Under the pieces are notes generated by a model, which was not told the origin of the DNA, ran no database searches, and saw nothing but the letters and a program-made list of their open reading frames with translations. A stretch of 45,072 nt of DNA. It comes from Archangiaceae bacterium (GTDB lineage: Bacteria > Myxococcota > Myxococcia > Myxococcales > Myxococcaceae). Of this stretch, positions 1-45,072 are shown piece by piece; position 1 is the first letter of the stretch, and each line of letters begins with the position of its first letter. The translations under genes and the position numbers were made by a program. The DNA lies in NCBI GenBank assembly GCA_016879935.1, contig JAACJQ010000125.1, positions 1 through 45,072 of the forward strand. Direction: 5' to 3'.

Positions 1-1
1 C

Positions 2-691
2 CAGAAGCAGTGGATCACCAACGGCGAGTACGCCGATCAGTTCTCGCTCTTCTGCACGACCGACCCCGCGAAGAAGCACAAGGGCATCATGTGCCTCGTG
101 GTGCAGGGCCGCCCCAAGGGCCTCACCGTCGGCAAGCACGAGAACAAGATGGGCCAGCGCGCCTCGAACACCGTCACGCTCACGTTCGAAGACGTGAAGG
201 TGCCGGTCGAGAACCGCATCGGCCAGGAGGGCGAGGGCTTTCTCATCGCCATGAACACCCTCGACAACTCGCGCCCGCTCACGGCCATGTTCGCCGTCGG
301 CAACGCCCGCGCGGCGATGGAGCACGCCATCGACTACGCGAAGCAGCGCCAGCAGTTCGGCAAGCCCATCGCCGACTTCCAGGGCATTCAGTTCATGCTC
401 GCCGACATGGCCAGCGAGATTCACGCTGCCCGTCTGCTCACGTACGAGAGCGCGTGGAAGCTCGACGCCGGTGAGCGCAACACGCTCGTGTCGAGCTACG
501 CCAAGCGCTTCGCCGCCGACATGGCCATGAAGGCCACCACCGACGCCGTGCAGATCTTCGGCGGCTACGGCTACTCGCGCGAGTACCCCGTCGAGAAGCT
601 CATGCGCGACGCGAAGCTCATTCAAATCTACGAGGGCACCAGCCAGGTGCAGCGCCTCGTCATCGCACGCGAGCTGCTCAAGGGCGTCTGA
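2..691 (+). CDS. Acyl-CoA dehydrogenase, C-terminal part (5' end outside window)
   Basis: The reading frame is open from the first bases, so the gene starts upstream; about 229 C-terminal residues are present. The family oxidises acyl-CoA to the 2,3-enoyl-CoA with FAD and hands electrons to ETF. Visible are the middle beta-domain (QKQWITNGEYAD, then VPVENRIGQEGEGF), the C-terminal helical domain (QRQQFGKPIADFQGIQF), the FAD-contact stretch QIFGGYGYSREYP and the motif IYEGTSQ, whose Glu is the catalytic base in short/medium-chain enzymes of the butyryl-CoA dehydrogenase type. The stop is followed at 867 by etfB and 1709 by etfA, encoding its electron acceptor, so co-function in fatty-acid or branched-chain acyl-CoA oxidation is very likely. 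Chain-length specificity cannot be read from this part. Confidence 0.95.
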   Translation, partial: QKQWITNGEYADQFSLFCTTDPAKKHKGIMCLVVQGRPKGLTVGKHENKMGQRASNTVTLTFEDVKVPVENRIGQEGEGFLIAMNTLDNSRPLTAMFAVGNARAAMEHAIDYAKQRQQFGKPIADFQGIQFMLADMASEIHAARLLTYESAWKLDAGERNTLVSSYAKRFAADMAMKATTDAVQIFGGYGYSREYPVEKLMRDAKLIQIYEGTSQVQRLVIARELLKGV

Positions 692-866
692 CGTCAGCGA
701 AGCGCACGTGATGGGTGCGACCGCGCGCGCTCATCACCACTTCGGCCATTTCCCCTTGCCGGGCCTCTCGTTGACCCCTAAATCAACGAGCGCCGCATCG
801 CGTCATGCGATGCCCCGGCAGTGTTTTCACCTTCGTTCACACGGGGCCACTGGAGGGCCCGACACC

Positions 867-1673
867 ATGCCAATCAAGATCCTCGTCACCGCCAAGCGGG
901 TCGAAGACTACGAGTCGAAGATCAAAGTGAACCCTGCGGGGAACGGCATTCTCCCCGACGGGCTCAAGTACAAGATCAACCCCTTCGACGAGATCGGCGT
1001 GGAAGAGGCGCTCCGGCTGGTCGCCAAGCACGGCGGCGGCGAGGTGGTGGTCGTCTCGGTCGGCACGAAAGACGTTCACGAGCAGCTGCGTCACGCGCTC
1101 GCCATGGGCGCCACCAAGGCCGTCTGGGTGAACCACACGGGCCCGCTCGACCAGATGATGATCGCTGGCTGTCTGCAGAAGATCATCGAGAAGGAAAAGC
1201 CCGACATGGCCATTCTCGGCAAGCAGGCCATCGACGACGACCAGAACCAGGTCGGCCAGTACCTCGCCGAGTGGCTTGGCTGGTCGCAGGCCACGTTCGC
1301 CTCGAAGGAGGAGTCGCTCGAGTCGGAGGCCGAGAAGTCGAAGACGCCCGCGCTCAAGCTGTCGGCCGACATGAAGTCGCTCACCGCCATTCGTGAAGTC
1401 GACGGCGGCCTCGAGACGCTCGAGTGCACCATGCCGTGCCTCGTCACCACCGACCTGCGCCTCAACCAGCCGCGCTACGCGTCGCTGCCCGGCATCATGA
1501 AGGCGAAGTCGAAGCCCATCGAGGAGCACACGCCCGCCTCGCTCGGCGTCAGCGCCACCTCCAACATCACCATCACGAAGATGGAGCACCCGCCCGCCCG
1601 CAAGGCCGGCATCAAGGTGCCCGACATCGCCGCGCTCGTGGACAAGCTGAAGACCGAAGCCAAGGTCATCTGA
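867..1673 (+). CDS. etfB: Electron transfer flavoprotein subunit beta
   Basis: This is the beta subunit (268 residues) of the soluble ETF heterodimer, which carries electrons from acyl-CoA dehydrogenases to ETF-quinone oxidoreductase. The N-terminus MPIKILVTAKRVEDY and the stretch KINPFDEIGVEEALRL are family hallmarks, and the AMP-binding region and C-terminal arm that wraps the alpha subunit follow. An open frame extends upstream to 708, but I chose the ATG at 867 because it gives the usual family N-terminus and is preceded by a Shine-Dalgarno-like GGAGGG at about 852-857. etfA starts 35 bp downstream and the acyl-CoA dehydrogenase ends 175 bp upstream, so this is a classic acyl-CoA dehydrogenase/ETF cluster. 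Confidence 0.96.
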   Translation: MPIKILVTAKRVEDYESKIKVNPAGNGILPDGLKYKINPFDEIGVEEALRLVAKHGGGEVVVVSVGTKDVHEQLRHALAMGATKAVWVNHTGPLDQMMIAGCLQKIIEKEKPDMAILGKQAIDDDQNQVGQYLAEWLGWSQATFASKEESLESEAEKSKTPALKLSADMKSLTAIREVDGGLETLECTMPCLVTTDLRLNQPRYASLPGIMKAKSKPIEEHTPASLGVSATSNITITKMEHPPARKAGIKVPDIAALVDKLKTEAKVI

Positions 1674-1708
1674 CCCTTCGACACTGAAAGAGAAAAGGAA
1701 CTCACACC

Positions 1709-2677
<969 letters not shown>

Positions 2678-2702
2678 CCGTCACTCAGCTCGGTGGTTCA
2701 CG

Positions 2703-2747
2703 CGGGCGGGTCGCTCCAGCGCTGGAGTGCCCCGCCCGACGTGTTTT
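2703..2747 (+). terminator. Hairpin terminator after etfA
   Basis: A perfect 8-bp outer stem (2703-2710 with 2731-2738, C/G only) encloses an inner stem-loop formed by the palindromic 2714-2727. Four T residues follow at 2744-2747 after a 5-base gap. It sits between etfA and ftsE, where a transcription break is expected. The short, slightly displaced T run makes efficiency uncertain; it could also act as a 5' leader structure for ftsE. Confidence 0.65.
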
Positions 2748-2785
2748 CGCAGTGTCCATCGCTCTCGGGTACGATCTCGCCCGCG

Positions 2786-3484
2786 ATGATTCAGATGTTC
2801 CACGTCACCAAGGCGTACCCAGGCGACCCGCCGGTGCTGGTGGACATCAACCTCGACATCGAGAAGGGCGAGTTCGTCTTTCTCACCGGGCCCTCAGGCG
2901 CCGGCAAGTCGACGCTGCTCAAGCTCATGTTCCTCGCCGAGCGGGCGAGCCGTGGGCAGGTGCTCCTGGCTGGCCGCAACGTCGCGCGCCTGCGCGAGTC
3001 GGGCATTCCGTTTCTGCGCCGGAACATCGGCGTCGTCTTCCAGGACTTCAAGCTGCTGCCGACGCGCACCGTCGCCGAGAACGTGGGCTTCACCCTCGAC
3101 GTGCTGGGTACCCCACGAGACGAGGTGCGCGATCGCAGCCTCAAGATGCTCCGACGCGTGGGGCTCGAGCACAAAGCCGACGTCTCGCCGCTGAAGCTGT
3201 CGGGTGGTGAGCAACAGCGCGTCTCGCTCGCGCGCGCGCTCGTGAACGACCCGGCCCTGCTGCTCGCCGACGAACCCACCGGCAACCTCGACCCCGCGTT
3301 GACGGTGGAGATCATGGATCTGCTCACGGACGTGAACGCGCGCGGCACCACGGTGGTGGTGGCCACGCACGACGCGACGCTCATCGAGCGCTACCAGAAA
3401 CGCACGCTGCGGCTCGAGAAGGGCACCATGGTCGCCGACGAACGCGGCGCCAAGGCCGCGCGGTTGATGTCCCAGTCCGCATGA
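2786..3484 (+). CDS. ftsE: Cell division ATP-binding protein FtsE
   Basis: This is the cytoplasmic ABC-type ATPase (232 residues) of the FtsEX complex, which uses ATP binding to control periplasmic peptidoglycan hydrolysis at the septum. Visible are Walker A GPSGAGKS (about 35-42), the Q-loop around VVFQDF (84-89), the signature LSGGEQQRV (138-146), Walker [11 protein letters not shown] (157-166) and the H-loop ATHD. The frame is open upstream to 2693, but the ATG at 2786 gives the standard start ([13 protein letters not shown]); no clear ribosome-binding site precedes it. The end overlaps ftsX by 4 bases (ATGA), indicating translational coupling and an ftsE-ftsX-envC operon. Confidence 0.96.
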
Positions 3485-4380
3485 GCGCTCCGGCGAAGCT
3501 CGCGTACTTCGTGCGTACCGCCGTGGGGAGCATCGTTCGCTCGCCCTTCGTGCACGTCATCGCGGTCGCGAGCCTGATGCTGTCGTTGGTCGGCTTCGGC
3601 GTCGCCCGCATCGCGCGCACGCAGCTCGATGCGCTCGTCGACTCGCTCGGTGGTGAGGTCGAGCTGACGGTCTACCTGACCGAAGACGCCGCGCCCGAGC
3701 GCGTGACCGAGTTGGAGCTCGCTCTCACGCAGCGCACCGGCGGCCAGGTTCATCGTGTCTCGCCTGCAGAGGCCCTCGGGCGGCTGGTGACGCAGCTCGG
3801 AGAAGACGGGAAGGGCCTCACCGAGCTCTCCGACAACCCGCTCCCCTGGAGCCTCGAGGTCCGGCTCCCCAAAGCTGCCCGTGATGCGCAGGCACTGGCC
3901 GAGCTCGCGAAGCGCACCCGCGCGCTGCCCTTCGTCACCGGCGTCGACTACGGCGAAGAGGCGCTCGAGCGGCTGACGTTGATCGCCCGCGCGCTCGAGA
4001 TCGCGAGCCTCATCGTCTTCTCTCTCGTCTTCCTCACGGCCGTGATCGTCGTGTCGGCGACGCTGCAGCTGGCCATCTTCGCGAGGCGCGAGGAGATCGA
4101 GATTCAGAAGCTCGTGGGCGCGACCGATCGGTTCGTGCGCGTGCCGTTCCTGCTCGAAGGGTTGCTCCAGGGCGTCATCGCCGCAGCCCTCGCGTTGGCC
4201 GCGGTGTACGGGCTGGTGCGGTGGCTTCAGTCGGGTGACGGCGGGCTGCTCGCCTTCGCGCGCCTCGACGGAAAGCTGCTCGTCGACTGGCCGCGGCTGT
4301 CGGGGGAGCTGTTCGGCATCGGCTGCGGCCTCGGGCTCCTCGGCAGCTTCATCGCGGTGCGTCGCTTCACGAGGGTCTGA
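3481..4380 (+). CDS. ftsX: Cell division protein FtsX (permease-like)
   Basis: This inner-membrane partner of FtsE (299 residues) relays ATPase conformational changes to an EnvC/PcsB-type activator in the periplasm; it is not thought to be a transporter. Four membrane segments fit the family topology: about 24-44, 173-198, 223-248 and 276-293. A large extracytoplasmic domain (about 45-170) lies between the first two and is the expected activator-binding site. The cytoplasmic stretch ARREEIEIQKLVGATDRFVR (201-220) is a characteristic FtsX loop. It starts inside the ftsE stop (ATGA), and the EnvC-like gene begins 3 bp after its own stop, so the three proteins are made from one message. Confidence 0.95.
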   Translation: MSAPAKLAYFVRTAVGSIVRSPFVHVIAVASLMLSLVGFGVARIARTQLDALVDSLGGEVELTVYLTEDAAPERVTELELALTQRTGGQVHRVSPAEALGRLVTQLGEDGKGLTELSDNPLPWSLEVRLPKAARDAQALAELAKRTRALPFVTGVDYGEEALERLTLIARALEIASLIVFSLVFLTAVIVVSATLQLAIFARREEIEIQKLVGATDRFVRVPFLLEGLLQGVIAAALALAAVYGLVRWLQSGDGGLLAFARLDGKLLVDWPRLSGELFGIGCGLGLLGSFIAVRRFTRV

Positions 4381-4383
4381 CCC

Positions 4384-5493
4384 ATGCTCGCGCTCTGCCT
4401 CGCGCTCGCGCTGACGGCCTCGCCCGAGGAGCTCGCGGAGGAGCGCGCCGAGCTGCAGGAGCGCCTCGACGCCGAGAAGAAGGCCTTCGACACCATCGGC
4501 TCCGAGAAGAAAGAGCTGCTCACCATGCTCGACACGCTCGAGCGCCTGTCTCGAGACTCCACCCAGCGCGTGAGCTCGCTCGAGAAGCAGCGGCAACGGC
4601 TCGAGCGCCAACGCGCCGAGCTGACGGTCGAGCTCGAGAAGAACGGCAGGGCGGTGAAGGAGCAGCAACGGTTGCTCGCCCCGCGCTTGCTGCTGCTGTA
4701 CCGCCTGCAGAAACGCGACGCGCTCGGGTTTCTGCTGCAGGCCGACGACTTCTCGACGCTCATCAAGCGGCAGCGCGCCGTGGGCACGCTCGTCGCCTCC
4801 GATGCCCGCGCGCTCGACGACCTGAGCACGCTCACGAAGTACCAGGCGCTGGTGACGCGGCGGCTCGAGCGGCTGGAGCAGACTCAGGAGCGCTATCTGC
4901 GCGCGCTGCGCACCGAGCAGGCCGTCGGCCAGGCGCGGCTCTCGCGGTTCTCCGATCTGCTGGCCTCGCTCGGTGCCGAACAGAACCGCATGAGCCGCGT
5001 CATCGCCGAGCTGGAGGCGAGCGAGAAGGAGCTCTCGGCGATGGTGGGCGACCTGACGCCCGCGCAGCACCAGGGCTTTCGCGCACGAAAGGGCCAGCTC
5101 CCCTTTCCCGCGAAGGGCGTCGTCGAGGTCGGCTTCGGCAAGGTCGTGAACCCGCGCTTCAACACCGTCACCGTGCAGAAGGGCATCGACCTGCGCGCGG
5201 CCCTGGGCTCCAGCGTCGCGTCGGTCGGCACCGGCACCATCGCCTTCGCCGGCTGGCTCAAGGGCTACGGCAACCTCGTCATCGTCGACCACGGGTCGGG
5301 CTACCACTCGCTCTATGCCCACCTCGCCGAGGTGCAGGTCGAGGTCGGCAACGAGGTGCAGGAGGCCGAGACCATCGGCACCGTCGGCGACACCGGCAGC
5401 CTCAAGGGCTCGTACCTGTATTTCGAGATTCGCAAGCAGGGGCAGGCGATCGATCCGCTCCCGTGGCTCAAGGGTGAAGACGAGACCCCATGA
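4384..5493 (+). CDS. EnvC-like murein hydrolase activator (degenerate LytM/M23 domain)
   Basis: A 369-residue exported protein, directly after ftsX. It has a short signal peptide (MLALCLALALTAS), a long Glu/Arg/Leu-rich coiled coil (about 15-235) and a C-terminal LytM (M23) domain (about 240-369). The metal ligands of active M23 peptidases are missing: the usual first His is Lys266 and the final HxH motif is Tyr344-Leu-Tyr346. This is the pattern of E. coli EnvC, which has no hydrolase activity itself but activates AmiA/AmiB amidases under FtsEX control. Coiled coil, dead LytM domain and operon position agree, so an FtsEX-regulated amidase activator in the periplasm is the firm reading. The symbol is left empty because orthology to EnvC proper cannot be tested here. 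Confidence 0.92.
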   Translation: MLALCLALALTASPEELAEERAELQERLDAEKKAFDTIGSEKKELLTMLDTLERLSRDSTQRVSSLEKQRQRLERQRAELTVELEKNGRAVKEQQRLLAPRLLLLYRLQKRDALGFLLQADDFSTLIKRQRAVGTLVASDARALDDLSTLTKYQALVTRRLERLEQTQERYLRALRTEQAVGQARLSRFSDLLASLGAEQNRMSRVIAELEASEKELSAMVGDLTPAQHQGFRARKGQLPFPAKGVVEVGFGKVVNPRFNTVTVQKGIDLRAALGSSVASVGTGTIAFAGWLKGYGNLVIVDHGSGYHSLYAHLAEVQVEVGNEVQEAETIGTVGDTGSLKGSYLYFEIRKQGQAIDPLPWLKGEDETP

Positions 5494-5625
5494 AGCGGCT
5501 GCTGGCGTTGCCTCGACGTGTTCCGGCTGCTGCGTCGTCGCCAACCCCGACGGTCTGACGGGCTGCGACGCCGGTACGACGGACGTCGACTGCTGGAGCG
5601 GCGTTTCCCGCTGACGGCGGCTGAC
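5490..5625 (+). other. Short coupled reading frame / possible gene remnant downstream of the envC-like gene
   Basis: An ATG at 5490 overlaps the upstream stop as ATGA and opens a 22-codon frame (MKRLLALPRRV...) ending near 5558. It resembles the beginning of a signal peptide that goes nowhere. In another frame up to 5614 the same DNA reads as a short Cys-rich stretch (CSGCCVVANPDG, then DCWSG). A decayed gene once following envC is possible, but so is chance. No convincing terminator is visible before the convergent aldolase gene. Confidence 0.2.
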
Positions 5626-6297
5626 TCAGCTCTTCTTCGGCTTCGGGCCCAGGCCCGCCTTCGCCCGCGCTTCGAGAAGCTTCGAGAGCTCGGTCGACGG
5701 CAGCGCCGGCACCGCGCCGAGTCCACGCGCGATGGAGAGGATCTTCGCGTAGTGCTCGACCAGCTCCATGCGGAGCAACGCCTGCTCGAGCGAGGCGCCG
5801 AGGGTGAGCGCGCCGTTGCCCGACAGCAGCATCGCGTCGACTTTGCCGGCCGCGGCTTCGACCGCCTTCACCAGCTCGGGCGTCTTCGGCATGAGCCGCG
5901 GCACCGTGGGAATCGAGTCACCCAGCGAGACGGCGATCTCCGGCATCGCGACAGGAGACAGCTCGAGGCCGACCAACCCGAAGGCCGTCGCGTGAGGAGG
6001 GTGCGCGTGCAGCACGACCTCGACCTCGGGTCGCGCCCGATACGCCGCGAGGTGCAGCTCGAGCTCCGAGAAAGGCTTGCGCCGCCCTTCGAGGACCTTG
6101 CCCGTGAGGTCGACGACGATCAGCATCGAGTCGTCGACGTCGATTTTCGAGACGGCGGTGGGCGTGATGAGCAGCCGCTCTCCCGTGAGCCGCACCGAGA
6201 CGTTGCCGTCGTGGTTGGCGACCCAGCCCATCTGATGCAGGCGACGGGAGACGGCGACGAGCTCGGCGCGCAGCCTGGGCAGCGGAGGCGACGGCAT
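5626..6297 (-). CDS. Class II aldolase/adducin-family protein (microcompartment-associated)
   Basis: A 223-residue protein of the FucA/RhaD/AraD class II aldolase fold, a zinc enzyme family that cleaves or forms sugar-phosphate C-C bonds or epimerises them. Visible are the substrate loop NHDGNVSVRL (28-37), the acidic residue in FSELELH (Glu78) and the metal pair LHAHPPHATAF (His97, His99). The usual third metal ligand, in a conserved Asn-His-Gly, is here Gly160-Asn161-Gly162, so the site is altered or completed differently. The start overlaps the stop of the adjacent BMC-P gene (TGATG), tying it to two microcompartment pentamer genes. Class II aldolases of this kind act inside fucose/rhamnose-type microcompartments; that role here is an inference. 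Confidence 0.85.
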   Translation of the reverse strand: MPSPPLPRLRAELVAVSRRLHQMGWVANHDGNVSVRLTGERLLITPTAVSKIDVDDSMLIVVDLTGKVLEGRRKPFSELELHLAAYRARPEVEVVLHAHPPHATAFGLVGLELSPVAMPEIAVSLGDSIPTVPRLMPKTPELVKAVEAAAGKVDAMLLSGNGALTLGASLEQALLRMELVEHYAKILSIARGLGAVPALPSTELSKLLEARAKAGLGPKPKKS

Positions 6298-6575
6298 CAG
6301 CTGGCTCCGACGCTCACCTGATCGACGACGCCGACGATGAGGTGCCGCACGGCCGCCATCTTGTCTTTCAGGATCTGGCGAACGCCGTTGCCTTCACCGA
6401 GCACCAGCACCAGGTCGCCCTTGCCCGCAGACGAGGTGTCGTCCATTGCGATGAACGAGTTCCCGATCTCCTTCAGCGCCTCGTCGACCGGCTGCACCAC
6501 GAGCAGCTTGCGGCCATTGAAGACCGGCAGCTTCTCGGTACACACGACGGTTCCGAGCACGCGGCAGAGGTTCAC
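6297..6575 (-). CDS. BMC-P shell pentamer protein (EutN/CcmL family), copy 1
   Basis: A 92-residue protein starting at GTG 6575 (the frame is open further upstream, but this start places the family core at the N-terminus and forms a 4-base GTGA overlap with the preceding gene). Family features: start NLCRVLGTVVCTEK, then GRKLLVVQPVD, a Gly-rich segment ending DLVLVLGEGNGVRQ and the C-terminal HLIVGVVDQV. EutN/CcmL proteins form pentamers that cap the vertices of bacterial microcompartments such as carboxysomes. It is coupled on both sides, to the second BMC-P gene and to the aldolase. No BMC-H or BMC-T gene lies in the window. Confidence 0.88.
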   Translation of the reverse strand: MNLCRVLGTVVCTEKLPVFNGRKLLVVQPVDEALKEIGNSFIAMDDTSSAGKGDLVLVLGEGNGVRQILKDKMAAVRHLIVGVVDQVSVGAS

Positions 6576-6835
6576 GTGTCCACCTCGTCGACGAGGCCGA
6601 CGATGGCGCTGTCGACCGGCACGAACCAGGGATCGCATGCGAGCGCCGCTTCACGGCTGCCTTCGAGCATCACGAGCGAGCCGGGGCTGGCCGACGCACG
6701 ATCGACCGCGACTTCGGCGGGCCCGTACGGCTTCTTCGCGTGGTTGACGGGCTGCACGACGAGAAACCGGGCGCCTTCGAGCCCGGCGACCCGTTTGGTG
6801 CAGACGACCGTTCCGATGACGACGCCGAGGTGCAT
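6572..6835 (-). CDS. BMC-P shell pentamer protein (EutN/CcmL family), copy 2
   Basis: An 87-residue protein (ATG at 6835; an alternative upstream ATG at 6874 would add 13 basic residues that do not fit the family). It begins MHLGVVIGTVVCTKR, followed by ARFLVVQPVN, a variable middle and the C-terminal SAIVGLVDEVDT, the same pattern as its neighbour. The two copies are clearly paralogous but diverged in the loop between the strands, as expected for distinct vertex proteins. It lies 51 bp after the GltJ-like gene on the same strand and is followed by a GTGA overlap, so all four genes may be one transcript. Confidence 0.88.
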   Translation of the reverse strand: MHLGVVIGTVVCTKRVAGLEGARFLVVQPVNHAKKPYGPAEVAVDRASASPGSLVMLEGSREAALACDPWFVPVDSAIVGLVDEVDT

Positions 6836-6886
6836 GCGGGCGCGCACTGTGGAACGCGCGAACCGCCGATGCAACGGTTTCTCAGC

Positions 6887-8584
6887 TCACATGCTGACGC
6901 CGACTTTGAGCGGCACTTCGATGTCGCTCTCTCCGTCGGAGGCCGGGAACACGATGCGCTTGCCCGACTGCATGATGCAGGCGCCCCAATCGCTGCCCTC
7001 GTGCTGCTTGGGCTTGATGGTGGCGCTCTTCACCGTCCCCGAGGAGCCGACCGTGAGGACGACGGTGATGGCACCAACCTGCAGGTTCGGGTTCCGGCGC
7101 AGGGCGTTCTCGATGCAGAGGTTGAAGCCCTTCACGTTGTCGGCCACGACTTTGGCGGCGACGTCGTCTTTCAAGCCCGAGGTGGCGACCGCGTTCGGCC
7201 CCTTCTCACGGTCGCGCGGCCCCTTGGTCGTCTTGTTCGGGTCGTCGAGCATGGCGTAGTCGGCAGCCATCTTCGGGTCGACGGGCCTCGGCGGCGGGTC
7301 GTCGTCGGGCACCGCGACGGTGCCTGCGCCCGTGTTGGCGGCGAGCGCGCGGGCCTTGGCGGCTGCGAGGGCGGCGAGGCGCTCCTTCTCGCGCTGCTCG
7401 GCCTCCTGTTTCCGCTTCTTGGCGTCGCCCGTGAGAATGTCCTTCAGGCCGGTGACGCCGCCAGCAGAGAAGAAGCTCTCTTGCACTTCCTGGCCGTCTT
7501 CCGTCGTGCGCGTCACCTTCGGCAGCTCGACGACCTTGAAGGTCGAGAGCAGGTAGAGCACCGCCGTCGGCAGGCCGATGAGGCTCAACGCGAAGAGGGC
7601 GATCTTCCACGGTGGGTTGCGCTTGTTGACGCCGGCCTGCGCGATGAAGAACTTGGTCGCTTCTCCGGGAGGCGGCAGTTCGGCGTCGCTCGCCTCACCG
7701 AGCGCAGCGAACGGGTCGACCTCTCCCGACTTCGGCTGCGACGACTGCTGCGACGGCGTCTCGATGAGCCCGCTGGGGCCACTGCCCGGCACGTGCTCGG
7801 GCTGCGAGATGTCGCCGAAGAGATCGTTGAGCGGCTGCTCGGCCTTCGCTTCGGCTGCCTGCGGAGCTGGCTCGGGCTGAGGCTCAGGAGCGGGCTGAGG
7901 CTGCGCAACCTGTTGCGGGCGGCTGACGCCGGAGGGGCGCGTCGCGGCCGGCATCGGCTCGGTGCCCAGCTGACTCGAAGGCAGCGGGTCGGCGACGTTG
8001 CCACCGCGCGGCTTCGTCACCTCGGGCGACGGCATCTCGTTGGCGACGGCGACGTCTTTGCGGGCGACGGCCTGCGAGTTGCGGGTGACGGGCTTGCTGA
8101 CGCCCGACGGGCTCGACGAGGGAGCCGCGCTGCCGTTCGAGCCGGCGAAGATGGAGCTCACCTCGGGAAGATCGGAGGCGCGCTTCCAATCGCCCATGCC
8201 CGCCTTCCACAGGTAGGTGCGCAGGGTGACTTCGCCCGCGGCGACCTTGCCCATGAGCGTCTTCACGTCGAACGGGCCCTGTTGAACGCCGGCGATCATC
8301 GCGTGCCATTGCGCGCTCATGTCGAGCGCGGGCATCGCTTTGGTCGCTTCGTCTTCCCAGGGGCTGCGCGTGGGCTGTTGCACCGCGGCGATCGCGACGG
8401 CTCCGCTTGCGCGTGAGGCGTGCGGCGGGCTCGAGGTCGCGCCACCGCCCACTGACGCTTGTGCAACGTCGATGGAGATGAGGCTCTGGCACTGCTTACA
8501 GCGGATTTTGACAGACGCCTTCCCAGCGACCTTGTCGTCGGAGAGGACGTACTTCTTTCCGCAGTTGGTACAGGAGACGTTCAC
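6887..8584 (-). CDS. GltJ/AgmX-like envelope protein: Zn ribbon, GYF, membrane segment, TonB-like C-terminus
   Basis: A 565-residue protein when started at GTG 8584, which puts the Zn ribbon at the N-terminus as usual; an ATG at 8659 would add 25 residues. Order of parts: MJ0042-type Zn ribbon (Cys5, Cys8, Cys29, Cys32); a GYF-like domain from Trp in WHAMIAGVQQGPFD (about 91-147); a long Pro/Ala/Gln-rich linker; one membrane segment (about 327-350); a second Lys/Ala/Pro linker; and a C-terminal AgmX/PglI-type TonB-like domain (about 472-565) with two Cys and the end FPASDGESDIEVPLK. Myxococcus GltJ (AgmX), part of the gliding/envelope Glt complex, has this layout. Several paralogues exist in such genomes, so involvement in motility is not certain. 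The cytoplasmic N-terminus and periplasmic C-terminus suggest signalling across the envelope. Confidence 0.82.
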   Translation of the reverse strand: MNVSCTNCGKKYVLSDDKVAGKASVKIRCKQCQSLISIDVAQASVGGGATSSPPHASRASGAVAIAAVQQPTRSPWEDEATKAMPALDMSAQWHAMIAGVQQGPFDVKTLMGKVAAGEVTLRTYLWKAGMGDWKRASDLPEVSSIFAGSNGSAAPSSSPSGVSKPVTRNSQAVARKDVAVANEMPSPEVTKPRGGNVADPLPSSQLGTEPMPAATRPSGVSRPQQVAQPQPAPEPQPEPAPQAAEAKAEQPLNDLFGDISQPEHVPGSGPSGLIETPSQQSSQPKSGEVDPFAALGEASDAELPPPGEATKFFIAQAGVNKRNPPWKIALFALSLIGLPTAVLYLLSTFKVVELPKVTRTTEDGQEVQESFFSAGGVTGLKDILTGDAKKRKQEAEQREKERLAALAAAKARALAANTGAGTVAVPDDDPPPRPVDPKMAADYAMLDDPNKTTKGPRDREKGPNAVATSGLKDDVAAKVVADNVKGFNLCIENALRRNPNLQVGAITVVLTVGSSGTVKSATIKPKQHEGSDWGACIMQSGKRIVFPASDGESDIEVPLKVGVSM

Positions 8585-8710
8585 GGGTCGAGCCGGCCCT
8601 TTGAGGATAACGCGCACCAGCCTAACGCGGCCATCGTTGACATGGAACCATCGCGACACTAGGCAGCGCGACTCATTTTTGAGTTCCCAACGAGGGGATC
8701 GGACTCCGCC
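8585..8710. promoter_or_regulatory. Divergent intergenic region between GltJ-like and FYDLN genes
   Basis: This 126-bp gap separates a minus-strand and a plus-strand gene and must hold at least one promoter for each. A small A/T-rich inverted repeat (ACTCA at 8671-8675, TGAGT at 8680-8684, TTTT loop) lies 27 bp before the plus-strand ATG. I cannot assign -35/-10 boxes with confidence. Confidence 0.4.
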
Positions 8711-8983
8711 ATGGCCGCGAAAGATTTCGGTACCAAGTTCGTTTGCTTCAAGTGCAGCACGAAGTTCTACGACATGAAGAAGCCCGACCCGATCTGCCCG
8801 AAGTGTGGAGCGGATCAGCGCGAGGCGACCGCGACCAAGGCTTCCGAAGGTCGCCGGAGCCGTCTGTCGGCTGCCCCGAAGATCATCGAGCCGGTCGAGC
8901 CTGTGGAAGGGGCTGAACCCGCTGCCGACGACGAAGAAGTGGAAGTGGAAGCCGACGAAGAGATCGCCGCCGACGAAGACTGA
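8711..8983 (+). CDS. FYDLN-type acidic Zn-ribbon protein (TIGR02300-like)
   Basis: A 90-residue protein with a Zn ribbon (Cys12, Cys15, Cys29, Cys32) around the signature [17 protein letters not shown], close to the FYDLN consensus of TIGR02300. The second half is almost entirely Glu/Asp/Ala ([16 protein letters not shown]) and surely disordered. The family is small, widespread in Proteobacteria and Myxococcota, and has no agreed function. The start ATG fits the family N-terminus ([12 protein letters not shown]). It is transcribed away from the GltJ-like gene, whose Zn ribbon is of a different type, and it stands alone, followed by a non-coding stretch before rnpB. Confidence 0.85.
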
Positions 8984-9013
8984 GTTCCAGTCGCAGCGGC
9001 CCGGCCCGCCTGC

Positions 9014-9145
9014 TCAGGCGGGGTGGGGCTGCGCAAGCTGTCGAATCGTCACGGTGACCTGCGCCCAGGCCGCCGCACTGAGGGTCTTCACCGACCGCAC
9101 CTTCTTGCGGGTTCCGGGACGCCTGGTGTGGGTGGTGGGACGCAT
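9014..9145 (-). CDS. Small basic protein of unknown function (43 residues)
   Basis: This frame (MRPTTHTRRPGTRKKVR... ending RQLAQPHPA) has an unusually good ribosome-binding site: GGAGGT five bases before the ATG at 9145, which is rarer than expected by chance in this DNA. The N-terminal half is very basic, while the C-terminal half is Ala/Val/Thr-rich (SAAAWAQVTVTIRQL). It has no Cys and no obvious membrane segment. Its layout, a charged leader then a small neutral core, would suit a small nucleic-acid-binding protein or a short precursor peptide, but no modifying enzyme lies nearby. I do not recognise it. The frame continues upstream of 9145, but the Shine-Dalgarno decides this start. Confidence 0.45.
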   Translation of the reverse strand: MRPTTHTRRPGTRKKVRSVKTLSAAAWAQVTVTIRQLAQPHPA

Positions 9146-9259
9146 GGGGACCTCCGAAAAGCGACTGAGCATCAGTGCAGCAACCAGCCTGCCAGCTTCA
9201 AACGCACGACCAGCCGCGGGGATTTCAGGCATCTGGCGGACGCGTGAAGGTGGTCGGCG

Positions 9260-9275
9260 CTGACACACGTGTCAG
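9260..9275. promoter_or_regulatory. Inverted repeat upstream of rnpB (operator-like)
   Basis: A perfect 7-bp inverted repeat (CTGACAC / GTGTCAG) with a 2-base centre. The half-site CTGACA recurs at about 9290-9295, and related TGAGACA/CTGAG words follow to about 9340. The cluster lies 70-110 bp before the RNase P RNA. A weak -10-like TGCTAG occurs at 9352-9357. It may be a regulator site for rnpB or for the small minus-strand gene; the regulator is unknown. Confidence 0.35.
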
Positions 9276-9366
9276 AGGCGCGTCGCTTTGCTGACAGCTC
9301 AGCGGCGCCTGAAACACTGCTGAGACACTCACTGAGCTCGTGCGGCGCCTGTGCTAGCAGCGACGG

Positions 9367-9765
9367 TGCTGGAGCAGCTCGGGTGAACGCCGGTCACTGC
9401 AGGACGGGGTGGCGGGAGGAAAGTCCGGGCACCGAAGGGCAGGGTGCTGGCTAACGGCCAGTCGGCGCGAGCCGCAGGAAAGTGCCACAGAAAACAGACC
9501 TCCCGTCGCAAGGCGGGGAAGGGTGAAACGGTGCGGTAAGAGCGCACCGCGTGACTGGTGACAGTCGCGGCACGGCAAACCCCACCCGGTGCAAGAGCCA
9601 ATAGGGAAGCGTCGACTCGAAAGGGTCGACACGGGCGGCCCGCCCGAGGCTTCCGGGTTGCTTGCTGTCGAAGGCGTCGGCAACGGCGCCTCTAGATGAA
9701 TGTTCGCCGGCCTCGGGAAACCGGGGTGCACAAAACCCGGCTTACAGAGCTGCTCCAGCGTTTTT
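9367..9765 (+). ncRNA. rnpB: RNase P RNA, bacterial type A
   Basis: This is the catalytic RNA that matures tRNA 5' ends. Conserved blocks are plain: the CR-I block GGAGGAAAGTCCGGGC (ending at 9430), CCACAGAAAACAGACC near 9487-9502, the CCA-binding L15 region with GGTGCAAGAGCC (9589-9600), AGATGAATG near 9694-9702, and the 3' block ACCCGGCTTACAG (about 9734-9746). Helix P1 is a perfect 13-bp pairing of 9368-9380 with 9747-9759, and six T residues follow at 9761-9766, giving a natural 3' end. Limits are set from P1 and the T run and may be off by a few bases. The 3' end overlaps the last codons of the opposite-strand gene. Confidence 0.96.
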
Positions 9766-11595
9766 TCCTTCAGGGTCGAGCACGGTGTGGCCGCGCAGGT
9801 CGTCGACGAGATCGACTGCCCCGTCGTCTGCGATCGCCAGGGACGAGACCCGGGCCTCGACGGTGAACTCGGCGATGGGCATCAGGCGCTCGAGATTCCA
9901 CACCACGACCTCGGCCGACGAAGCGGAGGCTGCACGCAGCCCGTTGGGGCTGACCGCGAACGCGCTGATCGACTCGCTGTGCGTTCGAGGCAGCGCGGCT
10001 CCATCGAGCTCGAGGTCGAGCGTTCGGGGCACGATCAGGCGCTCGCCGCTGAACCGAGGCGGGGCGCTGACTGGAATGGGACGTGCGAGCTTGAGTGGCT
10101 GTGGCGGGTGCGTCGGGCTCCACCGAACGCCCACGCCCCGCCGCTCGAGGGCCACCACGGTGCCCGCGTCGGAGACGCAGACGAACGCGCGCTCGGTGAG
10201 CTGAGGGCACGGCACACGCTCGGTCGCGCGCGAATTCAGGTTCACGCGCTCGAGTGCAGGGCCCTTCTCGGTGCGCGTGAGCAGGGCGAGCCAATCGCCG
10301 TTCAGGTGCGCTCTGAGCCCCGGGAACTGCGAGGTCCCCGCGTCGAACACCAACACGTCGTCACCGCGGAGCAACGCCACGCGCGCTCCACTGCAGAGCA
10401 GCTCACGAACGCCGTCGACCTGATGTGTGCTCCAGCGCGCCACGCCCGCTGCGTCGAGACGAACGATCGTCGCGCCCGCGCGCACCACCTGCACGAGCGG
10501 GGACGAGAGCGTCGTGACGCTATCGGTGATCAGCCCAGTTGGTGAACCACCGCGCGAAGCGAGAAACAGAAGGTGCCCATCGGCGCTGAAGGCCGCGAGC
10601 GCGAGGTCGTCTCGAAAAGGCGCGAACGTGGCGCCCGTGTTTCCAGTGACGAGGTCGACGATTCGCACGCCCGTTCCTTCGACGACAGCCACGCGGCGTT
10701 CGAGTGGGTGAAGACAGAGGCTGCGCCAGCGAGCCTGGCCGAGCGGCGCGGGCGCGTGGCGGGCGCCGTCGTTCAGCGACACCCACGCTGGCGCGTCGCT
10801 CGAGAAGTCGAGCGCGAAGAGGCCACCGCCGCTGACCAGCGTGCTCGCGCCGGTGCTGCCGATGGACTCGACTTGGCTCGTTTCTGGCGCCACCCGGAGC
10901 ACGGACCGATCGGTGATCGCGAGCAGCTTCCCCTCGTCTTCGCTCCACGCGAGCGCGTGCAGGGTTGGCTGCTTCGCGCGCTCCTCGAGAAACGAATCGC
11001 GAGCCCGTTCGAGCGTCTGCTCGGCCTCACGAAACCGCGCGCCAGCGGGACCGCCAGGGTCGTCGGGAAAGCTGTCGTCGTCCGCGACGGTCTCCATCAC
11101 GGCGTCTTCGGCCTCGGCGAGCGCGGCATCGAGCTCGAGGAGTCGATCGACGGGTGGCGTGGGCTCCTTCCACAGCGTCAGGCTCCACGTCTCACGAAAG
11201 CCCGCCTCGCCGAACTCGAAGCGCGCCAGCCGCCCAGCCGCCCCGACGAAGAGCGCGGCTCCACTCGAGCACAGCACTTCCACGCTGGCCTCGATCGACG
11301 CCGTGACCTCGAGGTCGTCGACGGAGCGACACTCGATCGCGACCCGCGGCCGCGTGAGCCCCTCGAGTGCTCGCGGCTGCTGGTCGGCATCGCCAGGCAG
11401 CTGCCGCACGGTGACGACCCGGAGCGGTTCGTGCAGCACCTCGAGGTGGGTGACGCGAACGGGCTGCAGTGCCCGCACGCGCCCATCGAACCCCACGACG
11501 GCGATTCGTTCACTGTCACGAACGACGACGACCTCATGCTCCTGCAGCACGAGCGCGTGCGTCGGCACACACGGGAGCGCGAAGCGGCGCTCCAT
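9742..11595 (-). CDS. Beta-propeller-like (WD40-type) protein of unknown function
   Basis: A 617-residue protein without signal peptide or membrane segments, so probably cytoplasmic. Short repeated units typical of propellers recur, clearest at the end: SISAFAVSPNGLRAASAS followed by EVVVWNLE, and earlier TLHALAWSEDEGKLLAITD and ALAAFSADGHLLFLAS. The middle (about 150-215) contains an acidic helical insert. The ATG at 11595 is 3 bp after the ftsK stop, so the two genes are probably cotranscribed. The C-terminal codons and stop lie inside the 3' end of rnpB on the other strand: the TAA stop is the complement of the conserved TTA of the RNase P 3' block. Propellers usually act as protein-binding scaffolds; no partner can be named. 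Confidence 0.7.
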   Translation of the reverse strand: MERRFALPCVPTHALVLQEHEVVVVRDSERIAVVGFDGRVRALQPVRVTHLEVLHEPLRVVTVRQLPGDADQQPRALEGLTRPRVAIECRSVDDLEVTASIEASVEVLCSSGAALFVGAAGRLARFEFGEAGFRETWSLTLWKEPTPPVDRLLELDAALAEAEDAVMETVADDDSFPDDPGGPAGARFREAEQTLERARDSFLEERAKQPTLHALAWSEDEGKLLAITDRSVLRVAPETSQVESIGSTGASTLVSGGGLFALDFSSDAPAWVSLNDGARHAPAPLGQARWRSLCLHPLERRVAVVEGTGVRIVDLVTGNTGATFAPFRDDLALAAFSADGHLLFLASRGGSPTGLITDSVTTLSSPLVQVVRAGATIVRLDAAGVARWSTHQVDGVRELLCSGARVALLRGDDVLVFDAGTSQFPGLRAHLNGDWLALLTRTEKGPALERVNLNSRATERVPCPQLTERAFVCVSDAGTVVALERRGVGVRWSPTHPPQPLKLARPIPVSAPPRFSGERLIVPRTLDLELDGAALPRTHSESISAFAVSPNGLRAASASSAEVVVWNLERLMPIAEFTVEARVSSLAIADDGAVDLVDDLRGHTVLDPEGKNAGAAL

Positions 11596-11598
11596 GCC

Positions 11599-14500
11599 TC
11601 ACATCGCGCCAGCGCCGGGCATCTGACCGATGCCGCGCACGAGGACTTCGCGAGGCTTGGCTCCATCGGCCGCACCGACGACGCCGTCACGCTCCATGCG
11701 TTCGATCATGCGCGCCGCGCGGTTGTACCCGATGCGCATCTTGCGCTGGAGCATCGAGATCGAGACGTTCTTCATCTCGCTCACGATGGCGATGGCCTGG
11801 TCGTAGAGCTCGTCGGAAAGCTCGTCTTCGACCTCTTCACCGCCCTCGTTTTCCTCCTCACGCGCCTTGAGGATCGACTCGTCGTAGACGGGCTTGCCCT
11901 GGGCCTTGAGGTGATCGACGACCTTCTTGATCTCGGTCTCCGACACGAAGCAGCCGTGCACGCGCTGCAGGTGGGCGCTCGTCGGCGGCATGATGAGCAT
12001 GTCGCCCATGCCGAGCAGCGCTTCGGCGCCGACGGTGCCGATGATCGTCATCGAGTCGGGCTTGCTGCGCAGCATGAAGCTGATGCGCGTCGGGAAGTTC
12101 GCCTTGATGATGCCGGTGACGACGTCGGTCGACGGGCGCTGGGTGGCGACCATCAGGTGAATGCCGGCGGCGCGGGCCATCTGCGCGAGGCGGGCGATCG
12201 ACGTCTCGACCTCTTTCGAGGCGACCATCATGAGGTCGGCGAGCTCGTCGATGATGACGACGATGTACGGCAGCTTCTGGCGCTCTTCGGGAGCGGGCGG
12301 CTCGGCCGACTCGGTCGACGCGGCTTCGGCGAGCGCGGCGGCTTCCTGCTCCGACGGCGCATCGTCGGTCGCAGGCTCTTCGACGCGAATCTCGGCTTCG
12401 GTCTTCGCGGCTTCGACGGCCTTGTCGAGATCGGCCGACGCGGTGACGGCCTCGCGAATCTCCTCGGGCGGCTCGGCGGGCGCGGCGACTCCCACGTCCA
12501 TCACGGGCACGGTGGGCGCAGCAGCCTCGACAGGCACGACGTTCTCCTGAGACGGCGTCTCCTGGCCATCGCCGACGTCGACGATGAGCAGCTTGCGCTT
12601 CTTCTTCTTCGGCGCTTCGGGCGGCGGCGCAAACAGGGGCGGGGCCTCGACAGCCGCTTCTGCCTTCGCTTCGGCAACAGGCTCCACGGGCTTCGGCGCC
12701 TCGACCGGCTTCGGCGCTTCGGCCTTCGGCTTGATGACGGTCGGCTTCGCCTCGACGGTCGACTTCGCCTCGACGGTCGACTTCGCGGCGGCCTTCTTCT
12801 TCGCCTCGGTCTCGACGAGCGTGTTGTAGCCCGTGATGTTGCGCACGCCGGCTTCCGACAAGAGCTTGTAGCGGCGAGTCATCTCGTCGACGGCCCACTG
12901 GAGCGCGACCGCCGCTTTGCGGGGATCGGTCACGACCGGCAGCAGCAGATGCGGAATGCCCTCGTAGATCGAGAGCTCGAGCATCTTCGGGTCGACCATG
13001 ATGAAGCGCACTTCTTCGGGCGTCGACTTGAGCAGAATCGACATGATCATCGCGTTCACCGACACCGACTTGCCCGAGCCCGTCGTACCGGCCATCAGCA
13101 GGTGAGGGGCTTTGGCGAGGTCGAGGATGTACGGCATGCCCTCGATGTCCTTGCCGAGGCACATGGTGAGGCGCGACTGCGACTTCTGAAACGCGTCCTG
13201 CTCGCCGATCTCCTTGAGGAACACCATCTCGCGTTCCTTGTTCGGCACCTCGATGCCGACGACGCCCTTGCCGGGAATCGGAGCCACGATGCGAACGCGC
13301 ATGGCCTCCATCGCCATGGCGAGGTCGTCTGAGAGCGAGGCGATGCGGCTGATCTTCACGCCGGGCGCGGGCTTGAACTCGTACATCGTGACGACGGGGC
13401 CCGGGCGAATCTCGACGACTTCACCTTCGATGCCGAAGTCCTTCAGCTTCGAGGTGAGGCGCTCGGCCGTGACGAGGAAGGCGTCTTTGTCGAGCACCTT
13501 CTTCTCGTTCTTCTTCATGTCGAGCATGTCGAGCGGCGGCAGATCGAAGCCTGTGCGACCCTCGCTGAACTCGAACTGCTTGGCCTTCTCGACCTTCGTC
13601 GGCTTGGGCGGCGCCTTGGGCTCGACGATGAGCGGCATCTTCGCGAGCGCGTGCGGCGGAACGGCGGCGAGCGCCGAGACCTGGGCACCGACGGCGAGCG
13701 CACCCGAGGCAGCAGGGGCGAGCGACTCCGAGATGGCGGGCATCGGCGGCATCGACGTCGACGCGGCCTTCGACTCGTTCACGAACATCGCCGCATCGAC
13801 GGGCTCGGGCGGCATCGACACCGCGGGCGGCGGCGGCGGAGCGGCCTCGACGATCATCGGCACGCGCTTCTGCGTGACGGCGGCGACGGGCGGCTGTGAC
13901 GGAACCTGAGGCGCAGGCGGCATCGACTGGGGCGGCGGCGGAGGCGGCTGCTGCTGGCCGAAGAACGACATGGCCCACGCGGGGTCGCCGTTGGTGGGCA
14001 CCGCCTGCTCCTGCGCGGGGCCCGGAATGTGCGTCTTCGCCTCGTCGAGCAGGCCCGGCGTGATGGCGGCCACCGACTGCGCGCGCTGCTCCTTCTCCTT
14101 CAGGCGGGCAGACTTGAGGGCTTCCTGTGCGAGGCGGGCGGCCTCACGCTCGACGGCGAGGCGCTCACGCTCGAGGCGCAGCTTCTCCTTCTCGGCGATG
14201 GCACGGGCGCGCGCCTCTTCCTGGCCCTTCTGCAGACGATCGGCTTCGTCGGCGGCGGCTTCGGCTTCGGCGGCGGCCAGCTCGAGCTCGGCGAGCTCTG
14301 CCTCTTCCTCTTCGAGCTCGGAGAGGAACGTCTCCTCTTCGGCCTTCGCCTTCTCGGCCTCGAGCTTGCGCTCTTCCATGCGCTTCTGCTGCTCGGCCCA
14401 GAACGTGAGGCTCCACGCCTTCGCCTTCTCGAGCAGCACGAGCGACTTCTCGTACGCCCAGCCACAGAAGCGCAGGAACGCGAACTGGGTGCCGACGATG

Positions 14501-15039
14501 GCGGCGGTGGCGGCGATGGCGCTGACGAGCACGACGGTGCCCACGGTGGAGAACAGCGCCGTCATGATGCCGCCGAGCTCACGGCCGATGAGGCCACCCG
14601 GCGCGTGGGCCCAGCTCGCGTCTTCCTTGAACATGAGCTGCGCGAGAATGGCGCCCGAGACGAGGAAGAGGCCGAACGAGACGAGCTGTGGCCACCGCTT
14701 CTTCTCGCGATCGCCGACGAAGAGCACACCCGCGGCGTAGAAGCCGACGATGGGCACCACCAGCGCGACGATGCCGAGCAGCCCGCGGAACGCTTCTCCG
14801 ATGGCGTGACCGACGGGGCCGATGGCGTTGCGGAAGCCCGGGCCCACACGATCGTGCGCGTCGAAGGTCGCGATCGAGAGGAACGACAGCACCGACGCCG
14901 CGAGCACGAACACGCCAACGATGGCGCGCCGCCCCGTGTTCGACGTGCCCATCTTCTTCTCTTTCAGGGCCTTTCGCCTCGCGACGATGTCCTGCTTCGA
15001 GAGCAGCGTCTTTTCCTTCGGTCGCTTCGCCGTCGTCAT
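11599..15039 (-). CDS. ftsK: DNA translocase FtsK/SpoIIIE family with large insertion in the motor
   Basis: An 1146-residue septal DNA pump that clears and orients chromosome ends during division. The ATG at 15039 is chosen for its AGGTG ribosome-binding site; the frame is open to 15126. Four N-terminal membrane segments lie within the first 190 residues. A Glu/Ala/Arg coiled coil and a Pro/Ala-rich linker follow, then the alpha/beta motor with Walker A GTTGSGKS (near 650), the Walker B region VVIIDELADLMM (about 920-932) and RPSTDVVTGIIKANFPTRI. The C-terminal winged-helix gamma domain, which reads KOPS/SRS-like sites, ends the protein (SISMLQRKMRIGYNRAARMI). Odd: about 177 residues (roughly 742-918) of Lys/Ala/Pro/Glu-rich low complexity interrupt the motor between Walker A and B. 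It is divergent to the Zn-ribbon/TPR gene and cotranscribed with the propeller gene. Confidence 0.95.
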   Translation of the reverse strand: MTTAKRPKEKTLLSKQDIVARRKALKEKKMGTSNTGRRAIVGVFVLAASVLSFLSIATFDAHDRVGPGFRNAIGPVGHAIGEAFRGLLGIVALVVPIVGFYAAGVLFVGDREKKRWPQLVSFGLFLVSGAILAQLMFKEDASWAHAPGGLIGRELGGIMTALFSTVGTVVLVSAIAATAAIVGTQFAFLRFCGWAYEKSLVLLEKAKAWSLTFWAEQQKRMEERKLEAEKAKAEEETFLSELEEEEAELAELELAAAEAEAAADEADRLQKGQEEARARAIAEKEKLRLERERLAVEREAARLAQEALKSARLKEKEQRAQSVAAITPGLLDEAKTHIPGPAQEQAVPTNGDPAWAMSFFGQQQPPPPPPQSMPPAPQVPSQPPVAAVTQKRVPMIVEAAPPPPPAVSMPPEPVDAAMFVNESKAASTSMPPMPAISESLAPAASGALAVGAQVSALAAVPPHALAKMPLIVEPKAPPKPTKVEKAKQFEFSEGRTGFDLPPLDMLDMKKNEKKVLDKDAFLVTAERLTSKLKDFGIEGEVVEIRPGPVVTMYEFKPAPGVKISRIASLSDDLAMAMEAMRVRIVAPIPGKGVVGIEVPNKEREMVFLKEIGEQDAFQKSQSRLTMCLGKDIEGMPYILDLAKAPHLLMAGTTGSGKSVSVNAMIMSILLKSTPEEVRFIMVDPKMLELSIYEGIPHLLLPVVTDPRKAAVALQWAVDEMTRRYKLLSEAGVRNITGYNTLVETEAKKKAAAKSTVEAKSTVEAKPTVIKPKAEAPKPVEAPKPVEPVAEAKAEAAVEAPPLFAPPPEAPKKKKRKLLIVDVGDGQETPSQENVVPVEAAAPTVPVMDVGVAAPAEPPEEIREAVTASADLDKAVEAAKTEAEIRVEEPATDDAPSEQEAAALAEAASTESAEPPAPEERQKLPYIVVIIDELADLMMVASKEVETSIARLAQMARAAGIHLMVATQRPSTDVVTGIIKANFPTRISFMLRSKPDSMTIIGTVGAEALLGMGDMLIMPPTSAHLQRVHGCFVSETEIKKVVDHLKAQGKPVYDESILKAREEENEGGEEVEDELSDELYDQAIAIVSEMKNVSISMLQRKMRIGYNRAARMIERMERDGVVGAADGAKPREVLVRGIGQMPGAGAM

Positions 15040-15188
15040 CACCAACACCTCTGGATCGAGATGTTGCGGAGTGTAGGGAGGGGGACCCACTCGGCAATTT
15101 TTCGACCGGCGCGCGAGACGATTCATCGAAAGAGGTCAGGAAGTTGCGTTCCCGTAGGCGGGAGCCTGATCTACGGTCGAGGCCTCCC
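15040..15188. promoter_or_regulatory. Divergent promoter region ftsK / Zn-ribbon-TPR gene
   Basis: These 149 bp separate the ftsK start from the plus-strand gene at 15189. Both promoters must lie here or within the adjacent 5' ends. It is somewhat richer in A/T around 15095-15140 (CAATTTTTCG, GAAAGAGG). I see no clear sigma-70 boxes or terminator. Confidence 0.4.
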
Positions 15189-16637
15189 ATGGACGTGCGC
15201 TGTCCAAGATGTCAGTCGGAATACGAGCTCGACGACGCTCGCGTCACCGACGACGGCGTCACCGTGAAGTGCTCCGAGTGCGCGCACGTCTTCCGCGTGA
15301 AGAAGAAGTCGCTGGTGATGACGCTGCCGGTGCGTGACGAGCAGGCGGCCGCAGCGGTCTCGGCGCCGTTGCCTCCGACCGCCGTTCATCGCGAGTGGAA
15401 GGTTCGGCAGCCGAACGGCAACATCTACCTGTGCCGCGAGCTCACGACGCTCCAGAAGTGGATCATCGAGCGCAAGGTTGGCCGCGACGATGAGATCTCG
15501 CTGACCGGCGAGACGTGGAAGCGGTTGGGCAACATTCCCGAGCTGGCGAGCTTCTTCCAGGTGGTCGACGACGCCGCGAAGGGCCGTGCCTACGAAGCGA
15601 TTCGGGCGAGCCAGGTCGACTTGCCGGCCGTGCAGCCGCCACCTCCACCGCCGCCCTCGATTCCACCGGGCGCGCGCATTCACGAGACGTGGAAGGAGCC
15701 GAACTTCTCGGTGCCGGCCGAGCCCGCGTTGCCGCCGCTCCCGCCTCCGCCGCCTGCGCTCGACCCGCTGAAGGAGACGATCAAGGCGCCGTCGTTCAAG
15801 ACGCCTCCGCCGCAGCCGTCGTTGCCGAAGCCCGCGTCGCGCCCGTTGCCGCAGGTCGAGCCCGTCGACGAGAAGGATCTCGAGAAGGCCGTTCGAGGCG
15901 GTGGGGGCTTCAAGTGGCTGGTGCTGATTCTCGGTGGGTTGTTGGTCGGTGGCGGCGCTGGCTACTACTTCGGGTTCTACGAGCCGGAGCAGCAGGCGAA
16001 GGCCGATGCCGAGCGCATGGCGGCGCAGAAAGCAGCCGAAGACGCCGCGCGGGTGAAAGCCGAGCAGGAAGCGGCAGCCGCGCGCGCGAAGCTCGAGGCC
16101 GAAGCGAAGCAGCGTGAGCTCGAGGCGCTGGCCGATGCGGGGGTTGCCGATGCTGGCGCCGACGCGGGCGTTCACGATGCGGGCGTCGTTGATGCCGGAG
16201 TTCCCGATGCGGGCGCGGCTCCGATCGCCGCCACGGTCGATGCAGGCACCGCGAAGGTCGCGACGGGAGCACCTCCCGGCCGCTCGTACGATTTCTACAT
16301 GGAGCGTGGTGACGCGCTTCGTGACGCCGAGAAGCCGAGCTCCGCGCTGAGCTTCTACGGCAAGGCGGCCGATCTGAAACCCGATCGCGTCGAGCCCGTC
16401 GTGGGTCGCGGCTTTGCGCTCTTCGACATGGGGCAGATGCTGCAGGCCGAGGCCTCGTTCGAACAGGCGCTGCGGCTGAACGGCAAGTACGGCCCCGCGA
16501 TCATGGGCATGGCCGAGACGCTCAAGGCGCAGGGGAAGAAGGCGCGCGCCATCGAGTACTACCAGCGGTACCTCGATGAGCACCCGACCGGCTCCGAGGC
16601 GAACGTCGCGCGCAACGCCATCGAGCGTCTGAAGTAG
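15189..16637 (+). CDS. Zn-ribbon / GYF-like / membrane-anchored TPR protein
   Basis: A 482-residue protein. An MJ0042 Zn ribbon opens it (MDVRCPRCQSEY; Cys5, Cys8, Cys28, Cys31), then a GYF-like domain (about 62-125: EWKVRQPNGNIYLC, GETWKRLGNIPEL), a long Pro-rich linker, one membrane segment (about 241-262), an Ala/Glu/Lys coiled coil, an Asp-Ala-Gly repeat tract (about 316-355) and C-terminal TPR repeats (about 365-480: DALRDAEKPSSALSFYGKA, QAEASFEQALRLNGKYG). The ATG at 15189 places the Zn ribbon at the start; a much longer open frame upstream is noise. The layout parallels the GltJ-like protein at 6887-8584 but replaces the TonB-like end by TPRs. An envelope scaffold or signalling role is inferred. 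The WD40-like gene follows after 2 bp. Confidence 0.82.
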   Translation: MDVRCPRCQSEYELDDARVTDDGVTVKCSECAHVFRVKKKSLVMTLPVRDEQAAAAVSAPLPPTAVHREWKVRQPNGNIYLCRELTTLQKWIIERKVGRDDEISLTGETWKRLGNIPELASFFQVVDDAAKGRAYEAIRASQVDLPAVQPPPPPPPSIPPGARIHETWKEPNFSVPAEPALPPLPPPPPALDPLKETIKAPSFKTPPPQPSLPKPASRPLPQVEPVDEKDLEKAVRGGGGFKWLVLILGGLLVGGGAGYYFGFYEPEQQAKADAERMAAQKAAEDAARVKAEQEAAAARAKLEAEAKQRELEALADAGVADAGADAGVHDAGVVDAGVPDAGAAPIAATVDAGTAKVATGAPPGRSYDFYMERGDALRDAEKPSSALSFYGKAADLKPDRVEPVVGRGFALFDMGQMLQAEASFEQALRLNGKYGPAIMGMAETLKAQGKKARAIEYYQRYLDEHPTGSEANVARNAIERLK

Positions 16638-16639
16638 CG

Positions 16640-17500
16640 ATGAAGATCCGCGCGCGGGTGAAGGCTCACACCGCGAAGGTGACGGCGCTCGCGTTCGCTC
16701 CCGATGGCAAGACGTTGGTGAGCGGCGGCGAAGACGCATCGTTGGCCTGGAGCGACGTAGCGAAGAAGAAGGTCGTCGCGAGGACGGCGCTCGGCGAGTT
16801 CAATCCACATGCGCTCTCGCTGGCCGCGCTCTCGGCCGAAGACGTGTGGCTCACGAAGTTCCCGCATCCGCGCGCGCGGGTGCAGCACTACGGCAGGGCG
16901 CGACTGATCGCCGAGCTGGGCAAGAGTCATCTGGCGTTCGCGCAGGTGCGCGTGTCGAAGAACCGTCGTGCCGGGCTGAGCGGTGGAACGAAGAAGGGCC
17001 TGTTCGTCTGGGACGTCGCCGCTTCGAAGACGACGGGAGTGTTGCCTGGTCTGCGTGGCGCGTCGGATTCGTTCGAACTCTCTGCTGATGGAACTCGCGC
17101 GGTGACACTCGGGTACACGAATCACCGACTCACGTGCTGGGATCTCGAGTCGTGCAAAGCGCAGTGGGCCGTCGACACCACCAGCTCCGGAGCAGTGGCG
17201 TGGTCTCCTGATGGGCGAAGCGTCATCGAGTGCGCTGACGATTTGATCGCCCGGTCGTCGGAGACAGGATCGAAGCGGTGGTCACAGTCCCGTGTTCACG
17301 GCGCGCCGTTTCTCGCGTGGCCGAAGGCTGACCGGATCATCGCGGCGTCGCGCTCGGCTGTGAGGGTCGTTCGAGGGCGCGATGGTGAAGTGGTCGAGGA
17401 GTTCGAACTGGTCTCTCGCGGAACGGCCTTCGCCGTGAGCGACGATGGGTCGGCGATCGCCGTGGCCGATGAAGAGGGCGTCGTCTCGCTGATCTGGTGA
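16640..17500 (+). CDS. WD40-repeat-like beta-propeller protein
   Basis: A 286-residue cytoplasmic protein made of WD40-like blades: KVTALAFAPDGKTLVSGGED near the start, DSFELSADGTRAVTLGYTNH with CWDLES in the middle, GAVAWSPDGRSVIECADD, and GTAFAVSDDGSAIAVADEEG at the end, finishing in LIW. About seven blades would fit the length. It starts 2 bp after the stop of the Zn-ribbon/TPR protein, so coupled expression and perhaps interaction are likely. A second propeller-type gene is paired in the same way with ftsK (9742-11595). No enzymatic domain is present, and the partner and process are unknown. Confidence 0.78.
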   Translation: MKIRARVKAHTAKVTALAFAPDGKTLVSGGEDASLAWSDVAKKKVVARTALGEFNPHALSLAALSAEDVWLTKFPHPRARVQHYGRARLIAELGKSHLAFAQVRVSKNRRAGLSGGTKKGLFVWDVAASKTTGVLPGLRGASDSFELSADGTRAVTLGYTNHRLTCWDLESCKAQWAVDTTSSGAVAWSPDGRSVIECADDLIARSSETGSKRWSQSRVHGAPFLAWPKADRIIAASRSAVRVVRGRDGEVVEEFELVSRGTAFAVSDDGSAIAVADEEGVVSLIW

Positions 17501-17542
17501 CCGCTGGACGGCGATTGTCGAAGTTGGCTATCGAGTCGCGCC

Positions 17543-18181
17543 ATGCGCGCGTTCTTGATGCTGCTGGTGGTTCTCGCCGGGTGCGGCCGGTCTGACATCG
17601 GCGAGACGGTGCCGACGCAGACGACGCCGCAGCCGGTGGTGAGCTGCAAGTCGACGTGCACGAGCGCTCCGTCGGGCATCGCGACGCCGCTGAACCTCAC
17701 GGCCGGTCGCCCGCTGCATTGGCAGACGTGTGCTGGCTGCGTTCGCGTCTCGTACGACGCGGCGTTGACGCCTTCGGAGGCGCTCGATCTGTATGCGGCG
17801 GTGAAGGCGTGGAAGCTCGCGGCGGGTGACAGCCTGTGTCTGTCGATGGACATGACGGCGTCGGCACCGCTCACCGAGACCGATCGGCAACGCATCTTCG
17901 TGAAGCACGCTGATCCACGAGCTGATCAGGCGAGCCTCACCACCATCACGTTCGATCAGTCGACGGGGCAGATGCTGCAGGTGCAGGTCGAGTTCGGAGC
18001 GTCGCTCCCGGTCGATCGCCAGCTCGCTTCAGAGCTCGGCCGTGCACTCGGGCTCGTGACGGGACCGGAGGGCCAGAGCGCGGTGACGCCCAACCCGAAG
18101 GGGCTGACGGCTCCAGGGTCGGCCGATCAGACGACCCTGCGCGCGATGTACGGCGACAAGCCGTGGTGCAGCCCGCGCTGA
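17543..18181 (+). CDS. Lipoprotein with decayed metzincin-like motif
   Basis: A 212-residue exported protein. The signal peptide MRAFLMLLVVLAGC ends in a good lipobox (Cys14). After a Cys-containing N-terminal region (CKSTCTS, WQTCAGC), the second half resembles a matrixin/metzincin-type zinc metalloprotease by layout: a strand TTITFDQSTGQM, then SELGRALGL at 163-171 where active enzymes have HELGHALGL, and a late TTLRAMYGDKPWC recalling the end of such domains. Both zinc-binding His of the HExxH core are replaced (Ser163 for the first, Arg167 for the second), so if related it is inactive, perhaps a binding protein. The general annotation is a lipoprotein of unknown function. It converges on the gene at 18194. 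Confidence 0.7.
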   Translation: MRAFLMLLVVLAGCGRSDIGETVPTQTTPQPVVSCKSTCTSAPSGIATPLNLTAGRPLHWQTCAGCVRVSYDAALTPSEALDLYAAVKAWKLAAGDSLCLSMDMTASAPLTETDRQRIFVKHADPRADQASLTTITFDQSTGQMLQVQVEFGASLPVDRQLASELGRALGLVTGPEGQSAVTPNPKGLTAPGSADQTTLRAMYGDKPWCSPR

Positions 18182-18205
18182 AGACCTGAGCGTTCATTTC
18201 AGCGC
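18175..18205. terminator. Inverted repeat between convergent genes
   Basis: A perfect 8-bp inverted repeat (GCGCTGAA at 18175-18182, TTCAGCGC at 18198-18205) with a 15-base loop spans the stop codons of both convergent genes. It could stop transcription in both directions, but no T run follows, so the call is tentative. Confidence 0.4.
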
Positions 18206-18553
18206 TTCAAGCTGGGCGAGCAACTCCTCCAGCGACTCGTCACCTGGCCACTGGCCGAGCATCGCTGCGAGACCGCCTCGGGGCTCTGCCTCACGTGCCG
18301 GGCGAACACCAAAGACAGCCACGTCGGTCTCGGATGCCGGCTCGATCCAGTCGGCGTCGATGTGGCTGACCTCATCCGAGGGCCCGAGGCTGGCGCGCCC
18401 CTCGACGAGCACTTGTCGGGCGAAGCCGTCGCGAAGCTCGTCGAGCGGCGCACCCGATCCGCTGACCCGAATTCCGTTGCCGAGCACCAAGGTGAACTCG
18501 CCGGTGGCGTGGATTGAATCCAGCCGGCCGGCGAGTCGAAGCATACGAGTCAT
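18194..18553 (-). CDS. Hypothetical protein with antitoxin-like C-terminal tail
   Basis: A 119-residue protein with a well-placed ribosome-binding site (GAGGAGG about 6 bp before ATG 18553). The first two thirds look like a small beta-rich domain (MLRLAGRLDSIHATGEFTL, then QVLVEGRASL). The C-terminal tail LGQWPGDESLEELLAQLEAL resembles the short helical motif (WPGDE...EELLAAL) found at the ends of antitoxins paired with PIN-type toxins, where it inserts into the toxin. No toxin-like gene adjoins it: upstream is an unrelated 219-residue helical protein. It could therefore be an orphan antitoxin, or the motif may be a general protein-binding tail. The family resemblance is from memory and not tested. 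Confidence 0.55.
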   Translation of the reverse strand: MTRMLRLAGRLDSIHATGEFTLVLGNGIRVSGSGAPLDELRDGFARQVLVEGRASLGPSDEVSHIDADWIEPASETDVAVFGVRPAREAEPRGGLAAMLGQWPGDESLEELLAQLEALK

Positions 18554-18612
18554 GCGGAGCCTCCTCTGAATCGGCGTCAGACGAGTGTTGGCCCCGGGCC
18601 TGAACGGGATGC

Positions 18613-19272
18613 TCAGGTCGGTGCGGGCGCCTTGGGCTTCGGCTTCGGGCTGGAAGGCAGCACGCGGTCGAACAACTCGGCATCGCTGGCGGGCAACGCC
18701 AGTCTCGCGATCGAAGCGAGCAGCGTGAGTTTCTGCGCGAGGCGCTCCACCGCGGCCTTGAGCTGCGCCGTCGCCTGCTTCGACGTCAGCTTCTTCGCCT
18801 CCTGGTCGGCGTCGATATCGGCGATCGACGTGAGGTAGCCCTGAATGCGGGTCAGATCTTCCGCCAGCACGCCCATCGTCTGCGTCTCACTCGGGTACGT
18901 GTTGGCCGCCGCGAGAATGCCGGCGAGTGCGCTCGAGACCGTCTTCACCGAAGGTGTGAAGCGGGCTCCGACGCCGAAGGCGCGCCAGAGCTGCTTGTTC
19001 TTCGGAGCCCCGCGCCGCACGAGCTCGCGAATCGTCGACACCATCACCGCGCCCTCACGCACCGCCACGTCCTGCGACACCGTCGCGGCTTCCTTCTGGC
19101 TGCGACTCGCGGGCACATCTCCGCTCGCACGCGCGATGTCGGCATCGGTCTTGAGCCCATCGAAGAAGCCCGCCGGAAGCCGCGGCTCCAGCTTCGGAAG
19201 GAAGCCCTTCGACAACTCGAGAGCCTGTGAAGCCGCCCGCGCCGCGTTCCCCGCATCCCACCTATTCGCCAT
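18613..19272 (-). CDS. Hypothetical, predominantly helical protein
   Basis: A 219-residue protein with no signal peptide or membrane segment. The ATG at 19272 follows a GGGGGA ribosome-binding site; the frame remains open to 19362. It is rich in Ala, Leu, Lys and Gln with long helical stretches (ARAASQALELSKGFLP, AVERLAQKLTLLASIARLAL) and ends in a Lys/Pro tail (SPKPKPKAPAPT). I do not recognise the family. It lies 59 bp upstream of the antitoxin-tail gene on the same strand and may share its message. Upstream of it is the repeat-containing tract that borders the defence genes. Confidence 0.6.
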   Translation of the reverse strand: MANRWDAGNAARAASQALELSKGFLPKLEPRLPAGFFDGLKTDADIARASGDVPASRSQKEAATVSQDVAVREGAVMVSTIRELVRRGAPKNKQLWRAFGVGARFTPSVKTVSSALAGILAAANTYPSETQTMGVLAEDLTRIQGYLTSIADIDADQEAKKLTSKQATAQLKAAVERLAQKLTLLASIARLALPASDAELFDRVLPSSPKPKPKAPAPT

Positions 19273-19369
19273 GTGTGTTTCCCCCAGGGTGAAAACTGCG
19301 GGCCGCAAAATACCGAAGCCATTCAACTTCGCGGAAGGCCCCGGGTGGGATGAGGTAGTCACGGGGAAG

Positions 19370-19705
19370 ATGTTTCCGAGCGCGGGAGTGGCTCAGACGT
19401 TCGCGGACCAGCTTCGCCCGTCTGCGGACCTGCGCTCGACCAACGCGGACATGTGCTCGACGAACGCCGATAGACCCTCGACGTCTGCCGACCTGGGTGC
19501 GTCCGGTTTCAACATCGAATCGACCCGTGACGACCTGCTCGAGGTGAGCGCGGCCGAGCTCGCAGCGTCTGTCGCACCTGCTGAGGAGCAGGCCGCCCTT
19601 GTTCTGACGGCCGCGGGAAGAGTTGAGCTGGTTGACCGTGCGGCCAGGTCGAATCCACGGGCCCTCCCTGCTAGGACGCGTCGCTCCGAGGCCCTGAGTG
19701 ATTGA
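19370..19705 (+). CDS. Possible short protein with heptapeptide repeats (uncertain)
   Basis: An open frame of 111 codons (MFPSAGVAQTFADQL...) in the 425-bp gap between divergent genes. It encodes about five copies of a 7-residue repeat with consensus Ala-Asp-x-x-Ser-Thr-Asn, followed by an acidic helical stretch (DDLLEVSAAELAASVAP). Third codon positions are mostly G/C, as in real genes here. It overlaps the start of the DUF4365 gene by 8 bases, which would fit coupling. Against it: the ribosome-binding site is poor (GGGGA only a few bases away), the opposite strand is also open, and the frame continues antisense into the upstream gene. It may be a relict. Confidence 0.25.
   Translation: MFPSAGVAQTFADQLRPSADLRSTNADMCSTNADRPSTSADLGASGFNIESTRDDLLEVSAAELAASVAPAEEQAALVLTAAGRVELVDRAARSNPRALPARTRRSEALSD
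19403..19507. repeat. 21-bp degenerate tandem repeat, about five units
   Basis: Units begin at 19403, 19424, 19445, 19466 and 19487, each with GCGGAC or GCCGA at the start and CTCGACnAAC-like ends (for example 19424-19444 and 19445-19465). The 21-bp period is a multiple of three and keeps a heptapeptide in the plus frame. The tract marks the left edge of the restriction/defence cluster. Confidence 0.7.
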
Positions 19706-20204
19706 GCTGACCAACGACCTGAAGTCCGAGTTCAGCATCGCCTACGTGAGTGCGATCGCCCACGCCGGTGGCTACTTCGTTCAACTGCCCAATCGAATGC
19801 GCGACGGCGACGGTGTCGACATCGAGATCTTTCAGCGAGGCGGTGGCGGAGTGGTTCGGGGGCCGCGTCTCGATCTGCAGTTGAAGGCGACCGCGAAGGT
19901 CCCCGAGACCGACCCGTTCTTCATCGACCTTCCCCTCAAGAACTACACAGAGCTGATCTCGGTGGACCATCAGGTGCCGCGCATCCTCGTCGTCATGCAG
20001 GTACCAGAGGATCGCGCTGACTGGGCGACGGCATCGCCGGAGCAGCTCGTCTTGAGACAGTGCGCGTGGTGGTTGTCGCTGCGGGGCGCCAACGATTCTC
20101 AGAACGACGCCACTCAACGCGTGTGGGTGGCCAAGAAGAACGTATTCAGCATGACTGCGCTGGAGGCGATCATGACGAAGATTCGTCTGGGAGGTTTTCC
20201 ATGA
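19698..20204 (+). CDS. DUF4365 family protein (PD-(D/E)XK-like)
   Basis: A 168-residue protein from GTG 19698. It has the pattern I associate with DUF4365: an N-terminal helix (Glu11), then DGDGVDIEIFQ with Asp41, a strand LDLQLKAT with Gln61-x-Lys63, the loop DLPLKNYTEL, a strand PRILVVMQVPED and the later LRQCAWWLSLRG. The Asp...Gln-x-Lys arrangement is a variant of the PD-(D/E)XK nuclease core, so a nuclease is plausible but unproven. It overlaps the next gene by 4 bases (ATGA), which makes the two a likely functional pair. The pair sits directly before a Type I restriction-modification operon, where DUF4365 genes are often seen; a defence role is inferred. Confidence 0.78.
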   Translation: MIELTNDLKSEFSIAYVSAIAHAGGYFVQLPNRMRDGDGVDIEIFQRGGGGVVRGPRLDLQLKATAKVPETDPFFIDLPLKNYTELISVDHQVPRILVVMQVPEDRADWATASPEQLVLRQCAWWLSLRGANDSQNDATQRVWVAKKNVFSMTALEAIMTKIRLGGFP

Positions 20205-21346
20205 CGGGCATCTGGGTGTCACAGGCCTCGGCCGTTCCATCGCCAACCGACGTCGCGGCCTATCTGCGCCAGCACGGCTGGGCTCTGAAAAAAGCCGACA
20301 CCGACTGGAGCTTCTTCGAGAAGGACCTCCAGGGAGAGCAGGTGGTTCTCGAGGTTCCGCAGCGGGCCTCGACGACGTCCTACTCACGGCTTCTCGCGAC
20401 GCTGCTCGATGACTTGTCACGACTCGAGGCGCGTCCTCCTGCGGTCGTGCTGCGCGACGTGCGCTCATCGACCATCGATGTCGTGCGCATCGGAATCGAG
20501 AGCAGCCTCACGCGTGATGGGCGCATTCCGCTCGAAGCAGGCCATCAGGTCTACGACGCGACGCGCGACCTCTTCCTGGCCGCGGCGTGCTCTGCACTCG
20601 ACCCGCGCCCGGCGTTCTCGAACCGCAAGCCAGAGGAGGCACTCAAGCTGTTGTCGTCGTCCGCGCGCCTCGGACAGACCGAGTTTGGGAGTTTCGTCGT
20701 CACCCTCGAGTGCTCGGTTCCTCCGCTCCTCCAGAGTGAATTCCTCTTGGGGGCGCAGGCTGACGAACCGCTGGTTCGCAGAGCGACGACGATGCTGGCG
20801 CGCGGGTTGGCGGCGACGCAGACCGCCGCGCGGCTCGCGGCCATCGATGGCTCGCTGAAGCACTTCTCGGAGCGCGCCCCAGAGGGCTTGAGCGCGAACC
20901 TCTGCGAAGCGGTTGCCGAGTTGCTCGAGGTGACGCTCGCTGAACGGCTGGTCACGGGAGTGTCCTTCGCTCCGACCCGCCAAGTCGCTCCGACGCTTCC
21001 CCGGGCGACGGTCTTCAGCCCGGACATCGTCCCCACGCTGCGGAGCGCCGCGGCCTCGCTTCGAGAGGTGGCCAGTTACCCAGACGTCGAGTTCCTCGGG
21101 CGGGTGGTGAAGCTCGACAGCACCAACCCGACCGAGGGCGGCACCGTGACACTGCGGGGGGAGGTCGAGGGCCGGCAGCGCTCCGTGCGCGTCACCCTCA
21201 GCAGCGGCGACTACAAGACGGCCGTCGAAGCCCACAAGAACTCGCGGCTCATCGCTGCGCAGGGAGCACTTCATCGCGACGCGAGCGCCTGGGTGCTCAA
21301 GCAGCAGCGGCGCTTCGATGTCGCCGAAGACGCTGAAATGGCCTGA
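20201..21346 (+). CDS. Unknown protein coupled to the DUF4365 gene
   Basis: A 381-residue protein (ATG 20201, ribosome-binding site GGGAGG 6 bp upstream, 4-base overlap with the DUF4365 stop). Its parts look like: an N-terminal alpha/beta segment (DVAAYLRQHGWALKKADTDW, then VVLEVPQRA), a Val/Arg-rich central stretch (VVLRDVRSSTIDVVRIGI), a helical middle with paired Arg/Ala helices, and a C-terminal beta-rich domain (VEFLGRVVKLDSTNP, TVTLRGEVEGRQRSVRVTLS) reminiscent of an OB-like or small barrel fold. There is no Walker motif, signal peptide or membrane segment. I do not recognise a named family. Translational coupling to a nuclease-like partner and proximity to hsdM suggest a two-gene defence or DNA-modification module, or an accessory of the Type I system. 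Confidence 0.65.
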   Translation: MTGIWVSQASAVPSPTDVAAYLRQHGWALKKADTDWSFFEKDLQGEQVVLEVPQRASTTSYSRLLATLLDDLSRLEARPPAVVLRDVRSSTIDVVRIGIESSLTRDGRIPLEAGHQVYDATRDLFLAAACSALDPRPAFSNRKPEEALKLLSSSARLGQTEFGSFVVTLECSVPPLLQSEFLLGAQADEPLVRRATTMLARGLAATQTAARLAAIDGSLKHFSERAPEGLSANLCEAVAELLEVTLAERLVTGVSFAPTRQVAPTLPRATVFSPDIVPTLRSAAASLREVASYPDVEFLGRVVKLDSTNPTEGGTVTLRGEVEGRQRSVRVTLSSGDYKTAVEAHKNSRLIAAQGALHRDASAWVLKQQRRFDVAEDAEMA

Positions 21347-21418
21347 CCGGCGGTTTCTTTCGACAACCTGCCTGCGCCCGAGTCTCATGCGCGTCCGCCG
21401 TTCACAGGGGACACGAAC

Positions 21419-23157
<1,739 letters not shown>

Positions 23158-23161
<4 letters not shown>

Positions 23162-24516
23162 GCCTTCCTCGATATCCCAGATACAAAGAAAGTGGCATCG
23201 AGTGGTTAGGTCAACTGCCGGCTCATTGGAGTGTCAGCAAGTTGAAGCGTGAGGTTTCGGCGGACCGAGGCATCACATATGGCATCGTCCAAGCCGGCCC
23301 CCACCTTCCTGAGGGGGTGCCCTACATTCGCCCCGCGGACATGACTGACGAACATGGCGTCGTGGACCTCGAGAGCATGCTGCGGACGGCGAATGAGATA
23401 GCGCAGAGTTACAAGCGAAGCGCGCTCAAGCCGGGCGATCTCGTCTGTTCGATTGGCCCGAGTTTTGGAAAGGTGATGGTCGTGCCGGACGCTCTAGACG
23501 GCGCAAATCTCACCCAGGGAACAGCTAGGATCGCCGTTGCATCAAAGAACTCACCGCGCTTTGTCTTCTGGTTTCTCCGTTCATCCCAGTCGATGGCTCA
23601 ATGGGAAAGCTCAGTGGGCGGGGCGACGTTCAGATCGTTAAACCTTGGGCCGCTTGCCGAGACCTCGCTCCCCCTGCCTCCCAAGGATGAGCAGGCCGCA
23701 ATCGCCTCATTTCTAGATGGCGAGACGTCGAAGATCGATGCGCTGATCGCCGAGCAGGAGCGGCTCATCGAGTTGCTCAAGGAGAAGCGCCAAGCGACCA
23801 TCTCCCACGCCGTCACCAAGGGGCTGAACCCCATCGCTCCAATGAAGGAGTCGGGCATCGAATGGCTCGGTCAGATCCCTGCTCACTGGCGACTGCTTCG
23901 GGCAAAAACTGCTTCGGTCTTCTCCACAAGCGGGCCGCGCGGTTGGTCAGACCGTCTTGGAGCGGGTGAAGACATGTTTGTTCAGAGTGGTGATCTTGTG
24001 GATGGCAAGGTCGACTTCGCAGAGGTGGCCCGCGTTGCTGCCGGTAGCGAGGCTGAGGCCATTCGGACGCGACTGGAGATGGGGGATGTGCTTGTTTGCA
24101 TAACTGGCGCAAAAACTGGAAACGTCGCCTTGTGTGTCAGCAAGCCGCCGCGGGCCGCCTACATCAATCAACATCTGTGTCTTCTGCGTCCAAATATTGA
24201 GTTGCTCGAAGGGGCATTTGCTTCCGCCGTTCTTCGTAGCGACTTGGGTTGCAGGTACTTCGAGCTATCCCAATACGGTCTAAAACAAGGTCTGAGTCTT
24301 GACGATGTTAGGAATGCGCCTGTCCCAGTTCCTCCGCTTGGTGAGCAGAAGCGGATACTGGAGTTTGTCGACTCGACGGAGCGGCAGGTGAACTCCTTGG
24401 TCTCCGAGTCGCGGCGGGCAGTTGAGCTACTTGTTGAGCGCCGAGGCGCACTGATCTCTGGAGTAGTGACTGGGCAGATTGATGTTCGCGAGACGTCGAT
24501 GAGGGGTCTTGGATGA
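23158..24516 (+). CDS. hsdS: Type I restriction-modification specificity subunit
   Basis: The S subunit (452 residues, GTG start overlapping the hsdM stop) determines the bipartite target. It has the normal two half-repeats: each half starts with a near-identical segment ([14 protein letters not shown] at 11-24, [14 protein letters not shown] from about 231), followed by a variable target-recognition domain and a conserved helical spacer ([13 protein letters not shown], then [16 protein letters not shown]; second copy [25 protein letters not shown]). Base composition inside the recognition domains is visibly less G/C-rich than in hsdM and hsdR, as expected for exchanged specificity modules. 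It overlaps a 42-codon ORF at its 3' end (ATGA). The recognised sequence cannot be predicted. Confidence 0.96.
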
Positions 24517-24641
24517 GCGCCATTTCGAAGACTATTAAGGTTCTGTCCGGCGGAGGTCTTCGGGGGATTCGTATCGCCAAGAACACACGAATCGTTCACG
24601 TCATCGATACACTGCGCATGGTCGGGAGCGAAGCGGAATGA
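24513..24641 (+). CDS. 42-residue ORF coupled between hsdS and hsdR
   Basis: This frame ([15 protein letters not shown]... ending RMVGSEAE) starts in an ATGA overlap with the hsdS stop and ends in an ATGA overlap with the hsdR start, so it exactly fills the space between them. Two 4-base overlaps in the right frames make chance unlikely. The product is basic and compact, with a Gly-rich turn (LSGGGLRGIRIAK) and a Val/Ile strand (RIVHVIDTLRMV), suggesting a small beta-containing protein. I do not recognise it. It may be a small regulator or inhibitor of the restriction complex, or simply a leader whose translation delivers ribosomes to hsdR. Its composition is like hsdS, slightly lower in G/C than hsdR. 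Confidence 0.6.
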   Translation: MSAISKTIKVLSGGGLRGIRIAKNTRIVHVIDTLRMVGSEAE

Positions 24642-27600
24642 GCCTGCACAAGGAAATCAGCTTCGAAGACGAGGTCTGTGAGTACTTGAAGGTTCATGAC
24701 TGGCTGTACTCGGTTGGCGATGCGACCGACTACGACCGTGCTCGGGCGCTCTTCCCGACCGACGTGCTCGGCTGGGTCCAGGCCACGCAGCCGACCGTGT
24801 GGGAGACGCTCACGAAGAATCACGGCAGCAAGGCGGCGGTCACGGTGCTCGACCGGCTCCGCGCCGAGCTGAACCTGCGTGGCACGCTCGACGTGCTCCG
24901 CAATGGCATCGACCTGCTCGGTCTCAAAGAGCCTCTCAGGCTCGCGCAGTTCAAACCCAGCCTTGCGATGAACCCCGACGTCATCGCCCGCTACCAGGCC
25001 AACCGCCTGCGGGTGATTCGTCAGGTGCACTACTCGCTCAACAATCAGAACGCGCTCGACCTGGTGCTGTTTCTCAACGGCGTCCCCGTCGCCACCGTCG
25101 AGCTGAAGACCGACTTCACGCAGTCGGTCGCCGATGCCATCGCGCAGTACCGCTACGACCGCGTGCCGCACCCCAAAGGACAGGCCGCCGAACCGCTGCT
25201 CAGCTTTCCGAACGGAGCCCTCGTTCACTTCGCGGTCAGCAACTCCGAAGTGCACATGACGACGAAGCTCGAAGGCGGAGCGACGGCGTTTCTGCCCTTC
25301 AACCAGGGCAACGAGGGCGGAGCGGGCAACCCTCCGAACCCGAACGGCCACCCCACCGCGTTCCTCTGGGAGCGGGTCTGGGCGCGCGAGAGCTGGCTCG
25401 AGATTCTCGGGCGCTACCTCATCGCCAAACGCGACAAAAAGAAGCAGATCACCAACGTTCTCTTCCCGCGGTTCCACCAGCTCGACGTCACCCGCAAGCT
25501 GCAGACGGCCGTGTTGAAGGATCCGCCCGGCACGAAGTATCTGGTGCAGCACTCGGCGGGCTCGGGGAAGACGAACTCCATCGCGTGGACGGCGCACTTC
25601 TTCGCCGAGCTGCACGACGCGGCGATCAAGAAGGTCTTCGACTCGGTCATCGTCGTCTCCGATCGCAACGTCATCGACGACCAGCTGCAGGAAGCCATCT
25701 TCGACTTCGAGCGCACCACCGGCGTCGTCGCCACCATCACCGGAGAGGCCGCCAGCAAGAGCGGTGAGCTGGCCGAGGCGCTGTCGGGCGCGAAGAAGAT
25801 CGTCGTGTGTACGATTCAGACGTTTCCGTTCGCGCTCAAGGCCGTGCGCGAGCTGGCCGCGACGAAGGGCAAACGGTTCGCCGTCATCGCCGACGAGGCG
25901 CATAGCTCTCAGGCCGGCACCGCGGCATCGAACCTGAAGCTCGTGTTGTCAGCGGCCGAGCTGGCCGAGGTCGAAGACGGCGGTGAGGTGAGCGGAGAGG
26001 ACATTCTCGCGGCCCAGATGGCGGCGCGCGCCGACGACAACGGCATCACCTTCGTGGCCTTCACCGCCACGCCGAAGAACAAGACCATGGAGCTGTTCGG
26101 CACACGGCCTGATCCGTCGCGAAAGCCGGCTCCCGACAACGTGCCGACGCCGTTTCACGTGTATTCGATGCGCCAGGCCATCGAGGAGAAGTTCATTCTC
26201 GACGTGCTCAAGAATTACACGTCGTACTCACTGGCCTTCAAGCTCGCGCAAGAGGGCAAGGAGGTCGACGAGCGCGAGGTCGAGCGCAGCGCCGCAGTGA
26301 AGAAGATCATGAACTGGGTGAAGCTCCACCCGGTCAACGTGTCGCAGAAGGTGCAGATCGTCGTCGAGCACTACCGCGACAACGTGGCTGGTCTGCTGAG
26401 CGGCAAGGCCAAGGCGATGGTGGTGGTGAGCAGCCGCCGCGAGGCCGTGAAGTGGAAGCTCGCCATCGAGAAGTACATCAAGGAGCGCGGCTACCAGATC
26501 GGCACCCTCGTCGCGTTCTCGGGCGAGGTCTTCGACGAGGAGTCAGGCCCCGGGCCGTTTACCGAACACAGCCCGTCGATGAACCCGAAGCTGAAGGGCG
26601 ACATTCGCAAGGCGTTCGAGGGCGGCGAGTACCAGGTGCTGCTGGTGGCCAACAAATTCCAGACCGGCTTCGACCAGCCGCTGCTGTGCGGAATGTACGT
26701 CGACAAACGGTTGGCCGGCATTCAGGCAGTGCAGACGCTGTCGCGGCTCAATCGTGCCTACCCGGGGAAGGACACGACCTTCGTCCTCGACTTCGTGAAC
26801 GAGCCGAACGAGGTGCTCGAGGCGTTCAAGCTGTACTTCACGACCGCCGAGCTCGCGACGACGACGGACCCGAACCTGGTGTTCAACCTGAAGGCCAAGC
26901 TGGACGCGGCCGGGCACTACGACGAGTTCGAGGTCGACCGGGTGGCGAACGTGGTGATCGACCCGAAGTCGAAGCAGGGCGATCTGATTGCGGCCGTGAC
27001 GCCGGTGGTCGACCGGTTGATGAAGCGGTTCAAGCTCGTGGCCGAGGCGAGGCGGGCCGCGAAGGAGAAGGGCGACCCGGCGGCGGTGAAGGAGGCTCAG
27101 AGCGAGCTCGATGCGTTCACGCTCCTCAAGTCGGACATGACGGCGTTCGTGCGGCTGTACACGTTTCTGTCGCAGATCTTCGACTACGGCAGCACGGGCA
27201 TCGAGAAGCGGGCGCTGTTCTACAAGGCGGTGCTTCCGCTGCTGGAGTTCGGCCGCGAGCGTGAGGAGATCGATCTCTCGCAGGTGAAGCTGTCGCACTA
27301 CTCGCTGCGGGACCGGGGCATCGCGCCGATGGTGCTCGGCGAGGGCAAGCCGAAGCTGGAGCCGCTGACCGAGGCGGGCAGTGGCAGCGTGCAGGAGCGC
27401 CAGAAGGCGAAGCTGGCGGTGATCATCGAGAAGCTGAACGAGCTGTTCGAGGGCGAACTCTCGGAGGGGGATCAGCTGGTCTACGTGCTCGATGTCGTGA
27501 AGGGGAAGCTCCTCGAGTCGGCGACGCTGGTGGAGCAGGCGAGCAACAACTCGAAGGAGCAGTTCGGCAGCTCGCCGGACCTGACCACCGAGATTCTGAA

Positions 27601-27745
27601 CGCGGTGATCGCGGCGCTCGATGCGCATACGGCGATGAGTACGCAGGCGCTGAACTCCGAGCGGGTGCGTGATGGCATCAAGGACGTGCTGCTGAACCAC
27701 GGGGAGCTGTGGGAGAGCCTTCGTGCGAAGGCCGCGGGCGGGTAG
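24638..27745 (+). CDS. hsdR: Type I restriction endonuclease subunit R
   Basis: The R subunit (1035 residues) translocates DNA with ATP and cuts it. The N-terminal nuclease core shows Asp141 (LDLVLF) and Glu155-x-Lys157 (VATVELKTDF) with the trailing QYRYDR motif. The helicase motor has Walker A HSAGSGKT (305-312), motif II DEAH (419-422, followed by SSQ), motif III TATP, and later FQTGFDQPLLCGMYVDKRL and QTLSRLNRAYPGKD, which match the SF2 C-terminal lobe. The C-terminal helical region that binds HsdM/S follows. All motifs appear intact. It starts in an ATGA overlap with the small ORF, and its stop lies only 11 bp before gatC. Confidence 0.97.
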   Translation: MSLHKEISFEDEVCEYLKVHDWLYSVGDATDYDRARALFPTDVLGWVQATQPTVWETLTKNHGSKAAVTVLDRLRAELNLRGTLDVLRNGIDLLGLKEPLRLAQFKPSLAMNPDVIARYQANRLRVIRQVHYSLNNQNALDLVLFLNGVPVATVELKTDFTQSVADAIAQYRYDRVPHPKGQAAEPLLSFPNGALVHFAVSNSEVHMTTKLEGGATAFLPFNQGNEGGAGNPPNPNGHPTAFLWERVWARESWLEILGRYLIAKRDKKKQITNVLFPRFHQLDVTRKLQTAVLKDPPGTKYLVQHSAGSGKTNSIAWTAHFFAELHDAAIKKVFDSVIVVSDRNVIDDQLQEAIFDFERTTGVVATITGEAASKSGELAEALSGAKKIVVCTIQTFPFALKAVRELAATKGKRFAVIADEAHSSQAGTAASNLKLVLSAAELAEVEDGGEVSGEDILAAQMAARADDNGITFVAFTATPKNKTMELFGTRPDPSRKPAPDNVPTPFHVYSMRQAIEEKFILDVLKNYTSYSLAFKLAQEGKEVDEREVERSAAVKKIMNWVKLHPVNVSQKVQIVVEHYRDNVAGLLSGKAKAMVVVSSRREAVKWKLAIEKYIKERGYQIGTLVAFSGEVFDEESGPGPFTEHSPSMNPKLKGDIRKAFEGGEYQVLLVANKFQTGFDQPLLCGMYVDKRLAGIQAVQTLSRLNRAYPGKDTTFVLDFVNEPNEVLEAFKLYFTTAELATTTDPNLVFNLKAKLDAAGHYDEFEVDRVANVVIDPKSKQGDLIAAVTPVVDRLMKRFKLVAEARRAAKEKGDPAAVKEAQSELDAFTLLKSDMTAFVRLYTFLSQIFDYGSTGIEKRALFYKAVLPLLEFGREREEIDLSQVKLSHYSLRDRGIAPMVLGEGKPKLEPLTEAGSGSVQERQKAKLAVIIEKLNELFEGELSEGDQLVYVLDVVKGKLLESATLVEQASNNSKEQFGSSPDLTTEILNAVIAALDAHTAMSTQALNSERVRDGIKDVLLNHGELWESLRAKAAGG

Positions 27746-27756
27746 AACCCCGCTCC

Positions 27757-28077
27757 ATGAAGCTGACGGAACACCAGGTTCAACACGTCGCGCGGCTCGC
27801 TCGACTCGCACTGACGCCAGACGAACTCTCGAAGTACGGCGCGCAGCTCTCGGCCATTCTCGACGCGGTCGATGCTCTCTCTCAGGTCGACACGTCAGGA
27901 GTGCCGCCAACCTCGGGAGTCGACACCTCTGAACTCGAAGCGCGACTTCGTCTCGGGGGCTCCACACCGCATCTGCGCGAAGACGTAGTCGCCGGTGAAG
28001 TTGGAGCGAAGGCCGCGCTCGCCAACGCTCCGCAGGTCGAAGGTTCGTCGTTCGCGATTCCGAAGGTGATCGAATGA
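27757..28077 (+). CDS. gatC: Aspartyl/glutamyl-tRNA amidotransferase subunit C
   Basis: A 106-residue helical subunit that clamps GatA to GatB in the tRNA-dependent amidotransferase, which converts misacylated Asp-tRNA(Asn) and/or Glu-tRNA(Gln) into the correct amide forms. Typical features are [19 protein letters not shown] at the start, a helix ending [13 protein letters not shown], and the C-terminal [20 protein letters not shown]. The ATG at 27757 is chosen by family length. It overlaps gatA by 4 bases. The gap to the upstream restriction gene hsdR is only 11 bp, so the gat promoter must be inside hsdR or the genes are transcribed together. Confidence 0.95.
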
Positions 28078-29504
28078 TCGCCGCATTGGGAAAAGCGCTC
28101 GCCGAGAAGTCGACGACGTCGCTCGAGACGACGACCACGGCGCTCACCGCTGCGAAGCGCGACACGTTCAACGCGTTCCTCGCCATCGACGAAGCAGGAG
28201 CGCTCGCTGCCGCGAAAGCCTCAGACGAACGGCGCGCGCGTGGCGCAACCCTCGGACCACTCGACGGCGTTCCCGTCGCGTTGAAGGACAACATTCTCAC
28301 CGAGGGCGTCGTCACCACTGCGGGCTCGAAGATGCTCGCGAACTTCACGCCGCCGTACGACGCGACCGTCACTGCGCGCCTCAAGGCCGCCGGAGCCGTG
28401 ATTCTGGGCAAGACCAACCTCGACGAGTTCGGCATGGGCTCCTCGACGGTGAACAGCGCGTTCAAGCCGACGAAGAACCCGTTCGACGCCACGCGCACGC
28501 CGGGTGGGTCGTCTGGAGGTTCAGCCGCTGCGGTCGCCGCAGGAATCGTCGCTGGAGCGCTCGGCACCGACACGGGCGGCTCGATTCGTCAGCCAGCTGC
28601 GTTCACGGGCCTCGTCGGGTTGAAGCCCACCTACGGGCGCGTCTCTCGCGCCGGTGTCATCGCGTACGCGAGCTCGCTCGATCAGGTCGGGCCGATGACG
28701 CGCACGGTGGAAGACGCGGCGCTGATGCTGGAGGCGATCGAGGGCTTCGACGCGGCCGACTCCACCTCTTCCGACGCGAAGAAGACCAGCTGGCGAGAGT
28801 CGCTGCGCAGCGGCGTGAAGGACCTGCGCATCGGTCTTCCGCGCGAGTACTTCGTCGACGGTATGGACCCCGAGATCGAACGTTCGGTGCGCGCTGCGGC
28901 GAAGCAGCTCGAGTCGCTCGGCGCCTCCATCGTCGACCTCTCGCTCCCGCACACGAAGTTCGCGCTCGCCACGTATTACGTGATCGCTCCCTGCGAGGCG
29001 TCGTCGAACCTCGGTCGCTACGACGGGGTCCGCTACGGCCACCGCGCGGCCGACGTGAAACAGCTCAAAGAACTCTACGAGCGCAGCCGCAGTGAAGGCT
29101 TCGGCTCCGAGGTGAAGCGCCGAATCATGCTCGGCACCTTCGCGCTCTCGTCGGGCTACTACGACGCGTACTACCGGAAGGCGCAGCAGGTTCGCACGCT
29201 CATCACGCGCGACTTCGAGCAGGCGTTTCAGAACGTCGACGTCGTGCTCTCGGCGACCTCGCCCGTGCTGCCGTGGAAGCTCGACGAGAAGCTCGATGAC
29301 CCGCTCGCGATGTACCTGATGGACGTGCTCACGCTCCCCTGCAACCTCGCCGGCCTGCCCGGGCTCTCGATGCCCTGTGGCGTTTCCTCGTCCGGTCTTC
29401 CCATCGGCGTGCAGTTGCTCGGCAAGCGGTTCGACGAAGCGACGCTCCTCTGCACCGCGCAGTCGCTCGAGTCGGCGCTGAACCTGAAGCAGGAGGTCCG
29501 CTGA
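28074..29504 (+). CDS. gatA: Aspartyl/glutamyl-tRNA amidotransferase subunit A
   Basis: The glutaminase subunit (476 residues) of the amidation complex releases ammonia from glutamine through a Ser-cisSer-Lys triad. All three are in place: Lys71 (PVALKDNI), cis-Ser146 ([10 protein letters not shown]) and the nucleophile Ser170 ([14 protein letters not shown]). The stretch [14 protein letters not shown] and the C-terminal [16 protein letters not shown] are also characteristic. The length is normal. It is linked to gatC by an ATGA overlap and to gatB by TGATG. Confidence 0.97.
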
Positions 29505-30937
29505 TGCCTCGCTCCGACTTTCAGGTCGTCATCGGGCTTGAGGTGCACGCGCAGCTGCTCACGACGAGTAAGCTCTTCTCGGGCGCATCGACGTCGTTCG
29601 GCGGCGCTCCCAACGCGCATACGTCGATCGTGTGTCTCGGCCTGCCAGGCGTGCTGCCCGTGCTCAACCAACAGGCCGTCGAGCTCGCGATTCGCGCTGG
29701 CCTCGCCCTCGAGTGCACCGTCGCCGAGCGCAGCGAGTGGTCACGAAAGCACTACTTCTATCCCGACCTCCCCAAGGGCTATCAGATCACCCAGTACGAG
29801 TTCCCCGTCTGCCTCGGAGGCCGCGTCACCTTCGACGGCGCCGACGGTGAAAAGTCAGTGCGCCTCACGCGCATTCACATGGAAGAGGACGCCGGCAAGC
29901 TCGTGCACGAAGGCTCGGTCTCGCTCGTCGACCTGAACCGCGCCGGCACGCCGCTGCTCGAGATCGTCAGTGAACCCGACCTGCGCAGCGCCGACGACGC
30001 CGTCGAGTACCTGAAGTCGCTGCGCGACATCCTCGTGTGGATCGGTGTCAACGACGGCAACCTCGAAGAGGGCTCGTTCCGCTGCGACGCCAACGTGTCG
30101 GTGATGCGCCACGGCTCCAACACGTTCGGCACGCGCTGCGAGCTGAAGAACCTGAACTCGTTTCGCTTCATCAAGCAGGCGATCGAGATCGAAGCGACGC
30201 GCCAGGTCGAGATCATCGAGAGCGGCGGAAAGGTCGATCAAGAGACGCGCCTCTTCGACCCGCAACGCGCAGAGACCCGCAGCATGCGCTCGAAGGAAGA
30301 CGCGCACGACTATCGGTACTTCCCTGATCCTGATCTGCCGCCGCTGCTCCTCTCGAAGGATCGCATCGAGGGTGAACGCGCGAAGCAACCCGAGCTGCCG
30401 CGTGCGCGTCGCCGTCGCTACGTCGAGGCGTTGGGCCTGCCGGCCTACGACGCAGGCGTGCTCACGGCCGATCGCGCGATGAGCGAGTTCTTCGAGCGCT
30501 GCCTCGCCGAGGTCGGTGACGCGAAGCAGGTCTCGAACTGGTTCATGGGCGAACTCTCACGCCTGCTCAACGAGTCGAAGTCGACGATCTCGCAGGTGAA
30601 GTTCACGCCCGCGCAGTTCGGAGCGGTGCTGAAGGCCGTGAAAGACAGCGTCGTCTCGGGCCCGGGCGCCAAGGAGCTCTTCGCCGATCTCTTCGCGACG
30701 GGCAAAGAGCCCAGCGTCATCATTCAGGAGAAGGGCCTCGCTCAGGTCAACGACGACGGCCCGTTGCTCGAGGCGATCGCGGCGGCCATGGCGGAGTCTC
30801 CGAAGAACGTCGAGAGCTACCGCGGGGGCAACACGAAGATCGTCGGCTACTTCGTCGGCCAGGTGATGAAGAAGGTCGGCGGCAAGGGCAACCCCAAGCG
30901 CATCAACGAGCTGTTGGTCGAGAAGCTGAAGGGATGA
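29504..30937 (+). CDS. gatB: Aspartyl/glutamyl-tRNA amidotransferase subunit B
   Basis: The tRNA-binding kinase/transamidase subunit (477 residues), which activates the misacylated residue with ATP and adds ammonia from GatA. Characteristic segments are FQVVIGLEVHAQLLT at the N-terminus, KHYFYPDLPKGYQITQYE, RIHMEEDAGKLVHE, the ladder DLNRAGTPLLEIVSEPD and SFRCDANVSV. The C-terminal YqeY-like tail ends with VMKKVGGKGNPKRINELL. A strong GGAGG site lies 8 bp before the ATG. It overlaps by 4 bases the following TIGR02996 gene, so the operon continues beyond gat. Confidence 0.97.
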   Translation: MPRSDFQVVIGLEVHAQLLTTSKLFSGASTSFGGAPNAHTSIVCLGLPGVLPVLNQQAVELAIRAGLALECTVAERSEWSRKHYFYPDLPKGYQITQYEFPVCLGGRVTFDGADGEKSVRLTRIHMEEDAGKLVHEGSVSLVDLNRAGTPLLEIVSEPDLRSADDAVEYLKSLRDILVWIGVNDGNLEEGSFRCDANVSVMRHGSNTFGTRCELKNLNSFRFIKQAIEIEATRQVEIIESGGKVDQETRLFDPQRAETRSMRSKEDAHDYRYFPDPDLPPLLLSKDRIEGERAKQPELPRARRRRYVEALGLPAYDAGVLTADRAMSEFFERCLAEVGDAKQVSNWFMGELSRLLNESKSTISQVKFTPAQFGAVLKAVKDSVVSGPGAKELFADLFATGKEPSVIIQEKGLAQVNDDGPLLEAIAAAMAESPKNVESYRGGNTKIVGYFVGQVMKKVGGKGNPKRINELLVEKLKG

Positions 30938-32505
30938 GTCGCGTCGAGGCGCTCGAGCGTGCGGTCGCGGCGAGCGGAGCCTCCGACTGGCTCAGCGCGT
31001 ACGAGGCCCTCGAAGACGCATGGGCCGTCGACAAACACCCCGACCTGGTCGAGGTCGGCTGGGCGATCACGAATCAGCGCCTCGGCCTCGAGCCGATCGC
31101 AGAGCGCCGCCAGCGCGACACCGAGGTCGCCTGGCTCGCGGGGAAATCGAACGACGCGCTCCGATTGCGGTTGATCGCCACGCCCTGGCCACGGCTCACG
31201 GGTGATGCTCGTGGTCGGGTGGAGGCGATCGTCGCGGGCCCTCCCGCGCTGGGGTGGACTGCGTACCTCGCCGCGCTCGCTCGCACCGATCCGTACCGGA
31301 GCCAGCAAAGCCAACACCTGCTGCGCATCATTCTTCGGTGGCTCGTGAAGAACGACGACGCCATGGCGGGCCGGTTGATCGCCGATCTGCGCGCGGCCGA
31401 TTCGGGGCCCGTGCGCATCGATCTCGGCGCCGTCGAACGTCGGCCGCTCCCTCGCGCCGAACCGCTCACCGAACGTGAGACCGCGCTGCTCGATCTCGTG
31501 AGGCGGGCGCTCACGAGCAAACGTGCAGACCTCACGGCGCTGTTTCGCGACGTGTATGCGAACCCGTTCGATGACGGTCGACGCGCGGTGCTGGCTGACG
31601 CGTTGACGGAGACGGGTGACGTTCGTGGCGAGTTCATCTCGCTGCAGCTCGCGCCCTCGAAGAAGCACGAGCGTCGCGTGAAGGAGCTGCTGCGGACCCA
31701 CGGCACTGCCTGGGTCGGGCCGCTCGCGCCCTTCATCGACGTTCCGCGGGGCGCCGAAGGGGTCTTCACCAGAGGCTTTCCGTCTTCAGTTCGCTTGCAG
31801 CTCGATCAGACGCCGGAGATCTTCGGCAGAACGGACGCGTGGGGCACGGTCGAGACGCTGCGCGTCGGGCACGACTTTCAGTTCGAGTTCCACCCACACC
31901 TGCGTTCGCTCAAGGCGCTGCTCAACGTGCACGACGCGGGCACCACGCGAATTCCGCCGCTCGAACGCCTCGTCACGTTCGCCGACACGCCGCTGTCGCG
32001 ACTGCCGCTCGAGGCGGTGACCGAGCTCGGTCTCGTCGCGGAGTGGGACGAGCGCGAGCTGGTGCTCAAGACGGTCGACTTCTTCTCGAAGCACGCGCCG
32101 TGGTTTTCGACGGTGAAGCGGCTCTGCGTGCCCGGCACCTCGCGTGATCTCGACTTCGCGCGCGAGGTCTCGAGCCGCGTGCGCTCGGTCGACTCCGTCA
32201 CTTGCACCACCGAGCTGATCGGCCGAAATCTGCTCTTCCCCTCGGCCTGGGTCATCACGCTCGACCGTGAGCAGCGGCTCACGTTCACCTGGCAGGGTCG
32301 GAACTGGTCGGGAGAGCTGCCCGAGACGCTCGCAGGGTTTCTGACCTCGAAGCGCACCGCGGGGCTCCGTGAGGTTCGAATCGTCGAGGGCCTGAAGCTG
32401 ACGGCGACCCAGCGCTCCCGTGTCGTCAAGACCATGCGTGAGGTCGCCTTCGACTGGCCCGATTCGGTCTCGCTCACCCTCTTCGGAGAGGACGGTCGTT
32501 CATGA
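30934..32505 (+). CDS. TIGR02996-domain protein of unknown function
   Basis: A 523-residue soluble protein beginning in the gatB stop (ATGA) and ending in an ATGA overlap with the next gene. A TIGR02996-type motif lies at about 200-245 (FRDVYANPFDDGRRAVLADA, then GDVRGEFISLQLA); this short domain is common in Myxococcota and Planctomycetes, usually one copy per protein before variable repeat regions. The N-terminal 190 residues are helical and Arg/Ala-rich, resembling HEAT-like repeats (VEVGWAITNQRLGLEP, MAGRLIADLRAAD). The C-terminal half has LRR-like, variable segments (HPHLRSLKALLNVHDAG). No catalytic motif is visible. Its coupling to the RNA-polymerase-like gene suggests shared function; what it does is unknown. 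Confidence 0.75.
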   Translation: MSRVEALERAVAASGASDWLSAYEALEDAWAVDKHPDLVEVGWAITNQRLGLEPIAERRQRDTEVAWLAGKSNDALRLRLIATPWPRLTGDARGRVEAIVAGPPALGWTAYLAALARTDPYRSQQSQHLLRIILRWLVKNDDAMAGRLIADLRAADSGPVRIDLGAVERRPLPRAEPLTERETALLDLVRRALTSKRADLTALFRDVYANPFDDGRRAVLADALTETGDVRGEFISLQLAPSKKHERRVKELLRTHGTAWVGPLAPFIDVPRGAEGVFTRGFPSSVRLQLDQTPEIFGRTDAWGTVETLRVGHDFQFEFHPHLRSLKALLNVHDAGTTRIPPLERLVTFADTPLSRLPLEAVTELGLVAEWDERELVLKTVDFFSKHAPWFSTVKRLCVPGTSRDLDFAREVSSRVRSVDSVTCTTELIGRNLLFPSAWVITLDREQRLTFTWQGRNWSGELPETLAGFLTSKRTAGLREVRIVEGLKLTATQRSRVVKTMREVAFDWPDSVSLTLFGEDGRS

Positions 32506-34715
32506 CGCGCAAGCTGAGGTTCGAGCAGTTCTCCGAGGGCCGCGGCGTCGTGCTCTCGGTCGAGGCGGCGCGGTCGCTCCACTACTCGCCCGAGTCGGTG
32601 CTCGAGCGAGAGTTCTTCGCCGGAGACCGTCTGACGCGCGATCTGCCCGGCGTGTCAGACGACGACCGCGCGCACCTCGATGCCGATGGCCTCGTGCGCA
32701 TCGGCACCGAAGTTCGACCCGGAATGCTCCTCGTTGGGCGCGTCATGCCCTCTCGACGCAAGGCTGCGGCTCCGGAGCCTGACGAGGACGAAGCGGAAGA
32801 GGCCGAGCCTCCCGAAGACGAGACCCCACCGCAGGAACTCGAGCGCTCGTTGCGCTGCTCCCCCGGCCTGTTCGGAACCGTCGTCGCCGTCGATCGCACG
32901 AAAGGGAAGGGCAAGGCGCCTGACGTCGTTCGGGTCACCGTTCGGCGCGAGCGGCCGCTCTCGGCCGGCGATCTCCTCTCGATCGATGGCCACGAGCCGC
33001 GGTTGTTCCTCGGCACGGTCGACCTCGAGCCCGGCGTCGATGGCCGGTGGCCCGGGCCTGCTGGCGAATGGACCGTGAAGCGCGTCGCCCCCGAGGCCGC
33101 CGATTTGATTCATGCGCGCTCCATCGGGCCGTACTCGCTCGTCACGCACCAGCCGCTCGGCGGCCGTGAGCAGTTCGGTGGGCAGGTGCTTCACGAGGCG
33201 CAGGCGCTCGCGTTGCTCAGCCGAGGCGCGATCTCGACGGTGCACGACTGTTTCACGCTCAAGTCCGACGACGCTACGGGGCGGGTGGCGCTGTACGAGT
33301 CGCTGGCGACGGGCGAGCCGGTGAAGAAGCGCGGGCTCCCGCATTCGGTCGCAGCCGTCGAGCAGTTGCTCCGGGCCGTCGGGTTCGACGTCTCGCTCTC
33401 AGCTGATCCGGTCGATCTGCGGTTGATGACCGACGAGCGCGTCGTCGAGCTGGGACCGCACCCCGTGAAGAAGCCCGAGACGCTCAACTACCGAACGTTG
33501 AAGCCCGAGAAGGGCGGTCTGTTCTGCGAGGAGATCTTCGGGCCGCTCGACGACGCTCCGACTCGCCTGCGAACGCTCGGGCACATCGCGCTCGCCGTGC
33601 CGCTCGTGCACCCGTGGGCGAAGGCGCCCATCGCGCAACTGCTCGGGGTCGACGTCGAGCGCATCGAGCAGGTGATGCACTGCGAGAGCACGCTCGACGG
33701 GCGCGAGCCCGAAGACGCTGACGACATTGGTGGCGCCGCCATCGCGCGTGCCCTCGCGCAGGTCGATCTCGACGCCGCACCGCCCGAGCTCGCTGCTGCG
33801 CTTCGGCGCTCGCGCACCAGCCCCGCTGCGTTCTGTCTGACGAAGTGGCCCGTGCTGTCGCCCGAGCTGCGGCCGCTGGTGCCGCTCGAGGGCGGCCGGT
33901 TCGCGACGAGCGATCTGAACGACCTCTACCGGCGGTTGATCAACCGCAACAACCGCACCGCGCGGCTCATCGAGCTGAACGCTCCGGCGATCATCATTCG
34001 CAACGAAGTGCGAATGTTGCAGCAGGCGTTGGGCTCGCTGCTCGACAACCGGCGCGAGGAGGACTCCATTCGTGGCCCGAACCAGCGGCCGCTCGTCTCC
34101 CTCGTCGAGTTCTTCATCGCCCAGTTCGAGAAGACGACCACCAAGCGGGTCGATTACTCCGGCGTCGCGCGCGCAGTGTTCGACGCGAACCTCCACGGGC
34201 GGACGGCGACCATTCCCCGCTCGATGGTGCGCGAGCTGCTGCGGCCGAGGCTCTATCGGTGGCTCGAGGCGGCCGGGCACGTCACCACCCTCAAGGGCGC
34301 GAAGAACATGGTGAACGCCGAAGCCGCGCCGGCGAACGAAGCACTCGAGGCGATCGCTCCGACAGTGCCGATGCTGCTCATGCACGAGTCCGGGCCGGGG
34401 GCCGTCGGAGTCGACGTCGCGCTGGGCGAGGGTGAGGCGATCGTGGTCTCCCTCGAGGTCTTCGACGCGCTCGGGCTGCGTGAAGGTGACGTGGTGGTCG
34501 TGCACGTGCCAGTGACCGAGGCCTCGGAGCGCGAGGTGCGTTCGCTCGGCCTCGATCAGCTCGCCGCTCCCTCGATGCCGTCGTCAGGCTGGCTCGGGAA
34601 GCTGCCCGGGCTCGATGATCCCGTGGCGTTCCTGCTCGAGACGGCGCTGGCCGGCGAGTCTGATCCACTCACCGATCGGCTGTCACGGCTGATGCTCGGG
34701 CGCATTGCGACCTGA
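32502..34715 (+). CDS. Miniature fused RNA polymerase beta/beta-prime-like protein, probably catalytically dead
   Basis: A 737-residue protein. Residues 62-80 (DGLVRIGTEVRPGMLLVGRV) match the beta-subunit DGIVRIGAEVKPGD segment; 120-165 follow the beta double-psi barrel, and 205-300 the beta C-terminus (RSIGPYSLVTHQPLGG, TLKSDDATGRVALYE, LLRAVGFDVSL). From 325 it reads as the beta-prime N-terminus: ETLNYRTLKPEKGGLFCEEI, without the Cys-rich zinc ribbon. Residues 450-515 match the beta-prime lid/clamp-helix region (LSPELRPLVPLEGGRFATSD, LNDLYRRLINRNNR, IIIRNEVRMLQQAL), the sigma region 2 docking site. At 658-670 the metal-binding ADFDGD is replaced by GLREGD, keeping one Asp and a Glu. The two beta active-site lysines are not conserved (RPLSAGDLLSIDGHE). 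Bridge helix and trigger loop are absent. Last gene of the gat operon. Confidence 0.8.
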   Translation: MTRKLRFEQFSEGRGVVLSVEAARSLHYSPESVLEREFFAGDRLTRDLPGVSDDDRAHLDADGLVRIGTEVRPGMLLVGRVMPSRRKAAAPEPDEDEAEEAEPPEDETPPQELERSLRCSPGLFGTVVAVDRTKGKGKAPDVVRVTVRRERPLSAGDLLSIDGHEPRLFLGTVDLEPGVDGRWPGPAGEWTVKRVAPEAADLIHARSIGPYSLVTHQPLGGREQFGGQVLHEAQALALLSRGAISTVHDCFTLKSDDATGRVALYESLATGEPVKKRGLPHSVAAVEQLLRAVGFDVSLSADPVDLRLMTDERVVELGPHPVKKPETLNYRTLKPEKGGLFCEEIFGPLDDAPTRLRTLGHIALAVPLVHPWAKAPIAQLLGVDVERIEQVMHCESTLDGREPEDADDIGGAAIARALAQVDLDAAPPELAAALRRSRTSPAAFCLTKWPVLSPELRPLVPLEGGRFATSDLNDLYRRLINRNNRTARLIELNAPAIIIRNEVRMLQQALGSLLDNRREEDSIRGPNQRPLVSLVEFFIAQFEKTTTKRVDYSGVARAVFDANLHGRTATIPRSMVRELLRPRLYRWLEAAGHVTTLKGAKNMVNAEAAPANEALEAIAPTVPMLLMHESGPGAVGVDVALGEGEAIVVSLEVFDALGLREGDVVVVHVPVTEASEREVRSLGLDQLAAPSMPSSGWLGKLPGLDDPVAFLLETALAGESDPLTDRLSRLMLGRIAT

Positions 34716-34729
34716 CTCGGAGCCGCCGA

Positions 34730-35254
34730 TCAGCCTGCCGTCTCGAGCGAGAACTTGTGAACCGTGAGCGCCTCGGGAACGCCGGCCTTCACGTCGCGCA
34801 GCGGCACGATGGCGCCCACGGTCGTGTAGAGCACCGCGCCGGTTCGCGTCTTCGTCGACTTGAGCGGGTACTCCTTCGTGCGCGGAATGAACCAGTCGCG
34901 CACTGCTTTGAGGTTCAGGCAGTGCACCTCTCGCGCATCGAGGAAGACGTAGATGAGCAGATCGGCCGTCGAGTAGAGGAAGCAGCCCGGCGAGTCCTTC
35001 TCGGCGTTGCTGATCAGCTCGAAAAAGTAGTTCCCACGCCGGCGCCCCTGACGGTCGCCCTTCACTTCGACGCCCAGCACCTGGCCGTCACCTTTGTCCC
35101 AGAGGAGATCGACGCCGCGATGCTGGAACCGCGGATCGACCTGCACGTCGTGAACGAGGCTGCCCGGCGCTTGCAGTTGCAGGAAGTCGGTGGCGAGGCG
35201 CACGGCGCGTTCGGCAGCGCCCATCACGCCGCGCATCGAGTACGCGCGCGACAT
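34730..35254 (-). CDS. PD-(D/E)XK nuclease-like protein
   Basis: A 174-residue protein with a good ribosome-binding site (GAGGAG before ATG 35254). It carries an arrangement expected of the PD-(D/E)XK fold: a helix with Glu15 (GAAERAVRLATDFLQ), Asp49 in RGVDLLW, and Glu63-Val-Lys65 in LGVEVKGD, then a helical stretch NYFFELISNAEKD and a strand ADLLIYVFLDAREV. Proteins of this type include Holliday-junction resolvases and restriction-like nucleases. The specific family is not recognised. It converges on the RNA-polymerase-like gene (14-bp gap); whether it is functionally tied to it is unknown. No signal peptide is seen. Confidence 0.65.
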   Translation of the reverse strand: MSRAYSMRGVMGAAERAVRLATDFLQLQAPGSLVHDVQVDPRFQHRGVDLLWDKGDGQVLGVEVKGDRQGRRRGNYFFELISNAEKDSPGCFLYSTADLLIYVFLDAREVHCLNLKAVRDWFIPRTKEYPLKSTKTRTGAVLYTTVGAIVPLRDVKAGVPEALTVHKFSLETAG

Positions 35255-35345
35255 CAGCTCTCCTCAGCTGGTGAAACGCGAAGCGGCTGGCCCGCGATGA
35301 CGCAGACCGGCCGCTTCGAGTGATTAGACGGCTGCAGCGGGGAGC

Positions 35346-35897
35346 TCAGCGACGCAGCTCGACGCCCATCGCGACCAGCTGCACCTCGCGGTACTTGCCG
35401 TCCTTGCCCTTGGCGACCTTCGCGCCCTCGGACTCGTAGTGCTTGGCGCGCTCGGGAGCGAGCTCGGCGACCTTCACCGTGCCCTCGACCTTCGCCGTGC
35501 TGCCAGCCGAGTCGAGCGGAACGAAGAAGCCGTAGTCCTTGAACGTCACTCGCACGCCCGGGCCTTTGTCCGTCGGGGCGAGCTCCATCCAGCAGCCCTT
35601 CTTCTCGCAGGCCTTGCGAACCTTCGCCTCGACCTGAACCTCTTTGCCTTCGAAGTCGGAGGGCGAGGTGAGCAGCTTGTCGAGGGTGACGACGGTGGCG
35701 CCCTTCAGCTTCTCGCCGCGCAGCAGCACCGAGCCGTCAGCCTTGGCCGGAGCAGCCGCCTGCGCGTCGTGGCCGTGGCACTCGGTCGCACCAGCCGCGG
35801 CCTTGTCACCGTGATTCTCGTGGTTGCCGTTGCAGGTGGTCTTGCCGTCGGGGCCAGGGGCACAAGCCAGAGCGATGGAGAGGAGGAGCGTGTTCAT
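35346..35897 (-). CDS. DUF4920-domain exported protein
   Basis: A 183-residue protein with a very short hydrophobic N-terminus (MNTLLLSIALAC) that could be a minimal signal or a lipoprotein signal cut before Cys12, although the -3 residue is not ideal. A low-complexity His/Ala/Asn stretch follows (CNGNHENHGDKAAAG, HGHDAQAAAPAKAD), which could bind metal. The C-terminal domain matches DUF4920: KVRKACEKKGCWMELAP, RVTFKDYGFFVPLDSAG, then AKVEGTVKVAEL, a beta-sandwich found in exported proteins of unknown function, often in copper/heavy-metal contexts. The next minus-strand gene upstream ends 70 bp away. Function unknown; envelope location likely. Confidence 0.78.
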   Translation of the reverse strand: MNTLLLSIALACAPGPDGKTTCNGNHENHGDKAAAGATECHGHDAQAAAPAKADGSVLLRGEKLKGATVVTLDKLLTSPSDFEGKEVQVEAKVRKACEKKGCWMELAPTDKGPGVRVTFKDYGFFVPLDSAGSTAKVEGTVKVAELAPERAKHYESEGAKVAKGKDGKYREVQLVAMGVELRR

Positions 35898-35967
35898 GGC
35901 GCACGAGGTAGCGCAGGCGCCCGCGTCTTCGCAAGCGCTCCCACCGGCCGTTGTGACGGCGTGTGAC

Positions 35968-36228
35968 TCAGCTCAAGACATCGAGCTTCTTGCCTTCACG
36001 TTTTCGCAAGCCGGTCTTCTCGGGCCCTTCGGTCTCGAGGCCCAGCGCCATCTCGAGGAGGTCGAGCAGGGCGGCGCGCGAGTCGGTGTCGTCGGGTGAG
36101 AGCACCGTCACCTCGATGGGCAGCCGCTCCTCTGGCGCCACGGGCTCGGGGTCGATGGGTTTTCCCGACTCGTCGAGGTCTTCGACGAGCAGGTCTCCGT
36201 CACGGTGAATCGAGTAGCGGCGGTACAT
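35968..36228 (-). CDS. Small acidic hypothetical protein
   Basis: An 86-residue protein from ATG 36228 (an in-frame ATG at 36264 would add 12 residues). It is rich in Asp/Glu/Leu, with RRYSIHRDGDLLVEDLDESG and later SRAALLDLLEMALGLETEG and a basic end (KREGKKLDVLS). No Cys motif, no signal. No clear ribosome-binding site is seen. I do not recognise it. It diverges from the FHA-domain gene (65 bp between starts), so a shared control region is possible. Confidence 0.5.
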   Translation of the reverse strand: MYRRYSIHRDGDLLVEDLDESGKPIDPEPVAPEERLPIEVTVLSPDDTDSRAALLDLLEMALGLETEGPEKTGLRKREGKKLDVLS

Positions 36229-36293
36229 GCAACACAGACTATCGGCGTGGAAATCCGAGGGCACCTTTTCGTGGTCACGTGTACAGTTGGAGC

Positions 36294-36809
36294 GTGTCGA
36301 TCTCGCTGTCCCAGCTCATGCGTCAGCTCGTGCTGAAGCCTGATCAGCCCCTCGTCAAAGCGCCGGTGCTGTTGTGGGAGGCGCCGCCTTCGGAGTCTTC
36401 GCCCGACGAAGACTGGGCGCCCACCGACGCGGGGTTCAAGACGCGGCCCAGCGCGACCGACCCGCTCGTCTTCGTGATCGAGAAGGTGCCGGGCCGCCCG
36501 AACCCGTTCGCCATGGGCGTCACCGTCGGCCGGGTCGAGAGCAACGACATCATCGTCGACGACGGCTCGGTCAGTCGCTTTCACGCGTGGCTGCAGTTCG
36601 AGGCCCGCCAGAAGCTCTGGTGGCTGTGCGACGCCGAGTCGAAGAACGGCACCTTCGTCGGCGCGCAGCGGCTGACGCCCAACCAGAAGGTGCAGATCAC
36701 CGACGGCGTGCGCATCAAGTTCGGCGAAGCGTCGATGCAGTTCCTGATGCCTGAGTCGCTCACCAAGACGATCTGGGAGCGCTCGGGCGGTCAGGGGTCG
36801 AAGCGGTAG
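36294..36809 (+). CDS. FHA-domain protein
   Basis: A 171-residue protein started at GTG 36294 (GGAG just upstream); the longer upstream frame is antisense to the neighbouring gene. The first 55 residues are a linker. A forkhead-associated domain follows with the expected phosphothreonine-binding residues: Gly79-Arg80 in VTVGRVESND, Ser94 and His97 in VSRFH, and Asn118-Gly-Thr in SKNGTFVG. FHA domains read Ser/Thr kinase phosphorylation, which is very common in myxobacteria. The 3' end overlaps the convergent response-regulator gene by 19 bp. Partner and kinase are unknown. Confidence 0.88.
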   Translation: MSISLSQLMRQLVLKPDQPLVKAPVLLWEAPPSESSPDEDWAPTDAGFKTRPSATDPLVFVIEKVPGRPNPFAMGVTVGRVESNDIIVDDGSVSRFHAWLQFEARQKLWWLCDAESKNGTFVGAQRLTPNQKVQITDGVRIKFGEASMQFLMPESLTKTIWERSGGQGSKR

Positions 36810-37480
36810 CCGAGCCCCCGCACGGTCGAGAAGTGCGTCGGCTCGTCGGGTTCCTTCTCGAACTTCGCGCGCAGCTGGCTGACGAAGTTGTCGACGGTGC
36901 GCGCGGTGCCTTCGTAGCCGTAGCCCCACGCTGCCGAGAGCAGCTCGTCACGGCTGAAGGTGCGGCCCGGGTTTCCGACGAAGTGGGCGAGCAGCTTGAA
37001 CTCCTGCGCGGTCAGCTCGACGGCGACCCCGGCGCGCGTCACCGTCTTCGAGCGCAGATCGATGCGGGTGTCGTCGAACGAGAGCCACTGCGGCTCGTCC
37101 CGATCTCGCCGGCGCAGCACGCTGCGAATGCGCGCGAGCAGCTCCTGCAGGCTGAACGGTTTGACGAGGTAGTCGTCGGCGCCGAGGTCGAGACCGATGA
37201 CCTTGTCGCGCTCCTGCCCGCGCGCCGAGAGCACGATGACGGGCGTCTTGCTCTCGCGCTTGCGCAGCTCCTCCATCACCTCGTAGCCGTTGAGCTGCGG
37301 CATCATGATGTCGAGCACGATGAGATCGGGCGCCTCGTCGAGCGCCTTCTGCAGGCCGACCTTGCCGTCCTGCGCCTGCAGCACCTCGAAGCCCTCGTAG
37401 CGAAGACTCATCGAGAGCCCGGTGAGGATCGAGAGGTCGTCTTCGACCACCAGAATGCGTTGGCCCTTCTTGTCGGTCAT
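36791..37480 (-). CDS. OmpR/PhoB-type response regulator
   Basis: A 229-residue two-component regulator. The receiver has Asp14/Asp15 (VVEDD), the phosphoacceptor Asp57 (LIVLDIMMP), Ser85 (VIVLSARG) and Lys107 (DDYLVKPF). The C-terminal winged-helix DNA-binding domain (about 133-229) shows VELTAQEFKLLAHFVGNPG, FSRDELLSAAWG, and the end VRGLGYRFDP. Its gene follows the histidine-kinase gene by 27 bp, so they form a pair. Its target genes cannot be deduced, but the pair is divergent to the cytochrome gene across a 290-bp region. Confidence 0.96.
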   Translation of the reverse strand: MTDKKGQRILVVEDDLSILTGLSMSLRYEGFEVLQAQDGKVGLQKALDEAPDLIVLDIMMPQLNGYEVMEELRKRESKTPVIVLSARGQERDKVIGLDLGADDYLVKPFSLQELLARIRSVLRRRDRDEPQWLSFDDTRIDLRSKTVTRAGVAVELTAQEFKLLAHFVGNPGRTFSRDELLSAAWGYGYEGTARTVDNFVSQLRAKFEKEPDEPTHFSTVRGLGYRFDP

Positions 37481-37507
37481 CGCGCGGGCTCCAGGAGGGC
37501 GGTTCTT

Positions 37508-39019
37508 TCACTGCTCGAGCGGCAGGTGAATGCGAAACGTGCTGCCTTTGCCAACGGTGCTGTCGACGCTGATGCGGCCGGCGTGGGCTTCGACGATGCG
37601 CTGGGCGATGGCGAGGCCCAGGCCCGTGCCCTCGGTCTTGCGGGTGGCGAGCGAGTCGACACGATAGAAGCGGTCGAAGATGCGCTTCTGCTCGCGCCGC
37701 GGAATGCCGTAGCCATTGTCTTCGACCTCGATCACCACCTCGTCGCCGTGCACCTGCGTGCGCAGCTCGATGCGGCGATCGTCTCCCGAGTACTTGAAGG
37801 CGTTCTGCAGCAGGTTGAGCACGGCGCCGGCGATGGCGGTGCGATCGAGCGGCATGGTCGGGAGCGGCTCGGTCACCTTCACCGCGAAGTTCATCGTCGC
37901 GCCGACCCGCTGCGCGCGGAACGCTTCGACCGCGTCGTTCACCACGGCGGCCACCGCGACGGGCTGCTTGTCGTACTGCTTCTTGCCCGACTCGATGCGC
38001 GAGAAGTCGAGCACGGTCTCGATCATCGTCGAGAGGCGAGACGTCTCCTTCACGAGCAGATCGAGCACGGTCTGCATCTCGGCCTGATCCTTCACGCGGT
38101 TGGTGGCGAGCATCTCGATGAACATGCGAATCGAGGTGAGCGGGGTGCGCAGCTCGTGACTGACGAGCGAGACGAAGTCGGTCTTCAGTCGCGAGAGCCG
38201 GGCCTCGCGGTAGAGCGTGCGGCCCGTGAAGATCACCCCGAGCGCGAGGGTGACGTAGAAGATGCCGAGCAGAATGCCGTAGACGGTGCGGTTGCGCGCC
38301 GAGGCCTTGCCGACGGGGTCTTCGCCGACGGCCTGCGCGACGAGGCGGAAGTCCTGCATGGGGTTGAGCAGCGCCAGCGACGCGAGCTCGGGCGGCCCCA
38401 GCGCGGCTTCACGCACTTCGCTCACGCCCGACGCGAGGCGGGCCAGCACCCCTTCGGCGGGCACGGGCTTCACCGGGAGCAACGCCAGCTGTGCCGGCTC
38501 GCCACCCGTCAGAATCGGTGCCCCAGCTGCCCGCACCAGCCGCTCCATCGCGTCGGTCGAAACGAAGCCGCCGTGCACCGCGCCGTTCGTTCGCCGCGCC
38601 ACGAGCAGGAAGACGCCCTGTGGCGTCGACGCCGTGAAGAACACGGGTCGCTGGGGCACCGCCGTGAACTGCGGCACCAGGCTCTTCACCACCGGCACCA
38701 GCTTCTCGTCTTGAGCCGTCACCGATTCGCCCACCACGTCGAACGTCGACTCGATGAGCGAGATGTCACTGCTCTTCAGCGCCAGCGGGGCCTCGGAGAC
38801 GACCTCGGCCGCGTCGAGCCGCGCCTTCACTTCGGCCCACACCGAGCTCAGCCGCCCTGACCAGGTCGCCTCGAGCCGTTTCTCGACGGCTGCGCGCTCG
38901 TTGATGATCGCCACGACGCCAAAGCCCGACAGCCCCGCCGAGGGGAGAACCACCAACAAGATGAGGAGCGTGAACGTCCTGCGGAAACTCAGGAATTCAA
39001 CGGTTTGTGGGTTGGCCAT
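37508..39019 (-). CDS. Membrane sensor histidine kinase
   Basis: A 503-residue sensor. An N-terminal membrane segment (about 15-36), an extracytoplasmic sensor region (about 40-243) and a second membrane segment (about 245-266) are followed by HisKA with the phosphorylated His288 in VSHELRTPLTS, then HATPase_c with N box NLLQNAFKYS (402-411), G1 DNGYGIP (434-440) and G2 GTGLGLAIA (464-472). The sensor region contains no obvious PAS or Cache signature that I can name. It forms a pair with the response regulator directly downstream. The stimulus is unknown. Confidence 0.94.
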   Translation of the reverse strand: MANPQTVEFLSFRRTFTLLILLVVLPSAGLSGFGVVAIINERAAVEKRLEATWSGRLSSVWAEVKARLDAAEVVSEAPLALKSSDISLIESTFDVVGESVTAQDEKLVPVVKSLVPQFTAVPQRPVFFTASTPQGVFLLVARRTNGAVHGGFVSTDAMERLVRAAGAPILTGGEPAQLALLPVKPVPAEGVLARLASGVSEVREAALGPPELASLALLNPMQDFRLVAQAVGEDPVGKASARNRTVYGILLGIFYVTLALGVIFTGRTLYREARLSRLKTDFVSLVSHELRTPLTSIRMFIEMLATNRVKDQAEMQTVLDLLVKETSRLSTMIETVLDFSRIESGKKQYDKQPVAVAAVVNDAVEAFRAQRVGATMNFAVKVTEPLPTMPLDRTAIAGAVLNLLQNAFKYSGDDRRIELRTQVHGDEVVIEVEDNGYGIPRREQKRIFDRFYRVDSLATRKTEGTGLGLAIAQRIVEAHAGRISVDSTVGKGSTFRIHLPLEQ

Positions 39020-39309
39020 CGGCGCTGCGCAACGGTCTGCTCATGCGTGGAGGAAAACTGCACAGTGAATCGATCAGATCGCCGTCCGTTGGCAACGTCT
39101 CCCAGTGGAATTGCGGGCGCGCAAGGCAACGCAGGCGGGCACACCACCTGCACAATGCACCGCGCCGATGGGTTGAAGTGGGGGAAGTGGTCGTCGAAAC
39201 AAAGGCTTGATCGGTTTCTGACACGGTCACGACATTCATGGCAGGGCGTAGAAGTCAGACGCGCTGCGAAGCAGAATCGAACGAAGTCATCAGTGCGCAA
39301 GGGGAGCGA
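39020..39309. promoter_or_regulatory. Intergenic region between kinase and cytochrome genes
   Basis: The 290 bp separate two divergent genes and presumably contain promoters for both, and possibly sites for the adjacent response regulator. I see no recognisable operator repeats or terminator. The only coding potential is a continuation of the cytochrome gene's frame upstream to 39238, which the AAGGGGAG ribosome-binding site before 39310 argues against. Confidence 0.4.
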
Positions 39310-41334
39310 ATGAACTGGTTCAAACGAACGATGCTGGTCGGTGCGGTGGCGGCGGGGTTGCTGCTCAACGCCTGTGTGGCGCCGGTGCAGGGCAACGGCT
39401 CGCGGTCGAGCGGCTCGCTTGCGCTGTCGTCCGATGACTCCACGCTCTACGCCGTCGACAGCGACAACGGCCTGCTGGCGGTGATTCCGCTCGCGAACCC
39501 GACGAAGGAGAACATCGTCAAGGTGAACGTCGGGAAGAACCCCGTGCGCGTGATTCTCGGCACCGACGACACCGCCTACGTCGCCAACCGCGGCAGCAAC
39601 ACCGTGTCGGTCGTTCGGAAGGGCGAGGCGTCGGTCTCGGCCACGCTCGTCACCGCGCTCGAGCCCACGGGCCTCGCGCTCTCGGCCGACGGCAAGCAGC
39701 TGCTCGTCACCTCGAACACCGCGCGCGACACGGCCGCTCACGGCGTGCTCACTGCGTTCGACACCGCGACGCTCCAGCAGCTGTGGGAGATTCCGGTCGG
39801 CGAAGAGCCCCGCGCCGTCGCCGTCGTCGGCCACACCGCGCTCGTCTCGCTCTACAAGCAGGGTGAGCTCGCGACGGTCGACCTCAACAAGCAGGCGGTC
39901 ACGTCCGATCCTTCCCGAGCTGCGGCGTACACCGAAGCCAACGCGACGCGGCTCAACCCCTCCTCGAGCACCGGCATCTCGTCGCGCACCACCTTCTCGA
40001 GCTTCCGCCCCCGTGCTGTCAGCGACATCATCACCACGCCCGACGGTACGCGCGCGTTCACGCCCGTGGTCTGGGCCCGTGAAGACGCCATCGCCCGCCG
40101 CCCCTCGTCGGCTGGCGGTTACTACTCGGCTGGCGGCCCGTGCAGCGTCGGCGCCGTCGCGACGGCCGGCATCGTCACCTACGACACGCGCAACGATGCC
40201 CAGCCCACGGCGCTCGTCGACGACCTCACGGCCTGCGTGGCGAGCGGCACCAACACCAACACCACGAGTGACTTCCCCGTCTCGACGTTCTCGTCGAACC
40301 GCGGCGGCATCGAGAGCGCGGTGCAGGGCTCGACGGTTGGCGTCACCGACCCGACCGGCGCGTGGGTGTTCGTCGTCAACCGCGAGTCGATGAACGTCGC
40401 CATTCTGCCGGCCGATCGCCGCAGCGGCAGCGACCTCGACTTCAACGCGACCGGCACCTCGATTCGGTCGCTGGTTCGCGTCGGCCCCGGCTCCGACGGC
40501 ATCGCGATCTCGAAGGCTGGCAACAAGGCGTACGTCTACAGCCAGTTCGATCACACCGTGAACGTGCTCGAGGCCAAGGGGAGCGGTGACTCAGCCGTCG
40601 TCGTGAACGTCGCGGCGGCAGCGATTCCCGTCGCGAGTGACGTGCTCCCGGCCGACCTCGCCGAAGGCCGCAAGATGTTCTTCAACGCGCTCGACCCGAA
40701 GATGAGCTCGGCGCAGACGAACGTGGCCTGCTCGACCTGCCACCTCGAGGGCCGCGAAGACGGCCACGTGTGGATGTTCCCCGATGGCCCGCGTCAGACG
40801 CCCGCGCTCGCCGGCCGCGACCTGCTGAAGACGGCGCCGTTCCACTGGAGCGGTGAGTTCCCCACCATCGGCGACTTCAACGTGCACACGATTCGTGAGC
40901 GCATGGGTGGCGTGGGTCTGGGCAGCACCGAAGCGGCCAAGCTCGACGCCTTCATCGCCAGCATGCCCACCGCGCCATCGCCCGTCGCCAAGGAGCTCGA
41001 GGCCGTCACCCGCGGCCGCGCGGCCTTCGAGAAGGCCCAGTGCTCGGGCTGCCACGCAGGTGAGCTCTTCACCGACAACACCAACCGCGACGTCGGCACG
41101 CTCAACACGCGCAGCTCGCTCGCCAACGAGCGCGACAACGGCCTCGTCGAGCGCCAGGGCTTCAACGTGCCTTCGCTCAAGGGCATCGCGCGGTCGGCGC
41201 CCTACCTGCACGACGGCAGCGAGCCCACGCTCGAGGTTCGCGTGTTCGGCAACAAGAACGACAAACACGGCGTGACGTCGGGCCTCTCCGAGCTTGAGAA
41301 GGCTGACCTCGTCGTCTACTTGAAGAGCCTCTGA
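39310..41334 (+). CDS. Lipoprotein: YncE-like propeller fused to di-haem cytochrome c domain
   Basis: A 674-residue exported protein (ribosome-binding site AAGGGGAG). The signal peptide ends in a lipobox (LLLNAC, Cys about 21). The first 440 residues are a seven-bladed YncE/surface-layer-type propeller (LALSSDDSTLYAVDSDNG, ALSADGKQLLVTSNT, GIAISKAGNKAYVYSQ). The rest is a cytochrome-c-peroxidase/MauG-like region with two haem sites: CSTCH (474-478) and CSGCH (578-582), plus distal Met/His candidates such as ALDPKMSS and APYLHDGSEPTL. Such fusions are typical of envelope oxidoreductases in Myxococcota; substrate unknown. The haem motifs require periplasmic maturation, consistent with the signal. 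A terminator hairpin follows at 41360. Confidence 0.86.
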   Translation: MNWFKRTMLVGAVAAGLLLNACVAPVQGNGSRSSGSLALSSDDSTLYAVDSDNGLLAVIPLANPTKENIVKVNVGKNPVRVILGTDDTAYVANRGSNTVSVVRKGEASVSATLVTALEPTGLALSADGKQLLVTSNTARDTAAHGVLTAFDTATLQQLWEIPVGEEPRAVAVVGHTALVSLYKQGELATVDLNKQAVTSDPSRAAAYTEANATRLNPSSSTGISSRTTFSSFRPRAVSDIITTPDGTRAFTPVVWAREDAIARRPSSAGGYYSAGGPCSVGAVATAGIVTYDTRNDAQPTALVDDLTACVASGTNTNTTSDFPVSTFSSNRGGIESAVQGSTVGVTDPTGAWVFVVNRESMNVAILPADRRSGSDLDFNATGTSIRSLVRVGPGSDGIAISKAGNKAYVYSQFDHTVNVLEAKGSGDSAVVVNVAAAAIPVASDVLPADLAEGRKMFFNALDPKMSSAQTNVACSTCHLEGREDGHVWMFPDGPRQTPALAGRDLLKTAPFHWSGEFPTIGDFNVHTIRERMGGVGLGSTEAAKLDAFIASMPTAPSPVAKELEAVTRGRAAFEKAQCSGCHAGELFTDNTNRDVGTLNTRSSLANERDNGLVERQGFNVPSLKGIARSAPYLHDGSEPTLEVRVFGNKNDKHGVTSGLSELEKADLVVYLKSL

Positions 41335-41359
41335 GCCTGCCTCTGGTGCTGAACCCCGG

Positions 41360-41398
41360 AACGCTTCCCTCAACCACGGGGGGAGGCGTTTCGTGTTT
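41360..41398 (+). terminator. Rho-independent terminator after the cytochrome gene
   Basis: A 10-bp stem (41360-41369 with 41381-41390, one G-T wobble) with an 11-base loop is followed by a T-rich stretch (TTTCGTGTTTT). It closes the cytochrome gene 26 bp after its stop and separates it from the outer-membrane gene. Confidence 0.8.
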
Positions 41399-41418
41399 TG
41401 AAGACACCTCGAGACTTC

Positions 41419-42264
41419 ATGAGACGCGCACTCCTCTCGCTCACGCTCTTCGCCTCGCTCGCTTTCGGCCAGACCCAGCCGGAAGAAGAGTGGCAGGGCC
41501 TGCCCAACGCGCCGAAGGAGCCGGCTCCCGCGCCCATCACGCCGCCACCGCCAGCGCCCCCGTCGGTCATCGAGCCGCTCCCCAGCGCTCCGCCTCCGCC
41601 CGCCGCCACGCCCTCCATCTCCCCAGAGCTCCGCAGCCGGCTGCGCGCGCGCGAACAACCGAACACCGTGTCGATGTTCGGAGCTCCAGCGCTCGGTCAG
41701 TGGAAGCGCGGCCAGGCCTTCGTGCTCGGCTTCCCTGTCTTTCAGCTGCGCGCCAGCATCGGGGTGCTCGAGGACCTCGACCTCGGCGTCGGCTACGACT
41801 CCTTCTACCTGCTGATGAACGAGGTGCGGCTGCTGGTGAAGTACGGCTTCGGCAAGGGCCCGGGCGTGAACTTCGCGCTCGCGTTCGAGGGCGGTGGCGC
41901 CTTCTTCAACCAGCGCGCGAGCAAAGAGACCCGCGGCACCCGGTGGATCAGCGGCCGGCGAAACTTCAACTTCGTGCCGGGCTTCATCCTCTCGTACCAG
42001 GGCCCCTCGTTGCGGGCCGCGCGGCTCTTCGCCGACCTGCGCTACATGCTCACCGTCGACACCGAGCCGTTCGCCACCACCCCGCTGCAGGGCGTGCCTG
42101 CGACGTACCTGCTCGGCCACAACATTCTCTCGAAGTTCGGCGCCGAGCTGCCGCTCTCGGAGCGCACCAGCTTTCTCTTCTCGCTCGGCCTCGACATTCA
42201 CCTGCGGCCCGACGACAGCGCCGTCATGCCCTCGGTCGCGGTGGGCCTCATCACCGGTTTCTGA
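41419..42264 (+). CDS. Predicted outer-membrane beta-barrel protein with Pro-rich N-terminus
   Basis: A 281-residue exported protein. The ATG at 41419 gives a clean signal peptide (MRRALLSLTLFASLAFGQ); an upstream TTG at 41398 would overlap the preceding terminator. After cleavage a Pro/Ala-rich stretch follows (APAPITPPPPAPPSVIEP), then a region of alternating hydrophobic strands consistent with a small barrel (FVLGFPVFQLRASIGV, DLDLGVGYDSFYLL, FALAFEGGGAFFNQ) that ends in Phe (VAVGLITGF), a common outer-membrane sorting signal. No specific family is recognised. It is separated from gpsA by 60 bp, without a clear hairpin. Confidence 0.7.
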   Translation: MRRALLSLTLFASLAFGQTQPEEEWQGLPNAPKEPAPAPITPPPPAPPSVIEPLPSAPPPPAATPSISPELRSRLRAREQPNTVSMFGAPALGQWKRGQAFVLGFPVFQLRASIGVLEDLDLGVGYDSFYLLMNEVRLLVKYGFGKGPGVNFALAFEGGGAFFNQRASKETRGTRWISGRRNFNFVPGFILSYQGPSLRAARLFADLRYMLTVDTEPFATTPLQGVPATYLLGHNILSKFGAELPLSERTSFLFSLGLDIHLRPDDSAVMPSVAVGLITGF

Positions 42265-42324
42265 CGCGCGCCTTCGTGATGCGGGTCGACCTCGAGGCGG
42301 GTGGGGGACTAAGCAGCCGACTCC

Positions 42325-43329
42325 ATGAAGAAAGCGACCGTCTTCGGTGCAGGCAGCTTCGGTACGGCCATCGCCTCGGTGTTGGCGCACACGTTCGACG
42401 AAGTCGTTCTCTGGGGCCGTGACCCGGCCACCATCGCAGCGCTCAACGAGCAGCACGAGAACCCGGGCTACCTGCCGGGCCTGAAGCTCTCACCGAAGAT
42501 TCGCGGCACGACCGATTTGCAGGCCGCCGCCGAAGGGGCCGAGGTGGTCGCGGTCGCCACCCCGTCGCAGGCCACGCGCGATCTGATGTCGAAGGTCGCC
42601 ACGTTCGTGCCCTCGCACGTGCCCGTCGTCTCGGTGGCCAAGGGCATCGAGAACGAGACGCTGCTGACGATGACCGAGGTGCTCGAGCAGTGCCTTCCCG
42701 AGTCGTACCACCCGAGCATCGCCGTGCTGTCGGGCCCGAGCTTCGCGAAGGAGATGGTGCTGGGCATACCCACCGTCGTCACCATCGCCTCGCGGTGGGA
42801 GAAGACGGCCAAGAAGGCGCAGGCGTTGTTCTCGAGCGAGAAGTTCCGCGCGTACACCTCGACCGACGTGGTGGGCGTGCAGGTCGGCGGCAGCTTGAAG
42901 AACGTCATCGCCATCGCGGCCGGCATGGGCGACGGCATGGGCCTGGGCCACAACACGCGCGCCGCGATCATCACGCGCGGCCTCGCCGAGATCTCCCGCA
43001 TCGCGATGCGCATGGGCGCCAACCCGCTCACGCTCTCGGGCCTCGCGGGCATGGGCGACCTGGTGCTCACCTGCACGGGCGAACTCTCGCGAAACCGCAA
43101 GGTCGGCATGGAGCTCGGCAAGGGTCGCTCGCTCGACGAGATCCTCAAAGAGATGAAGCAGGTCGCCGAAGGCGTGAAGACGGCGAAGAGCGCGAAGGAT
43201 CTCTCGACCAAGCTCGGCGTCGAGCTGCCGATCTGCGATCAGGTCTATCGAATTGCGTACGAAGGCAAGAGCCCGAAGGCCGCGGTGCTCGACCTCATGG
43301 TGAGGAGCCCGAAATCGGAGCTGGTGTGA
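42325..43329 (+). CDS. gpsA: Glycerol-3-phosphate dehydrogenase [NAD(P)+]
   Basis: A 334-residue cytosolic enzyme that reduces dihydroxyacetone phosphate to sn-glycerol 3-phosphate for phospholipid synthesis. The Rossmann loop FGAGSFGTAIA (Gly8, Gly10, Gly13) is at the N-terminus, followed by GRDPATIAALNEQHENPGYL and AVATPSQ. The catalytic Lys lies in GGSLKNVIAIAAG (Lys192), and the substrate-binding GHNTRAAIITRGL follows at 208-220. Length and motif order are normal. The following lipoprotein gene begins 2 bp after its stop. Confidence 0.97.
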   Translation: MKKATVFGAGSFGTAIASVLAHTFDEVVLWGRDPATIAALNEQHENPGYLPGLKLSPKIRGTTDLQAAAEGAEVVAVATPSQATRDLMSKVATFVPSHVPVVSVAKGIENETLLTMTEVLEQCLPESYHPSIAVLSGPSFAKEMVLGIPTVVTIASRWEKTAKKAQALFSSEKFRAYTSTDVVGVQVGGSLKNVIAIAAGMGDGMGLGHNTRAAIITRGLAEISRIAMRMGANPLTLSGLAGMGDLVLTCTGELSRNRKVGMELGKGRSLDEILKEMKQVAEGVKTAKSAKDLSTKLGVELPICDQVYRIAYEGKSPKAAVLDLMVRSPKSELV

Positions 43330-43331
43330 AC

Positions 43332-45056
43332 ATGAACTCTCGTTTTCTGTCGGCGTTGGCAGTGCTCGTCGTGGTCAGTGGCTGCGACTGTGGAGGCTCG
43401 GTCAAACGCACGTTCGCGAAGATCGAAGTGCTCGACGACATGGGGGCCGATCGGTCGACCATCGACTTCGGCCAGGTGCAGCTGAACACCACCTCGACCG
43501 CGCGCATTCGCATTCGCAGCTCGGGCACCGCGCCGCTCAACATCACCGCGGCCGCCTTCACGAACATGAAGTTCGGCAACGGCGAGATGCTGCCCATCAC
43601 GCTCTCGCCGAACGCCGAGCAGATGTACGCGTTCACGTTCAAGCCGACCGAGCCCGACCTGCGCGAGATGGGCACGGTCACGCTCACCACCGACGATCCC
43701 CAGCGGCCGATGGTGCAGATCACGCTCTTCGGTACGGGCATCGCGGCCGTCGCCACCGTCATGCCGCGCACCCTCGACTTCGGAGAGGTCTACGTCGCCG
43801 AGGACAAGTCGCTCGACGTCACCATCACCAACGCCGGCTCGAACACGCTCGACGTCACCAACGCCGCGTTGAACCCCGCCTCACCTGCCGGGCTGTCGGG
43901 CGATCTCACGCCGCTCAAGACCTCGCTCAACGCGGGCGGCACCGCGAAGGCGACGCTGAAGTTCGCACCGACCATGACGGGCGATCTCTCGGCCACCATC
44001 GACATCACGCTGGGTGGTGGGCTCGACCCGCTGCGCGTGAACGTTCGCGGCAAGGCGATCGAGGCGGTGCCGAAGGTGTGCTTCAAGTTCGACGACTCTC
44101 CGATGGAGTCGTGCGCCGACCGTGCGACCACGATGCTGCAGTTCCCGTTCGGTTCGCTCTGCGACAACCGGCTCTTCCCGCCCGATGGTGGCCAGCGCTG
44201 CAACTCGGCCGATGGTGGCTCCGCGGCGTCGTCGCGCTCCGGCCGGCTCTACGTGCGCAACGAGGGCAACACGCCGGTGCAGTACGCGTTCAACCTGAAC
44301 CTGCTGGCCGGTGGGCGTTGTGACGCCGGCACGGGCATCGACTTCGAGTTCTCGAACGCGCCGTCGCCCGACGCCGGCCGCTTCATGGTGTCGACCGCCA
44401 AACTGCCGAACCAGGTGAGCGACCCGAAGCCGTGGGAGACCGCGCCCGTCAACGTCACCTACCGCCCGACCTCGCGCTGCCGAGACGACGCGGCCGATCA
44501 GGTGCAGATCTTCTGGACGCGTCAGGGAGAGCCCATCGGCAACGCCACCCGCCAGCCCCAGGCCATCGTCATGGTGCTCAACGGCCAGTCGCTGCTGCCG
44601 CGCGGCGTGACGTCCGACCTCAACATCAGCCTCTCGGGCCAGGTGACGTCGGTGACACAGAACTACAACGGGCTCTCGAACATCGGCGATGCGCCGCTCA
44701 CGATTCGCACCGCGCAGATCTGGCAGGCCTCGTTCCTTGCCGACGGTGGCACCGGCACCGAGCCGTTCGAAGAGTGTCTGCCCGGCGCTGGTGGCGCGTG
44801 CCGCTTCTTCTGGTGGTCGACGCCCCCGACGCTGCCGACGACGCTGGCTGGGGCAACCACGCCTTCGATGCCAGTCAACCGCGTGCTCGGGCAGATCGGC
44901 TTCGGCCAGCAAGACGGTGGCACCGTCGCGCCCCAGGTCGGCACCCCGTACCGCGTCTTCGCCGTCTTCGAGACCGATGATCCGTACGGCTCGCCGTGCC
45001 CGTACCCGACGACCGGCAGCTGCGTGATCTCGAACCTGCGCGCCATCGCCCAGTAA
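43332..45056 (+). CDS. Lipoprotein with ASPM/SPD-2/Hydin-type (choice-of-anchor D) beta domains
   Basis: A 574-residue exported protein with signal MNSRFLSALAVLVVVSGC (Cys18 lipobox) and a GGAG ribosome-binding site. Two successive MSP-like immunoglobulin-type domains (about 35-135 and 136-240) show the repeated pattern IDFGQVQLNTTSTARIRI with PLNITAAAF, and LDFGEVYVAEDKSLDVTIT with LDVTNAAL, followed by more diverged beta modules containing Cys. It begins 2 bp after gpsA and may be coexpressed. Such lipoproteins are abundant in myxobacterial envelopes; a specific role is unknown. The last 16 bases of the window after its stop hold nothing recognisable. Confidence 0.82.
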   Translation: MNSRFLSALAVLVVVSGCDCGGSVKRTFAKIEVLDDMGADRSTIDFGQVQLNTTSTARIRIRSSGTAPLNITAAAFTNMKFGNGEMLPITLSPNAEQMYAFTFKPTEPDLREMGTVTLTTDDPQRPMVQITLFGTGIAAVATVMPRTLDFGEVYVAEDKSLDVTITNAGSNTLDVTNAALNPASPAGLSGDLTPLKTSLNAGGTAKATLKFAPTMTGDLSATIDITLGGGLDPLRVNVRGKAIEAVPKVCFKFDDSPMESCADRATTMLQFPFGSLCDNRLFPPDGGQRCNSADGGSAASSRSGRLYVRNEGNTPVQYAFNLNLLAGGRCDAGTGIDFEFSNAPSPDAGRFMVSTAKLPNQVSDPKPWETAPVNVTYRPTSRCRDDAADQVQIFWTRQGEPIGNATRQPQAIVMVLNGQSLLPRGVTSDLNISLSGQVTSVTQNYNGLSNIGDAPLTIRTAQIWQASFLADGGTGTEPFEECLPGAGGACRFFWWSTPPTLPTTLAGATTPSMPVNRVLGQIGFGQQDGGTVAPQVGTPYRVFAVFETDDPYGSPCPYPTTGSCVISNLRAIAQ

Positions 45057-45072
45057 GGGCGGTGTCGTCGTC

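Follow-up and report, generated by a model that had tools for sequence, protein, structure and literature searches.

A member of the phage-defence candidate PDC-M02 beside a type I restriction-modification operon: a predicted DREN-type nuclease and its putative nucleic-acid-binding partner

Two coupled genes directly before a type I restriction-modification (R-M) operon raise the question of what they encode, and whether they belong to that operon or form a system of their own. The window, i.e. the whole analysed stretch of 45,072 nucleotides from an Archangiaceae bacterium (contig JAACJQ010000125.1), carries such a pair, here called ORF A and ORF B (Table 1). ORF translation reproduced the coordinates and reading frames given in a first-pass annotation of the sequence. 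The translational coupling proposed there agrees with an overlap of 4 nt (ATGA) between A and B on one strand, and the described position before a type I R-M operon with the 73 bp that separate the end of B from hsdM. The neighbouring R-M system is complete, hsdM, hsdS and hsdR each having Pfam and PADLOC support. A 21-bp tandem repeat is located before A.

Table 1. Features of the gene pair and its surroundings (positions refer to the window)
Feature	Position	Strand	Remarks
Variable insertion with pair and hsd operon	16638..27756	.	From the gene ending at 16637 to gatC; right edge approximate
ORF A (M02A)	19698..20204	+	DUF4365 / DREN-type PD-(D/E)XK nuclease-like protein, 168 aa; start GTG, stop TGA
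Asp41 codon	19818..19820	+	Predicted metal ligand
Gln61-Leu62-Lys63 codons	19878..19886	+	Predicted catalytic QxK
ORF B (M02B)	20201..21346	+	Partner protein, 381 aa; start ATG, stop TGA
B N-terminal domain, about residues 15-100	20243..20500	+	HicA-like / dsRBD-like fold, tentative
B helical middle, about residues 101-292	20501..21076	+	AF2 model; missing from compact forms
B C-terminal OB fold, about residues 293-374	21077..21322	+	Predicted (VIA-align)
hsdM, type I methyltransferase	21419..23161	+	N6_Mtase E 3.9e-60, HsdM_N E 7.5e-28
hsdS, specificity subunit	23158..24516	+	Methylase_S E 1.4e-18, 2 stretches
hsdR, restriction subunit	24638..27745	+	HSDR_N E 1.3e-13, SWI2_SNF2 E 1.5e-18

The first-pass annotation had read the pair as a candidate two-gene defence module and had described B as a protein without a recognisable family. 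The latter is true of Pfam and NCBIfam only, where no family for B was found: A matches PDC-M02A (PDLC04278; E 1.8e-48, residues 5-164 on profile positions 5-163 of 167) and B matches PDC-M02B (PDLC04298; E 3.3e-96, residues 14-377 on profile positions 15-376 of 380) in PADLOC-DB 2.0.0. The module reading was thus right in outline but already catalogued, as the candidate PDC-M02, which consists of the same two proteins at full length, adjacent and in the same order; the window copy departs from it in nothing and, judged by these profile matches, is an ordinary new member of this phage-defence candidate. According to the available text of two sources (PMC12988326, PMC10855318), PDCs are putative phage-defence candidates recognised by 'guilt-by-embedding', most of which are untested. 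The literature searched contains no paper naming PDC-M02 and no published phage test or activity for it, while two other PADLOC candidates had no effect when tested in a native host (PMC12409345, available part). What we add here is a reading of the domains, a compact form of B, an insertion site shared with other defence sets, and a proposal for the mechanism.

The association of the two genes extends far beyond the window. The same 4-nt overlap was found in 28 of the 36 loci with a measurable overlap, a count in which the B start codon nearest the A stop was chosen, so that it is biased toward overlap as such but not toward a length of 4; among 195 Myxococcota genomes, moreover, all 14 strong matches to M02A lie directly 5' of a match to M02B. 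Because of these identical overlaps and this constant order, the pairing is far beyond chance. A complete or nearly complete A lies directly upstream of B in 52 of 64 non-redundant loci (including L037 and L073, each cut or shifted at one end). In five loci A is partial, either at a contig or record edge (L044, L093) or broken or reduced (L025, L074, L039), and in the remaining seven (L040, L041, L051, L057, L067, L078, L125) the A profile detected no A upstream of B. Four loci have kept B while A is broken or lost, by a frameshift (L025), an insertion sequence whose transposase gene runs into the end of A (L057), an interruption (L074) or loss (L125, the same locus as L047, where only the tail of A is left). 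The converse case, an intact A with a truncated B, occurs in L038 and L129, the latter possibly through an assembly or frameshift effect. The retention of B after loss of A in a few loci suggests that B may act alone.

Protein A matches Pfam DUF4365 (E 2.2e-22), and translation confirmed the Asp41 and Gln61-x-Lys63 that had been pointed out in it. Two MAFFT alignments show these three residues kept in 28/28 and 21/21 A proteins. Seven rows of an HMM-fitted alignment seemingly lack D41 because the Asp is shifted by one column, and five further rows are truncated copies of A; as far as these alignments go, the triad is present in every complete A. The AF2 model of A (pLDDT 86.8) yielded 13 Foldseek matches against the PDB at E <= 0.001, all of them SPARDA chains (best E 2.3e-7). 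VIA-align likewise aligned it with SPARDA chains (Z 10.6-13.0, rmsd 3.4-4.3, 133-143 residues), and with their nuclease part only, i.e. about the first 151 residues (about 3-151). Below these rows stand Hjc Holliday-junction resolvases (Z 7.8-10.2), and I-Ssp6803I was matched with Z 8.7; a sequence search of solved structures returned no relative of A. The nuclease reading of A made beforehand is backed by the motif, by Pfam DUF4365 and by the predicted fold, and we predict A to be a stand-alone DREN-type PD-(D/E)XK endonuclease, as one part of the overall explanation proposed below.

The catalytic residues of NbaSPARDA are D41, Q60 and K62, whose counterparts in A are residues 41, 61 and 63; its DREN domain alone is a monomer with no detectable activity and is active as a tetramer, which is made by E13, N17, R20, Q29, D31, R33 and E45 (PMC12205087, in the text available). 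In TmuRE-Ago, a second DUF4365-APAZ/pAgo complex, the QK mutant shows no DNA cleavage (PMC10810196, available portion). A shares with SPARDA a like predicted fold and the D-Q-K triad, but ends after the nuclease domain without a fused APAZ, and its adjacent partner B matches no Argonaute family by sequence. Of the eight proteins scanned from 16640 to 27745, one of which is B, none gave a Piwi or Argonaute match. Since APAZ is not fused to A and no Argonaute was found among the genes scanned, the pair falls outside SPARDA but, by analogy, may work like it.

The AF2 model of B (pLDDT 83.9, pTM 0.70) has three parts: the N-terminal domain is built of a helix, three strands and further helices, the middle is helical, and a beta barrel forms the C-terminal end. 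Foldseek returned no PDB match for this model at E <= 0.001, so that the assignment of the barrel as an OB fold is based on the second aligner and on a consistent fold class: VIA-align matched it with SSB, PriB, RPA and HIN-200 (Z about 7-9, rmsd 2.3-4.1, 69-87 residues), middling Z values of this kind being common among small domains. The earlier guess that the beta-rich C-terminal domain of B binds nucleic acid fits the predicted OB fold. The N-terminal domain was aligned by VIA-align with 1whz (Z 8.2, rmsd 2.4, 70 residues), the sequence of which matches an annotated HicA protein (E 0.00039). In an hhalign comparison, 48 B N-domains scored 23.0 against 18 HicA proteins (probability 45%), the best decoys reaching 12.1 in 100 column-shuffled and 8.7 in reversed comparisons; no match to Pfam HicA was listed for 29 B proteins. 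By sequence the HicA link is weak, and we hold it as likely for the predicted fold, not for descent. HicA toxins possess a GSH motif with a catalytic His. The N-terminal domain of B is likely to resemble them in its predicted fold and has a GW-containing sequence register, but it is continued by a helical part and then an OB fold, and it lacks the GSH motif: where this motif aligns, the window protein has TDW and the catalytic His is absent. Because of this absence we regard B as inactive as an RNase. For A and B alike, the fold is a prediction.

Other readings of B were tried and set aside. A role as nuclease was suggested by a weak match to UPF0102 (E 0.022), in which no stretch passed alone and which was absent from the 28 other B proteins. 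An APAZ- or Argonaute-like nature has no counterpart among the listed rows for the B model, an absence that excludes nothing. Metal handling was suggested by the top VIA-align row, SilF (Z 9.6), which is a small beta barrel and was read as an OB-type fold. A sequence search of solved structures gave no relative of B, the best hits, ribosomal L21 (E 0.28) and one with E 0.46, being dismissed.

Natural variation offers a view of which parts of B form its core. A Calothrix plasmid carries a complete A (165 aa, PDC-M02A E 1.6e-58) that overlaps a compact B of 181 aa, in which only the N- and C-terminal domains are present and the helical middle is missing. This compact form suggests that a HicA-like domain and an OB fold, both as modelled, constitute the core of B. 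In a plasmid search, 17 of the 21 records matching the compact B cover at least 80% of the query, the genera listed at this coverage being Nostoc, Tolypothrix, Calothrix and Microchaete (cyanobacterial plasmids); among the 20 rows listed, 10 touch genes with a DUF4365 annotation, and the 4-nt overlap recurs in three annotated compact examples. PADLOC matches to the compact B are mostly fragmented, the separate segments spanning part of the profile.

The pair is sporadic and mobile. Among 195 Myxococcota genomes, B was found in 16 and A, at E <= 1e-10, in 13. B also occurs in 10 of 398 genomes of Pseudomonadota, the phylum of a Hyphomicrobiales relative (centre genome counted), while neither gene was found in 14 named control genomes. 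Relatives on plasmids come from Alpha- and Betaproteobacteria, Spirochaetota, Bdellovibrionota, Bacillota, Actinomycetota and Cyanobacteriota. A scan with a subset of eight B proteins, the alignment of 29 being too diverse, found B in 26 IMG/VR contigs; in two of these, L071 and L072, terminase genes lie a few kb away from the pair. A and B are also matched in two prophage records of Mycobacterium abscessus, in one of which they are genes 1 and 2. Matches in phage records were obtained with the queries P0004 and P0002 only, and with neither of two other queries.

The insertion site of the window copy is itself variable. In two congeners (G151, G152) about 20 bp separate gatC from the gene that in the window ends at 16637, i.e. 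the site is empty, and in a third (G153) there is a short gap. G154 has at the same site a type I R-M system with about 25% identity to that of the window, in which a PDC-S06 protein is embedded. The type I R-M system at this site in G150 is accompanied by PDC-M04A and M04B, the two ends lying on separate contigs. Since the site is empty in some congeners and filled with another type I R-M system in others, the 11-kb insertion of the window occupies a place where different defence sets alternate. G153 has the pair elsewhere, with 92% DNA identity over window positions 19556-21400 (the pair with short flanks), ending just before hsdM, and no hsd match was found on the contig stretch examined around it. 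From this copy the pair appears to move independently of hsd, and a dedicated tie of the pair to this hsd operon is not borne out.

Elsewhere, the pair stands beside or within other defence genes in several cases. L122 has the order hsdS, a 272-aa gene, a 452-aa gene (AbiJ/PDC-M01A matches), A, B, hsdR; in L124 hsdS lies directly 5' of A, in L029 IetA and IetS adjoin the pair, and in L064 a type III Res gene lies beside it. A known parallel is DarTG2, which sits between hsdS and hsdR in the RptR island of enteropathogenic E. coli (PMC12255303, in the part available) and is thus, like the pair in L122, a defence module in or beside hsd genes, although its proteins are unrelated to A and B and the pair of the window precedes hsdM instead of lying between hsdS and hsdR. 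No called gene matches the Hsd proteins of the window in 17 other Myxococcota loci and L003, so that the tie to hsd is occasional. In a neighbour scan, 149 models were matched in 128 neighbours as against six in 126 control genes; the first 25 models listed for neighbours are mostly HsdS cross-matches with three members, and the control models have one member each. Of 147 neighbours chosen, one spurious window ORF and all 18 neighbours of L039-L041 were left out, and the genes were called by a simple script, some calls being spurious; the controls were taken from 20 regions picked arbitrarily in these genomes (140 genes chosen, 128 aligned, two long ones dropped). We take this enrichment as suggestive and give more weight to the embedded copies and to the variable insertion site. 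The first-pass annotation had named as contrary to its reading the outcome that the pair is a housekeeping set in most genomes and not enriched around defence genes. This does not describe a pair that is sporadic and mobile and in at least some copies lies in R-M operons.

The best-supported account sees in the pair a DREN effector nuclease under the control of a partner that binds nucleic acid. A and B would together form one mobile anti-invader module (PDC-M02), in which B is the dedicated regulator of A. The parts of B, i.e. a HicA-like domain taken to be catalytically inactive, the helical insertion and the OB fold, would jointly bind nucleic acid, and A alone would be largely inactive, like the SPARDA DREN domain. 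B would bind invader-associated nucleic acid, single-stranded DNA being our first guess, and in the bound state would gather several A subunits and turn on metal-dependent DNA cleavage, which would harm the invader or abort the infection. That B senses DNA or RNA is probable; we infer that it binds nucleic acid, that A is activated through oligomerisation, that DNA is the target and that the pair serves defence, with SPARDA as the analogy for the nucleic acid bound, for the multimerisation of A and for collateral versus targeted cleavage. To this explanation as a whole, an anti-invader module in which A is a nuclease activated by nucleic-acid-binding B and the hsd operon next to it works independently and merely shares the defence site, we give about an even chance.

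Alternatively, the genes could be a toxin-antitoxin or addiction pair, A being a toxic nuclease kept inactive by B that serves the persistence of the element, or abortive infection once B has been lost or displaced. In favour of such a pair are the coupling of two small genes that occur on plasmids and in prophages, the resemblance of the N-terminal domain to HicA and the four loci with B but a broken or lost A. However, the two converse loci make an asymmetry of 4 versus 2 unconvincing, B is large and its HicA-like domain is devoid of the toxin's His, and the inactivity of the isolated NbaSPARDA DREN domain (PMC12205087, as far as available) speaks against it; altogether we consider an addiction pair possible but unlikely. 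Still less probable is targeted restriction, in which B recognises modified or foreign DNA and A cuts only that, as in a two-subunit type IV or junction-cleaving enzyme. The Hjc and I-Ssp6803I matches of A and the predicted OB fold of B are compatible with it, but both aligners place SPARDA effectors closest to A, and family searches found no known base-recognition domain in B.

That A and B serve this type I R-M system as accessory subunits, i.e. as a regulator or an anti-restriction valve, might be read from the short distance to hsdM and from the hsd genes around or beside the pair in L122 and L124; the closely similar pair of G153 without an hsd match on the stretch examined, and the 18 other loci scanned without a homologue of the window's Hsd proteins, make such a role very unlikely. 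A housekeeping nuclease of DNA repair or recombination would fit an Hjc-like fold with an OB partner, but hardly a distribution over so few Myxococcota and Pseudomonadota genomes, with mobile elements, decayed copies and empty sites, and we regard it as most improbable.

Returning to a nuclease activated by nucleic-acid-binding B, a bolder version, which we hold as tentative and well short of an even chance, would make PDC-M02 an Argonaute-free relative of SPARDA, in which nucleic acid would be sensed without a guide by the single HicA-like/OB protein, which would also bring about the assembly of DREN. The pair would then be a two-protein, guide-free, collateral nuclease, and the compact pair of cyanobacteria, with an A of about 165 aa and a B of about 180 aa, its minimal form, a minimal sensor-nuclease. 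The literature searched presents DREN nucleases as the effector half of Argonaute systems; a DREN nuclease run guide-free by a small nucleic-acid-binding protein would show that defence effectors are re-used with different sensors, and in so simple a pair the trigger would be directly searchable. A catalogue entry without a described mechanism is in this way turned into concrete predictions about catalytic residues, domains and the minimal natural form. Mini forms also occur in three Myxococcota genomes (L039-L041), where A is reduced or undetected; these look like decay or another variant.

Upstream of gatC lies a site of defence gene insertion, which was also recognised at loci L167, L169, L173, L168 and L170 (see table for coordinates). 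Comparison among congeners found this site unoccupied in the genomes G151 and G152, and filled by a type I R-M system together with PDC-S06 in G154 and with PDC-M04AB in G150.

Features at the pair of M02A (DUF4365 nuclease-like) and M02B (its partner), in window or local locus coordinates
Locus	Coordinates	Feature
Window	16638-27756	Defence insertion site before gatC
Window	19424-19467	Non-coding short tandem repeat before M02A (21-bp unit, 2.1 copies, 86%)
L032	9331-11246	Pair
L039	9757-10454	Mini form, Myxococcota
L040	9572-10269	Mini form, Myxococcota
L041	9731-10282	Mini form, Myxococcota
L057	7630-7962	M02A interrupted by transposase-like gene
L095	5477-6516	Natural compact pair, cyanobacterial plasmid
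L122	5127-6485	452-aa gene between hsdS and M02A
L123	11245-12240	RtcR-like AAA regulator gene adjoining M02A
L175	398-2160	Pair, as the first two genes in prophi102-2, a Mycobacterium abscessus prophage

The 452-aa gene of L122 matches PDC-M01A and AbiJ and is possibly a further embedded defence gene. The model of the RtcR-like regulator seen at L123 was matched by 2 of the 128 scanned neighbours.

Shortened forms of the pair also occur. The compact pair of cyanobacterial plasmids (L095 and plasmid hits H34-H50) retains a complete M02A, and its M02B of ~180 aa is devoid of the predicted helical middle. This middle is likewise missing from M02B in the mini forms of three genomes, where M02A is shrunk to ~33 aa (L039, L040) or was searched for and not detected (L041).

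At L032, the GC3 of the pair is near 0.5, in contrast to 0.8-0.9 in many neighbouring genes, which is a sign of recent transfer. At L057, the reading frame of the transposase-like gene continues into the last residues of M02A, and M02B is intact.
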